A stretch of DNA of 64,000 bases, from positions 1,453,333 through 1,517,332 of the forward strand of contig JABBOT010000022.1 in NCBI GenBank assembly GCA_016165875.1, in the 5' to 3' direction. The stretch is from Acanthopleura granulata. Lineage: Eukaryota; Mollusca; Polyplacophora; Chitonida; Chitonidae. Every line of letters begins with the position of its first letter. The first letter of the stretch is position 1. The notes beneath the pieces were generated by a model, which saw only the letters and a list, made by a program, of their open reading frames with translations, had not been told where the DNA came from and did no database searches. A program made the position numbers and the translations under genes. Of the stretch, positions 1-64,000 are shown in pieces.

Positions 1-747
1 TTTAAGAGTGTTTTGACGTTGGTGTAGCACCCCATGTTATGAAAAACTTTGAGTCTGAAAGTACTTGTTTCACTCATATTCAGCACAGGTCATTCCTTGG
101 ACTCTCAGAAAGATTTTAGGGGAGACCATTGGTACCAAGGGGTGAAGAAAGAAACAAAACATGTACGGCCAGTAATAGGCGACTGCCTAGTGGTTTTGTT
201 TGCTTCACCCTTCTCCATGTTCCTAAACAAAGTTTTATGTCGTGGACAATTGATAAGTATGTAAAGAAAAAGGTCTTAGATGCAGACTTGACAGCTGATA
301 AATGCCCATCACTCCTATATTCCCCATAGATTAAAGTGTTCTGAGGATTATTCTTATGTATTTTAGATGTGTTCATTTGTTGACTTTTGTCACACCCTCG
401 TACTTATGCATTAGGTGCTTGAAAGTACAGAGTTAATGATGGAATTCTAATGTTTGTATTCACGTTTGTTCACAAATTTTTATGAGCTACACATGGAAAT
501 TACTGCAAAGTTGGGCAGTCTCAAGAGCCAAGGCTGTAGGCTTATACCATCTGTCATATCTAAATTTTAACAATGTTTCTAAAAGAACAAAATATGCAAA
601 TAATAAATAACCTCATCCCCCACCCCACCCACCTAAAAAAAATCGCTTAATTTTAACATGGATACAGGTTAACGAGAAATAATAAAGTTGAATAGGCACA
701 GACTGAGTTCACAGATATTGTACATGTAATACGTATCTGTACTAGGC

Positions 748-929
748 AAATTTGCACTAGTATCAGGATATATCTGGGTCTCAACACTTAGAAAGTTTGC
801 ACTAATATCAGGATATATCTGGGTCTCAGCACTTAGAAGTTTGCACTAATATCAGGATATATCTGGGTCTCAGCACTTAGAAGTTTGCACTAATATCAGG
901 ATATATCTGGGTCTCAGCACTTAGAAGTT
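748..929. repeat. 44-bp tandem repeat, about 4 copies
   Basis: Four nearly identical copies of a 44-bp unit that begins gtttgcactaatatcagg and ends agcacttagaa. The first copy carries small changes, the later ones are almost identical, so the expansion is recent. It has no coding potential that fits a neighbouring exon. Confidence 0.9.
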
Positions 930-1214
930 TCATAAATCCTATAAATAACAACACGTGTTTCAGAACTGAGGTCAAGGTCAGAGAGTCCGAGGAGGTATTC
1001 TGTACAAGGTCAAGGTCTTTTGGAGCATTCTGTACCAAGGTAAACCTCGACATGTATCTCAGTATGAACATGTTCAGTATTATGACCTATATCCCACCAG
1101 ATCAGTATTTAGTGAAGTGAGAGGCCTTTTAATTCGCCAGTTATTTGATTATTATTTGAACACCATACGCAAGAATTTATAACTTGTTTGAGCAATACTG
1201 TATTAGGTTTGTGG

Positions 1215-1502
1215 GTGAAGGAAACTGGAGTGCACTGGATAAACCCTCAACCTATGGCAAGTTAGTGATCAACTTTCCCACCCGTGACATACAGATTCAC
1301 ACACCATATTTGGGGAAGACAAGTCATCCTGAACAAATGTTACATTGATGGGCACAAGGCTGCACTATGTCAGCTGCTTATTGCCACCAAAGCCCCATAA
1401 GTGGCAGGGAGAGGGTCTACAAATTCTGTAACCAAGGTGGGGTTTGAACCTGCACCTAGTGTATCCTAGGGAGCCTAGCAGCTTAGCCACTTGTGTGTGG
1501 GA
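1215..1502 (-). mobile_element. tRNA-derived SINE, minus strand
   Basis: Read on the minus strand, the right end looks like a tRNA-type Pol III promoter: an A box (TGGCTAAGCTGCTAGG) followed about 30 nt later by a B box (GGTTCAAACCC). The body (to about 1,215) shares the 'caagttagtgatcaactttccca' type of segment with copies near 6,800 and 54,580. It is a degraded non-autonomous retroelement with no ORF. Confidence 0.6.
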
Positions 1503-2214
1503 GTTACTGACCTGTCACAAGAGAATGAAAGAAATAATTACACATTGTAGGTGATAAAGAATCCCTGAGACATAACGTGGTGATCACTTGGAACCCACGT
1601 AAGTTCAAAAGCAGGCAAAGTCATAAACAATGCCAACTGCGATAAGCAAAAATGTCTGCATTTCAGAGTTTTATCCACACATCAATATTTATCTGTCCCC
1701 GAGAATGATATTACCCGATGAACACAACAAAAATCAGACAAATTTGCAAACCACTGAAAGAGGAGTTACATTTAAAAATCAGGAGGGCTGCTGGAGGAAG
1801 TTAGTGTATTTCCACCATCTTGAAAAACAGGTGTCCGGGGAGAGGTAAAAGACAACTGGTAAAATCTACTCACAAATGTCAACGGATAAGTCAGACGTTA
1901 TTATTGCCACATACCTTTGTAATCTTACATCGATTTGAGAGAATGGATTATCACAGTATGTCCAATAAACAGAGAAAACAGGAAACAGCCATGACCCAAT
2001 TCAGGGTTTCCTTTCAGTGGCTTCACCTGACAATGCACTGTCGAGCAACGAGTTGTCTCGCCAAAATAACTTGACTCTCGCTTCATTTGTGATCCCTCTC
2101 TTATATTAGTCCCAGATGATGCAAGTGAAATATTTTTGAGCCTGACATCCATGAGATAAGTAATAAGATAGCACGGGTGTGTGTGTGAGTTGTCTTCTGT
2201 TATTTCTGTTACAG

Positions 2215-2318
2215 AGAGAGTGGTAACAAACACCCCAGGAAAAAAAGAAGGCCAAAATCATCAGGGTTAGATGGCGCAGTGACAGGGTTACCACCCAGCA
2301 TACCAACTGTTCCCTCAG
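2215..2318 (+). CDS. Left gene, antepenultimate segment exon (basic RKKRR region)
   Basis: The acceptor follows a good pyrimidine tract (tcttctgttatttctgttacag); the donor is CTCAG|GTACCT. Only one frame is open: ESGNKHPRKKRR then PKSSGLDG and onward. The exon starts with the last base of a codon and ends with the first base of the next, matching the AT that begins the exon at 3,472. Confidence 0.65.
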
Positions 2319-4020
2319 GTACCTGTCTGCACAGGATGATAAACATGGAAGATGTCGTGTGTAATGTGGCTTTATGCTTCAGGGTTAATGTACTGTGGCT
2401 TTATGCTTCAGGGTTAATGTAATCTGGCAAGATGGCCAGGGTGGTTATAATGTGCCTTGATGCTTTAGGATTAGTGTAATGTGGCTTGATGCTTCAGGGT
2501 TAATGTACTGTGGCTTTATTCTTCAGGGTTAATGTAATTTGGCAAGATGGCCAGGGTGGTTATAATGTGCCTTGATGCTTTAGGATTAGTGTAATGTGGC
2601 TTGATGCTTCAGAGTTAATATAATTTAGCTTGATGCTCCAGGAGTAATGTAATGCACCTAGATGCTGTAGGATTAATGTAATATGGCTTGATGCTTTAGG
2701 GTTAATTTAATGTGGCTTGATGCTCCAGGATTAATGTAATGTGGCTTGATGCTCCAGGATTAATGTAATGTGGCTTGATGCTCCAGGATTAATGTAATGT
2801 GGCTTGATGCTCCAGGATTAATGTAATGCACCTAGATGCTGTAGGATTAATGTAATATGGCTTGATGCTTTAGGGTTAATTTAATGTGGCTTGATGCTCC
2901 AGGATTAATGTAATGTGGCTTGGTTATTGTTATATTTCCACATTAAATACAGACACCGGTGTAATTACATGTGTATTCATGTAGAGCTTAAACATATTCA
3001 TGTAACATTCAAAGGCTGTTTGGCAGCTTAAAGGAATATGTGATGGCACTTGTTTCAGCCTGCTCAATATGGTCCATGAAGCGCACCATACAATCAAAAC
3101 ATTTGACTGCATTTACTATGGTGGGGAAAAATCTAGAAGAATCAGTGAAGTTATTTTCAAGTATAGTTTTTAATGATCATTTCACTCACCTCAACTCCAA
3201 GGTGAGTGAAAAGACCCTCAGCATAAATCTACAGCCACATCAGGACAGTAGCCTATGCATTTTCATACATAGTAATTAAATCAGTTTTGTTCTGAATGCA
3301 AACAGTGTTCACTGTTTTAAAACGTATAGGGAATTATAACTGTCTTGTTATCTTTGTCATAGGATTGTCTCTGTTAATGTTATCAACCAATGGTCATGTA
3401 AATATTAAACTGGTGCAGCATATGCTGCTGAAAAATCTGCTGAAGTTTACGATGTGAAACTCTGTTGTCAGATCCCCCACCAGGGTACACTCCTGTGATA
3501 GAGGTGACGTCTGTGCCTCCGCACACTCCAGCCCTCGCCCCCTCCCCCCGAGGCAGGGCTCTCCTGGCTGAGCCAGCTGTCAGGCTACGCACAGGAGATC
3601 TCTGGGTTAGTCATTTGTCTCCACAATGGTCTACTGGAAATCATAATACAAATCTTTTTACACCAATGTTTTTTATTATTAAGTCTGTAAAATTCTTCAA
3701 GGTGAAATATGTCAATGCTCTTGAGTGAGTTGGAAATTTGGGGAAAAAAAACAGAATTTCTGCATGACACTTCAGTGGAGGTATCTTTATTTTTCCAGTG
3801 TCTTGAAATGTGTAGATAAAAAAAGGAGGTAAAGAAAAAAAGGCCTATTGCTGAAATGTGAAACTGGTTAGTGATCTTAAATTTTCGATTTTCAGGTTTT
3901 GAAAGCATTGCTAAAATACATTGCTTTTGTGCAGTTTTCTGACATTTTATTGAAAATGATTGTTATCTTTCTGTGCAGGGAGGGGAGTCTTCTGGAGTTG
4001 ACCCCAATTCTGAGTGCTAA
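2215..4020 (+). CDS. 3' end of an unidentified gene with proline-rich PPxY tail (three exons)
   Basis: Exons 2,215-2,318, 3,472-3,605 and 3,979-4,020 join in one reading frame and give the last ~92 residues of a protein whose start was not found in the window. The piece begins with a lysine/arginine-rich stretch (HPRKKRRPKSS), continues with a proline-rich region holding PPPGY, a PPxY motif of the kind bound by WW domains, and ends GVDPNSEC before TAA. A basic patch followed by a PPxY tail would suit the cytoplasmic tail of a membrane protein, but no transmembrane segment is visible, so this is only a guess. All junctions keep phase (1/2 split, then 0), which is the main support. I do not recognise the family. 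Confidence 0.65.
2358..2925. repeat. 29-bp minisatellite in the intron of the left gene
   Basis: About 19 copies of a 29-bp unit built on 'aatgtggcttgatgctccag' plus 'gattaatgt'. Some units are replaced by a longer variant with 'ggcaagatggccagggtgg', present twice (about 2,426 and 2,538), and a block starting 'cctagatgctgtagg' recurs about 173 bp apart (near 2,658 and 2,831), showing multi-unit duplication. Confidence 0.85.
3020..3200. repeat. Dispersed repeat, also present near 63,090-63,290
   Basis: The segment with 'accatacaatcaaaacattt' and the following 'tcagtgaagttattttcaag' is repeated in diverged form at 63,160-63,270 in the same orientation. It sits in the intron before exon 3,472. 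Type not recognised. Confidence 0.55.
3472..3605 (+). CDS. Left gene, proline-rich exon with PPxY motif
   Basis: Acceptor ttgtcag, donor CTGG|GTTAGT. With one base from the previous exon it reads D-PPPGYTPVIEVTSVPPHTPAL and on to RTGDLW. It is GC-rich compared with its flanks and open over its whole length. The exon ends in phase 0. Confidence 0.65.
3979..4020 (+). CDS. Left gene, terminal coding exon
   Basis: Acceptor tttctgtgcag, then GGESSGVDPNSEC and TAA. Phase 0 matches the previous exon. The very short final exon is supported only by splice site quality and phase, so the stop position is likely but not certain. Confidence 0.6.
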   Translation, partial: GGESSGVDPNSEC

Positions 4021-7000
4021 CCCTGACTACAGACCACGTCTCTATATGCTGATCACTCAGTAACCATGCAGTGCCAAACTATGAACCCTGAACCAGCATA
4101 CATCTGCAGGGAATCAACTCTTTTGATCTATATCAACTTTGTTAATTCTCGAATTTGGCCAATGGGCCAATATTTTATTTTCGCAGTAAAATTAATAAGG
4201 CGCCTAAGCTGTATTCACAGTTTCACTTTCATGTGGGAAATGGTTGAGGAATTTGGGTAAATCTAAACATGTCAGCTGTCAAACAATTTTTTGCATGCAA
4301 GTTATATAGAACTTACATTAGAGCTTAATGTATTTTCAGTTGATATGGGTATGTGGCTGGACGAATCTGCTCAGAGATTATTTTATGAACAAAATAATCA
4401 TGAAAGTAATCATGAATCCAGAGTGTTCCATGGTCTCCAGATAAATTCTGTTTTTTTTTTGTCAGCTGCAGACATGAGTGTACATGTACATTTATACAGC
4501 TTTACATCTGTTTTACAAACAGCAGTCTGGTAGTTTTGTTAGATGTCTTTGATATTCTGGAAGGGTAAGAAATCGGTAGTTAGAATTTAATCTAAATTCC
4601 GAAGATATTAACAGATGTTTTTCAACATTTTATTTTTAAGCATTAAGTGGTAAAAAAAACTGACAGATGGAATTATGTAAGCCCTGTTGATATATCTGAA
4701 TGGGTAAAACGCAAAGAGTTTAGGAATTCAAAATGGAGATGCACATATGCGTGTATATGAGTATGATATACGAAGTGTAACACATATAATTACATTACGT
4801 AATATACATGTACATGAGTATGATATACAAAGTGTAACACATATAATTATGTAATAAATTTTATATCCTGAGTCAGGGTGTATTAAAGTTTGTAATAAAA
4901 TGTATTTATTTTTACACTTGTTGTATTGATAAGGTGTACAGTCACCATGGAAACAAGGAAGCCTTTCAGTGGCTTTTAATTTTGTTGTCAGCTCGGAGTT
5001 GTGTAGGTGTTTTATCTTCCTAAATGGAACACAAAGGTAATTTTATGTAACCTACAAAATTACATGTATTTCAGAGTATTCAGAAGAACATTGGTTTATA
5101 CCTTACAATCTCTAAATGGAGAAATTTGAAAACCTTTGCCCATTAAGTCCATTAATTTTTTTTTCCATTTCATTAAATATTTTATTTATCAATATAGATA
5201 TTGTTTATCTCGTTAAGTTTACTCAATGTAATATGTTTTACTGTGTCTGTGATATGAAAAGAATATCTAAGCATTCAGAATAGGATTGGTCTGCTTTAGG
5301 AGTTACTCGAGGGAGTCAGATCAATGTCCAAATACAGTTGACATAAGCGTTTTTTGATTATATTTATATTTACAGCCATGTTTGTAAATAAGATTGTTCA
5401 TATTGTAGATTTATGTGGTCAGTGATTGTGTTCAAGCTGAATGATACTGGTAAAATATTTATAATGTTGAAATATTTTTACGTGTTTTGAAATATTTACC
5501 AATATGTACCAAAGTGTTAGGCCACTGTGTACAAATATTTTTACATCTTTTGCAGATGTATCAGTGTACAAGTTTATTTTTATGATGTGCATGTGTGAGA
5601 TGGTGGATCGAAGTTTCTACCAAAGACCTGTACATGCATACATGTATATATACATATGCATGTGTGTGTCTGTATATGTCTCTGATATTCTGTGTCATAC
5701 GCGATTCAAAATTTGATCAGAGACACTTTAGCTAGAAGCGTACTGTGTAGCAGTCACTCCTACATGGAGATTCTGTAGATGTACCTGAGGAGACGTGTTT
5801 GTAAAATTTCTGCAAAATATCTAAAAGTTGAAAGTTTTATTTTAAAATCTAATAATTTGACAACACGCTTGACTAACTCTGGGTCAGTTGTGGAAAAAGG
5901 TTATCATGAGGACATATGTATTAGAATAAAGTGCCATTTACTTTGTATTAAGAAAATGTTGATAGAATTTCTCACAGCAGATGATATTGCCATCCTGATT
6001 GTGAGGTACAGAGCTTAATTACTTTCAGAAAGTCAGTTATTCATAACATGTTGCTATCTAAATAGATTTGCCAAATTGTCACTCACAAAATAATCAAGGG
6101 AAAAAAATGATTAAGTTTCATGAAGACAGTTTCACATATTTTATAGACCGGTAATTTCTGGATGTTTTCGGTGTCGGCCTGTAAGTTGTCATTGAGTGTT
6201 TATGATTACGTGTCATTTTGCCTGTGTACACTTCGAGCAATGTATACAAATGAAACAGAGGAAAGTATATATATGTATTATAATTCTTATAGTAAATGAA
6301 GTTAATGTTAATTGCCACTCTTTTTCTCAATTCTTCTTCCAACAGAATCTTTAACTCCATAAATATCACGATTGAAAGGCAGAAATAAAAGAAAGCCATG
6401 GTTTTTTTTTGTAGAGTAAGTTCATATATATGTCATCTTTAGTCATGTGCTTGTTGATAATGCTGTGGTGATTTACATATGATGCTTGGCATGCATGGGT
6501 GTGTATGTTGTTGAGAGCCACGAGTTACAGAAGCCATGTATTCCTCTGTATGCATTTCACATGTACATAGGAGATGTCTACTATTTTCTTACAATAAAAT
6601 AGTGTTGAAAGATTTGTTCTACAAGCACTTTTTATTCTTGCTTTTTAGCAGGGTTAATGTAGAAATTTTGTTGTTAGAAACTGTGTTTGTTGCTGCATGT
6701 TTTTATTTTTTTTCATGTCTGTTTTTGAATGATTATTTCAGAGCCAGTTATTTTTCAAGAAGAGACATTTCAAAAACAAATCTAAGAGTGCTTATTGAAA
6801 ACCACCAACCTCTGGCCAGTTGCTGACAAACTTTCCCTCATGTGACGTACAGATTTGCATGTTTTATTGGGTGGAAGACATGGTCTTTTAACAAACGTTA
6901 TACTGCCCAAACAGTCTCACAGGCCTGCTTTCAGTCACAATTGATTATCATTTAAGGGAACGGTGAAAACATGATAAACTTCCTGTAGCCCATGGGAGCG

Positions 7001-7083
7001 TAGAGTTGGATTCAAACACACAGTCTGTTTTCTCACGGGATGTTATCTGCAGTGAGTGATCCAATACACTATGAAGTTCCTTA

Positions 7084-7262
7084 TATGACCAAAACATCTC
7101 ACACAAGTGATCAAATATCTCATACAAGTGATCAAATATCTCACACAAGTGACCAACCACCTCAGACAAGTCAGACAAGTGACCAACCGCCTCAGACAAG
7201 TGACCAACCACCTCAGACAAGTGACCAACCACCTCAGACAAGTGACCACTTAAGTGACCAGA
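7084..7262. repeat. 21-bp minisatellite
   Basis: About eight units of 21 bp in two flavours, 'tcacacaagtgatcaaatatc'-like at the left and 'cctcagacaagtgaccaac'-like at the right. Because 21 is a multiple of three it creates long repetitive frames on both strands (for example THTSDQIS-type on plus), which are not genes. Confidence 0.85.
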
Positions 7263-7451
7263 CACAGCACATACCCTCCTAAGCCCAGTGCCGTCTTCAC
7301 ACTTGCTTTACAACATTGCCTCCACTAGTCTAACATTCTACCTCCATGCGACATTTCAAGCTTAACCTCTGCACTAGTGTCACTATGATGACCCAACATA
7401 CATATACATCAATAAACAACCTACAGGTTTCCTATGGAATCAAATTTTGCA

Positions 7452-7580
7452 TACTGTAAATTACCTAAACTTTCATCTAATTAAGTATATTTTTGGAAGT
7501 CAAAAATGTCAAAAAATAATGTCAGAATCGGGAATTAGGAGCAACTTAGTCATGGTCGAAATTTTAGGTCATTTAGGGTA
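7452..7580. mobile_element. Short TIR element (MITE-like), copy 1
   Basis: The left end tactgtaaattacctaaac and the right end ttttaggtcatttagggta are imperfect inverted repeats. The same ends bound longer elements at 39,008-39,209 and 54,965-55,187. There is no ORF; it would be a non-autonomous DNA transposon fragment. Confidence 0.5.
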
Positions 7581-8099
7581 CTTTCGGAAAAAAAATTCAG
7601 AGTAGTACTGAGGTGTGCAGATCTCTCAAGTGTTAATGGGAACAAAAGTAGAGACAGAGTTTTGTGTTCTCTGACATCACTTCCTGCCTCATCATCACGA
7701 CCCTGACGTCATTCAGGATTTCCTTGCAAGATTTCCTAGTGGTGACAGTGAGGAATAGTGAGCATTCCTTCAAACTCATCAAACAATTAAGAAAGCTGAG
7801 ACACATCTCATTGATACTCATTTATTTCATTGGTATTTCATGCCATACATAATGACACTTCACATTATACACATTGGCAGTCCTATTAATGGGTGGAGAA
7901 AACCAGGTAGATGCAAGCTTCCCTGACAGACAGGCTTCCATGAAGCCCAAGGAGATGTACGAAATGGATTAAAAAATACTGCGCAATGCACTTTAAACCC
8001 CTCTGCCTTAAGCACATGTACAATGTAACCAACAGATACAAATTCCAAGACATACTACTTTTAATATCAGCAATTCTTAAAATTGTGTAGGTGTTGTAT

Positions 8100-8850
8100 A
8101 AATTTGATGAACTTGGAACAAACTCAAGAGAGTGTTTACAAGCCTTTGGAAAAATTAAACTTAAATGACCCCAATAACCTTAAAGGAAAAGGTCAAGGTC
8201 ACTGAAAATGAATGGGGTTGTTCCTCATGCCAAAGTTCAAGTATGGTGGAAGTTTGGTGAACTTATGCCAAACCATTCCAGTGATATCATGTTTACAAGC
8301 CTTTTATAAAATTTAACTTAAACGTCCCCAGTGACCTTGAAGGATAAGGGGAAGGCCACTGAAAATCAATAGGGTTCTTCCTAATGCCAATGTGTAAGTG
8401 TGGTGTAAGTTTGGTTAACTTGGGATACACCTTTCCAGAGATAGAGCATTTAAAAGCCTTTTATAAAATTTAACTCAAATGACCTCAATTACTTTGAAGA
8501 AAAAGGTCAGGGTTGCTGGAAATCAATCGGGTTCATTCTCACACCAATGTGTGTGATGCAAGTTTGGTGAAATTGGGCTGGACAGTTCTAGAGATAGAGC
8601 GTTTACAAACCATGTATAGAATTGAACTTAAATGACCTCAAAGATATGGAAGAAAAAGGTCAAGGTTGCTGAAAATCAATAGGGTTCTTCCTCATGCCAA
8701 TGTTTAAGTATGGTGTAAGTTTGGCAAACATTGGACAAACCATCCTAGAGATAGAGCATTTAGGAGGAATATGGGCGGACAGACAGATGGACGATGCCCA
8801 CTATAACAATACTCCTTGGCCAAAATTGGCTGAGGGGTGAAAAAGGAACC
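8100..8850. repeat. Degenerate repeat of roughly 160-bp units
   Basis: At least four diverged units in tandem. Each contains 'aaaaggtcaaggt..ctgaaaatcaat.gggtt', then 'ccaatgt..aagt.tggtg.aagttt', then 'agagatagagc.tttaaaagcc'. The right end (8,770-8,845) holds 'ggacagacagatggacgatg' and 'aatactccttggccaaaatt', a terminal piece that I associate with a repeat family common in mollusc genomes (from memory). Confidence 0.65.
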
Positions 8851-8951
8851 AAAACGTTTATGGTCTGAAATGTAGAAAGAACTTTTCAATTGTCAAAGTC
8901 ATTTTCAATTTCCACCTGCAGACTTTTTATAAATTCTTACCGTTCAACATG

Positions 8952-9155
8952 ATTCAGAAGGATTTTTCACACATACAATGGTGATCAGTTTTATGACCTG
9001 GAGGAAACCAGAGTACTTGCAGACAAACAAGCATCATGGAACATTTATTGTTACCTGAACAGTTGGTGAATCTTTTGAGCGAGATTTGAACCTGCAACCT
9101 CACGTGTTTGAATGATGAAAAGGCCAGCATCTTAACCACTAGGTGACAGCATAAT
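8952..9155 (-). mobile_element. tRNA-derived SINE, minus strand
   Basis: On the minus strand the right end shows an A box (TAGTGGTTAAGATGCTGG) and a B box (GGTTCAAATCTC) about 35 nt apart, in the arrangement of a tRNA promoter. The body down to about 8,952 matches the 'acacatacaatggtgatcag' type of tail. It lies in the 3' region of INIP. Confidence 0.6.
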
Positions 9156-9570
9156 CACCAACATTTGTGGTACACAAGTACTTGGGAAAAACCTACGACG
9201 TGTCGACAAAATATCTTAAAGAATTGCCACATACGTTTCTGTAAAATCTGTGAATGTCATGATGTCCAATCCAGCAGGAAACAAGTGAAATTTGCATGGT
9301 GAGTTGTTCAGTTATGTATGTAAAATTTCTGAATTTCCGGGTCACGGCATCTGTTCTTACCATTCTGTTGGATCAACATGATCAGACCCATGAACTAATC
9401 CACACACACTGATCACACATGACACTAATCCATATGAAGTGCTCATGCTCCAAATGACTCACTCACTTAAATAATCTGAACTCCTTGATGAAGCAAGTGG
9501 TCTGTCTGTGCCAAGAATATATATGATAACAAAAGCAATGTCCTTGTGTGGGGTACTTCCTTAATCTGCA

Positions 9571-9663
9571 TCATTTGTCATATCTTGGTAACACAGGTAA
9601 AATTAAATTTCCAAACGAGGAATCTTGAGTAATGAAGTAACCAACCGAGTTCGCCATGGCATG
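9571..9663 (-). CDS. INIP: INIP exon 5 (conserved C-terminus and stop)
   Basis: Acceptor TTTTCCAG before CAT GCC ATG; the exon encodes HAMANSVGYFITQDSSFG and then NLILPVLPRYDK, stop TGA at 9,573-9,571. This is the most conserved part of the family and the key evidence for the gene. Confidence 0.95.
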   Translation of the reverse strand, partial: HAMANSVGYFITQDSSFGNLILPVLPRYDK

Positions 9664-12600
9664 CTGGAAAATAGACATTAGAAACTTCATGAAAAGTAGT
9701 GCTAAAAAATTACGACATGTCGTCAAACCAACAGTTGTAAAATCATTTTCAAGTGAAGATGTTTACAATGTGGATGTACCATAAACCCACAAATCCAAGA
9801 AACTCATATGTAAAAGTCAAAGACAGGATTCGTTTTAAATGTCGAATAAATGGTATGCAAAGGGTAACTACAGTATTAGCTAATATATGTGGTTATCTCC
9901 CCTTTAGTGCTCACCATTTGTCTAATTCCCACAACAGATCATAAAAACTACTTTAATTTAACGTGAGACAATGATGGATTTTCATGACAAATAAAAGGGA
10001 ATCTGTGCCAGTGATCAATAATAATGATTAATATCGGTAAGTTGTTTTATCAAAGTCTGTTTCTAAGGGTGTCCCCCATGGGATAAACATGCTACGTGAT
10101 CATCCAGTAGTTATTGAGCACTTCAGACATATATTTGTAATGTCACATTTGTACTCTTCCCCTGAAGGACTTATTTTGACAGCTGTCCCAACAGACCTCA
10201 GGACTGCAGGCTACTTACATTTAATTCCCAAACTGACCACCGAGGCATTAGGGAAGTTATAGCTTAATGCCATTTTTACGTCCCAAGAAGAAAACTGAGG
10301 TGCACTGTCTGTACCAACAGACGTCAGGACACACCCTAAACTGCACATTCAGAAACAGAAACCATGTGCTCAAGAAGCCTTAAACAGAAATTTCCCTACC
10401 TGCATGGCTGTCTTCTGTGCAACTGTCATTTGCTGACTGTCCATAGCTAACTGAAAAGTCAAACAAATTCCAGAAGTCTATATAAATCCCATCCTAGGGG
10501 GAAAAAAAGGGAATTACTCAGAGATAAAGGTACTTTCCAAATGTATTTCATTCTTTATGCATATTTTCAATCAATGATCGGAATTAGGCCTTACAAAAGC
10601 TGTAGTTTACAGACATTTTTCATCCCACGTAGAAAGCCAATGTGCCTTTTGTACTTTCACATGTCAGGACACATCCTAGTGCATAGTAAGTTACATGGAC
10701 CAAATATTGAATATATTCTGTAATTATAATGAAATACAAGAGGTTAAAAGTATGCAGAGAGTTACAAACAGTAGTGTTGACACCCACGATGAGGAATTTC
10801 CACTTCACATGTGACTTGTCATCACAGACTTACATGAATGACAGGTGCTCCACTGTTTGAAGACATAGGATTGGCTGCAGCAGACCCACTGGAATTTGAA
10901 CTAAAGAAACAAAAGAAAAAAAATCACACACATCTGTGAAGGCCTGGAATACCATGAAAACTCTAGCTTACATTTTATACATTATTTAAATCTGCAGGTC
11001 AATTTGGCTGTGTGTTTACAAAATAAACCATGCAACTGATCACCTTGTAAAAAGACTACACTCGATAATGACTGAAAAATTTTAGGTCATTAAATTGGAT
11101 AAATCGACAATGGATAATTGCCATGCCGCATGACCATTTGGAATCGAATAAGCACTCTAAATTATGCTCTAGCCATTCGGAGGAAGCATTTTTTATCCTA
11201 GTAAACACTGTGCCTCCAAACCGGAAATGCTACAATTATGTCACACATGTTTGGCACAATATCTCCATTCAACAGCAGACAAGCGATGTGCAATTTTCTT
11301 CTCAGAATTTTGGTGTTAAATACATTTTTATTTTCTACATGTAAAAATACTCATCAGATGCATTTTTGTGTTTGCATTATTTTTTTTTTCTTTTCATTTT
11401 GTTTCACAGGTTTATCATTCCTTTATTTAGATGTTTCATAAAACATCTGTGATTTTAGTTTAAAGTATGATGACAAATTGAGCCCCCAAGATTCAGTCTA
11501 TAAATGTAAGATTCTTTATGTTTTGAATCTGACCATACAACTCGTGACATTACAAGTTATATGGGCCTACATGTAGGCTTTACAGAATAGCAGTCACCTG
11601 CTTAGAGAGTAAGTAAGTTGTATTTCAACAAAGATAAACCCATTACATGGAAGTAATTTAAGACGCACACTATATATGTGCATTCTGCGAATGTCCGTGT
11701 ACACAAGATAATGTCTCTTCTTGTCAGTGGCACCTTAAAACATAAAATATCACTGTGAAAGCACAGAGGAAAGTAGAGATCTTTAGAGGATTTCAGACAA
11801 TTTTGACAGCATTTTTTCTTTGTGATACTTGCTCAAATACAATGTACACCTCCCACCTATGACATGTACCATTGATTTCATTTGAAGAAATCGCCCTCAA
11901 AAGATCCTTTACAGGAACTATAATACATCTGAACCTGTTTCACTTGTAACTATTGTGAATGTGCTGCTTAAATCAGAGTAACACATTTACACAAGAAGTG
12001 TAATGAAAATTGATCTTTATACAAATGATTACCTTGCTGAGTTGTTCTGAGGATTGTGTTGCAATCGCAACCTTTTCTTCTGCTCTTCAAGCTGCTCTAA
12101 TATCTTACGATTAGCCCTTTCTGCAAAAAAAAGATGCAGACTTTTTATGCTAAACGTAACATTACACATTTTGGGAAAACTGATAATAAGTAAGTGTCAT
12201 ACTGACGTAATAAATAAGTGACTAAGTCCTGCATGTAGGTAAATTTTCGTAGTCGATCATCAAACATGAAAAGGCATACAATGTAAACTTGAGAGCTAAT
12301 TTGAAGAACAAAATACAGCATACAGGACAGTTCATCGAGATTAAACGTTCGGGTCTAGTTTCAACAATTTCTGATATTTTCCTGTTGAGGCAGTTTAATA
12401 TCAGAAATTGTCGAAAATAGACCTCAACGTTTATTTTAATTAAAATACATGACGGGAAGCATGTGATTGATAAGGTGGATAACTCGGTTAGATGGTGATC
12501 TGATGTTTAATTTCACCTTGCCTTCTACACGCGTTGTGGCACAAATAAAATGCCTACCACTGGCATTAGTCTCGTAAGGAAATTAAGAGATAATTTAAAG

Positions 12601-12897
12601 CTTTAAAAAGCTAAATGAGAGAGATTTCTACTGCGTTTGCCCCCAGACTTTGCCTATTTCATATCAAATACATTTTTCAATATTTACTAAACTCTTCAAC
12701 ATTTATCATTGTTGAAGAACACGTCAAACACAAACTGCCAAGTATCTCACGAATAAACGTATTATTGTGTTGTTGTTGTTTCAGTCGTGTGTTCCTCACT
12801 ATTCAGTCTTTTTTCGGCTTTTTCTGAGGTTTGGGGATATGATTGAACTTGGTCAGTTTCCAGCACCTTGTCCGACTGTTGGGGCCTGGAATGCCAT
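9571..12897 (-). CDS. INIP: INIP / SOSS complex subunit C, complete (5 exons, 109 aa)
   Basis: INIP (SOSS-C) is a small subunit of the SOSS complex (INTS3, an SSB protein and INIP), which binds single-stranded DNA at breaks and supports ATM signalling and homologous recombination in the nucleus. Exons (minus strand): 12,867-12,897, 12,033-12,120, 10,834-10,900, 10,400-10,450, 9,571-9,663; 330 nt, phases 1, 0, 0, 0 by chain (1-2, 2-1 splits then 0). The N-terminal helix ERANRKILEQLEEQKKR (residues 11-27) corresponds to the conserved NRVAILAELDKEKRK region, a low-complexity Ser/Asn/Ala linker follows, and the end GYFITQDSSFGNLILPVLPR (residues 86-105) is almost identical to the vertebrate C-terminus. 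Length 109 aa against 104 in human. It is transcribed away from SNX30, whose start codon is 230 bp off. Confidence 0.93.
10400..10450 (-). CDS. INIP: INIP exon 4
   Basis: Acceptor ACTTTTCAG, donor GTAGGG. It encodes LAMDSQQMTVAQKTAMQ, 17 whole codons, matching the family's second helix (..EQQHIAAQQKAALQ in human). Too short to be seen as an ORF. Confidence 0.9.
10834..10900 (-). CDS. INIP: INIP exon 3 (Ser/Asn/Ala linker)
   Basis: Acceptor TTTCTTTAG, donor CAT|GTAAGT. With the AG carried over from exon 2 it encodes S-SNSSGSAAANPMSSNSGAP and VIH. The low-complexity linker is expected to be poorly conserved; the phase fits on both sides. Confidence 0.88.
12033..12120 (-). CDS. INIP: INIP exon 2 (N-terminal helix)
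   Basis: Acceptor TTTTTTTTGCAG, donor GCAAG|GTAATC. The encoded ERANRKILEQLEEQKKRLRL is a charged amphipathic helix like the one in SOSS-C. The exon begins with the last two bases and ends with the first two bases of a codon. Confidence 0.92.
12342..12433. repeat. Long hairpin (inverted repeat) in INIP intron 1
   Basis: The left arm 12,342-12,377 and right arm 12,397-12,433 are reverse complements with only a few mismatches; the inner core ATATCAGAAATTGTCGA pairs with TC(A)ACAATTTCTGATAT. About 19 nt separate the arms. Transcribed as part of the INIP pre-mRNA it could fold as a stem of roughly 36 bp. It may be a small palindromic transposon or a structured RNA element. Confidence 0.75.
12867..12897 (-). 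CDS. INIP: INIP exon 1 (start codon)
   Basis: ATG at 12,897-12,895 in a good context (AAAGATGGC), encoding MAFQAPTVGQ plus one base that completes the Glu codon with exon 2. Human exon 1 is of similar size. The donor CAAG|GTGCTG is weaker than the others, so this is the least certain INIP exon. Confidence 0.75.
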
Positions 12898-13127
12898 CTT
12901 TGTCTCTCTCCGACCTCTGATTTATCATAAAATCAATGTTTCACCTTTCGGACACTTCATTAATCAATAACAAATGCTTCCTCCATAAAACAGCTGTAAG
13001 CGACTTTGTAAATGGTGTGCTATCAGAGATTAGCCAATCAGAACATGGGATAGGCGAGTTCGGCTTGATGGTCTCGAAATTTAGTATTGATGTTAGCGGC
13101 TAGTGGCTTTTCATATCTTCTGTCAGA
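12898..13127. promoter_or_regulatory. Divergent promoter between INIP and SNX30
   Basis: Only 230 bp separate the two start codons, so both 5' UTRs and the core promoter must lie here. A CCAAT box in a good NF-Y context (AGCCAATCAG) is at 13,034-13,038, about 90 bp before the SNX30 ATG. I see no clear TATA box for either gene, as is usual for bidirectional housekeeping promoters. Confidence 0.75.
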
Positions 13128-13247
13128 ATGGCGGACCCTCTGAATGCAGACGGCTTAGGGGAAGAAATCGACACTTCACCAGTCTCTGATGAACCTCCCA
13201 AATTCAAGGATCCATTAACAAGCAATGTTGACAGCGACGATGCAGAG
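13128..13247 (+). CDS. SNX30: SNX30 exon 1 (start, acidic N-terminus)
   Basis: ATG in the context CAGAATGGCG, encoding [18 protein letters not shown] and ending ..NVDSDDAE, 40 whole codons. Donor GCAGAG|GTTAGT. The frame stays open past the donor, so the exon end rests on the splice site and the phase of exon 2. Confidence 0.88.
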
Positions 13248-16200
13248 GTTAGTGGATCTCTGGGTTGTAAGTCCGTGTTTCGGAAGACAGGATGCTTTGG
13301 TGGTCTTAATCAACGCTTGGTGTTTTGGAATTGTCTCATATACGTAGATGTTTTGAAGGGGGCGGAGCTCATTCACAACGATCATGGTATCACAGCTGAT
13401 CACCAACACACAGTCAGATATGTAACTGATTTATGGATTGAATCGTGGGAAATATATGGGCTAATGTACAGGATTTCTAAAACCTGATGATGGGTGGATC
13501 CAATTCATCATGCATGAGATTACATGCTCAAGTCACACGTCATGATACAGACAATTTATAATGATAATAATAATAATAATATGTTTGGGATAATTGGTGA
13601 TTATTCTTTCATTTTGTACATAAACGTGTTCTTTGCTTCAGCAAGAGTTAATTGTAAGCTACCATAGTTGTCAAATTGTTGTTTTGTTTTGTTTTTTTCG
13701 TTGTTTCTTGTTTGTTTGTCAGCCCTACAGGTTGTGATACATTGGTATTTTGACACTGATGTATATATTTTTGTTTTGAGATGTTCTGACCTATTGTCTT
13801 GGGGGTTGTTGGTTGGTTTTGTGGAGTGGGGTGGGTGGGTAGATATCTTTATAAGGAGAGTGATCAAGTAAATCTTGATGTTATCTTCTTGCAGTTGGAG
13901 AGTCTGGACCTTGATACATCAGCCCATTCCGAAGGCAATGTTTCTCGAAGTTCCAGCTTGATCGCTGCCTTCAAGCTGGAAGATGAGAGTGATGTGGAAA
14001 CCCGAGATCTCTTTGTGGTTGTTGACAACCCAGAAAAACACACAGGCACCATGGACTCCTACATCACATTTAGATGTACTACAAGGGTAAGCCCTACCAC
14101 AGTTGTATCATAAATAAATAAAACTATTACATGTATTTACTAATGATAGCCATCAAGAGTAATACAACTGAAGATAAAAAGAAAGGGTTAGATCTATGTT
14201 ATAGTCTCATAGCTGTGTAACTCTTATGAGCCCTGATCATTTTCAAGGGTAGATGTTAAAAGGAACAAACCAATACATATTTGCACATACAGGCAAAGTA
14301 TTCATAGTGGAGGCCAATAGTTTCAAATGTTTATGCATGTAGACCTTTTTCTGTTTTCTCATCCTTTGAAGTTTATGATTGAGGTGTTTAAAGTATTGCT
14401 TTTTTCTTTGTTTTTGTTTCTTGAAGACCACACGGAGTGAGTATGACACTCATGAATACTGTGTAAGACGAAGGTACAATGATTTCCTCTGGCTGCGACA
14501 GAAGTTAGAAGAGTCACATCCTACCCATTTGGTGCCAGTAAGTAACACTGCACAGTGATAACAATGCAAGATATGACTGCGAATTCTCCAGCCTTTTTAT
14601 TGTGCTAACATGGAGTATTTTGATAAAGCTTTAAAGAGCATAGTAGCATTTAAGTTATTAATATGTTTGTTGATAAATTGTAACTTTCGTGAGCGTCAAC
14701 ATGTCTTTGTAACCAAATCATTTAGATGATTAATAAATGAGGAACCTTTCTCCCCTGAAGTAATTCAGGCCTAAACCGAACATTGGATATGGAGATCCTA
14801 ATTCAAATCCATCATGTGACCTACAATATAAACCCTTCATCCAACATACAGACAAATGGGTAGAATTTTGTGATCTTGACATCTTAATAAATTATTTACT
14901 GTGGATTTTATGTGGAACAGTTTATTAGTTCATCCACTTATACTGATCAACCTGTTTGGTGCAACTCTACAGAAAGCTGATTTATTTGTTTATTTGTGTG
15001 GAGGAAATAAATCATTGTCATGGATTACATTTACAACAATGTAGCTGACAGGTTCATGTTACTTGTACCCTCATGCATTATCATGTAAAACAATGTAGCT
15101 GACAGGGTCATGTTACTTGTACCCTCATGCATTATCATGTACAACAATGTAGCTGACAGGTTCGTGTTACTTGTACCCCCATGCATTATCATGTACAACA
15201 GTGTAGCTGACAGGTTTGTGTTACTTGTACCCCCATGCATTATCATGTACAACGATGTAACTGACAGGTTTGTGTTACTTGTACCCCTATGCATTATCAT
15301 GTACAACAGTGTAACTGACAGGTTCGTGTTACTTGTACCCCCATGCATTGTCATGTACAACAATGTAACTGACAGGTTCGTGTTACTTGTACCCCCCTGC
15401 ATTATGATGTACAACAGTGTAACTGACAGGGTCATGTTACTTGTACCCCTATGCATTGTCATGTAAAACAATGTAGCTGACAGGTTCATGTTACTTGTAC
15501 CCTCATGCATTATCATGTACAACAATGTAACTGACAGGTTCATGTTACTTGTACGCCCATGCATTATGATGTACAACAATGTAACTGACAGGGTCATGTT
15601 ACTTGTACCCTCATGCATTATCATGTTAGATGAGGATGTTAAGTGTACAACTTAGTCATATCAAAGATAAAAAAATTATGACTTGCATGATAAATGGATA
15701 AGTTAAGAATCATGAGTATTAATTATTACACAAGTAGCTGGTAGGTGTTAAAGTTTTAATGAGTGACAATAATCAACAGACCTGGCCTTATTTCATTGTG
15801 AGACCTAACTGTTAAGCTACATGTACACATACCATGTACTTGCATGAATGTAGATCTGTATTCAGGCCTGAAACATATTTGCAAACAATACAAATTTCCT
15901 GATTTAATTCAAAAACTGTGCAGTGCAAAAAATAGGTGTACTGTTATATAAAGGTATTGAAATTTTTTGGATGTCTTAAACAAGTCTTGGTGATGGTGAA
16001 GATTCTTCCCATTGTGGATCCTGAAATTCTGTGACATTGTTACTGTATGGCATTGTAACACATTGTCATCTCTGTTGGTCATGAAATAAGACATGCATGT
16101 GGAAAGTCATGAACTAAAATTGCCTACATAATGATTAAGAAGAAGGCCTAATGAGTTTAAATCTGTTTTAATGTTTCACCATGGCCTAGCTGCTAACCTT

Positions 16201-19200
16201 GTGGTGTTATGCTGTCAAAGCAATTAAACTGGAAGCAAAGTTGTGAACAGCTTTGGTAATGTATAAAAATGGTATGAATGAATAAGTCATGAGAGCTGTT
16301 GTCGTACTGTCTACATAATGAAATGAACGATGTGGCGATGTGTACATGAACAGTATTATTAATAAGACACGCCATCATTGCCCCCCTCCCCATCCTACCA
16401 CCCCCGTGAGAGAAAAAAAAATTAACAAAAATGTCATCAATTTGGTATGAGATAAAGAGCAGCAAATGAATACACGTAACAGCCATGATTGACAGAAGTA
16501 AGACACTTGTACCACTGCTAACCTGGTGACTATCAAACTCAAACCACTTCAGCAGTGCACTGTACACCAGACTAGCTGTCAAAGGAAATTCTTTCAGACA
16601 GGATTTTGTTTAAGATATACTTGATGATCATGATACAGTGCAGTATAACAGTGAAAGCAATTTGTTAATGATTTCCCAAAGGTTGGTGGTTCTTCCCCCC
16701 ACATAGTGGACCATCAATAGCTACAGAGGAAGATATCTCTTTCTGTTGTTGTTGTAGCCTCTCCCAGAAAAGCACAGTCTGAAGCGTTTGGACAGGTTCA
16801 GCCCAGAGTTTATCCGTGTGCGCCAGCGAGCACTTCAGAAGTTTCTGACCCGGATAGCTGACCATCCTGTGCTCTCTTTCAACTCACACTTCCAGGTGTT
16901 CCTCACAGCTAAGGCATGGGTAAGTCTTTCCCAGGGTTGATAGTGTGTATATTTCCAGTCTTCAGATTGCCTTTGTGTTGAAGGTCATGCTTACAGTCGT
17001 TGCCAGAGTGATTTTTTGGTGTTGACAAATAAAAACTATCTTCATACAGGCCAGGGTGTTTGAGATACAATGTTATGACTACAAAGTGATGTCCCTTTGC
17101 GACCTCACGTGGTTGGTTTTAGACCAGGTTGGATCAATCTGCCAGTTCTAAGACGAGGTGGTATATAATATGTATTCAAACACGACAAGACTTCTGAAAT
17201 CTGTTGGTTCTGGGTGGGTCTGGGTATTGCAAAAATAATGATACTCTGTTTAAATGTGAATACTGCCGTAAAGCGATGATGTCATTTTTCGTCGTGGGGT
17301 TACTGTGTTGTTGTAGTGATGTAAATAGAACACTACATATAGGTATGAAATCATTAAAGGGATTGATATACCTTTGTTTTGCAGGAGTTTGCAGCTCACA
17401 AGAAGCAGGGTTCTGGTCTGATAAGCCGTGTGGCTGACTCCCTTCACAACATGAGCGCTGCTTACATGATGAAGTCACGAAACCCCGAGTTCACGGCCAT
17501 GCAGGAATACATCATGACCTTCTCGGACAAACTGGGAGTGCTGGAGAGAATATCACAGCGTATAGTTAAGGAACAAACTGGTAAGATGTCTGCAAAAGTT
17601 GCAAGTAAATTTCAAAGTACTGATGTTCTAACCAGTTTGGTGTCCTACGGAAATGTTTTGACAAAAGAAAGGTATGGGAAAATATTTCTGTTTTCTTCTG
17701 AAAGATGTTTGTTAAGCCAAGAATATCCATGAAATTTCCATTAACTGTAATAGAAAAAATGTGTGAGGCAAATGGAAAGTTTGCACTTCAGGGATTTCTT
17801 GGGGTACTGTTGGGGCCCAGTATACTGTACACACTGTGGTATGACTGTGAAGTGTACATTACGGAATGGACCTTTACTCTTGGGACCCTGTGTACACTCC
17901 TTGGTGTGACTGTTGTAGATTACCTAATGGACCTGCACTCTTGAGACCCTGTGTACACTCTGTGGTGTGACTGCGATGTGTAGATTGTCTAATGGGCCTG
18001 CACTCTTGGGGTCCTCTGTACGCTGTGGTGTGTTACTGTGGTATATTACCTAGTGGACCAGTACCCTTGGGGTCCTGTGTACACTCTTTGGTGAGACTGT
18101 TGTAGATTACCTAATGAACCTGTTCTCTTGGGGTCTTCTGTACACTCTTTGGTGAGACTGTTGTAGATTAACTAATAGACCTGCACTCTTGGGGTCCTCT
18201 GTACGCTGTGGTGTGTTACTGTTGTATATTACCTAATGGACCTATACTCTTGGGACCCTGTGTACACTCTATGGTGTGACTGTTGTAGATTACCTAATGA
18301 ACCTATACTCTTGGGACCCTGCGTACAATCTGTGGTGTGACTGTTGTAGATTACCTAATGAACCTATACTCTTGGGGCCCTGTGTACACTCTGTGGTGTG
18401 ACTGTTGTAGATTACCTAATGGACCTATACTCTTGGGACCCTGCGTACAATCTGTGGTGTGACTGTTGTAGATTACCTAATGAACCTATACTCTTGGGAC
18501 CCAGTGTACACTCTTTGGTGTGACTGTTGTAGATTACCTAATGAACCTGTTCTCTTGGGACCCTGTGTACACACTGTTTTGAGACTGTTGTAGATTACCT
18601 GATGGACCTGTACTCTTGGGACCCAGTGTACACTCTGTGGTGTGACTGTTGTAGATTACCTAATGGACCTATACTCTTGGGGCCCTGTGTACACTCTGTG
18701 GTGTGACTGTTGTAGATTACCTAATGGACCTATACTCTTGGGGCCCTGTGTACACTCTGTGGTGTGACTGTTGTAGATTACCTAATGGACCTATACTCTT
18801 GGGGCCCTGTGTACACTCTGTGGTGTGACTGTTGTAGATTACCTAATGAACCTGTTCTCTTGGGACCCTGTGTACACACTGTTTTGAGACTGTTGTAGAT
18901 TACCTGATGGACCTGTACTCTTGGGACCCAGTGTACACTCTGTGGTGTGACTGTTGTAGATTACCTAATGGACCTATACTCTTGGGGCCCTGTGTACACT
19001 CTGTGGTGTGACTGTTGTAGATTACCTAATGGACCTGTACTCTTGGGGCCCTGTGTACACCCTGTGGTCTAACTCGGAAGAGAAGCTCACCCCAGCCCTG
19101 CTGTCGATGTCACACACCCTTGAGAAGTGTTCTGCTGCCCTCAAAGACCTGGTCAGTAAATAATGAAGCTTTTCTAGAATATTCATATGGAAACACTGCT

Positions 19201-22200
19201 TGCTTGTTACTGGCTGAGATTACTACACGTGGTAGTTCAGGCTTGTGCCTCGCCCTGGAAGGAAAATATTCCATATGCAGCCGTTCTGGTGTTTTTCCTT
19301 TTAAAATTACAGACTACTAATCACTGTGGCGATAGTATGAAGTAGGACCTTGAGTGATTGTTATCTCAGTGACTGATTGTAGCCGATGATGTTACAGTGT
19401 ACCGGGTTATTCTGTACTGTTGTGTTATCTTCAGTGTGATGTCGTCATGAAATGCTTGGTCATGAACATAATATATTAACTAAAGTGGTGCCAGAGTTCT
19501 GCTGTCTGTTTGCCAGGTCCCTGTTGACCACTAGGTTTTCATGATTTGCTGTATAACATATTATGCTGTTCTCACGTCATGACTTTGTTTTTAAATCAGT
19601 TTAAAAGAGTTCTGGTGAAATTTTACCAGTAGTAGAAAGGATTGATATTTTAGCTGTTAAACTGTTCTAAGTATAATGACATGCTTAGAGTTCTACATGT
19701 ACATGTATGTCTTGATTGGATAGATTGATGCCACAGATGATTGTCTGACCCAACCTCTCAAGGAGTACCTGCTGTACACAGAGGCTGTGAAGGTAAGGCC
19801 AACATCTTCTACAGCCTACACGTAGGATGCACTATGTTCTACTCATAAATCTACCCACAATGCAATGTAATTAACAGTGTGATTCAAGATGCAGTACAAA
19901 ATACAACACATGTGTAACAAATGATGTTCAAAGGCGCACCTCTATGAGGCCAGAGCCTCTCACCAATTCGGACACTGTGTTCAAGTCCAGCTCAGGCTGG
20001 CCTCCTTGGTCCTGTCTTATTGGATAAAACCACCTCATGCAGAGTTAGACGATTCATGATGCTGCACACATTGATGTCATCGGCACGGCAAATGCAGTGT
20101 GCAGTGCACAGCAATGCTACATGTGTACATAGCATTTATTTTGGCCCCATCATGAGTTGTGTCCCCTTGTGATTGATGCCAGATTCTGTGAGTTTGATAT
20201 GTACATTCTGTCCGGTGTATCAAGTCAGAGCAGAAATCATCATGCTCTCCCATTTAGTTCTTGTTGTGTGGAACATCGTGATTCGATGGCACTCGAAAGC
20301 AACTTGCTCATCAACTATCTTGAGCAAACAAACCATGATCTGAAACATGCAACAATTGTACAATAAAGTGACACAGATGTTTTACAAGTTACGTGACACA
20401 TTTGTGATTGTGTCACAACAGCAGCCAACCTTGATTTGTTTTGTTTTGCGAGGATATCAGGCGAATTTTTACTGATGTTAACTACCACGTCATAAATGTC
20501 GCTCCCTGATTCTCCGTCTCTGTGAGAAGTACATGTGCCCATTTCAGACTGTGTTACGGAGGAGAGATGCAATACAGATGGAGTATGACATGACAGTGGA
20601 GGAACTGAACAAGAGGAAAGATGAAAGGGAATTGGTGAGTTGAAAAAGACCAGTTTCTGCAGTTTTTCTGCTGTGACAAGCATCTGTCTGTCCATCAGTT
20701 GATCAGATTTTTGACATCCTATGAGGGGCCATTTTCACAACGAGGTGCCCAAGTACAAAGCAGCAGTGACACTTTGGGGAAGCTGTTGCAAATCAGCATT
20801 TGTTTCATTGAATGCCACTACTCATGTCAAAATAAATAAATATTTGGAAAATTTTTACACATGTAGTATGAAATGACCTAAAGTTATCCCCATGATTAAG
20901 TTGCACAGTGTGTCTGATTCTTAGAGTTTTATTGATCTTAGAAGTGCATTTTGAGGTTTGTTTGTATTAAAGGTTAGATGATATCAAAGTGAAAAAATGT
21001 AAGTTTCAGCACCAAACATATACGATTTTTGAACAAAATAATTGAAAATGGACAGCATAATCTAAGTTCCAACTTTAAATGTAGAAAAGATGATATGATT
21101 AACTCTGTTTGTCAGAGGAATTGAAAATATTGAAATCTTCAGAGGTGATATCCTAGATGTTACATAGTCTACATCTAGGTGAAGTGTGAAAACATTTTGT
21201 CTTGCAGCTAAAGATATCTGACCAGACATACTCCTTTGGGGCATTTCTTGGCAAAGATCCAGAGGACGTGAAGCAACAAAAACAGGAGAAACTAGAACAA
21301 CAAATTTTGGACGTAAGAATTCATGTCATCCTTATGCTGATGATAAAGCACGGTTGGATTCCCCATCCTTATTGTTTGCAGCATATGGCGACGAAAGTGA
21401 TCAGCTAATTGTGTGTGACTGTTTAAAAGTTTCTCAGCAATGTGCTAAAGTTCGGCTCCTTCATGTTTAAAACTGACAGCCATCGTATAAATAACAAAAT
21501 CTTGAATAGGAATGAAATCAGTAAGTATAATAAAATATATTATAGAAGGTAATGAGTTGCAATTGGTGTCTTACAAATTATAAATCAAGATTATGTCCAG
21601 TTTGGAGGAGAAACTGAATGAACAGAGGCTGGGAAATCTCACAGTGTACAGATAATAGATTGTTGTTTTGATCATGTATTTCCCATTTGACTACATATAT
21701 GTACATAGCTGATAAAGCATCATTACGCTAAGTACCTCAGGGGTAACTTTGTGAAAAAATTGAACTAATTGTTATCAAAACTAAGACAGCAGAAGTGAGG
21801 GTAACTGTAAACATTTAAGCTAACAGAATGAAAAGTATGGGTGAACAAACTCCTGTGTTTGGAAAGATAGACACTGTGATTCCAGTCATACCCTCCCCCC
21901 CCCCCTCCTTCTAACATCATTCTGCAGAGTGTGATGATATACATATGTAAAGAAATTCAATATTGATGGCCGTTTTATTGTTACAGCTGACAGCTCAGAT
22001 GGAGCAGCTCAATGACAAGACCGTGATCGCGAATGCCGATCTGAAGGCCGACATGGAGAGATGGCACAAGAATAAACGACGCGACATGAAAGAGCTGTTC
22101 ATGTCCACATGTGATCGGGAAATCAAGTATTATGAAACGGTAAGTAGGCAGATGAAGTCTTATAGTACAGTAAGTAGGCAGATCATGTCCAACAAAACAT

Positions 22201-24105
22201 TAACAAGGCAGATCATTTCTTATTTAACAGTAAGTAGGCAGATCATGTCTTACAATACAGTAAGAAGGCCAATCATTTCTTACTTTACAGTAAGTTGGCA
22301 GATCATGTCTTACAATACAGTAAGAAGGCCAATCATTTCTTACTTAACAGTAAGTTGGCAGATCTGGGCCCACTTGCATGAAACTTGTCTTTACGTTAAG
22401 AGCACGTAACTACCATGGCAACCAGTATTGTAGGTATTTTGTCAGCTAAGTACTCGTAATGTTAAGAGGGCTTCGTGCAGGTGGGCTCATGTCTTACAAA
22501 GCATTAAGTAGGCAGATCATGTCTTACAATACAGTAAGTAGCCTGATCAAGATGCACAAAAAGTAAGTGGGCAGATGATGCCTTACAATATAGTAAGTAG
22601 GCAGATCAAGTCTTGTGATACATTAAGTAGGCAGATAAAGGTTATGAAAACAGTGAGTAGGCAGATCATGTTGTACAAAACTGTAAGTTGTCAGATCATG
22701 TCTGACAATACAGTAAGTAGTCAGATCAAGTTTTGAAATGCATTAAGTAGGTAGATAAAGGCTGTGAAAACAGTAAGTAGGCAGATCAAGTTGAACAAAA
22801 CAGTAATAAGGCAGGTCAAACCTTATAATACAGTAAGTAGTCAGATCAAGTCTTGCAATACATTAAGTAGGCAGATAAAGGCCATGGAAACAGTAAGTAG
22901 GCAGATCAAGTTGTACAAAACAGTAAGCAGGCAGATCAAGCTGTACAAAAAAGTAAGCAGGCAGATCAAGTTGTACAAAACAGTAAGTAGGCAGATCAAG
23001 TTGTACAAAACAGTAAGCAGGCAGATCAAGTTGTACAAAACAGTAAGCAGGCAGATCATGTCATACGAAACAGTAAATAGGCCGATAAAGTCATACAAAT
23101 CAGTGGGTAGGCACATCGAGTCTTATGAAACAGTGAGTCAGTAGATTATGTCAAAAGAAAGCAGTATGTAAGCAGATCAGGTCTATGAAAACAGTGAATC
23201 AGGCAAATTAAGTCTTACATAACAGTGCCTAATTAGACAGATAACAATGAGCAGACAGATGAAGTCATATAGAACCTCTAGGTTCTATAAGGGTATAGGT
23301 AAGTATAGGTAAGTAGACAGATTAAGTTCTGGTAAAAGGTGATTAAACAGATCAGGTATTGCAAAACAGTGAATGGACAGATGAAGTCCTGTAAAACAAT
23401 TAGGTGAATTTATAAAAAAATTTATGGACAAATCAAGAAATAAAAAACATAAAGTAGGCAGGATAAATTTTAGGGAAAATTATATGGGCAAATTAAGAAT
23501 TACAAAACAATATGTGGAAATATCAAGTACATGTGTGACGAACAAGTATTTAGACAGGTGAATTTATGCAGGTGTGTATGAAAAATTACAATAAAATGTT
23601 ATCAGTGAAAATAGGTAAAATTTTATGAACTGTTAAGTGAACTTGTGGAGTTTTACATCACATTGTCATGGACCAACATGTTGGCAGATTATCTTGGCTG
23701 CATTAAAGAAACAATAAACAGGTAGACAGAGTATTAAATAACAGGTATAATAGGTAAAAATAGGTATAGGCAGATGAACTGTATATCATGGACTACTTTA
23801 CATATACAGGTACATGTAGATAGTTAGTTTTTCAACATTTCCAAAGTAAAAGCATGGAATTGAGCTACAAACTGTTATCTTGAATTTGCATATTTTATTT
23901 TTCATTGGTGATAAATGTTGTACTTTGTGGTTGTCAAGAAATATTTAAACATTAAATCAGCCCTGAGAGCGGTAATGTGATCTGTGTGTTGTTGTTACAG
24001 TGTTTAACAGCCTGGGAGAACGCCATTAGGTCAATGCAGGCCCCAGACCCCATGATCGTAGAGAAGCCCGAGGCTGTGGATTCAGGACACGGGTCTATAG
24101 ATTAG
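13128..24105 (+). CDS. SNX30: Sorting nexin 7/30, complete (11 exons, 476 aa)
   Basis: SNX7/SNX30 are PX-BAR proteins of early endosomes that pair with SNX4 in endosome-to-Golgi recycling and autophagy. Exons: 13,128-13,247; 13,895-14,086; 14,427-14,537; 16,758-16,919; 17,385-17,580; 19,021-19,151; 19,724-19,792; 20,548-20,634; 21,208-21,312; 21,987-22,139; 24,001-24,105; 1,431 nt, all phases consistent. Residues 1-77 are acidic and disordered. The PX domain spans about 78-195 ([12 protein letters not shown] start; RRRYNDF at 118-124, the RRY that contacts PI3P; PPLPEK at 141-146). The BAR domain spans about 196-476, with [11 protein letters not shown] in its last helix. Human SNX30 is 437 aa. 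The vertebrate SNX7/SNX30 pair arose from one ancestral gene; the INIP neighbour favours the SNX30 name. Two minisatellites in its introns 5 and 10 carry copies of its own splice sites. Confidence 0.95.
13895..14086 (+). CDS. SNX30: SNX30 exon 2 (start of PX domain)
   Basis: Acceptor TTCTTGCAG, donor AGG|GTAAGC. It encodes residues 41-104: a serine-rich linker and the first PX strands with [20 protein letters not shown]. Confidence 0.95.
14427..14537 (+). CDS. SNX30: SNX30 exon 3 (PI3P-binding RRRY motif)
   Basis: Acceptor GTTTCTTGAAG, donor CCA|GTAAGT. Residues 105-141 include [20 protein letters not shown], the core phosphoinositide-binding signature of PX domains, and the THLVP that leads into the proline loop. 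Confidence 0.95.
15033..15626. repeat. 54-bp minisatellite in SNX30 intron 3
   Basis: Eleven copies of a 54-bp unit (acaatgtagctgacaggttc, then 'gtgttacttgtacccccatg', then 'cattatcatgt'). As 54 is a multiple of three, open frames run through the array on both strands: up to 197 codons on minus with an 18-residue period ([13 protein letters not shown] type), 118 on plus. No splice or similarity evidence makes them genes. Confidence 0.92.
16758..16919 (+). CDS. SNX30: SNX30 exon 4 (end of PX domain)
   Basis: Acceptor TTGTTGTTGTAG, donor TGG|GTAAGT. Residues 142-195, from [13 protein letters not shown] through [17 protein letters not shown] to LTAKAW, corresponding closely to the vertebrate PX end. 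Confidence 0.95.
17385..17580 (+). CDS. SNX30: SNX30 exon 5 (first BAR helix region)
   Basis: Acceptor TTGTTTTGCAG, donor ACTG|GTAAGA. Residues 196-260 plus one base: [20 protein letters not shown] and on to [16 protein letters not shown]. The HKKQG..L.SR string is typical of the SNX7/30 linker to the BAR domain. Confidence 0.95.
17807..19068 (+). repeat. 61-bp minisatellite made of the exon 6 splice acceptor and exon start
   Basis: About 20 units of 61 bp fill the end of intron 5 and run without a break into exon 6. Each unit holds an intron-like end (gtgtgactgttgtag) followed by ~47 nt that match the start of exon 6 (attacctaatggacct.., encoding [16 protein letters not shown] after the split Asp). 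The last ttgtag, at 19,015-19,020, is the true acceptor. Units in 18,280-19,020 are nearly identical; the leftmost ones have decayed. The block starting atgaacctgttctcttggg occurs at 18,541 and again at 18,846, 305 bp (5 units) apart. Sixty-one is not a multiple of three, so two joined units shift frame and soon reach a stop. Confidence 0.95.
19021..19151 (+). CDS. SNX30: SNX30 exon 6 (BAR domain, source of the upstream array)
   Basis: The exon completes the Asp codon and reads [20 protein letters not shown], then [23 protein letters not shown]; donor CTG|GTCAGT. It corresponds to EYLVELREYGPVYSTW.. of the human protein. The first 47 nt are shared with every unit of the 61-bp array; the true exon is told apart only by what follows (tctaactcggaagag). 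Confidence 0.93.
19724..19792 (+). CDS. SNX30: SNX30 exon 7
   Basis: Acceptor GATTGGATAG, donor AAG|GTAAGG. It encodes [20 protein letters not shown] and AVK, matching the family's LPVLREYILYS helix. Whole codons, phase 0 on both sides. Confidence 0.92.
19925..20080 (+). mobile_element. Partial tRNA-derived SINE in SNX30 intron 7
   Basis: The segment with the B-box-like gttcaagtccagctc and the following caggctggcctcc matches, in opposite orientation, the tRNA-related part of the element at 60,925-61,195. The A-box part is degraded. Confidence 0.45.
20548..20634 (+). CDS. SNX30: SNX30 exon 8
   Basis: Acceptor CCCATTTCAG, donor TTG|GTGAGT. It encodes [20 protein letters not shown] and NKRKDEREL; the family shows S/MVLKKRDQ.QAE at the same place. 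A BAR helix with many charged residues. Confidence 0.95.
21208..21312 (+). CDS. SNX30: SNX30 exon 9
   Basis: Acceptor TGTCTTGCAG, donor GAC|GTAAGA. Residues 357-391: [20 protein letters not shown] then [15 protein letters not shown]. This part is variable among family members and rich in glutamine and lysine near its end. Confidence 0.9.
21987..22139 (+). CDS. SNX30: SNX30 exon 10 (BAR helix, source of the downstream array)
   Basis: Acceptor ATTGTTACAG, donor ACG|GTAAGT. Residues 392-442: [40 protein letters not shown] and [11 protein letters not shown]. The [11 protein letters not shown] string is nearly identical in human SNX30. The reading frame stays open for another 270 nt beyond the donor because the 30-bp repeats that follow are in frame with the exon. 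Confidence 0.95.
22123..23600 (+). repeat. 30-bp minisatellite made of the exon 10 end and its splice donor
   Basis: The last 17 nt of exon 10 plus the first 13 nt of the intron (atcaagtattatgaaacg|gtaagtaggcag) form the first of more than 30 tandem 30-bp units. Later units read like atcaagttgtacaaaaca|gtaagtaggcag; the array is regular to about 23,135 and decays to about 23,600. At least 20 units keep GTAAG or GTGAG. The true donor has G at position -1 while the downstream copies have A. The unit is a multiple of three, so use of a downstream donor would add ten residues (VSRQ(I/M)KSY-like) per unit in frame, until the stop near 22,407. A 124-bp palindromic insert interrupts the array at 22,365-22,488. 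Confidence 0.95.
22365..22488. mobile_element. Palindromic-ended insertion inside the donor array
   Basis: The 30-bp periodicity stops at cagatc and resumes with atgtcttacaa. In between lies about 124 bp with inverted ends (tgggcccacttgcatgaa and ttcgtgcaggtgggctc). I see no clear target-site duplication. It looks like a small MITE and it brings the first stop codon (TAA, 22,407-22,409) in the frame that continues from exon 10. Confidence 0.65.
24001..24105 (+). CDS. SNX30: SNX30 exon 11 (C-terminus and stop)
   Basis: Acceptor TTGTTGTTACAG. It encodes [20 protein letters not shown] and [14 protein letters not shown], then TAG. The CL.AWE string matches the end of the vertebrate BAR domain; the acidic tail is specific to this gene. 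Confidence 0.93.
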   Translation, partial: CLTAWENAIRSMQAPDPMIVEKPEAVDSGHGSID

Positions 24106-27100
24106 ACGAAATCTGTTCTCATGGGCAAGACGTGAAATAATTTACACATTTGTGTGACAAAAATCTTGTATTAGTGCAGTTATGGCTCCTTAAGAATTCA
24201 AAGCTAAAATGATATGTGATGATATGTACAGCGTAGTAGTGGTCATAGCTGGTTCCAGGTATCTTTTCTCTGTGGAAAATTCTGTTCTGTGGTTTAGTAA
24301 AATGTCCAGATGTAAAATGCTTTGGTGTTGGCATAGTCAGTGAGTATATCATTGAACAAAGATTATATCACATATACACAGTTGGAAACTTTTACAGAAA
24401 TACAAACATGGGTCTGTTCAGGTAAAGGAATTCACAGAATCTGAGCTTCCCTAAATACTCAACAAATGGGAGCAGTAAAGTGTTACTTCAGAATGTAGTC
24501 TGTACGTACATAAGGATTATAGGTGTATATATAACCTAATTCATGGTTGTTTTGCAGTTTCTGTAACTTAATATTACACAGTTTGTTGCTTATGTTTGAT
24601 CAGAAGTAAAGCAGGCAAAATTGAACAGTCTAAAATTTGAACAAAATGCCTGGGCTCGTTCCATTTTGATTTTGGAACGCTGTGGGGTCAAAGCTGTCCT
24701 GGTTTATTCAGCTAACCATCACCAAGGTCATGACAAAGGTTACACTTTTAAAAACCTGAATGGTGGTGAGAAGTGTGATGTCACAGTGTTCTAAGGATGA
24801 AAGAAAGGTAAACGCACAGTTTTCGTATATTAAGTTGGACAAAAGATTTGTATTAAAAATGCGTAACTGTTTTCCTAAAAGAGAAGAATAAATATTTGTA
24901 GTGAATGACGTTATACGATTAATTGTGAAACACTAACATCCAATGTTATCAGTAACCTATGGCAACGTTTCTACAAAAAAGCACTGAATATATAGATGTA
25001 TATATTGTGTTAAGTACATCAGAGGATCTCTGTGAAAGAACTGAACACCTATCATGTGAATGGATAATTATTGTTGAGTCTGTACATGTATTTATGCCGC
25101 TGTATACATTTGTTCACATAATCATGCAATCATAGTGCAATTCTGTGTCGTGTGAATTTGGGGCGATAATTTTTTTTTAGATGCAGACCTACTTTATAAT
25201 GGGCATCAATATAAATTCTTGGTAAATATGAAAGATAAGTTATGTGAGTGAATGTTTTATTTGTGGCAATGTTTATAAGGGCATCCAACATGGTAACAAT
25301 GATCCAGTACCAGGCATTCCCACTCCTACATTTTGGTTCAAGCATCTGTGAATGAACGAATGACCATGGTCTAACATTTCAGCGATATTGTGGCAGGAAC
25401 AAGTTTATGCTAAAAAGCAGTGAATGGTTTTCGATGGGATGAGGACAACCAAAAACAAGTAAAATAGACATACTTTTTTTAAAACCAGTTGTTGAATGGA
25501 ACCAAGCATCAGTTAAAACAAGCATTTAAAATGTTATAACTATTCTTGATGAATAGATGGGTATTGAATGATAAATTATTTCTGTTCTTTCTCCATAAAA
25601 CAAGACACTTGATAATTGAGACACTCAGAAGCCGGCAACAAAGATCACAGAAGTACTTTTTTGTGTGGATGTTTCAGGGCAAGCAGCCCAGTTTATACCT
25701 AAGACTTTTTATACAAACTCTTACAGTATATGTTATCTGTTTACTGGCAGATAATATGCCTTACATCTGTGCTGAAGATTTCTGCTGATAGTCAGTAAAC
25801 CTGGGCAGTGGACTCAACTTTGAAAGAAAAGACAATAAATAATCGTTATTGTTATAAAAATGAAAAAGAAAAATGTATCTAAAGTATCTTCTTCAACAGA
25901 ATTATATACATTCATTGTTTTGCGTTCTACACTAGGCTTTGTGGACCATATTGATGAAAAAATCCGAAGAAAGTGAACTTCCGACCTAGGTTAAACCAGC
26001 TTGTAGTTCATTTATGAGACTGTATTTATGAAACTGTGAAAATAAGATTCCTGATAGTGACTCGTAAGATTTATTATTAGTTTTTGTGATAATAAATATT
26101 TAATATCTTTATGTGAACAGCAGCCCAATAAATAAATAAATCTTACACCATTCATGCAGTCAGTTGGTCATTGAATCTTTGATAAGCACTCTGTTCTGCC
26201 TGACATATTTTGCTTGCCTATTGAAATGTGGCAATAAAATGTATTGGTTTGACTCCCAGCTAATTATTTCCTCATTTGTCATGTTTGTTATTCTTGTACA
26301 CCATCCAGGTTTGCTCTCTTTTGTATTTTTGCTTTGACATGTTCAGTAACATTCTTTACATACCAGTGAGCTGTGGTCGGCCATTTTAGAACAATAAAAA
26401 ACAGAAAAAAACATGTAGGATGCTGTGATTAAAATGTATCATGTAATTATGCAAATCTTTGAAAAGCAAACATACAGAGAATTTCTCAATAAATATTATA
26501 TTATGTAGAAAAGCGTTGTTTGATGACCTGTAACGGTTTCTTTTAGGAGTGAAAGTTTTACAAGTTTTGACAGGCTTTGTATTATCTGAGAATCTTGATA
26601 TTGGATTATGAAGTCCCGAAATGTGGGCTGTAGGTGCTCATATCATCATTTTTTCATTTTGAAAACAATATTGAAGGAAACCATAAAGAGAAGGTATTCT
26701 TGTATTGAATTTGTGAAAGAAAACTTACTTTCCTGTGCTTAGTAGGTGTTTTGGGGAAATCTGCAAATTGTTATAAAACAAGTGTGGCCTATAACAGTAG
26801 TCTAAGAAACATGGCTGAAATAAATTTTTGCAAGTTACGGTTTTTGTCTTTGCTTAGGTATTGTTTTTCATAGACCAATGTTCCACAGTAATTGTTGTTT
26901 TCTTATGGGTTTTATTGATGCTACAAGTGCTAGTTGTGTGATTTGTTGAACAAAACTATGTATTTCTTTTCAGAAATTTCATTTGGCTCAGAAATGCATG
27001 TACCAGGTGTTTTGAATGTTCTTGCATATTTGGTAAATTGTTTTACTCATTTCTTGCTCTTTTTTTATGTATCAATCAGTAACGTGTATTTTCAACATTT

Positions 27101-29364
27101 TTGAATTAATGGACTGCTGGTCACACATTTTGGCTGGGATGTTTGTTTCACGCTTTGTGTTGTCTCTTGGCTTAATGGTGAACTGCGAAGCTTTTGAGTC
27201 AGAGACTGTGATCATGGTTGTGCTACAGCTTTCTGTCATCTTGTACACGTGTATTCAATTGGTTGCTTACGTTCGGGCAGATGTGAACAACACGAATCTG
27301 ATTAGAGTACAATTTGCTCGAAACACCGTGGCTTGTCCCCCGTGGATTTTGGAATTTCGTGACATCCAAATGGACTGGTTCATTCTTGTGATCGTTAACG
27401 ACCACACAAAAAAATGTTACATTTTTTGGAACATGAATAATGGGCGCCACCAGTGATGTTGTGATGTTCTGAAACAGAGAGACATAATTGATGGACATAG
27501 AACATCACATAGGATAATTAAACCATTTATATTAAAAATAGGTAATGAATCATTTTCCATGTGACAAAAAAAACTTCACAATCTAGTACAATAAAAATAA
27601 AAGAAGACTGAATATGGACATTTTTTGTGAAAATCGAAATTGTTGCAATTCACCTTAAACCTTAGTCTACATATAGCTCTAGGCGATCTTTGAAATTGTG
27701 TTGTCAGCCACATTGTTTCATTGGTGTAGTTGTTGATTCACATGGTAGAGAAGCATTTGGAAATAGGGGTTAATAAAGGCTCAGAGCACTATACACTCTC
27801 TCAGTTTATTAGTTTGGTCTTGTTGGTACTCATCCAGTCTGAGGGTGAGTCACAGATTGGTAGTTAAGAGTTCTACAAGTCTATATAGGTGGTAATTTCA
27901 TAGGATACAGTATGTTTGAGTACTGCAAGGTATGTAGTAATATGTGAACTTCCGGCCTGCAGAAGTGCAGGATGTTGCTAAAACCATGTGTATAGGCTGT
28001 TGAAAAAAATGCAGTTGATATAAATCGATACCATGTTAATTTCTGACTCTCTGAGGAAAGGAAACTATTTCGGATTGAATGGAATGTAATGTAGGTCTTT
28101 TCACGTTGGACAACTAATTTTTTTTTGTTTTCTGAGCCAAATATTGTTGTCTTTAGGCTGATTTGAGAAGTGTATTATGATTGTCATTGTTTCAGATGTA
28201 TTACCAGTTTTATACTGTGACTGATCAGCCTTATATAATCAGCACTCTTGTTATATTCAGAGATTTGCAGCGCTTGTGTCTGACCTATGTTTTGTGTCAC
28301 CATGCGGTGCCTAGTGGTCGTAGAACATAAAAAAGTAACAATCAAAACCTTGGTAATTTAGTAGTTATTTTTTGATTAATTTAAACAGCTAATCAAAACG
28401 CCAATTTTTATTCATGTAGGACTTACTGTGAATGCAGAATCAATTTATATATGTACAGATGAGGAATATAGTGTTGTTATCTTGCTCCCTTTCAGTACAC
28501 ATGGATATGCTACTGTTGTGCTGAAAGTGAGAAAAGCACAAGTGTAACTGCTTGCACTTTACATGGTGACCCTGTGAAATATGTTCAAATTCCAATGAGG
28601 TATATATACTCACAACATTGTCATATTAATGACTTCATCCGGAGTGTATTATTTTATTTACAAAGTGACTTGAAAGCTTTGTAATTCTGTCAGATGTATG
28701 TATCTTACTCTTACTGTTTAAATATGTATATAATGTTTTGTTTGCCATTGTTTTTTCACCTTGTATAACTGCCATTAGAGATTGTCAGATGATAATACAC
28801 TGATGTAAACGTAAATGTAGTTTGAGGTAGTTACTGTATTTTGAACAACCACATGTACATGTATTTTGTAAAAGTCTAACTGCAGCAGTTGTAGCAAGGT
28901 ACTGTTAAAAAACTAGGACTCTTCAGTTGCAGGGCCAGAAGCTGATTCAACAAAACTATTTTCAACTTAACTGAAAATGTTTAAATTCCATTTTACAACT
29001 TGCTTAATACTTGCTGATCTTGAAATTTGTTTCACTTGTGCTTTGGCATCATATACATGCACCATCTTGGTCTTTACTTTAAAATTTCAAGCAGGTGTAC
29101 TTTTAGTTAAGTTTTACAACCATACAATGTGATGCATCCCAGATGACATAAATGTGGTTCTATGGCAGTCAACCTGTTAGACTTGTAATCAGAGATGAAG
29201 GCAGGGAACTGTTGGAAACCTGGAAATGGCCAAATTAATACAACATTAAGTTAAGTTTCTACAGTACCCTGAGAAAAAAAAGAAATTTGCTCTGAGCCTT
29301 GTATGAGCTGATGTCACAAAACACAAGGTTGCTAGAGCTTAATTTGAACATGTGACCACCTCCA

Positions 29365-29665
29365 GTGATACCTGCTGTGGTGGCGTAATGGATAGAGGGT
29401 GTGCCTCACAAACAGTACATTCTGGGTTCAATCCTGAATCAAGTCTTACCGAGGACGTTAACACGGCTAATCTTGGAAATACCTGGCATGGACTCAGCAC
29501 ACAAGGAATAAGCCAAGTATTGGTGAGGCCGGTGTCAGTGGCTGCATACGCAGCACAATAAAGATGTCGACATTGGGTCCAGCCTGCCACAACGAGACAC
29601 TGTCGAGATATGAGTGAAATGATGCTGAAGGCAACGTTAAACCCCAATTAAACAAACCAACCTGC
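29365..29665 (+). mobile_element. tRNA-derived SINE, plus strand, nearly full length
   Basis: The head has an A box (TGGTGGCGTAATGG) and, 40 nt on, a B box (GGGTTCAATCC). The tail carries 'gagatatgagtgaaatgatg' and 'ggcaacgttaaaccccaatt', a 3' end that I recall as widespread in molluscan and related genomes. There is no ORF; such elements depend on a LINE for movement. Confidence 0.75.
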
Positions 29666-32406
29666 AGCAGCTGGTTTGACCACTTGACCACATATATTGG
29701 GTCATTCGAAACAACTGTCAGCTCTATGATCAAACAATTACCTGATAAGTAAAAACCCATGAGACATTCAATTCACATTAACGTTTATTTCAAAGCATAC
29801 ATTTATTTTCACTTATATTCGCAAATATAAAAATAGTGTTTTTATCAGTATTAACCTTCAGTGAACAATGGAAAAACACAGCAAGTCAGGTGTGTACTTC
29901 CCGTGAACTTGTTTACAGGATGTATGAAATGTTGGGTTCTTATTTGTCAACATTTGAGCAGTTTATGATGTGTCCTGATGGGTGGGGGGAAAGAGAGGCT
30001 GCAAGGGGAAAGAGAGGCTGCAAGGGGACAGTATGCTGGCCCAGTGCTCCCAGTCAAATCATTGATGACGCCATTTCCAAATATTTCTGACCACTGACAG
30101 AAAACATGCATAAAATGAAGCCGTTATTAAGAGATCAAAAGACTTTTTCTTGCTTGTAACTTCATCAAGGAGTCTCTTTTCATGTCTTCTCTAAAGCCAA
30201 GTTGTCTTGGACGAACAATGGAAGTCCAGGGTATTTTTATCACTGAAAATGTCATGTCTGGACCATTTATTCTGAATATTCACACACATATGCCAGTTAA
30301 CCTGACTGTCAAATTCCATTCTTACAAACAGTGGCTTTCAGCAATCCTACCTAACTTTTACCTATCTGTGTCAGAACGACAGCTAATCCAGTGGCAGCGA
30401 AATGCATTCACATGTATGTCGGCAAATACAGAAGAACGGGAAATTTGCAGACTACTTAAAACATAGTTACAAAAGTGAATATTTACCAACACGGAAAATA
30501 ATCCTGAAATTACTTCATGGGTGTCTTTGGTAGCGATAAAGCTGTGCAAAATATCGATGAAATTCAAGGCAAATATATAAATTGTACGGATCAACCGCTT
30601 CGGAGACAGCCTTGTGCACCTGATGTATGCAGTTGTGAGGCTGAGCCATTCAAATGGTACAGGTCATGCTGCTCTGTGGATTGGGAAATAAGACTGCAGC
30701 TGACATAACATCCTACGGCCCGTTGTTACATTCACTTCCACTAGTGCTATTTAGGAAACAGTATGATGTAAGCAAAGAATAAATAAAAGCTCCAAGGGGT
30801 TCATACATGTAATGCGAAATTCTGCTTCTCGACCTGAAGTCTCTGACCACCATGCAAATCTTGTTTTTAAAGAGCGATTTTCCTTTACATAGATTTCATG
30901 CCGTCTTAAGGCTAACAAGTAAACAAACCTACACCTGGCAGATTAGTTGCTTTGGAACATTGGATTTAAGCTGAAGACAGGAGAAAGAGGCAGAATGAAA
31001 AAAATACATCTTGCACATGTAATACCACCTACCTTAATTTCTCTTACTCTAAGAGTTGAAGGCTCCAAATTCGCACCTTTATGTCCGAAGAAGAATCAGA
31101 CCGGCAGAGAGACTGGTAAGTGATAAGTGAGGGAAAAGTATACTACTTACAGGACGGAGATTATAGGATGCCTTGTTATATGTGACCAGGAGTAGTATAT
31201 AAATCAGCGTTACAAAAAGCTTAGTGGTGAGCAATTCAGTGAGCAAGACAGATGAATGGACTGAGGAGGCAGGAGCTAGCCAGTGGAGAAAATATATGTA
31301 TGGCAATGAGAGGTGGTATCTCATTAGTTTCAAGGCCGGAATAATTTTACACGTACACTGTACATGTGAAAAGGCAAAAAACAAACTGCTCAAACCCTTT
31401 TTTACCCAGGCCAGGGTAAATAATGTATTCTTCTCATTCTTAAAGAAATACTTTCTCGTAAATATTGTGTATGTGAAGAATTAAATGTGAGCAAATCTGA
31501 ACTAAAATTGTTTTATATGCAGTAAATCCAGGTTTGAATTAATAGCCCTAAACCAGGCAGAATGTGTGTTGAACTTCATAAAGCCACAGGAAGCCATTGA
31601 CCTGATTCACATATTATGTCTCAAGTAAAATTTCTTATATTGGTTACTGTCACCTCAGATACTCCATATTCCTGGCAAATTTATCACTAAAAAAGTCGAA
31701 ATCAATTTCTTATGAGTAAAGCTAAGAGAATCTAGAGCAACTACAATATACCACAGAAACAAATGTAGACATTAAGCATTTAATAAATTACATAACTTAA
31801 AACTCAAAGTTTCAAAAACAAAATACAGTAAGAGCTCTATCCTTTTTTCCATGAAAAAAAAAACAACAAATTATTACCATATGTACTGAACATGTGGGAT
31901 ATGATTTTCAGATTAAACCCAAGATACAATATGGCATACACTGTATCCCAGGTTAGACATAGAGGTGATGTCTTTTGAATATATCAAATCATCAATGACA
32001 ATTTCAAAAGCTTCTGTGAAGATCACAAACTTCTCCAAACAATGCCCAATTAGTTTGTAATGTAGAAACATAACGAATGCATTAGCTTTCTGAACAAGTC
32101 CTATTATACATGTTATCAGTCTAATCTCATAAAAAAAACACATGATGTGGTCATTTAATAGCCCTTAATCCTTGTACATCTTCAGTTTCTTTTTCTGACA
32201 CGGGGTAACAACCTTAACTTTGATATCCCGATCTCACAATCTCGCTAGTTAAAGGAAACGCAGGGGCCGATTTCACAAAAAGTGTGAAGGTTAACCTTAC
32301 ACAAGTAATCAGTAAGTTGGCAATTTTGTCTAGCCCATTTCACAAAGACAATAACTAGCTACTCAGTAAAGCTTTTTGTTTCAGAGTTTGAAAGCTCCAT
32401 GAAGCC

Positions 32407-33474
32407 CAAAATCCTTAGTCACAAGCAGACATGGATAGGACAGGCAAAATCCTTAGTCATGTGCAGACAAGGATAGCACAGGCAAAATCCTTAGTCATGT
32501 GCAGACAAGGATAGCACAGGCAAAATCCTTAGTCATGAGCAGACATGGATAGGAGAGGCAAAATCCTTAGTCATGTGCAGACAAGGATAGGACAGGCAAA
32601 ATCCTTAGTCATGTGCAGACAAGGATAGCACAGGCAAAATCCTTAGTCATGAGCAGACAAGGATAGCACAGGCAAAATCTGTAGTCACGAGCAGACAAGG
32701 ATAGGACAGGCAAAATCCTTAGTCACGAGCAGACATGGATAGGACAGGCAAAATCTGTAGTCACGAGCAGACATGGATAGGACAGGCAAAATCTGTAGTC
32801 ACGAGCAGACATGGATAGGACAGGCAAAATCCGTAGTCACGAGCAGACATGGATAGGACAGGCAAAATCTGTAGTCACGAGCAGACATGGATAGGACAGG
32901 CAAAATCCTTAGTCATGTGCAGACATGGATAGGACAGGCAAAATCCTTAGTCATGAGCAGACAAGGATAGGACAGGCAAAATCCTTAGTCACGAGCAGAC
33001 ATGGATAGGACAGGCAAAACCTGTAGTCACGAGCAGACATGGATAGGACAGGCAAAATCCTTAGTCACGAGCAGACATGGATAGGACAGGCAAAATCTGT
33101 AGTCACGAGCAGACATGGATAGGACAGGCAAAATCCTTAGTCATGTGCAGACATGGATAGGACAGGCAAAATCCTTAGTCATGAGCAGACAAGGATAGGA
33201 CAGGCAAAATCTGTAGTCACGAGCAGACAAGGATAGGACAGGCAAAATCCTTAGTCATGTGCAGACAAGGATAGGACAGGCAAAATCCTTAGTCATGTGC
33301 AGACATGGATAGGAGAGGCAAAATCCTCAGTCATGAGCAGACATGGATAGGACAGGCAAAATCCTTAGTCATGTGCAGACATGGATAGGACAGGCAAAAT
33401 CTGTAGTCACGAGCAGAGATGGATAAGACAGGCAAAATCCTTAGTCACGAGCAGACATGGATAGGACAGGCAAA
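32407..33474. repeat. 38-bp minisatellite, about 28 copies
   Basis: The unit reads aaaatccttagtcatg then (a/t)gcagaca(a/t)gg then ataggacaggc. Two main variants occur, 'ccttagtcatg' and 'ctgtagtcacg', mixed along the array in runs. Very little other divergence, so the array is young. It lies about 1.8 kb downstream of the DCAF15 stop. Confidence 0.95.
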
Positions 33475-34358
33475 GTTGTTTTCCTGACAAGTGTTGTGTC
33501 CCAATTTGGAAAGTTTACTCTGTACTTGGAATAAAATAATAAATCTGCTCTTTCAGCATATGGAAGTCTTTCTAAAGCTCACAAACCATCAAAATGCATC
33601 TGTGGTAGGTTTGCCTCAATTCTCTTCTTGAGGGTTATCACCATTTGTCTAAAACTAGGTACAAAACACAAGTGAACTAGAAATTATCATCCTTTTGTAT
33701 TATACACAGTAAATTAATTTATCTGTATTTTCAATCCAATTTCAAAGTAACATCGTTTATTCAACCAAACAAATTGCTACAGATCAGCCAAAAAGCCACC
33801 TTACCTAAGCGTTCAGTTTTGTGAATCGGTTCAGTCAATTCAGTCTGCTTAAGGTAGTCGGCTGAATCAACCGTCACCTGGCTAATGCTTTGTGTCACAA
33901 AGCATCCAGGACCCAGCCCAGTGAGGCAAAACCAGTCTGTTATTCATTAACTAGCAGAGCGGAGTGATCCAAAATTTCTGACACAATGCAATACAACAAT
34001 CTAGTAAGTCTTGAAGTTCACTAAAAAATTACCATGTCATACAGCTGTTCATGTAACAAATATTTAGGATTAAATCAAATGATCTTAAACCAACAATTCC
34101 AATGGGCTGAGAGCTATTAAATAGTCGTAGAATAGAAATGTTCAAGGTAATACTGAAAACCAACACAAGTCATTTTAAGAGCAGCTAAGGTCACACCAAT
34201 TTAAACTGCTGTTTTCAGGGCAGAATAAATCCTTTTCCAACGTTGTCTGAGGGTATAAAAATAAAACTCAAAAGTCATCTAATCAGTGAGAAATGTGGAC
34301 TGTCTGAGAAATTTTTCCTGCTGAAGACATTTTTGTTTTGAAAAAACAGGAAAATTGG

Positions 34359-34390
<32 letters not shown>

Positions 34391-35027
34391 AGGTCAGATA
34401 AAATAAAATGGTGGACTTTCAGGGATTTTTTTCTGTTCTTTTCACGTTTTTTCATCAGTTCCCCCGTAAAACTCAACATACAACTGGTGTGACCTTAGTA
34501 CAACAAAAACCTGCCCCACAAGCTCCGAGCTAACTTCTTGATGATAAGTTCACATTATTCCTAATATTCTCAACAGCACTTTTACTGAATTGGTCCTCAA
34601 CATTTTCTTACTCACTCTGGGAAAAATGCTGTTTGACACATACTCTGTTCACTGTCATCAAGGGATTTACTTTCAATTGTCATACAATGATAAAAAAAAT
34701 GTCTGTATGTCAAACATTTCTGTTGTGAATGCATTACCTGCATCATGTTCACTACATGAAATATTTCAATTTGTTCGCTGGCAGATCCTTTGTAACTAAA
34801 TAATACCCCCTTTCTTCAACCTTTTTGTATGTTCACCCTTTGCTGTTCTAAGCATGTTTTAAGGGTATTTCTCTGCCTAGAATAAAAAACATATTTTCTC
34901 TGAGGCCCTGATTTGGCAAACATAAATTACAGCCACAAACAAAAGACCACTGTTAATAAATTGCATTCAAAGTGGCCCTTAAACAAGCAAAAACAGTTGA
35001 AGAAATAGGGTACATGTACATGTGGAA

Positions 35028-35033
35028 TTTATT
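35028..35033 (-). promoter_or_regulatory. Candidate DCAF15 polyadenylation signal
   Basis: AATAAA on the minus strand about 240 nt after the DCAF15 stop codon. Position is right for a short 3' UTR, but hexamers of this kind are common in AT-rich DNA. Confidence 0.4.
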
Positions 35034-35269
35034 AAGTTACATAAAATGAAGCTGCCAAGGTAACTTTATCAACCTGATCCGATCTATCAATAAGCAATCC
35101 CCTTAAAGGAAACAAAATCCAACAACAACAACACTTTACAATGGCCCCTCTACAATATCTCTTGGCACACTATGGAGTTGAACCCTGAACCTTAACCTTG
35201 GTCTTGATAGGACTTCAGTGATCTGTTAAGTCTTAACAGCTGTGTATTTGATCTGTCATCGGTTGTTCA

Positions 35270-35325
35270 TCACAGAAGGATGGCCACATAGTGATGTGGG
35301 TCCAGTAACATCTTTAAGGATTCTC
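35270..35325 (-). CDS. DCAF15: DCAF15 last coding exon
   Basis: Acceptor TGTTTTCCAG; completes Gly and reads ESLKMLLDPHHYVAILL, stop TGA at 35,272-35,270. Matches the human end (CSLKVLADSERYTWIVL) residue for residue in length. Only 56 nt, found by phase and similarity. Confidence 0.92.
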
Positions 35326-38300
35326 CTGGAAAACACAATTTAAGAAAACACAATCACTTGACTTCTTCATTAAATGCCCTGATCACATGTTTTATTTACG
35401 CTGTAATTCTCTGCATATTTACACAGTGCTACAGGTAAGTATTTTTTTGTGGCAGTGCAGTACTCCTCCAAATTTCTGCCGAGGACTACTGGCTTATATC
35501 ACAGAAGTACTGGTTTATATCACAGAGTACTGGTTTATATCGCAGGGGTACTGGTTTATATCATAGGAGTACTGGTGTATATCATAGGAGTACTGGCTTA
35601 TATCACAGGAGTACTGGCTTATATCACAGAAGTACTGGTTTATATCACAGGAGTACTGGTTTACATCATAGGAGTACTGGCTTATATCACAGGAGTATTG
35701 GTTTATATCACAGGAGTACTGGTTTATATCACAGGGATACTGGCTTATATCACAGGAGTACTGGCTTATATCATAGGAGTATTGGCTAATTGGGGAAAAC
35801 CAGTTAGCGTAAATAAACCATGCATATGCTTTTAATTATTTCTTAAAGGTCAAAAGGTTTATATGATTCAGCAATCTGTTCAATTCGTTGTTCATGCTGA
35901 GCTGATACCAAAAGCCACGTCTGACTAATGCCAAAATTTAAAGCCTTGTCCAAAAAGTTAGTTGTTGGTTCAGAGAGTGGAAAATTTGAAGCATTTGTCT
36001 TAAGGTAATACAGATAAGGAGGTCCAAATTTTAATTTATAGGACCTAAAAGTAAGCTCTAAATTTCTACTTCAAAATAAGAAATGGTTTTGTTTAATCGG
36101 TCACTGCACTGCCATCAATTAAGACTCGTGCATGTTTTGTTTTAATCGTCCCAACATTTAATCAAGCCAACATTGGCAATAACACTGGATTGCTTTTATC
36201 CGGAAAAGTTTTACTACAACTTTAAAAAAAAATCTTGACACTTGGCTTTCTTAGCAAGACAAACGAACGAATGATTGGTTATTATGCCTTAAACACATGT
36301 CAATATTTCAGCCATATCGTGGAGTTTAAACCAGGAAGCAGTGAATGGTTTTGAAACGATGTGGGCATGTTCAACAACAAATAAGATGTAGTCAGGGAAA
36401 TGTTTAAAACCAGTTATCTGACCAGGAGGACAAATCATACTGTCATGTCCATTGTGAGTGACAGGCCACAAATGACTCTCCAGCCACTGCACTCATGTTG
36501 CATCTGTCGGCACATTTTGTCTTTTTGATGACACTATGCATCATTATCATCAAGAAATGTTCCACTAAGCAAAATAACTATACTCCTCAAGCTAACATGG
36601 GTTTGAAAAAAAAAAGACATATTTTAGTGCATGTCCACCAAAATGGCATTACACTCCCACTGACAGCAAGTGTCACAATGTTAAGAGTGGTCTCCCATTG
36701 CAAAGTTTTTACAGAGTTATCTCCCATATTCAACTCGCGACTGCTTATCAACACGAAATGACCTACCCTGGTATGATTACTTTTAGAAATAAATGCGTAT
36801 CTTAATTTTTAGTGTCTTATTCGGTATACCTATTTTCTTACTTGAATGCTTATTGAGCACAGGCGTAAATTACCCCGATACACCCCTTACCTGGAGCACT
36901 GTTTACATGATTCAATTTTTGCATCCTGGTAACGTTATCCTGTTCTCAGGATGCTCTCTCATTGTTTGTGGGTGCCTCGGCGACAACATGTGCTCAACTG
37001 AGTGCTCAATCATCTTTGAATTCAATGCTCTCACATCATTGTGCGTATTATTATAAAAAAAAAAATGCAGGTAACCGACACCATAAAAGGTATATGAGGT
37101 CACCTGGAGAAAACTTTGTGAATCAAATCTGTCATGATTATGATCTGGACTGTATTGCTGTATAGCAACATGATCTACAACAAATGCCGTGAAAAACGGA
37201 TTTACACAGTCTACAGAAAGAGGGCCATGTGCCCCTTCAGCTTCGCTGTATTTTACAGTATTGTGATAACAAGGTATGAAGGCTCTGCGATATGTGAGGT
37301 GTAGTGTGACCTTCAGAACAAAGTCGGTGAGCTCCCTTCCATCTGTATGGTGTTCACATCCACACGTGAAAGTTTGTCAGTCACTTGCCACCACCAATAA
37401 ACTGACTGCCATTGTAAAATTAAAAATTCTTGAGTGCTGCATTTAACAACAACCAAATAAACAAATAAATAAAAGTATATTGTCTAAACAGATGCCATTA
37501 CACACTCTGTCAAGCACAGACGTTGATAAACACTACATCTTACAATTTCAGTCTTCGGCTTTAATTTTTTATTTAATTTTTTTTTTATATGAATTGTTGA
37601 ACAATTAAGCCTTGTTCACATATTGGAACTTTGTTGTACAAACATGCAGAATTCAACAAAATTGTCTCCTGACTATCAGTCACACTTGATTTTAGTTGTT
37701 GGAACGTACGCTCAGAACATTTCATACCATGTGACACAGACTTTAGGCACAGTGCAGACTTTATATTTACCTTTAATAACAGCTTCATTGGTAAGAAAAT
37801 GGACAGACGTGACATAAGACTGTGGTATGAAGGCCTGTTTACGAAGTGATACTAGCTCCTTTCTTTGCTGCCAAGTTTGTCTGAAATCAAACAGAACAAC
37901 ATAAACGAAACTGACTTATTTCATTTGCCAAAGTACATGTAACAATATTTTTGCCTAATCATGCCAGAATTCCATGTGTGCGAACAAGCTTTTGCATTTA
38001 GACAGATGGATATTTACGACTTCCTGATAGACCCACAAGCATGACACCCATTCACTGATACATGTCGTTAATTTATAACAAACAAAGCTACAGCCTGTCC
38101 GGATATTTTGATGCTAACATTGTAAATACATGTACATCTATTGGGAAGTAAATGACTTCTTCCCCTGTGGATGGGTGCTTCCCATATACATGCCACAACA
38201 TGTCATGGCAAGAAATCAATTATTTCCATTTCAGTTCTTCTTCTAGTTTGGCAACATCAGTTTTGACCATTTTCAACACAGGCTATTCCATGGATGCATG

Positions 38301-41300
38301 AGGAAAAAATCAGTGAGACCATTCATACTGAGAGAGAGAGGGCACAAACCGACCACTACCATCCAAGCATCTGCACCAGGTGCTTTTGTTTTCTTTACTG
38401 TGCTTCAAACCTCAAAAAAATTAATAAATCCATTTTGTAAACAAACAGGTCCTCCAGTGCAGCAGACAAATACCTTTCATACTGTGTCGCCTTCTGCATA
38501 CTGTATAACATTGCTGTAACATTTTGTTGTGACATACACGTATGCGCTTCAACAGAGTATCAGTGGCCTTTAATTTATCACTCTCTGGAAATCATGTGCT
38601 TTGTGTTTGAAAGTGCAGAATTTATGACTGATTTACAGAAATTTCCCTCTGCACCTAACAGTCAAGCTATGTACATGTAGTTGTGGTCTGAGTTAGTGCT
38701 CTGATTTATTTTCTTCAACTGTGCCAGCTTTTATACCCTCTCCCAATGCAAGGCAGATAAGCTGGAATCTTACTTAACTGTTCTTTAGAATCAGACACCA
38801 TTTCATTACCAGCCACAAACAGGCAACAACCTGCATGGTCTTCTACTGAGGCACACCACTGTAGTACATCAAGTTTTTATACTCACTTTCTCATATTCTT
38901 CTCATCTATTTCTCTGAGATCTTCAATATCTAAGGTTGAATACACTCCTGGAACATAATGTAGATGCCAATAAGCCATTTTCTTCACTGTAAGATCAGTT
39001 TACTTCCATGGTAAATGGTCTAAAATTTTGCCCCCCAAAACTGCATGTTAAGCACCAAATAAAAGACCTAAAACATTACTTTTGGTGTTGAAAGTAACAT
39101 TTTCCACTACGACATCATCCTAGCTTCCAAACAAACCTTAAAGCACCTTTCCAAGATCTATAAAATATGCAGTTTAGTCAACAGTAAGATTTTTAGGTCA
39201 TTTACCGTAATTCTTACAAGCTGCTTACAATGAGTGTAATGCTGAGCAAACTGGAACATGTGCATCCCAACTGTAAATTCCGACATGAATATATGCAAAG
39301 TCGGAAGCTGGTGTTACATGAATTCTAATTAAAAGCATTCTAAATACAATGATGCAAAACACTGCAGCAAATATGAATTCCATAATTACATTTGCAACAA
39401 CAGTACCCACGATATGCAAATTTCTTGTCAGCAGGCCTTCATCATATTTTTGTCACCTTAAGCCATCCATAAAAAAACTGTCTATTGGGCGTCACCCGGC
39501 CCTATATGAAATAATAGAGTCGGTGGGGAATTTTTTTTTTCTGCCTCTTGAAAGGGATAGGGATTTTAAAGAATTTAACTTGGAGACAAATAATAAAAAA
39601 TCTTTGTCAAAATACCAATAAAAACTTTTCTGTGGGCATTTTTTTGAAGGGTCGGACAGGTTATGCCCAACAAACTTATTTTTAAGGATGGCCTTAGTGT
39701 GAATCTACCAGAATCATCTCCATATATACTAGTATTACCACCAGAAAGTTGCTCCAAAGTCAAGGTTTTAATGCATATTAAAGTAAACAAATTGGAGTTA
39801 CCCATAACTTTAATGATGCGAAACAATGTATATTCTCTTATAATAAAAATGTAAATTTCTGTCTTCAATTCAATTTGTTATTTCTCAATATTTACTTTGG
39901 CTTTTTGGGGGGCAGGAATCCAAGAAATTTCCAGCAGTTCTGTTCATGACAAGAATCAGATTAGACTCGGCAGTAAGATCCTAATCAGTAAATACACAAA
40001 CTCTTCCTCATCCTCATACAAAATGAAACCCGACAGATACCTGAGTCTTGCTGCCATTCTAAGGTAAAGCTGGTCTGGTACAAGCCGAGCGCCTTCCTGT
40101 AAATCGCAATGTCAGCAAAAGAATACATGAGCTTGCATGTAACCATGTAATTTATACTACTATTTCTTTTCCCATGATGATGAGTTTTTTGGGTATGAAT
40201 GCTAAACACATTTAAAAATATCCTTGTAACTCCTTTCTCATGACACTGAGATGCATGAAATGACCGTTGTAATATATATATATATGCCCTAATTTCTCAA
40301 CCTATTCACATATGAAATAGCAACTGTCAGTGCTTGTTTAATTCCATTTTGGAAACAAAATTACATTAGTTGGATTGGCCTATTTCAGGGCTTCACAAAA
40401 ATTGTAACTCAATTACTACTCAGAAAATGCTTGAATAAACGCTTTCAGGGTTTGTACAGTTTTCAGGTCCAAAAATTCCACGATTTTCCAAGACCTCTTA
40501 CGGAATAAATCCATGACTTTTCCATGAACTTTAGCAATGACTAATATGGTTACCGTATCAAATATGTTTCCTACAATTACATAGGTCTGAATGTATAACT
40601 GAATACCATTAACATGGATTAATGTATAACTGAATACCATTAACATGGATTCATAACATTTTTGTGTTCTGAAACTGAAAATTCTATTTGTTTTCATCAG
40701 CTAAATAGCATTTGTCTTGGGTCAAATTTTAAATGACTTGCAGATATTACATGTGTTGCGACTGTAACAACAACAGCTACTGATTTTTACTTCACCGTAA
40801 AATCAAGTGATTTTTTATAAAAATGCACTACTTTATTTAAACATTCCCAGCTCTGAATCAGGCATGTAGCTACCCAGCCATTTTAAAAAGTTTTCTGACA
40901 TATTACGTTCAAAATGGCCTGTTCTACCTGAAAGACACATAAAATGCAGTAAAATGCATAAAATAAGAACTTGCTTCAACCAATCTCTTGAAATGCTGTT
41001 TTAAATTCTAAAAAGCTATGCTACTACATTCTGTTCTGAATGAGAATTCTTATGATGATTCACTTGATCTGAAGTTTGCCAAATGCCCTACTGGTACATT
41101 ATAAATGGTACCACTACATGCCAATATCACTAATGCCTGACCAGGCTGACATACAGTTCTTAGAGTATGTGGGTATTCGCAGTGCCATCTATATTGTCAC
41201 TTCCAGATCAAATTTACCTCAGTTTAACCAGTTTTGATTTTACTTGAATAAACCCATACATTGCTTGCTACCAAGGGTAAAAAGAGGAAGCCAAGACACC

Positions 41301-44300
41301 ATCCCTGTTGCATATAAAACAATGCAGTTTATTGTTGGAGCATAAGTGATGTCTGTGAGTGAGGAGCAGACAGGTGACAGGAATTGGACACTGCATAATA
41401 TATGGTAATAGTTATTGTGCAGCATAAGCCTGGTGTTTGATCTACAAAGTTTTTACCCCGAAGCTGATTTTTTTCTCTCTAAAACACCATACTATGAGCC
41501 AAGCAATTGACTGAAAAGTTAGTAGAAGCACTCTATCTGTCATTTCCCCATGACCTACAACAATATTTCATCACCAAACCATAAATTTAAGGCCTTTTCT
41601 AGGTCTGGAAAATCAAAGTCAAATCCCATGACTTTCCAGGAAATTTAAGGACTGTACAAACCCTGAGAAAATGTTGAAAAAACTACAGTATAGAGGGAAC
41701 ATGGTACAGAAGCACTATCTTTGATAATAAACCATTTTTCATTGTAATTTGCAAATTTAGAAAGACTACGAATGAACTTGTCAGTATATTTATCATCCTG
41801 AAAATCTTCGCACATTCTGTAGTTACTTACTATTAATGTAACTTTTCAAAAATTCAAGATAAGGCCTTCTGAGCCCTGATTTTCCAGTACAGAAGTTATG
41901 TTGATGTGGCTGAGATCTATTTACCCACACAGGCACACACAATAGCCTACCTTTTCTTCACATCTAATGACAACCTTGGCTCCTGTCTGGCATGCACCCA
42001 TAACGTGACTTTGGCAATAAGGCAGAATTTGGACGGGCAAACCTGTTGTTGATGTATAAACAAACACAAACCATCAAGAGATTGGTAATTTCTTGGGAAA
42101 CAGGAATCTGTGGCATTGTTATAGTCAATAATGCAAACACAAGGGGGCACTGCTTATTAAGAACCAGGGAATTTATTTGGTAAGTCTCCCTCCTGTCTCC
42201 TCGTTTTTTTCTTTCAAAAATACTTTTCTTTTCAATTTTGAGAATTCAGGCTTGCTTGTTACATTAAGCTTATGGTGCCCAGAGAGAAACACTTTATGTA
42301 GGACATGCGAGTCAATGTAATTTGGGAGGGTAAAAACAATATATCAACTACGCACAAAGTAAAGAAAGCTTTCACAACGTCTCCAAGGACATGAAAACCA
42401 CTGCCCCCTTGTCAACGGTCTTCAGAGGTTAAATGCTTCTGATTGCAAACATTTCCAGATGCCAAGCACTAGTATATGTGGCCCTTCAGCCCATCAGCTT
42501 TTCTATCTATTCACACTTTGCATTACTTCACTGTAGATTATACTGAAGTGATGTCCCACTGATATATGTTAATGACAGGCATCATGGCAGTAAGAACTGA
42601 ACAGCAAGACGAACACTTACATCTAACACCTGAACATCGTAATCGGCCACATCGATGTACCTATTACCCCAGTCAGCTTTGTGCCGGATCGTCTCCCAGA
42701 TGAAATGTTCCACGTCAAATGTCATCTGTTTAACTGTAACTTCATGCTGTGGTCAAAGAGAAAGACCAATAAGTGTGAAATATTGTGAAAAAAAACAACC
42801 CCTGTATGTCTGGCATTGCTAAATGGGAACAAAATTCAAGTACTTTTTTCTTAGGTCCAGACATATATTCAGCTACTTCACCAAGCCTTTTTTTTCTGCT
42901 CCTCCTGGGAATAGTTACCTTCTAGACATACATACATGCTGCTGTGTACAATTTCAGGTTGTGAGTCTGAAACTATGGTAAATGACGTAAAACTTGGCAC
43001 ACAACAGCATTGCACATTTTGACAGTTATACAGATGTTAGATAGGTGAGCTTGGGGCCTGTTTGGAAGGAAGAATCCCATCCTACAAGAAACGTGCATAT
43101 TCCACCACCAAAAGTATTACTGTGCAAGATTCCTGATCACTGGTTAACCTTACTACTGATGACACAGGTTTCATATCCTAACTTACAAACAGCACGTGAC
43201 CTATAAACATGAAAGTCTGCAATACATACACCCTGTTTTGAAATTAAATTACATCAAGCCTGCAATTAGGAGCCTGATATTTTTGAAAGCACCCCTTTGG
43301 TGAGCGTGGTGTGATCCAAGAGACCTTTGACCAGTAATACATAACATGGACAACATGGTGATACCATTTCGTCCCAAGGGACATGTCTGGTAACTATTTG
43401 CAGGCTAGTTACACCATACCTGAAAGTGGCGTAACCCCCAAACTGACCTGTAATGGAGCTTTGTATCCATGATTGACCACAGTCATGGGTCTGTGACCTG
43501 ATCCCATCACCGTCAGAGGTAACAAGCTGTGGTATGCCATCTCTAGGTCATCTGATAACAAACAGCAAGACAATGGTAGCAAATTCTTATTTCAAACTGC
43601 TACAAAACACAGAAACATCATTTAGAGTACCAGTAGTAAAATCTTCCGACAAAAAATAGTCATTAGATCAGGAAAGCTATACATGTATTAAAATCTAAAA
43701 CAAATAACCAAGTAATATTATCTACCTACGACAGCTCATTCTAGATTTAGCAACCTACAGTTTGTCACTGCTACCCATTCCAATACCTAACTCCTCATTT
43801 TCGCAAGGGATATATTCAAACACAAAATTTCAGATGAGCGCCTATCACATGCACTGCATAATGGAAGTACGACTTTGTCCCCACTTCTACAAGCCGTGAA
43901 AGTACTTACGTTATCAAATTTTACCTTCCATTGGCCTTGAATGTGGAAAATTTTTACCAACTGTTGCAGTTTCATTTTGCCTTAATGTCCATCATTAAGG
44001 AAACTACTGTTTGATTGTGTATTAATATTCAGGAGACCTTTTCCTTTGAGCTTGACAGCATGGTAGTAGTTGGTTGAAAAGTCATGGTAAATGCCATGAG
44101 TTCTTGTATTATCAGTAGAGTACATGTGTGTTTCACCTAAAGTTTGGCTTTTTTCAAGTAACACATTTTGCTTGATTCTGATGGATTCATACAGCTTAAA
44201 TATGGGCCATTTTAGTGAAGTTCGATTGAAAACCTGCTGTTGCCATCAAAACTATAATTTAAAGCCATTTTGCGCAGCTGAAAGTGCCTTGCTACAGGTG

Positions 44301-47300
44301 AATTCTGAAAGGTGGAATGCAGTAAGCAACAATACTTTTCTTCCGCGCTGCATCTGAGTTACAAGTATCACCATGCTAAGGACAAACTCACCGTCTGGTT
44401 CAATAGGGGGGTTCATTTCTGGCAGGACAGGGTAAGTAAAGGTGCGCACGTTCATGGTAACTGACTGAGAACTGTCCAGGTAGATGATAGGACTGGTAGA
44501 GGCTTTACTGGCACAACTTCCAGTACTGCCACTGATACTCGGGGAAAAGAAAGAGCGCTGCGAAGCACGCATCTCGTACGAGCCCTCCACACCCACCGGT
44601 TTGGTCAGTAGGGGGTCGGACTTGAGGGTGCACGGACAGCCGTGCTGAGTATTTTTCAAATCCACACTGAGATCACATTGGTTCGGCGAGGCAGGAGGTA
44701 TACAGAAGTTTTCCTTGTCACAAGGGGGGTAGGGCAGGTTATCATGGTGGGCAAGCTCTGTCCCAGGGCTGCTCTGACCTGCCCCTAGGCCTGACCCCTC
44801 GGCATGGCAGTGAGGTATATTGTCCTGGGATTGGCTCTTACGTAGCGACTGGCACCTGCTTGGGGAGAGGGCCTGAGGCGAGCCAAACCTAAACCCGTGC
44901 GAATAGCGCATGGACTGTTGCAACTGCTGACGCAAGTATTTGGACCGCAGCCTGGAATCACCACAGTTGCACTTTGCTTCTGTCTCATCGCTGACTTTGC
45001 CACTGCTGTTCGGGATGTACTGTGGAAGTGCAAAGCCGCTCTTTGTGTCCTCGTCAACGATAGAGCCATCGTCGGATCCCGCAAAATCGTACAGCGTCAA
45101 ACGACTTTTTTGCGAGTCTGAGGTCTGTGTGTCAGCTTTGTCTGCAGCAGAAGCAGCTGCAGCATCAGGTGGCGTCGGGCCGTAACAGTTCAGGGTGGGG
45201 TTAAGTGTATCACAGTCTGAGGGGTCCCTGTCACCTTGCAGGAATTCCTGAGGAAAAGATAAGATTGCATCCCTGTTGAGTTTAGCACAGCTTGTGGAGG
45301 CCATAGACGACACGGTTCCAACATCAGCCTCTAATACTTCAGTTTCCATGACGACGGGTTCCATGGGAGATTCAGGCTCCATGAGGGGTGTGCTGCAGTT
45401 GGTATAGTCTGACCAGTCCTCATCCTGCCTTTGGCCAGTTGAAATGTCAAGTGTAATAATGGAATGACCCGTGTTGAGGATGATCACCCCGTCCAGTTTC
45501 ATTTTCACCTGAGGGCTGAAGGAGGGGTAGGGTGGGGCCAAGTCATACCTGGTGTGGAAGGTGAGGGCGTGGTCTAAACACCTAGCTGGCACACCTGCAA
45601 ATACATCATTCAGAAACACAAAACTTTAGCACTGTTCATGGTGAAATACAAGGACATCTTGATACCCTTTTCCAGGACCCCAAATTACAGCATACCCTAG
45701 CTAACAATACCAAAATTATGGGGATTATTACCTGATCTATTTACTTGAGTCTTGAAAAAATCTTTGTCTTCTTCTGCATTGGCACAACATAGATTTATAA
45801 GTAATTTGATGCATTTTTGTGTATAAGGCATAAAACTTTTGATTTCTTAACATCTAGTAAAATTTTAGTCCAAATTTGGCTACTAAAATCATGCCAAAAT
45901 CAAACAGCTGCTTTTGACCCTGTAGTTTTAATACATACTAATATTACAATCGTCTTTGACTTGGACATAAAATATACAATGTGCCTGTTCAGGGTACAAC
46001 CTGCACAGAAAATGTTAATCTTAAAAACTTTGGCCTCTGGCACAAAGTTCTATCAAAACAAATCTTTTGGATAAATTTTACATTTTACACATAGCTTATA
46101 TAACTGGCACACTAGGGTCCACCATAACTGCCACGTATATGTAAACCTACTGTTATTTTTCACCTGTGTCACAAAGCTTTAACATCACTTTAATTATCAC
46201 TGCTAGTAGTTATGCTCAAAACTACAGCACTACAGCCTGTCCTTCCTACAACTTTGTCCCAACACATCATGATGCATAACTGCCATGGTGACATAACTCT
46301 TCAGTACAAATTACCATGGTTATTACTCATGTCGCAACTGCTCCATGAGACAGATCCCTACGAGGTACATGTAAAACAGTAATTGTGAAGACTATTGGAC
46401 GGCAACAACAACAAAGACATAGAATGTTGCCTGATTTATCAACTGTTTCTTTGTATGTCCAACTGAGCCAACCATTATTTTAACACGATCTCTGTCGTAT
46501 CTTGATGTCTTCTTGTAGTATGCAAGGCCCAATGTGATTTCCAATGCTGTCTCACTGAAGACACCAGACACGACACCCCACCCAGATACATTTTACTGAC
46601 ACCAGGTCAACGAGTACCTGGCCTGTTCCTCTTATATCCAGAGCGCCAAGTCAGGTGGACCCTCCATCTACTTACCGGTTTCTGTGGGCTGGGCAGCATC
46701 TGTAGCCACACACTCCTCACAAGGGACTAGAGGCGGCACAGCCGTCACTGTGATATAACACTGGTAATTCTCTCCTGCACACACAGACAAACTGAAACAC
46801 AAACACACACCTACTGTTCATTTTCCGAACCTACAAGGGTGAGACAAGAGGATTTCCTTCAGAGACAAAATTGGTATTTCAAACTGTTCCCCATTGCAAC
46901 CATGAATATATTTCATGTTTAACCAACACCGCGTTTCACTTTATTTATTCAAGGTTGTAAAACACTGAGAAAGTCACATAAGTATGGGAATGATTTATAC
47001 TTTGGCATCTTGCAGGTTATTGCGTCTTTGTAATCATCTCTCACTGGAACAAACAGCTATTTGTTATGATATTCAAAGTGCGTGACATAGTATTTTTTAC
47101 ACACTAATTGGGCGTTCCAGGTGAAAAAATAACTGGACAGTCTTGCTCTGGAATAAAAGGTGAATCACAAAACTGCTACCTGTGACATTTATATATCAAC
47201 CATTATTTCTACCAGAAATGCAGACCTCGATGTATGCATCGAGTACAGTTAGTACACTACCAAATTAGTTGGTATCCTACATGTCAGTGTAGGTCCATCA

Positions 47301-49186
47301 GCAACATGCAGATGGTCATGGGTTTTCCCCTGGACTTTGCCCGGTTTCCTCCCACCATCATGCTGACCACTATTGTAGAAGTGAAATATTCTTAAGTTTG
47401 GCATTAACACCTATCAAATATATAAATAAATAAATATGTCAGTACAGGCATGTAGGTCTCACCTTTGTCCATACACAAGGATTTTTTTGTTATCTCTGGG
47501 CCACTCACATACAGCCAGGAAGAGGTCATGTTCAATCTCAGACTCCTCAAACAGACGAACTTCCGCAACCTGCAATCAGACAAGAATACTGAAACTCAAC
47601 ATCTTCACATTTCAGTCATGATTCACTCTGTCGGAAAGTTTCTTGTCTGAAGTACAATCAGATCTTGTTGCTGCATGGACATTCTGAAGATCAATGAAGG
47701 TAGATAAGGTATTCTTTCCATGATTCTCTTCACAATTTCAGTTTCACAATTACCAGTATATATTTCATCAATATTTCATGCTGTAGTTTATAAGAGGATT
47801 TCGCTTTCTTAAGAAAGCTCTACAACCAATTGTGCCACTAACAACTGTGCCACTGGTGGCTAATAGTAACATTATGTGAAACCGTGTGAATTCAATATAA
47901 GCCTCAAAACTTTTGAAATGTAATGTTTGAGACTTAAAAATGCTTAATATTCACAAACAAGGTAAGAGCACATCACTAGCTTCAGTATGCTGACATCAGG
48001 ATGTCTGAATACCATCTGTTCTAGCTGTGCATCTGACCTACAGGCCCCACAACCTAACAGCAGTTACTTCCCTTTACAATGAGACCAGTGAAGCTTGCAG
48101 TTGGCTGATACAGTAATCAGAAGTCTGTAGCAGATGACAAGCAGGCAACTTGCCAGTACAGAAACGCAATAAATCTGGACAGTCTATCATTCACTGGAAC
48201 TTCTCTTCCGCTAATATTGTGTGCATATCTGCGTGCCACACTCGAGAAACAGTGCCAGTAATTTTCCAACTAGCCCAAGACGGGCCATTTACCCCGGTTT
48301 CCTCCACCCATAAAGTGGCCACTCTTGTAGAAGTGAATAATGTCTGATTATGGTGTTAAACACCAATCCAATAACAAATACTGACATGCTGATTTTCATG
48401 GTTTTATGTGCATATCATTGGGTTCTGGAGAAAACACCCATAGAATAAGTCTGCAACCTTAATGATCTGCTACCTTTTTAAGAGGCCTGTGAGGAAGGAA
48501 CAGCCACCACTGCAGTCTGAATGTGTACAGAGGGTAGGCAATGTGGTCATCTGCCTCAATGTGCAGGGTGTACGATATCACAAACTGGCCGTTCTTCGTG
48601 AAACCCAGGAACACGTGGCTGAAGACATGAAACAAGTTTAAAGTCTTAGAGCATCTGCATGCATTACCACACCCAGCGATTCACTGACGCTTGACAGCCC
48701 ACAATATCCTCAACATTAGTTTACATACACGGGTAAAACTATATCGTAAACACTTCTTAAGTGTTAATTTTTTCTCAAACATTTAGTTGGTTGATTGTTG
48801 TTTTACAACTTTAAGACATGCTTAAACCAGAGGGATATAAATTCAAACCCACAACATTAGGTGTCAAGTAAGCTAATACAGTATAATGGAAAATAAGAGT
48901 TTGCAATCTTTACATCATCTGTTGGAATATACTGTTAATAGTATTTCACTACAAACCATCAATATGCATCTACAACATTCGATTCCCAACCTGTCATAAA
49001 TACACAGTGCAGGAAGCCCTGAAGGAGATTATTTCAGTCCAAAGCTACGAGTACACTGCGGCCTTACCCTTCATCCAGCACCGACTGGGGCACCAAGGAT
49101 TTGAGGCCAAATCCCAAACGACCAGGAATTTTGGTGAACAGCTTTTTGGGGCGGGCATGTTTGTGGGGCTGTAGGGATCCACTGAT
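35270..49186 (-). CDS. DCAF15: DCAF15, substrate receptor of the CUL4-DDB1 ubiquitin ligase (exons 2-13)
   Basis: DCAF15 binds DDB1 and DDA1 and presents substrates to the CRL4 ubiquitin ligase; it is the target of aryl-sulfonamide glues in human. Twelve exons (minus): 49,068-49,186; 48,474-48,618; 47,463-47,569; 46,676-46,791; 44,392-45,594; 43,448-43,551; 42,621-42,746; 41,951-42,042; 40,041-40,096; 38,887-38,947; 37,771-37,880; 35,270-35,325. They keep phase throughout and give 764 residues. Matches to the human protein run in order: ISGSLQP start, HVFLGFTKNGQFVISYT, VRLFEESEIEHDL..AVCEWP, the zinc motif C-x2-C ... C-x2-H, YPSFSP..LDGVIILNTG, then FDVEHFIWETIRHKADWGNR and the C-terminal LTNEAVIKGESLK. 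The central ~330 residues are a Ser/Pro-rich insert, longer than in human (600 aa protein). Human DCAF15 is at 19p13, so no conserved link to SNX30 is claimed. Confidence 0.93.
35474..35792. repeat. 21-bp minisatellite in the last DCAF15 intron
   Basis: About 15 copies of a 21-bp unit (ggagtactggtttatatcaca) starting some 150 bp from the acceptor of the last exon. On the plus strand it gives a GVLVYIT-type repetitive frame of 128 codons that is not a gene. Confidence 0.92.
36260..36485. repeat. Dispersed repeat copy in DCAF15 intron
   Basis: The piece 'caatatttcagccatatcgtgg' followed by 'ccaggaagcagtgaatggtt' is shared with 25,370-25,430 in the same orientation. This kind of 'atttcagc.atat.gtgg' core is common in mollusc repeats (from memory). 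Confidence 0.5.
37771..37880 (-). CDS. DCAF15: DCAF15 exon 12
   Basis: Acceptor TTGATTTCAG, donor AAAG|GTAAAT. It encodes K-QTWQQRKELVSLRKQAFIPQ, then SYVTSVHFLTNEAVIK plus one base. The end matches the human YVNRMTNEALHKG segment. Confidence 0.93.
38887..38947 (-). CDS. DCAF15: DCAF15 exon 11
   Basis: Acceptor ATGTTCCAG, donor GAGAAA|GTGAGT. It encodes (G)VYSTLDIEDLREIDEKNMR plus two bases; human has GIFETVSVGDLTEVKG at the same place. 61 nt. Confidence 0.9.
39008..39209. mobile_element. TIR element (MITE-like), copy 2, in DCAF15 intron
   Basis: Left end atggtaaatggtctaaaatt and right end ttttaggtcatttaccgt are inverted repeats of about 20 bp; the interior has no ORF. Same family as 7,452-7,580 and 54,965-55,187. 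Confidence 0.6.
40041..40096 (-). CDS. DCAF15: DCAF15 exon 10
   Basis: Acceptor GATTTACAG, donor ACTCAG|GTATCT. It encodes (R)KALGLYQTSFTLEWQQDS plus one base, matching RPKTYHTSLKVAWDLNTG. 56 nt. Confidence 0.9.
40571..40650. repeat. 33-bp direct duplication
   Basis: The string aatgtataactgaatacc followed by attaacatggatt occurs twice back to back in a DCAF15 intron. A minimal tandem repeat. Confidence 0.8.
41951..42042 (-). CDS. DCAF15: DCAF15 exon 9
   Basis: Acceptor ATCAACAACAG, donor AAAAG|GTAGGC. It encodes VCPSKFCLIAKVTLWVHARQ and EPRLSLDVKK plus two bases. VCP at the start follows VLD of the previous exon exactly as in the human VILEVCPE segment. Confidence 0.9.
42621..42746 (-). CDS. 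DCAF15: DCAF15 exon 8
   Basis: Acceptor TTTGACCACAG, donor GAT|GTAAGT. It encodes HEVTVKQMTFDVEHFIWETI then RHKADWGNRYIDVADYDVQV and LD, 42 whole codons. One of the best conserved parts (human [20 protein letters not shown]...DYDIVIL). Confidence 0.95.
43448..43551 (-). CDS. DCAF15: DCAF15 exon 7
   Basis: Acceptor TTGTTATCAG, donor TTACAG|GTCAGT. It encodes (D)DLEMAYHSLLPLTVMGSG then HRPMTVVNHGYKAPLQ, corresponding to the segment before the conserved TVEQLTLDF of human DCAF15. Confidence 0.9.
44392..45594 (-). CDS. DCAF15: DCAF15 exon 6 (1.2-kb exon with long disordered insert)
   Basis: Acceptor ATTTGCAG, donor GACG|GTGAGT; 400 whole codons. It starts VPARCLDHALTFHTRYDL, bringing the C-x2-H half of the zinc motif, then PPYPSFSPQVKMKLDGVIIL, a conserved strand. 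The following ~330 residues are rich in Ser, Pro, Asp and Glu with SDSQKSRLTLYDFAGSDDG and many SP/SQ sites, and are not conserved in a way I can recognise. The exon closes with FTYPVLPEMNPPIEPD. In the human protein this middle part is also disordered but shorter. Confidence 0.95.
46676..46791 (-). CDS. DCAF15: DCAF15 exon 5 (first half of zinc motif)
   Basis: Acceptor GTTTCAG, donor ACCG|GTAAGT. It encodes (S)LSVCAGENYQCYITVTAV, then PPLVPCEECVATDAAQPTET. C-E-E-C corresponds to the human C-A-A-C pair of the zinc site. Confidence 0.9.
47280..47420. repeat. Dispersed repeat tail in DCAF15 intron
   Basis: Contains 'cccggtttcctcccaccatc' and 'tattgtagaagtgaaatatt', shared with 48,285-48,375 in the same orientation ('ccccggtttcctccacccat', 'cttgtagaagtgaataatgt'). 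These are 3' parts of SINE-like elements, as judged by the 'gttaaacacc..t' ends. Confidence 0.5.
47463..47569 (-). CDS. DCAF15: DCAF15 exon 4
   Basis: Acceptor TCTGATTGCAG, donor CAAAG|GTGAGA. It encodes VAEVRLFEESEIEHDLFLAV then CEWPRDNKKILVYGQ. Human: [20 protein letters not shown], CEWP. Very strong match. Confidence 0.96.
48285..48375. repeat. Dispersed repeat tail in DCAF15 intron
   Basis: Second copy of the 'ggtttcctcc..' element described at 47,280-47,420, ending tggtgttaaacaccaatcc. Confidence 0.5.
48474..48618 (-). CDS. DCAF15: DCAF15 exon 3
   Basis: Acceptor TGTCTTCAG, donor AAAAAG|GTAGCA. It encodes (G)HVFLGFTKNGQFVISYTLH and then AYPLYTFRLQWWLFLPHRPL among others, matching HIFLGFSKCGRYVLSYT and YHLYWWEFN of human DCAF15, part of its beta-propeller-like fold. 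Confidence 0.96.
49068..49186 (-). CDS. DCAF15: DCAF15 exon 2
   Basis: Acceptor TTGGTTTCAG, donor GAAGG|GTAAGG. It encodes ISGSLQPHKHARPKKLFTKI, PGRLGFGLKSLVPQSVLDEG; the human ISGQLSPRLFRKLPP and LKNIV segments match. It begins in phase 0, so a coding exon must lie upstream, because no in-frame ATG precedes it. Confidence 0.93.
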
Positions 49187-52100
49187 CTGAAACCAACAGA
49201 ATTGTGAGAAAAGAAAAAAACAGGAATTATTAACAGAAATAATAACTACACAGTGTGTAATTAAAATGCAGGTCAAATTAGAACACTTGCTAGCAGTTAG
49301 ATGTGAGTCACCTGTTGCTGTTTTTTTCTGCTACATGATGAACATTTCACATAATTCTTGAAATATGTTGAAGTCAGTCATACAAGTCAACAGAAGAGAT
49401 GGATGAAAGCTGAAAGGTTACATGTATTCGTTCCAGTGGAACTCAAGGGAGATAACCAGTATATATAAGGCAAAAACTATGAGAACAATCAAATCACATC
49501 AGCACAGTTATCTCCCTTACAACAGCTGTCCATTTACTGAAGAAACTCTGCGTAATGAATATATTCTCTTTGATCATGACAACACAGAACAGGTGTTTCT
49601 TGAAATCTGTAGCACTGAAATGTTCATGCTTATGTACAATACAGCCACTTTTTTTTTACCAGAAAGTATCTTCCTCCATTCCAATACAACTGCTATAAAA
49701 TAAGAGCAACTCAAAAATATACCCCTATATTTACGCTCACAATGTTATGGCTGCAAGAAGAAATACCTACAAAATGTTACATTCTGGACACAATTTCACA
49801 CGGTGTTAGTTCTCTTTGCATGTTGATGGTTTCATGTCCATGACATAATAACGCAATATGTAGCTAGCAGAATTGAAACTGATAATTTAATAGTGCTGGT
49901 TAAATGATCACAATACCCACATATACATGTAGGTAGCTATATATTGATAAACAAGAATAAATGGTCTTGGCAATTTGATGTACACATTTGGCACCTGGTT
50001 GTATTGTTATTGATTAGAAAGGTCTAACACAATCATCATGTAATGCGCAAGACGGCAATCCAATCAACATACACTCTGTAACATCTGTACGATAGATTGG
50101 TATGCCAGCATTGTTTAGGCTGTCCTCCTCATGTGCCAAGTATATCCTGGAGAAAACGCCATTACCACCTCACCATACAAACGATACAAGTGCATACATG
50201 TAGGTCTATCTCCAGAACAATCTCTGTAAAGTCGACAAATTGTTACCCCTGCCTCCAACATCCTATAACTTTGTTAAAATCTCTCTGCACCACTCAGTGA
50301 CAAATGTACCAGTAAGTTAGCCTATATACATCTAGTATGTCTTTGGAGAAGAAGGCCATATACATCCATGTTGAAAATTGTGACTTTTTTCATGTAAATG
50401 TATACAATGTTGACTCCTAACCTAAATATCCTAACATGTACAGGTGTAGTAGTCACTAAACTGCAGCCGTTTGAGCTAACACTCAACATCATGATACTAT
50501 GCTGAAATTATCAGGGGTGTTATTCCCAGATTAATATAGATACAATGTTGACTTATAAAGAATACATATGTATATACATATATGTAAATATACACTTGGG
50601 GCACTATTACAGCCCCAGAGTATACTCTTTTCCATGCTCATGTGCAATGTAACTGATAGAAATAAAATTGGCTGTTATATCAGAAATAGAGGATAATGTA
50701 GTATCAAATTTATTAAACAAGAACCAAAAATTTTGACTGTTTCCAAAAGTTTTGACTTGAGTTTAATAAATTTTATACTACAGGAGCACGAATTGGAGAT
50801 TCTGTTCATCCCATAAATTCTGTTCATCCCATAAGTCGAACAAAAGCACAAAATTGGGCCTCAAATCAGCTGGATTTACCTCCTTGGATGTGTGGATTAA
50901 TTTAGTCATGTGACTTCAGTAACTCATCATCAGCCAAAAGCGCAACATTTATACACAGATAAAATATATGCCACACAAAAGAGTTCCACTTTAGAACTGC
51001 TTTTACCGACATAAATTTGGCTGGATTTTTGATATTATCAGCTATATAATTAAAACTAAGTAGCAGGTAATGGTTTTCAAGCAGTTTACAAACATGTTTG
51101 TCTTGACCAAGGAAGACTTCAACAGGTCATAGGAGAAACTACTTAACAAGTTACAACGACACGAGTGCCTTGTGTGCACGTCATCTTGTGTGAGAACGCA
51201 GCTGAAATGCAAATACATGTACGCATACCCAACAAGATCATTCAATAAGTTTAACAGCAATATCATTCTTACGCAGCGAGAAAGGAAACTGATCAAGTGA
51301 CCTCCAAATTATCTACGCCTACAGTCTACCTATATCTTCGGACATCTGAACTACGCAGGTGTCCAGAGAATGTAGTAAAACAAAGTTGTACGGCGTGTGT
51401 GTTGCTTTTGATTTTTATCAATGATCGGCCTTGAGCCAATCAAGAAAAACTCACCACTGCTGACAAAAGAGTATATACAATATCTATGCCACCCCCTTTC
51501 TGTCATGTTCTGGGCCACATTTATGGGATAATATTGCTACAGTTTTACTTTTACTTGTTTCCTACCAACCTTTTATAACTTATATTTGGTAGCAAGGCAA
51601 AACTTCAGCTTAATATACAAAATACTTAACCCTTTCCTACGACATGGATTCTAATGCATGAAAGGGAATTGAAGGTCATTACATTCGTAATTTATGACAA
51701 ATAACGTATATGCAGGGCATAAACAATATACTCGTGTTTTTATGCCTCACATGTATGCAAACAGCAGCTCAATACATGCCGCACTACCACCCTCAACACT
51801 CACCTATATGTACGTTTAGCATTGATTCGAACACTCAGAAGGCCAAGTCGTGAATTTTGTGATCTTCGGAAATTAATCCGCACAGACAGTATCAACCATG
51901 GAACATTCCTTTTGTATAATAAAGCTTTATACGTGTGCAAAACCAGAGCTCAATACAAGAGGTTCTTTATAAGATACCACCCTTTTCATTTACCTTAACA
52001 CTGCTTTAATGTTCAAGGATGCATGTGTAGACCAGATAAAAAAGTGTATGATACAGCCATAGTAAACATAAATATGTGAGCCACAGTGTTAAAAGCTCTA

Positions 52101-53744
52101 AGTGTTGGGCTGAATGACAATCCAGGGATTATCAGGCGTTTGTAAAGAATTCAAGCGTGCCTAAATATGCCCCCCTTTGGCCCTTCATATCAAGAGAACA
52201 TTATTTCTCTCTAATTCATTCCTTTACCGAGAGAAATTACAGTTCATTCATATGTGTGTATATGTATATGTGCACACTATGTATGCAGCCACATTCTCAG
52301 ACTTAATCCAGAAAAGCATTATCATCTGAATACAAATAAATCTCACTGTATTCCATATATGGCATATGAGTTATGAGTCACTATTCCTAGAACAGCCATA
52401 CTTATGGTTAACATCTTTCCTAAGGGAAACAGAAATGTACTTCTGTAGAAAGAAAGATAAATATTTTGCAGTGTGTCCAAGGACAGCCAAAACAGGTCGC
52501 TAAGAAAATGTCAGAGTGGATCTGTAGCCTGTAAGCTGGATGCTAGTGTGGAATTGTAGTGTAAACACAACAACTATTCAGTGCAGGTGTTCTGCCTCCA
52601 ACACAGTGCACATGCAGATGGTTGTGCTAGCCAGCTACTGTAAACTGATCAATACAGCTGTTGGTTTGTGATGATATTGAGCCATTTACAGTTACACCAT
52701 GCAAGTGGCAGAGAGACCAGGAAAACTCACACACATGCGAATCTATGGAACTGGAACTTTGCCCAGGGTCACATTCTTGGTAAACAGACTCGTTGACAGA
52801 CAGGACTTCTAGGACAGGTTATGTGCCGTTATGGACAACCTGTTGAACCAACACCCTGCCCAGACCTCATGATTCGATCATCACATTAATAACATAACAT
52901 TTTAGACATTTTCCTTTTTTTTTCAGGCTGGCATAGTGCTGTTAATTATGAGATTTTGATGAAGACTTCAGCACGTTACAACCCTACACATAAGTTACAT
53001 GATCCAATGGGATTATGCCATACACTGTTTACCATTATACAAGTAACTTCATATGTACTGCTAGCATTCACACTGAAGATCTTCTCTGCATATCGTGTAT
53101 CTATTGATGAATACTTCTGCAACCAGGAACTTTTGCACAACAGATGTATTTAACACCTTGTCAGGTTTGGTCATAACAAGATCCACAGTCCATCTATATC
53201 TACAAGGACTGTTACAGTCCTCAAACTCATGCTCTATTAACCTTAAAGGCCACTTGTGTTTAGGCCTCTGTTTCATTTTAGCTAACAAGTCTACTGAAAA
53301 ATGAAGAAATGAAACAAAAGCTCAACAGTTGAAATATACCATTTAGAATGATGACCTCGAACTTAGGGCGTTGTTTACACAACCTGGTTATCTTTAAATC
53401 TGAAGAAATTTAAAATCCCTAAAATGGACACCAAAGAGATGCATTTTTGAGGCCAATAAAGACAACAAGAAAGCAATCAGAGATTGCAGGAATGTATGTC
53501 CTCCCCTCCCTTATTAATATAGCACAATCAGCCATCTCACAGTATTCATATATTTTTAAGACACACATTGCACTTGTGTGCATGTGCACAACCTGCATAA
53601 GCTGCAAAGGAAAGAAAAAAAAAAAAAAAGACATACTTCACAGAGGTATGGATTCAATAAAGACATAGACAAATGTGTGGTAATGGGAATGGCAGGTTAC
53701 AACCTATACCACTCTGTTTGTGTTGGTGAACACCAAGTCTGGGA

Positions 53745-54140
53745 CTGCACACAAATTTGAGCAATATGCGTAAGGGCAGACAACTTCTAAAATAAATCGA
53801 AATGTGAAAAAATAACCTAACAGTGCACAACTTCAGGTCATTTCGCACACTTTGTGTGAGTTGCAGAACTCTATGCCTAATAGTTGGTGAAGGGTAGATA
53901 ACTCCTAAAACACACTGAAATATGAAGAAAAAAACAGACAGTGACAGTGCACAACTTCAAGTCATTTTGCACAATTTGTGTGAGTTTGAGAATCCTATAC
54001 TTAACAGTTGCTGAGATATGCTTTGCACAAAGCTGAAAAATATAGACAAAGGCAGATAGACCTAAAATACATCAAAATTCAAAAAAGTAACCTGACAGTG
54101 CACAAATTCAGGTCATTTTGCACAATTTGTGTGAGTAATA
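53745..54140. repeat. Degenerate tandem repeat, about three units of 120-155 bp
   Basis: Each unit includes 'cagtgcacaacttcaggtca' followed by 'ttttgcacaatttgtgtgag', and between units 'aatcctatacttaacagttg'-like and 'agataactcctaaaacacac'-like strings. Strongly diverged; no ORF. Confidence 0.65.
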
Positions 54141-54449
54141 ACATTAATAAAAATGTAGCAATAATAATAAAATATAGTGCATTTTATGGTGCTGAGACAT
54201 TCTAGTGGGATATCATCACACCTTCTAAAGAATCAGGCAAAGCGAGTCACTTTATGTCAATTACACCAACACTTCAAGGTTTTATGGTTAACCCTTATAC
54301 ACTGCAAATGTCAGGGTCTCTTACCATTCAGATAATCTGACCTCTGCACATGTGCATATAAACATAATACTGTCTTCATGGTGTCAAAACATGCAGTAAG
54401 TTAAAACATAGTTTTATGAATGGCAGTGATGTAAATCAGTCTTCAATTT

Positions 54450-54640
54450 ACTTATATGAATATTTATTCACGTGACTGTTGTTAGCACCACACTCAACAA
54501 TTTTCCACTTATACGATAGCAATTAGTTTTATGAGAAGAAACCCCCAAGTACCCGGAGAAAACCACCAAACTTTGGTAAGTTACCAACAAACTTTCCCAC
54601 ATTATATACACATAAACACACCATACTGTTGGAAAATGAC
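54450..54640. repeat. SINE-like fragment
   Basis: Contains 'tacccggagaaaaccaccaaa' type sequence, then 'agttaccaacaaactttccc', shared with 6,795-6,850 ('gttgctgacaaactttccct') and 1,255-1,290. No Pol III box is visible in this fragment. Confidence 0.5.
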
Positions 54641-54964
54641 ACTTTTCAATAAATGCTCAACTGTGCTATTGACCACCTGTGTGTAGTTCGCTGCTTATCG
54701 CCCCCATGCCTCATTAACAGTCAGAACAGGACAATCTACAAATTCCCTACTCAAGGTTCGGTTTGTACCCTGCTCCCCAATACACCATTGTCTATGTACA
54801 TACATGTCCGAGAGTACATGTATGCATATCTAAAGGCTGGGTAACTGCACATGTACAGTGTCACTGGTGTCTGAGGTTGGCGAACAGACCATTTAACTGG
54901 AAACACTGATAGACCAGCTACACGTGCATTCATACTTAAAAGGTGCCATTACGCTGCAGATTAA

Positions 54965-55187
54965 CTGCGGTAAATGACGTAAAATTTTGCCCCGAAAGGT
55001 TGCATCTTAAGAGGAAAGTAAATGTCATAAAATATGAAGTTTGATGCTAACACTTCCATTTTCCCTCTGGGACATTCTACCTTCCAGACAAACCTCAGAA
55101 CAACTTGTCTGTGATCAACAGAGCTCTCAAGAGTTAGGCCAACTGTGCAACTCAGTCATGGGCGAAATTTTAGGTCAGTTACGGTTA
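54965..55187. mobile_element. TIR element (MITE-like), copy 3
   Basis: Left end cggtaaatgacgtaaaattt and right end aaattttaggtcagttacgg are inverted repeats with one or two mismatches. It is the best preserved member of the family seen in this window. No coding capacity. Confidence 0.65.
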
Positions 55188-57120
55188 CCATGACAAGAAC
55201 AGTCCTCATTTACACAATCTGACCAGCTGATCCATTACGTCAATCAGTCGGTTTAACGAGATGGCAGCCTGTACTTGGCCCTTTACTAATTAAGTCAATG
55301 AAAAGCTGCTGGGGATAAGCTGCATATTAACTACAAGCTCTACTGGCACCTCACACTGAGTATCAAGTGGTATTTAACTGAAAATCAAAAGAGGGAATCT
55401 GAGAAGTAAGGTGTATGTGGTATGTCTACAAGATCGAAGGCTTTTATTATGATTTTTTTGGTAGCCTTAAGTTTTTTTCCTAGCTTTTTAAGTACATGTA
55501 ACAACAAACTGGTCAGTTAATGTTACAGCAAGTGTCTCAATGAAGGACCAGGGACAGGCCTGTATTTGACAACAGGCCTTGCATAACCATGAAGCCAGCC
55601 AATCACCATGAGCATCCAGTCTATGGATAGAACACTAACATTAAACAAGGCACCACATATCCCACTATCTGTCACACAACTTACTGAAGCATGTTCATGT
55701 ATAATTAAAGACTCACATAACCTAAATCTGAGATCAGGCAGCATCCATAACGTTAATACTCTCTATACAGAAACAAATTAGGTTACAACATAAATGCTGA
55801 CTACATGTAAATCAATCGGAAATTTCAGGGCAATAAACAAACAGTTTATTTGCTGCCACCAGACATCACCTCCATGCTCTGAGCGGAAAGGATCTTTCCC
55901 AGTGGCTAACAAAGTTGTTGACAATGAGCAAGTGAGTGTACATGTCGCGGCATAGGAAGGAAGGCTGCCTTATTTGTACTGCCTCTGCTCATTATTTGTG
56001 TCTAATAAACATGCTGAAGCTTAAAGTAAATTAAACAGAATAAAAATAACAAATTTTTATCCAGTTTTGGCTTTTTTTCAGCACAGTAAATGTGAAAGAA
56101 CCGAAATTTAAACACTCTGAAGAAAAAAATTATCTCTTAATTTCGCATGCAATTTATCAACCTTAATTTTTGATCAGTTTTTATTACCATATCTTTGCTG
56201 GGATGTCAACACTGTGGCTTCACAGAAAATATGATTTTAATAATCTAGGGAAAGAAATGGCCTTTAAATATGTTTCATACAACCAAATAAAACATGCAGA
56301 AAAGAAGAAAGAAACAGGGAATGTTCTGTGATCTGTATGATATGAGAAAAAACTTATGTCTGCACAATGTACATGCTGTTGAAGAGGAGTCATGAGGTGT
56401 ACCCAGGCAAACACATACTTTTGTTTTGACATTTAAAATGCCTCTGACAAGTACAAGTGAGACCAACAAAATCATCTGAGGTGTATTTCCAGTCAGGTTC
56501 TCTTGCATGTATGTGGTACATGCTGTGCTGACATCAGCTGAACTACTGTGTTGTTACATTTACTACCACCATGGGATATGCACAGCAAAAACATTGTCGT
56601 AATCTCAGCTATGTACTATTATGATGTGCCTAGCCATAAGCAAACTATCCCCCATGGTTTATATCAGATTACAACATTGCTAACCAGGTCTGCTTCACTG
56701 ATAAACCTGTTAACCATCCCATAAGGCGATATTGTTAAAGAGGGTTTTAATACGAGTATAATATACAAAAAAAAAATTTTAAAAAGTTATCAGCTGTTTA
56801 ATACACTTCATTTTTGCTTATGAATACATATGTATGAATGTTGTGTAACGAGAACTACTTCTCTCTACTTTGAGTCACAATATAATGATACTGAGAGCCA
56901 TGTCCATGCATGGGTCTGACATTGCTCCCTTCTCACCACCTGCGAATCTTGATGACAACAATAACGCTCATGTCGCCATTTATGCATGCCATCGTGTCTT
57001 CAACCGATTATATAGTGTGTATATATCCCTATGTCATATGGGAGAGAGTTCGTCAGTAGCTTGTCAAAGGTTAGCAGTTTACACTAATACAAATGACTCC
57101 ATCTTATGATTCAAAAATTC

Positions 57121-58745
57121 CTTAGTACAGGGTCAAAAACAGGCTTCTAATTTGGGTACCGTTTTCAAAAGTCGGGACCAAAAGTCACAGCCAATGAGGC
57201 AAGGGCCCAGGGGCTGAAGATAATGGAAAATCTGGGGTGTCTAAATGTAAATGACCAGAGAAGCATTCTGGCTAATTATATTAATTTACTGAGACATGGT
57301 TGCCCAAAATTTGGAGTTTTAAACAAATTCTGATAGCGATGTCTTGACGAAGTTTTGAAGTTCGTTCATAAACTAAATCGTCCATGTTGTACGAGCCCTG
57401 AAAAGTTCTGGCATTATTCAAATTCAACACAAAAGAAGGCAGGCCATGTTCGACATTTAACACCCCACAACAGCAGCAACAACATTTGCAGCCACCTATC
57501 AAGCACTGTAGTTTTCCAACAACTGACCGCCAACTACAACTCTAAACTTGCTTTTCAACCAGCTGAACTCCCTTTCATGCCTTGTTTAGGCTGATCCAGT
57601 TATGAGCGAGCCATAAGTCCTTCTCTTATGGGTGTCATCAGCCACATTTGTTTACATGAAGTGTACCCAATGTTGTGCGCTGGTTCCAGGTCTACTGAAC
57701 TGACTGCCCCTGAATTAAATATTCTGGCAGACTTTTCAGTTTTCGGTTTGTTTGTTTTTTTTCTCTTATTTTTAAACATTCACTTAATTGGGAGTGGGAT
57801 TAACGAAAAGCTTGTAACTTTTACTTCTTGAGAAAAATACCTAACACTCATGTCATTCTGTAATAACGCTGTGAATACCTAATATTTAGGCACCCATGTC
57901 CCTTTAATGATTAAAACTGAGATCTGTTTAATTAATTAATTTATTTCTTTGATGGGTGTTTTACATTGTATTCAAGAATTTTTCACTTATATGATGGTAG
58001 TCAGTTTTGATACATTAATATTTAATATATTATATAACACTAACACAGAAATAATTTGAACAAAACTGGTTAATGATTGCTTCAAATCAAGTACTTGCAT
58101 TTTAATTCAACACCCTGCATTTTTATGGTAATACATGTAACTCTATTCACACCTTACCAGTCGGATTGAGAACTTCCACAGTGCATTTCTTACAGTGCAC
58201 ATAGCTGGCACTATTTCTGCTGTGGGATTTCCCAGTTATTTTTGGTCCATCCTGCTGCATTTTATCTCATTTTTGTCTGTGCATTAACAAAAACTTAAAA
58301 AGAGTTTTGAAACCTTATTCCCATACGCATCCTACAAGCTATCAGCACACTGAACGTGAAGTCCATTGCTCTCCAATACACATGTGAAGATCGCGCACTG
58401 GGTTCAGAAGATAAGTGTTGTCCAGGCTGAATGTATGTTTATGGAATAAGGTAACAAGTTGCACACAACAACAACAACATGCACACGGCCATAGCAACTG
58501 CACAAGGCATACTCATTACGTTTTGTTACCTTAATTTATGCGAGATTTTTTTTCATCTCCCTTCATGATATGGCTGAAACACTGCCGATGTGGCAATGAA
58601 ATGTTATCATTCAATCATTTTTCATCTCCTTTTAATTTGGGTGCTTTGAGCCATTTAATTTGGGAATTTTACTGCATCTTTCAATTTGGGCGAAATTTGG
58701 GTATGAAAAAAGGTCTGTATTTGACCTTGTAGTATGACATTAAAC
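57121..58745. repeat. Duplicated block, copy A (holds candidate DCAF15 exon 1)
   Basis: This block and 59,941-60,700 share several colinear pieces: 'cagccaatgaggcaagggcc' near 57,190 and 60,003; 'gatacattaatatttaatat' near 58,010 and 60,205; 'atgtatgtttatggaataag' at 58,431 and 60,503; 'acaaggcatactc' at 58,502 and 60,572. Copy A has two extra segments, about 57,270-57,890 and about 58,095-58,265; the second one contains the exon candidate. Confidence 0.8.
58153..58260 (-). CDS. DCAF15: Candidate DCAF15 exon 1 (start codon, 36 codons)
   Basis: ATG at 58,260-58,258, with an in-frame TGA nine bases upstream, opens MQQDGPKITGKSHSRNSASY then VHCKKCTVEVLNPTGK up to AAG|GTGTGA. Ending there gives phase 0, as exon 2 requires, and the joint ..EVLNPTGK-ISGSLQP resembles HVLKQLERVK-ISGQLSP of human. 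A stronger-looking donor (ACTG|GTAAGG) lies five bases earlier but would put exon 2 out of frame. Similarity in this N-terminal piece is weak, so the exon is a proposal; with it DCAF15 is 800 aa. The intron would be 8.97 kb. Confidence 0.4.
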
Positions 58746-59940
58746 AGCAAATAAAATATTAAGTCAATAAATAAACATCTGACTACTTACTCATCTTGTG
58801 TGATTTTGAGAGTTCTGTTCATTTTCAAAATATGTTTTACGGTTTGTCTGGAAGATGCATGTAAAGTGTTATCCTGCTAAATACTGAAAAGTAAATTTCA
58901 GAACCAAAAGTAATATTTCATGAAGGTTCAGTGTTTTTGTCTCTGAATATGTACTTTTTTATTCAAGCAAATTTTTATGGTAAATACAAGTATATATTTT
59001 TTGAACATTGACAACCCAATGAATTTTCATAACCGAAGTCAAATTATTTGGGTGCATCAAACCACCTCAAAAGGCATGCCTAGATGTCTGAAAAACATGG
59101 GGAATTAGTAGTGTAAATATTACATCTCATCTCCCTACATGTAAGTGCATGTGGTACTTCACAGCTGTCCTAAGCTGGAGATCCCAGCGCCACATGTCTG
59201 TCACACAGGAAGTTTGTGTCACACATTGAGCCAGCTCCCTGGAGAGAATAAACAGGCCATGGACAGACAGACAGGCCAGTTGAGTTCAGACCTTTGTTTA
59301 TCACTACCTCTCTCACAGCCTTAACCAACAGAAATTTCAGGCTATGTGTAAAATCTACAATTATTTACAGATCTGTTGGTGAATAGCATTTCATGTTGAT
59401 CAGCTGTATGTACATATTAACCGACAAAGATTTTTGTTTTGCTGGCCTACATCTGAAACATAGAGCATTGCAATTTATTTTACATGTTTTTATTTACTTT
59501 AGAGGAATTTTACACCGTACTCAAGGATTGAAACATTGCAAATATTTCATGTAGATGTGTATAAACATGTATGTCTTTAACCACTGAACGTTTTCACAAA
59601 TATGATGCGCTAAAATCAATGTAAATGGGTAGGAGTGGTTTAACCCCAACCTTTTGGGGGTTTCTGCCAATGGGGATTTCTAGATTCCCTCTGTCTCACT
59701 GCTTGTGGGGCCTTGTTGACAACATGTGGTCAACCAAGCTCATGTGGTTGTGCGCAAAGCAAAATGTTCACTGAAAACCAAAGTTCTTGAGCACTAAGTT
59801 AAAAACAACAATAAAATATAAATATACAGACAAATAAAGTACGTGACCCATACTAAGTGTGTTCTGGGGAAGCTATTGGCAACCAAAAAAGATATGAACT
59901 CAAACATTTTCTTTTTTTTTTTTTTTGCACAATTTCCAAT

Positions 59941-60700
59941 ATCAGGTTCAAATACAGGTTTCTAATATGGGCACCGTTTTCACATGTCGGAACCAAGAGT
60001 CACAGCCAATGAGGCAAGGGTCCACGGGCTGCCGAGATAATGGAAAATCTGAGGTGTCTAAAGGACCAGAGAAGCATTCGGGCTAATTTGAGGTAAAATT
60101 AGAATTGAGATTTGTCTAATTAATTTTTCTTTATTTATTTATCTGATCTGTGTTCTACGTCGTACTCAAGAATATTTCCCTTCTATGATGGCAGTCAGTT
60201 TTGATGCATTAATATTTAATATACTGAATAATATTAAAACAGCAACAGTTTAAAGAAAACTGGTGTAAGATTGTTTGGCATCAAGTTCTTAATTCAACAC
60301 CTTTTTTTTAAAGTTAAATCTTTCCTTAATTTTACCTCCTTTTTGTCCGTGCATTAACACAAACTCAAAAAGAGGTTTGGAATCTTATTCAGCATTATAT
60401 TATACGCATCCTAGAAGCTATCAGCGCACTGAACTGGAAGTCCAATGCTCTATAAAACACGCGTGAAGATCACGCACTGGGATCAGAAGGTCGTGGCAGG
60501 ATGTATGTTTATGGAATAAGGTAACAAGTCGCATACAACAACAACAACATCCACACTGCCATAGCGACTGCACAAGGCATACTCGTGTTTTGTTACCTTA
60601 TTTTACGCAGGATTTATTTTTCATCTCAATTTAATTGGGGCGTTTGACTGTATCTATGAATTTGGGCGCCGGTAAACGGTATGAAAAGCGGCCTTTAGTT
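59941..60700. repeat. Duplicated block, copy B (lacks the exon candidate)
   Basis: Diverged direct copy of 57,121-58,745, about 2.1-2.8 kb downstream depending on the piece. Between 'aattcaacacc' (60,291) and 'ttttgtccgtgcattaacac' (60,341) it has only about 45 bp where copy A has about 170 bp including the exon candidate. Confidence 0.8.
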
Positions 60701-60924
60701 GACTCTGAACATACATTCTGATGTGCACAATTTCATATTCCTCCACCAATAACATGTATGGTAAGTAGTGGCAACATACATCACTCAGAAATATTTAACT
60801 TCTTATGAGGGTAACCTGTCTTTTGAGGCCTTGCAGACGGTTTACAGTGTATGTTATGCCTGATACAGGTATGCCTTTGGCCTATGGTGGGAGCCAGCTC
60901 TTCAGTGGGATGACCCTGACAAAA

Positions 60925-61195
60925 ACTATTTGTTTGGTGTTTTACGTGGTTCTCAAGAATTTTTCTCTCATACGACAACAGGCAGCATTATGGTGGGATG
61001 AAACTGGGCAGAGCCCATTGGAAGCCCATGACCAACTGCCCACTGTTTGCAGGTCTTCCTACACATGACCAGCGAGGAAGCCAACATGCACTGGGCATGA
61101 TCTCAAGAGAGACAGCAGAGAGGCTCCTGAGTTACTGAGCTACGCTTGCACGCTAACAACCTGGCCATGGTGGCCCCGAAACTGAGGTAATTCAT
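60925..61195 (-). mobile_element. tRNA-derived SINE, minus strand, nearly full length
   Basis: On the minus strand it starts GGGGCCACCATGGCCAGGTT (tRNA-like head with A box), and its body on the plus strand carries 'gtgttttacgtggttctcaa', 'ctcatacgacaacaggcagc' and 'attatggtgggatgaaactg'. I recall this element type as abundant in mollusc genomes. The B-box region is diverged. Confidence 0.65.
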
Positions 61196-63089
61196 ACCGG
61201 TATGATTTAATTTTGCAAAATACATGAGATTTCATTAACTGCATTTCAAAAAAAATACAGAAGCGGATACAACTCAACAGAAGATCATTTATGTGACTGA
61301 GATTCAAATATTTATATGTGATAAATCTGAGGTCATCAATCTTGTTTTGAGCTCTTCAAACAATGAGTGAATGACCAAACATTCTGATCTCAACATACAC
61401 CAGTCATGGAAAGACGGAATAGTGCATGTAGATTTGTCCAAAATGAAGGCTGATCCCTAAGATTACATGTAATCAGGTTTCATTACATTATATCACTACA
61501 GAGAAAATAATGATATCACAGTGTCTGTAAGGTGATGCCTGCTGCTCAAACATGTCTGAACACTGATACCTATACCCCGCCAATGATCACACACACATCG
61601 GCTGTTAAACTGAAATGAAAACTCTCAGACAGGCTATAATGGAAAGGAAAGTCAGCCGCCTGGAGTCTCTATAGCAAGTATGCCATACCTCTAGCTATTT
61701 TCTTTCAATATGGCAAAACAGATTCATACAAATTCATAAAAGGAACAGAAGACTATGCAGTGAAGATCAAACACAGTAACACATTTATTGGAGTCAAGCT
61801 TGAAGTTGAATTTCTCAAGGGGATATCTTTCTCACCTTTCCCACAAACAATACTCAAGGTATTTTGAATCGTCTGTACGATACATTCAATACAACGTTTC
61901 CCACTGTCAACATTCTGATTTAAATACCAACACTCAGGGAGAGGAATACGTGTAAATGTGTCCAGAAATACTTCTTTTGGGCAAAGGACGATTTTTGCTC
62001 TTCAATGTCACAGCTCTAGCGAGGGTTGAGAACACAAATATCACGCCTCTAGCAAGGGTTGAGAACACAAATACATGTATAAATAGCTGTTGGTGTGTAT
62101 CTGGTGCTGATAGTGGTACAATGTGCAGACGTGTCATGTTGAGACCACTTATTCAGCCACCATGAAGGCCACAGTCACATGTAATACATCCAGCAATAAT
62201 ACTGCTCGTGGGGAAAACTGAAGAACGGTATTATCGAACGAATTGTTAGGATATTACAAGGTGAGAACTGGATAGTACAAGGTGACCAATAAGTCAAAAT
62301 GATACAAATAGCCTGAAAATTTATGGCTAAGCCATCTTCTACAAATTGATGTCCAATGGTTGGTTTTTGTATTAACATGGGTTTCCTCACAGTCTTATCT
62401 AGATTTATAGGTGCACATACTTCCTCGTATAATGAAACCAGGTCGAGGAAATTTTATCTGTGGCCAAAAGAGGACAGGTAATCCTTGTACAAGCATATTT
62501 ATATGTTCCAAAGTGGAGATCTGAACATACTAGTAAATTTGTCTACTACAGAGATGTATTCTTTCATTCTTTCTACACAAAGGCCCAATTACACACTGGC
62601 TAACAGAAAAAAATGAGTGAGTGTGAACAATCATTATCTTTTCCCCAAAGCCTTCTGACATTATACAACTGTAGCTCATGTTCCATGGCTCTGCTAGCCT
62701 CATAGCAAAAAAATGAAACCATATATTCATCCATGTACAGGTAATTAGGTTTTACCAAAAAGATTACACTAGAATTGTGAGGTATTACTTGTTCACATAC
62801 TCCAACAGTTTTCCAAGTTCTGACAATCCCAGTTACCATGCCATGGAGTTCCTAACCATATTATAAGCCTCGATCTATCTCTACAGGAGATAGATCTGAA
62901 CATACAGCCACTCACAAAAGACTATCACTGAGCTGGAGTTGCACAATTTTTTATTTTTGGGGGGGAGGGGTTCAACGTGTACAAAGCAACACTATGCATA
63001 AGTCTAAAATCTGCAGTGATTGAAGGGACTGTTTACCAGTGATGTCACAAAGCTTTTGTGACATACACATTTATATACTCCTGAAATGT

Positions 63090-63290
63090 TTTCCTGCTTT
63101 AGGGCCAGAGAAAAACAGGCGTGATGTCACCGGTGCACCCCATTATCAATATGATCCATAATACCCACCATACAATCAAAACATTTGATTGCACTTAACT
63201 TTGTGCAAAAAAAAAAAAACTAAAACACTGGGTGAAGGTATTTTCAGATACAGTTTTGAATGGTCTTTTTCACAGCTTTATTTTTGTGTG
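63090..63290. repeat. Dispersed repeat, second copy
   Basis: Shares 'ccatacaatcaaaacatttg' and the following 'gaaggtattttcagatacag'-like part with 3,020-3,200, same orientation. An A tract (about 63,208-63,220) lies inside. Confidence 0.55.
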
Positions 63291-64000
63291 GTCTTTTCTT
63301 TCAGAGCAAATTTAATTTCCTTAGATGTGGGATTAGCAAAGTAAGTGTCCAGACAATCCAGTTCTACCTTGTGTCCAAATTTTCCCTGTCATTTGGACAT
63401 CTTAATATGTATTATCAAATATAATGCAGCCATTTTCAAAACAGCTGTAAAAATAACATTTATAACAACTTAAAATCTTCACATGTCCCTGTCACAAGTT
63501 ATTAAGCATTTCCGGAAAGGCACTGCAATCTTTCGTGATGTTCAGGATTTTTCCGCTTAGTATATGAAAGCAGCTTTGTACATCGTACGTCACACTGGCA
63601 GAAGGCAAGACATGTTACACTACAGAAGAGAGTGCTGTTATCCACTTCTTGCAATGAAGGCCCCCACAATAATGCATGAGAGGGAATCTTGAAAATTACT
63701 TTTCTGAGAATGCGACAGAACCCACATCTTTCGTGAACAATTTGAGGGCAGACATCTCAACCATGGGGCCACGAGCAGCTCCCGCTTTTTGGGGGGGGAC
63801 ATCAGATGGGTGGCAGTTAATGGTTCAGCTGCGAGGTATGAGTGAATGTAATATGCACACTGTGTGCGTATTGATCTGCACGCCACAACAACTCCAGCTT
63901 TTGTCATGATAGCACTAATGCCTAATGCCATCCTAATTGTCTTTCTTCAGGTTTTTTCAGACCTGGAAATATTTACACTAATATAAGAACCCTGAAATCA

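Follow-up and report, generated by a model that had tools for sequence, protein, structure and literature searches.

Probable junction-seeded minisatellites at a 5′ and a 3′ splice site of an SNX7/SNX30-like sorting nexin gene

A single sorting nexin gene was found to carry two minisatellites that repeat its own exon-intron boundaries, one with a 30-bp unit at the 5′ splice site of exon 10 and the other with a 61-bp unit at the 3′ splice site of exon 6. The gene lies in a 64,000-nt stretch of DNA, the whole of which was analyzed and is referred to here as the window. Both arrays are probably junction-seeded minisatellites of the kind named "mirages" in lancelets. Since junction-copying minisatellites are already known from those animals, the SNX-type gene described here is a further case. 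Splicing would normally proceed at 22139/22140 and at 19020/19021 (a slash marks a splice junction throughout), whereas the copies of these two junctions lie in introns and would normally be removed.

RESULTS

Gene model and features

The gene was modeled on the plus strand with 11 coding exons, which are joined by GT-AG introns with matching phases and would encode a protein of about 476 aa. The start codon was placed at about 13128; where exon 1 ends is uncertain, and three alternative ends keep the frame. With a rougher concatenation of the exons as the query, a match to the Pfam PX domain was obtained (PF00787, E=5.4e-22), and the best PDB match was the PX domain of SNX7 (3iq2, E=8.5e-44). 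The gene is thus designated SNX7/SNX30-like, a label that is suggested by sequence similarity and covers both SNX7 and SNX30. A PDB search with the C-terminal half yielded nine weak matches (the best to chromobox, E=0.033) and zero sorting nexins; the exon 10-11 join follows the GT-AG rule and phase. The exon numbering in a first-pass annotation of this DNA agrees with the model, in which exon 10 occupies 21987-22139 and exon 11 starts at 24001. Searching the 64,000-nt window against Rfam gave nothing at the gathering threshold. The features of the gene and of the two arrays are as follows.

13128..24105, plus strand: SNX7/SNX30-like sorting nexin gene
17858..19074 (about), plus strand: 61-bp array multiplying the exon 6 3′ splice site, its last copy being the real junction
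19021..19151, plus strand: exon 6, with the acceptor TTGTAG/ATTACC at 19020/19021
21987..22139, plus strand: exon 10, 153 nt, with the donor ACG/GTAAGT at 22139/22140
22116..22139, plus strand: 24-nt exonic portion of the putative seed unit, sharing the phase of the 30-bp array
22140..23225, plus strand: clear part of the 30-bp array, from TRF and wrap-around alignment
22365..22488, no strand assigned: 124-nt insert with imperfect inverted ends (MITE-like), its bounds inferred from the unit register; carries the stop that closes the frame
22534..22562, plus strand: 29-nt unit that, together with the 124-nt insert, restores the exon frame for later units
23226..23600, plus strand: degenerate units that continue the 30-bp array, distal limit not fixed
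24001..24105, plus strand: exon 11, the last coding exon, with a phase 0 join to exon 10

A 30-bp array starts at the exon 10 donor

TRF reported the array at 22140-23125, with a period of 30, 32.8 copies, and 68% matches. In a wrap-around alignment of the region 22080-23640, units start at 22140, 22170, and so on, and they are clear until about 23225 and degenerate beyond. The distal limit of the array was left unfixed, since this lenient alignment reached the end of the region supplied. The first-pass annotation had drawn the array as 22123..23600; its start at the exon 10 junction stands, and its distal part holds degenerate units instead of clear ones.

Aligned in phase with the unit consensus, the final 24 nt of exon 10 agree with it at 17 positions, a level equaled at only 1 of 62,405 other positions in the window. 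Across the exon 10 junction, 32 of 40 nt are identical to the best array copy, versus at most 22 of 40 for the 18 exon ends outside both arrays. This comparison covered 20 ends of exons 2 to 11, that is, 19 splice junctions and the stop codon, with the exon 1 donor left out. The in-phase match of the exon end gives the array the look of an exon-intron junction that has been amplified. These results bear out the earlier proposal that a 5′ splice site has been multiplied in phase with exon 10 from a seed comprising the exon end and the intron start, except that the exonic part of the seed is about 24 nt long and not 17.

After the authentic junction, 31 further copies were scored (22170 to 23194), and GTRAG is kept in 21 of them, in line with the earlier count of more than 30 units, at least 20 of which carry GTAAG or GTGAG. 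GT has become TT in 5 of the 28 ungapped units. On average, units diverge from the consensus by 17%, and the interior of the array (22563-23163) is homogenized, its identity being 0.798 at a lag of 120 and 0.751 at a lag of 30. When the end sequence of the 124-nt insert was searched for with up to 3 mismatches, it was found in the window solely at the insert's own two ends.

The exon 10 frame remains open up to the insert

The frame of exon 10 spans seven complete copies plus half of the next one before it enters the 124-nt insert and meets a TAA stop; the nine open units counted previously were too many because the insert was included. The seven copies that precede the insert all continue the exon frame without a stop, and six of them have GT, giving open donors at +30, +90, +120, +150, +180, and +210 nt (+10, +30, +40, +50, +60, and +70 residues). 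The second donor copy (22200), which is the +60-nt site, reads TTAACA, and a donor for +20 residues therefore does not exist. The predicted gain of 10 residues per unit thus holds for the six open in-frame donors (+10 and +30 to +70) and fails at the +20 step. All 24 copies scored after the insert sit behind a stop.

An open frame by itself is little proof here, because an array with a period of 3n and a stop-free unit stays open by construction. A 54-bp array deep in an intron of the same gene contains a 206-aa antisense open frame. The absence of indels was also considered as proof of frame constraint and was rejected, since another array (2360-2922, 79% matches), with a 29-bp period that is no multiple of three, likewise shows 0% indels.

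Tests for selection on the 30-bp units gave results that depended on how the relatedness of the units was treated. When the units are treated as independent, 3 stops are present in the exon frame, versus 9.75 in a neutral simulation (P=0.013), 9.6 in a second neutral simulation (P=0.007), and 6.6 in a column shuffle of all 28 units (P=0.0135); the shuffle gave P=0.40 for the first 7 units and P=0.14 for the other 21. On the same assumption, non-synonymous and stop codons together number 84, versus a mean of about 98, and fall below all 1000 simulations, and third codon positions are slightly more variable (P=0.046). Taken at face value, these differences favor some past coding of the units in the exon frame. 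The open antisense frame shows an excess of stops (11 versus 5.9 expected). On a minimum spanning tree of the units, which allows roughly for shared ancestry, 3 stops were seen versus 5.7 expected, a difference that is not significant (P=0.18). The stop-codon deficit, significant with independent units and lost on the tree, was thus rejected as proof of coding. The unit-tree dN/dS is about 0.73 in the exon frame, the lowest of the frames tried (the others being 0.86, 1.43, and, for antisense, 0.89), and 0.92 for the first seven units. Retention of donor columns +1 to +6 is not significantly better than that of the rest of the unit (P=0.135). Two control arrays, the 54-bp one and a 21-bp one of which 12 of 14 units were kept, show no stop deficit in six open frames; they offer little power because their divergence is low.

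Copies of the exon 10 donor are weak for this gene

Donors were scored with a matrix of human frequencies and by pairing with the U1 5′ end; the host may differ, and the scores are relative only. The authentic exon 10 donor (ACG/GTAAGT) scores 10.34 with a U1 pairing energy of -10.9 kcal/mol, versus 6.29 and -7.2 kcal/mol for the usual copy (ACA/GTAAGT), and the copy donors at +120 and +180 nt read GTAAGA and score 4.73. The two weakest of the nine authentic donors scored are those of exon 9, which ends GAC/GTAAGA (5.36), and exon 3, which ends CCA/GTAAGT (7.16). The former value is reached or exceeded by 19 of the 31 copies and the latter by 1 of 31. By this measure, the copies fall at the weak end of the donors in this gene.

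The reported difference at position -1 was confirmed, with G in the authentic donor and in 0 of the 31 copies. That it might suffice to keep the right site in use was not upheld: the real exon 3 donor has A at -1, and A at this position alone therefore excludes no copy. The G/A difference was thus ruled out as the sole discriminator. It may nonetheless help site choice, given the score of the exon 10 donor and the single copy that reaches 7.16.

A 61-bp array runs through the exon 6 acceptor

A second junction array of the same gene, absent from the first-pass annotation, spans the start of exon 6. TRF placed it at 17826-19068, so that its end falls within the exon. The 61-bp unit runs TGACTGTTGTAG/ATTACCTAATGG onward, and its last copy is the real acceptor at 19020/19021. 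The exon 6 junction and the upstream copies are identical at 39 of 40 nt, AG precedes 17 of the 20 unit starts listed (the authentic one counted), and there are runs of identical units. A decoy acceptor at 18716 is the same as the real acceptor over 200 nt on the upstream side and 16 nt on the downstream side, another at 18777 over 90 and 16 nt, respectively, and ten other decoys that were compared have 11 to 90 nt upstream in common with the real one. Because the decoy at 18716 is locally identical, exon sequence further downstream, or position, must discriminate. When upstream acceptors of this array were translated, their use would lead to a premature stop in 7 of 7 cases.

Other repeats and open frames in the window

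An exon-like stretch (a TTACAG ending at 2214 and an open frame at 2189-2422) contains or immediately precedes the start of the 29-bp array at 2360-2922, which might be a third case of an array adjoining an exon end. The 54-bp minisatellite (15019-15626) is inside an intron of the SNX7/SNX30-like gene and away from its exons; a 38-bp minisatellite at 32407-33474 and the 21-bp one at 35482-35785 are tied to no exon. A 157-bp tandem repeat with a AAGGTCAAGGTCA motif occupies 8129-8762. On the minus strand, a long open frame at 44252-45625 matches DDB1- and CUL4-associated factor 15 (PDB 6sj7, E=1.6e-09), and PDB searches with the minus-strand frame 36912-37376 and with a piece of it returned nothing useful.

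DISCUSSION

The two arrays share three properties with lancelet mirages. Their units hold sequence from both sides of the neighboring junction, exon end and intron end alike (32/40 at exon 10 and 39/40 at exon 6, and 17/24 for the end of exon 10), splice signals are present in many but not all copies (GTRAG in 21/31 and AG in 17/20), and tandem-repeat turnover has homogenized their interiors, as seen in the identical 61-bp units, the 200-nt repeat, and the lag-120 peak. Boundary-spanning tandem repeats were described in lancelet Adh3, where they received the name, and in lancelet globin genes they occur at a 3′ boundary (BflGb6) and at a 5′ boundary (BflGb9), with AG or GT signals in many copies and haplotypes that differ in length (PMC3087553). 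As in those genes, the duplication found here is minisatellite-like, involves a 5′ or a 3′ exon-intron boundary, keeps the signals in part, and is internally homogenized. The differences from the cases described in that paper (PMC3087553) lie in unit size (150-160 bp in the globins and 10-72 bp in Adh3, versus 30 and 61 bp here) and in copy number (6 and 3 in two BflGb6 haplotypes, versus 31 scored here), and the SNX gene has two arrays.

We envisage that a short tandem duplication captured the end of exon 10 together with GTAAGT and that a separate one captured the end of intron 5 together with the start of exon 6. Replication slippage or unequal exchange would then have expanded each array into the intron, with the splice site copied each time; both the direction and the mechanism of this growth are read back from the present arrays. 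As local sequence hardly discriminates at the 3′ array, we infer that attachment to the rest of the exon decides, and the right sites would be kept mainly in this way (exon definition); the greater strength of the authentic donor would assist at the 5′ array. It follows as a prediction that a low in-frame leak is possible at the nearest 5′ copies and that selection would act against leak at the 3′ array.

A different reading takes the 30-bp copies as real alternative 5′ splice sites, which would produce a ladder of SNX proteins with 10, 30, 40, 50, 60, or 70 residues inserted ahead of the last coding exon. Its appeal comes from a period that is a multiple of three, from the first seven copies, which are open in frame with GT in six, from the 19 of 31 copies whose scores equal or exceed that of the weakest among the nine authentic donors (5.36), and from the stop and codon signals that appear when units are taken as independent. 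An exon of 153 nt lengthened by 30 nt would also still be of ordinary size. We nevertheless consider it unlikely. The usual copy is far behind the authentic donor in score (6.29 versus 10.34) and in U1 pairing (-7.2 versus -10.9 kcal/mol), 7.16 is reached by a single one of the 31 copies, and the GTAAGA sites, at 4.73, make up two of the six in-frame donors. The +20 step is absent, a 3n array is open by construction, and allowing for the relatedness of units removes significance (3 stops versus 5.7, P=0.18), with dN/dS at about 0.73 overall and 0.92 in the first seven units. Moreover, lancelet mirages were reported without disturbance of splicing (PMC3087553, PMC3902484). A variant, in which the 5′ array acts as a donor ladder that leaks in frame, is quite unlikely too: exon 10 would then be extended occasionally by 10 to 70 residues, and the BAR region would be lengthened in steps that depend on copy number and so could differ between individuals or cells.

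Two further readings were weighed. The copies could be decoys that bind U1 snRNP, or enhancers, without being cut, and would then help define exon 10 or shield the intron from early polyadenylation. Donor-like sites (PWM of at least 6) are indeed dense in the array, at 16 per kb over about 1.1 kb, versus 2.8 per kb elsewhere in the window. However, the donor columns of the unit are no better conserved than columns 7-15 (0.88 versus 0.90), and exon 10 has a strong donor of its own; such a role is very unlikely. That the array is an assembly artifact is hardly credible. Tandem arrays are often misassembled, and the 61-bp array does contain identical units, but the 17% mean divergence of the 30-bp units from their consensus and the presence of the 124-nt insert make it unlikely that the array was invented, although its copy number may still be wrong. 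Junction-seeded minisatellites remain the preferred reading for both arrays.

Among published cases, lancelet PGBD5 likewise has two splice-site-containing arrays in one gene, its exons 3 and 4 carrying repeats of 60 and 108 bp (PMC3902484). Its copies number 2 or 7 and 3 or 6, depending on the assembly, and its first units are both said to abut 5′ splice sites (PMC3902484), versus one 5′ and one 3′ site in the SNX gene. The PGBD5 authors inferred undisturbed splicing, set aside a repeat-derived extra exon of the gene model, and cited troponin C as a further case (PMC3902484). For the globin genes, RT-PCR, together with the Adh3 data, likewise suggests that mirages do not interfere with splicing (PMC3087553). 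In the introns of lancelet VCBP3, neighboring exon sequence has been copied with splice sites, as complete or partial exons, some of which have canonical sites; unlike the SNX arrays, these copies are not described as a minisatellite in that paper (PMC2632668). Two other repeats are linked to splicing: CeRep25B of Caenorhabditis elegans is a minisatellite near alternative splicing regions, for which the abstract gives no origin from a splice junction (PMC4039745), and an intronic VNTR of ABCA7 affects splicing according to the title of the paper, a title with no mention of a junction-copying unit (PMC5954066). Passages on lancelet huntingtin, and passages from reference lists on U1 and SRSF1, contain no further mirages, and junction-seeded arrays outside lancelets were not recognized among the open-licence papers listed by the searches.

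Mirages have been proposed as an origin of new introns (PMC3087553). In the gene described here, they would provide two natural tests of splice-site choice: at the 3′ array, a decoy is locally identical to the real acceptor, and at the 5′ array the copies are weaker than the authentic site, most of them outscoring the gene's weakest real donor yet weaker than its other donors. Some repeats in the window may be molluscan in character; in a lancelet, the gene would be one more with mirages. In any other host, minisatellites seeded by junctions would represent a mutational process wider than in the papers found, from which new exon ends and introns could arise.
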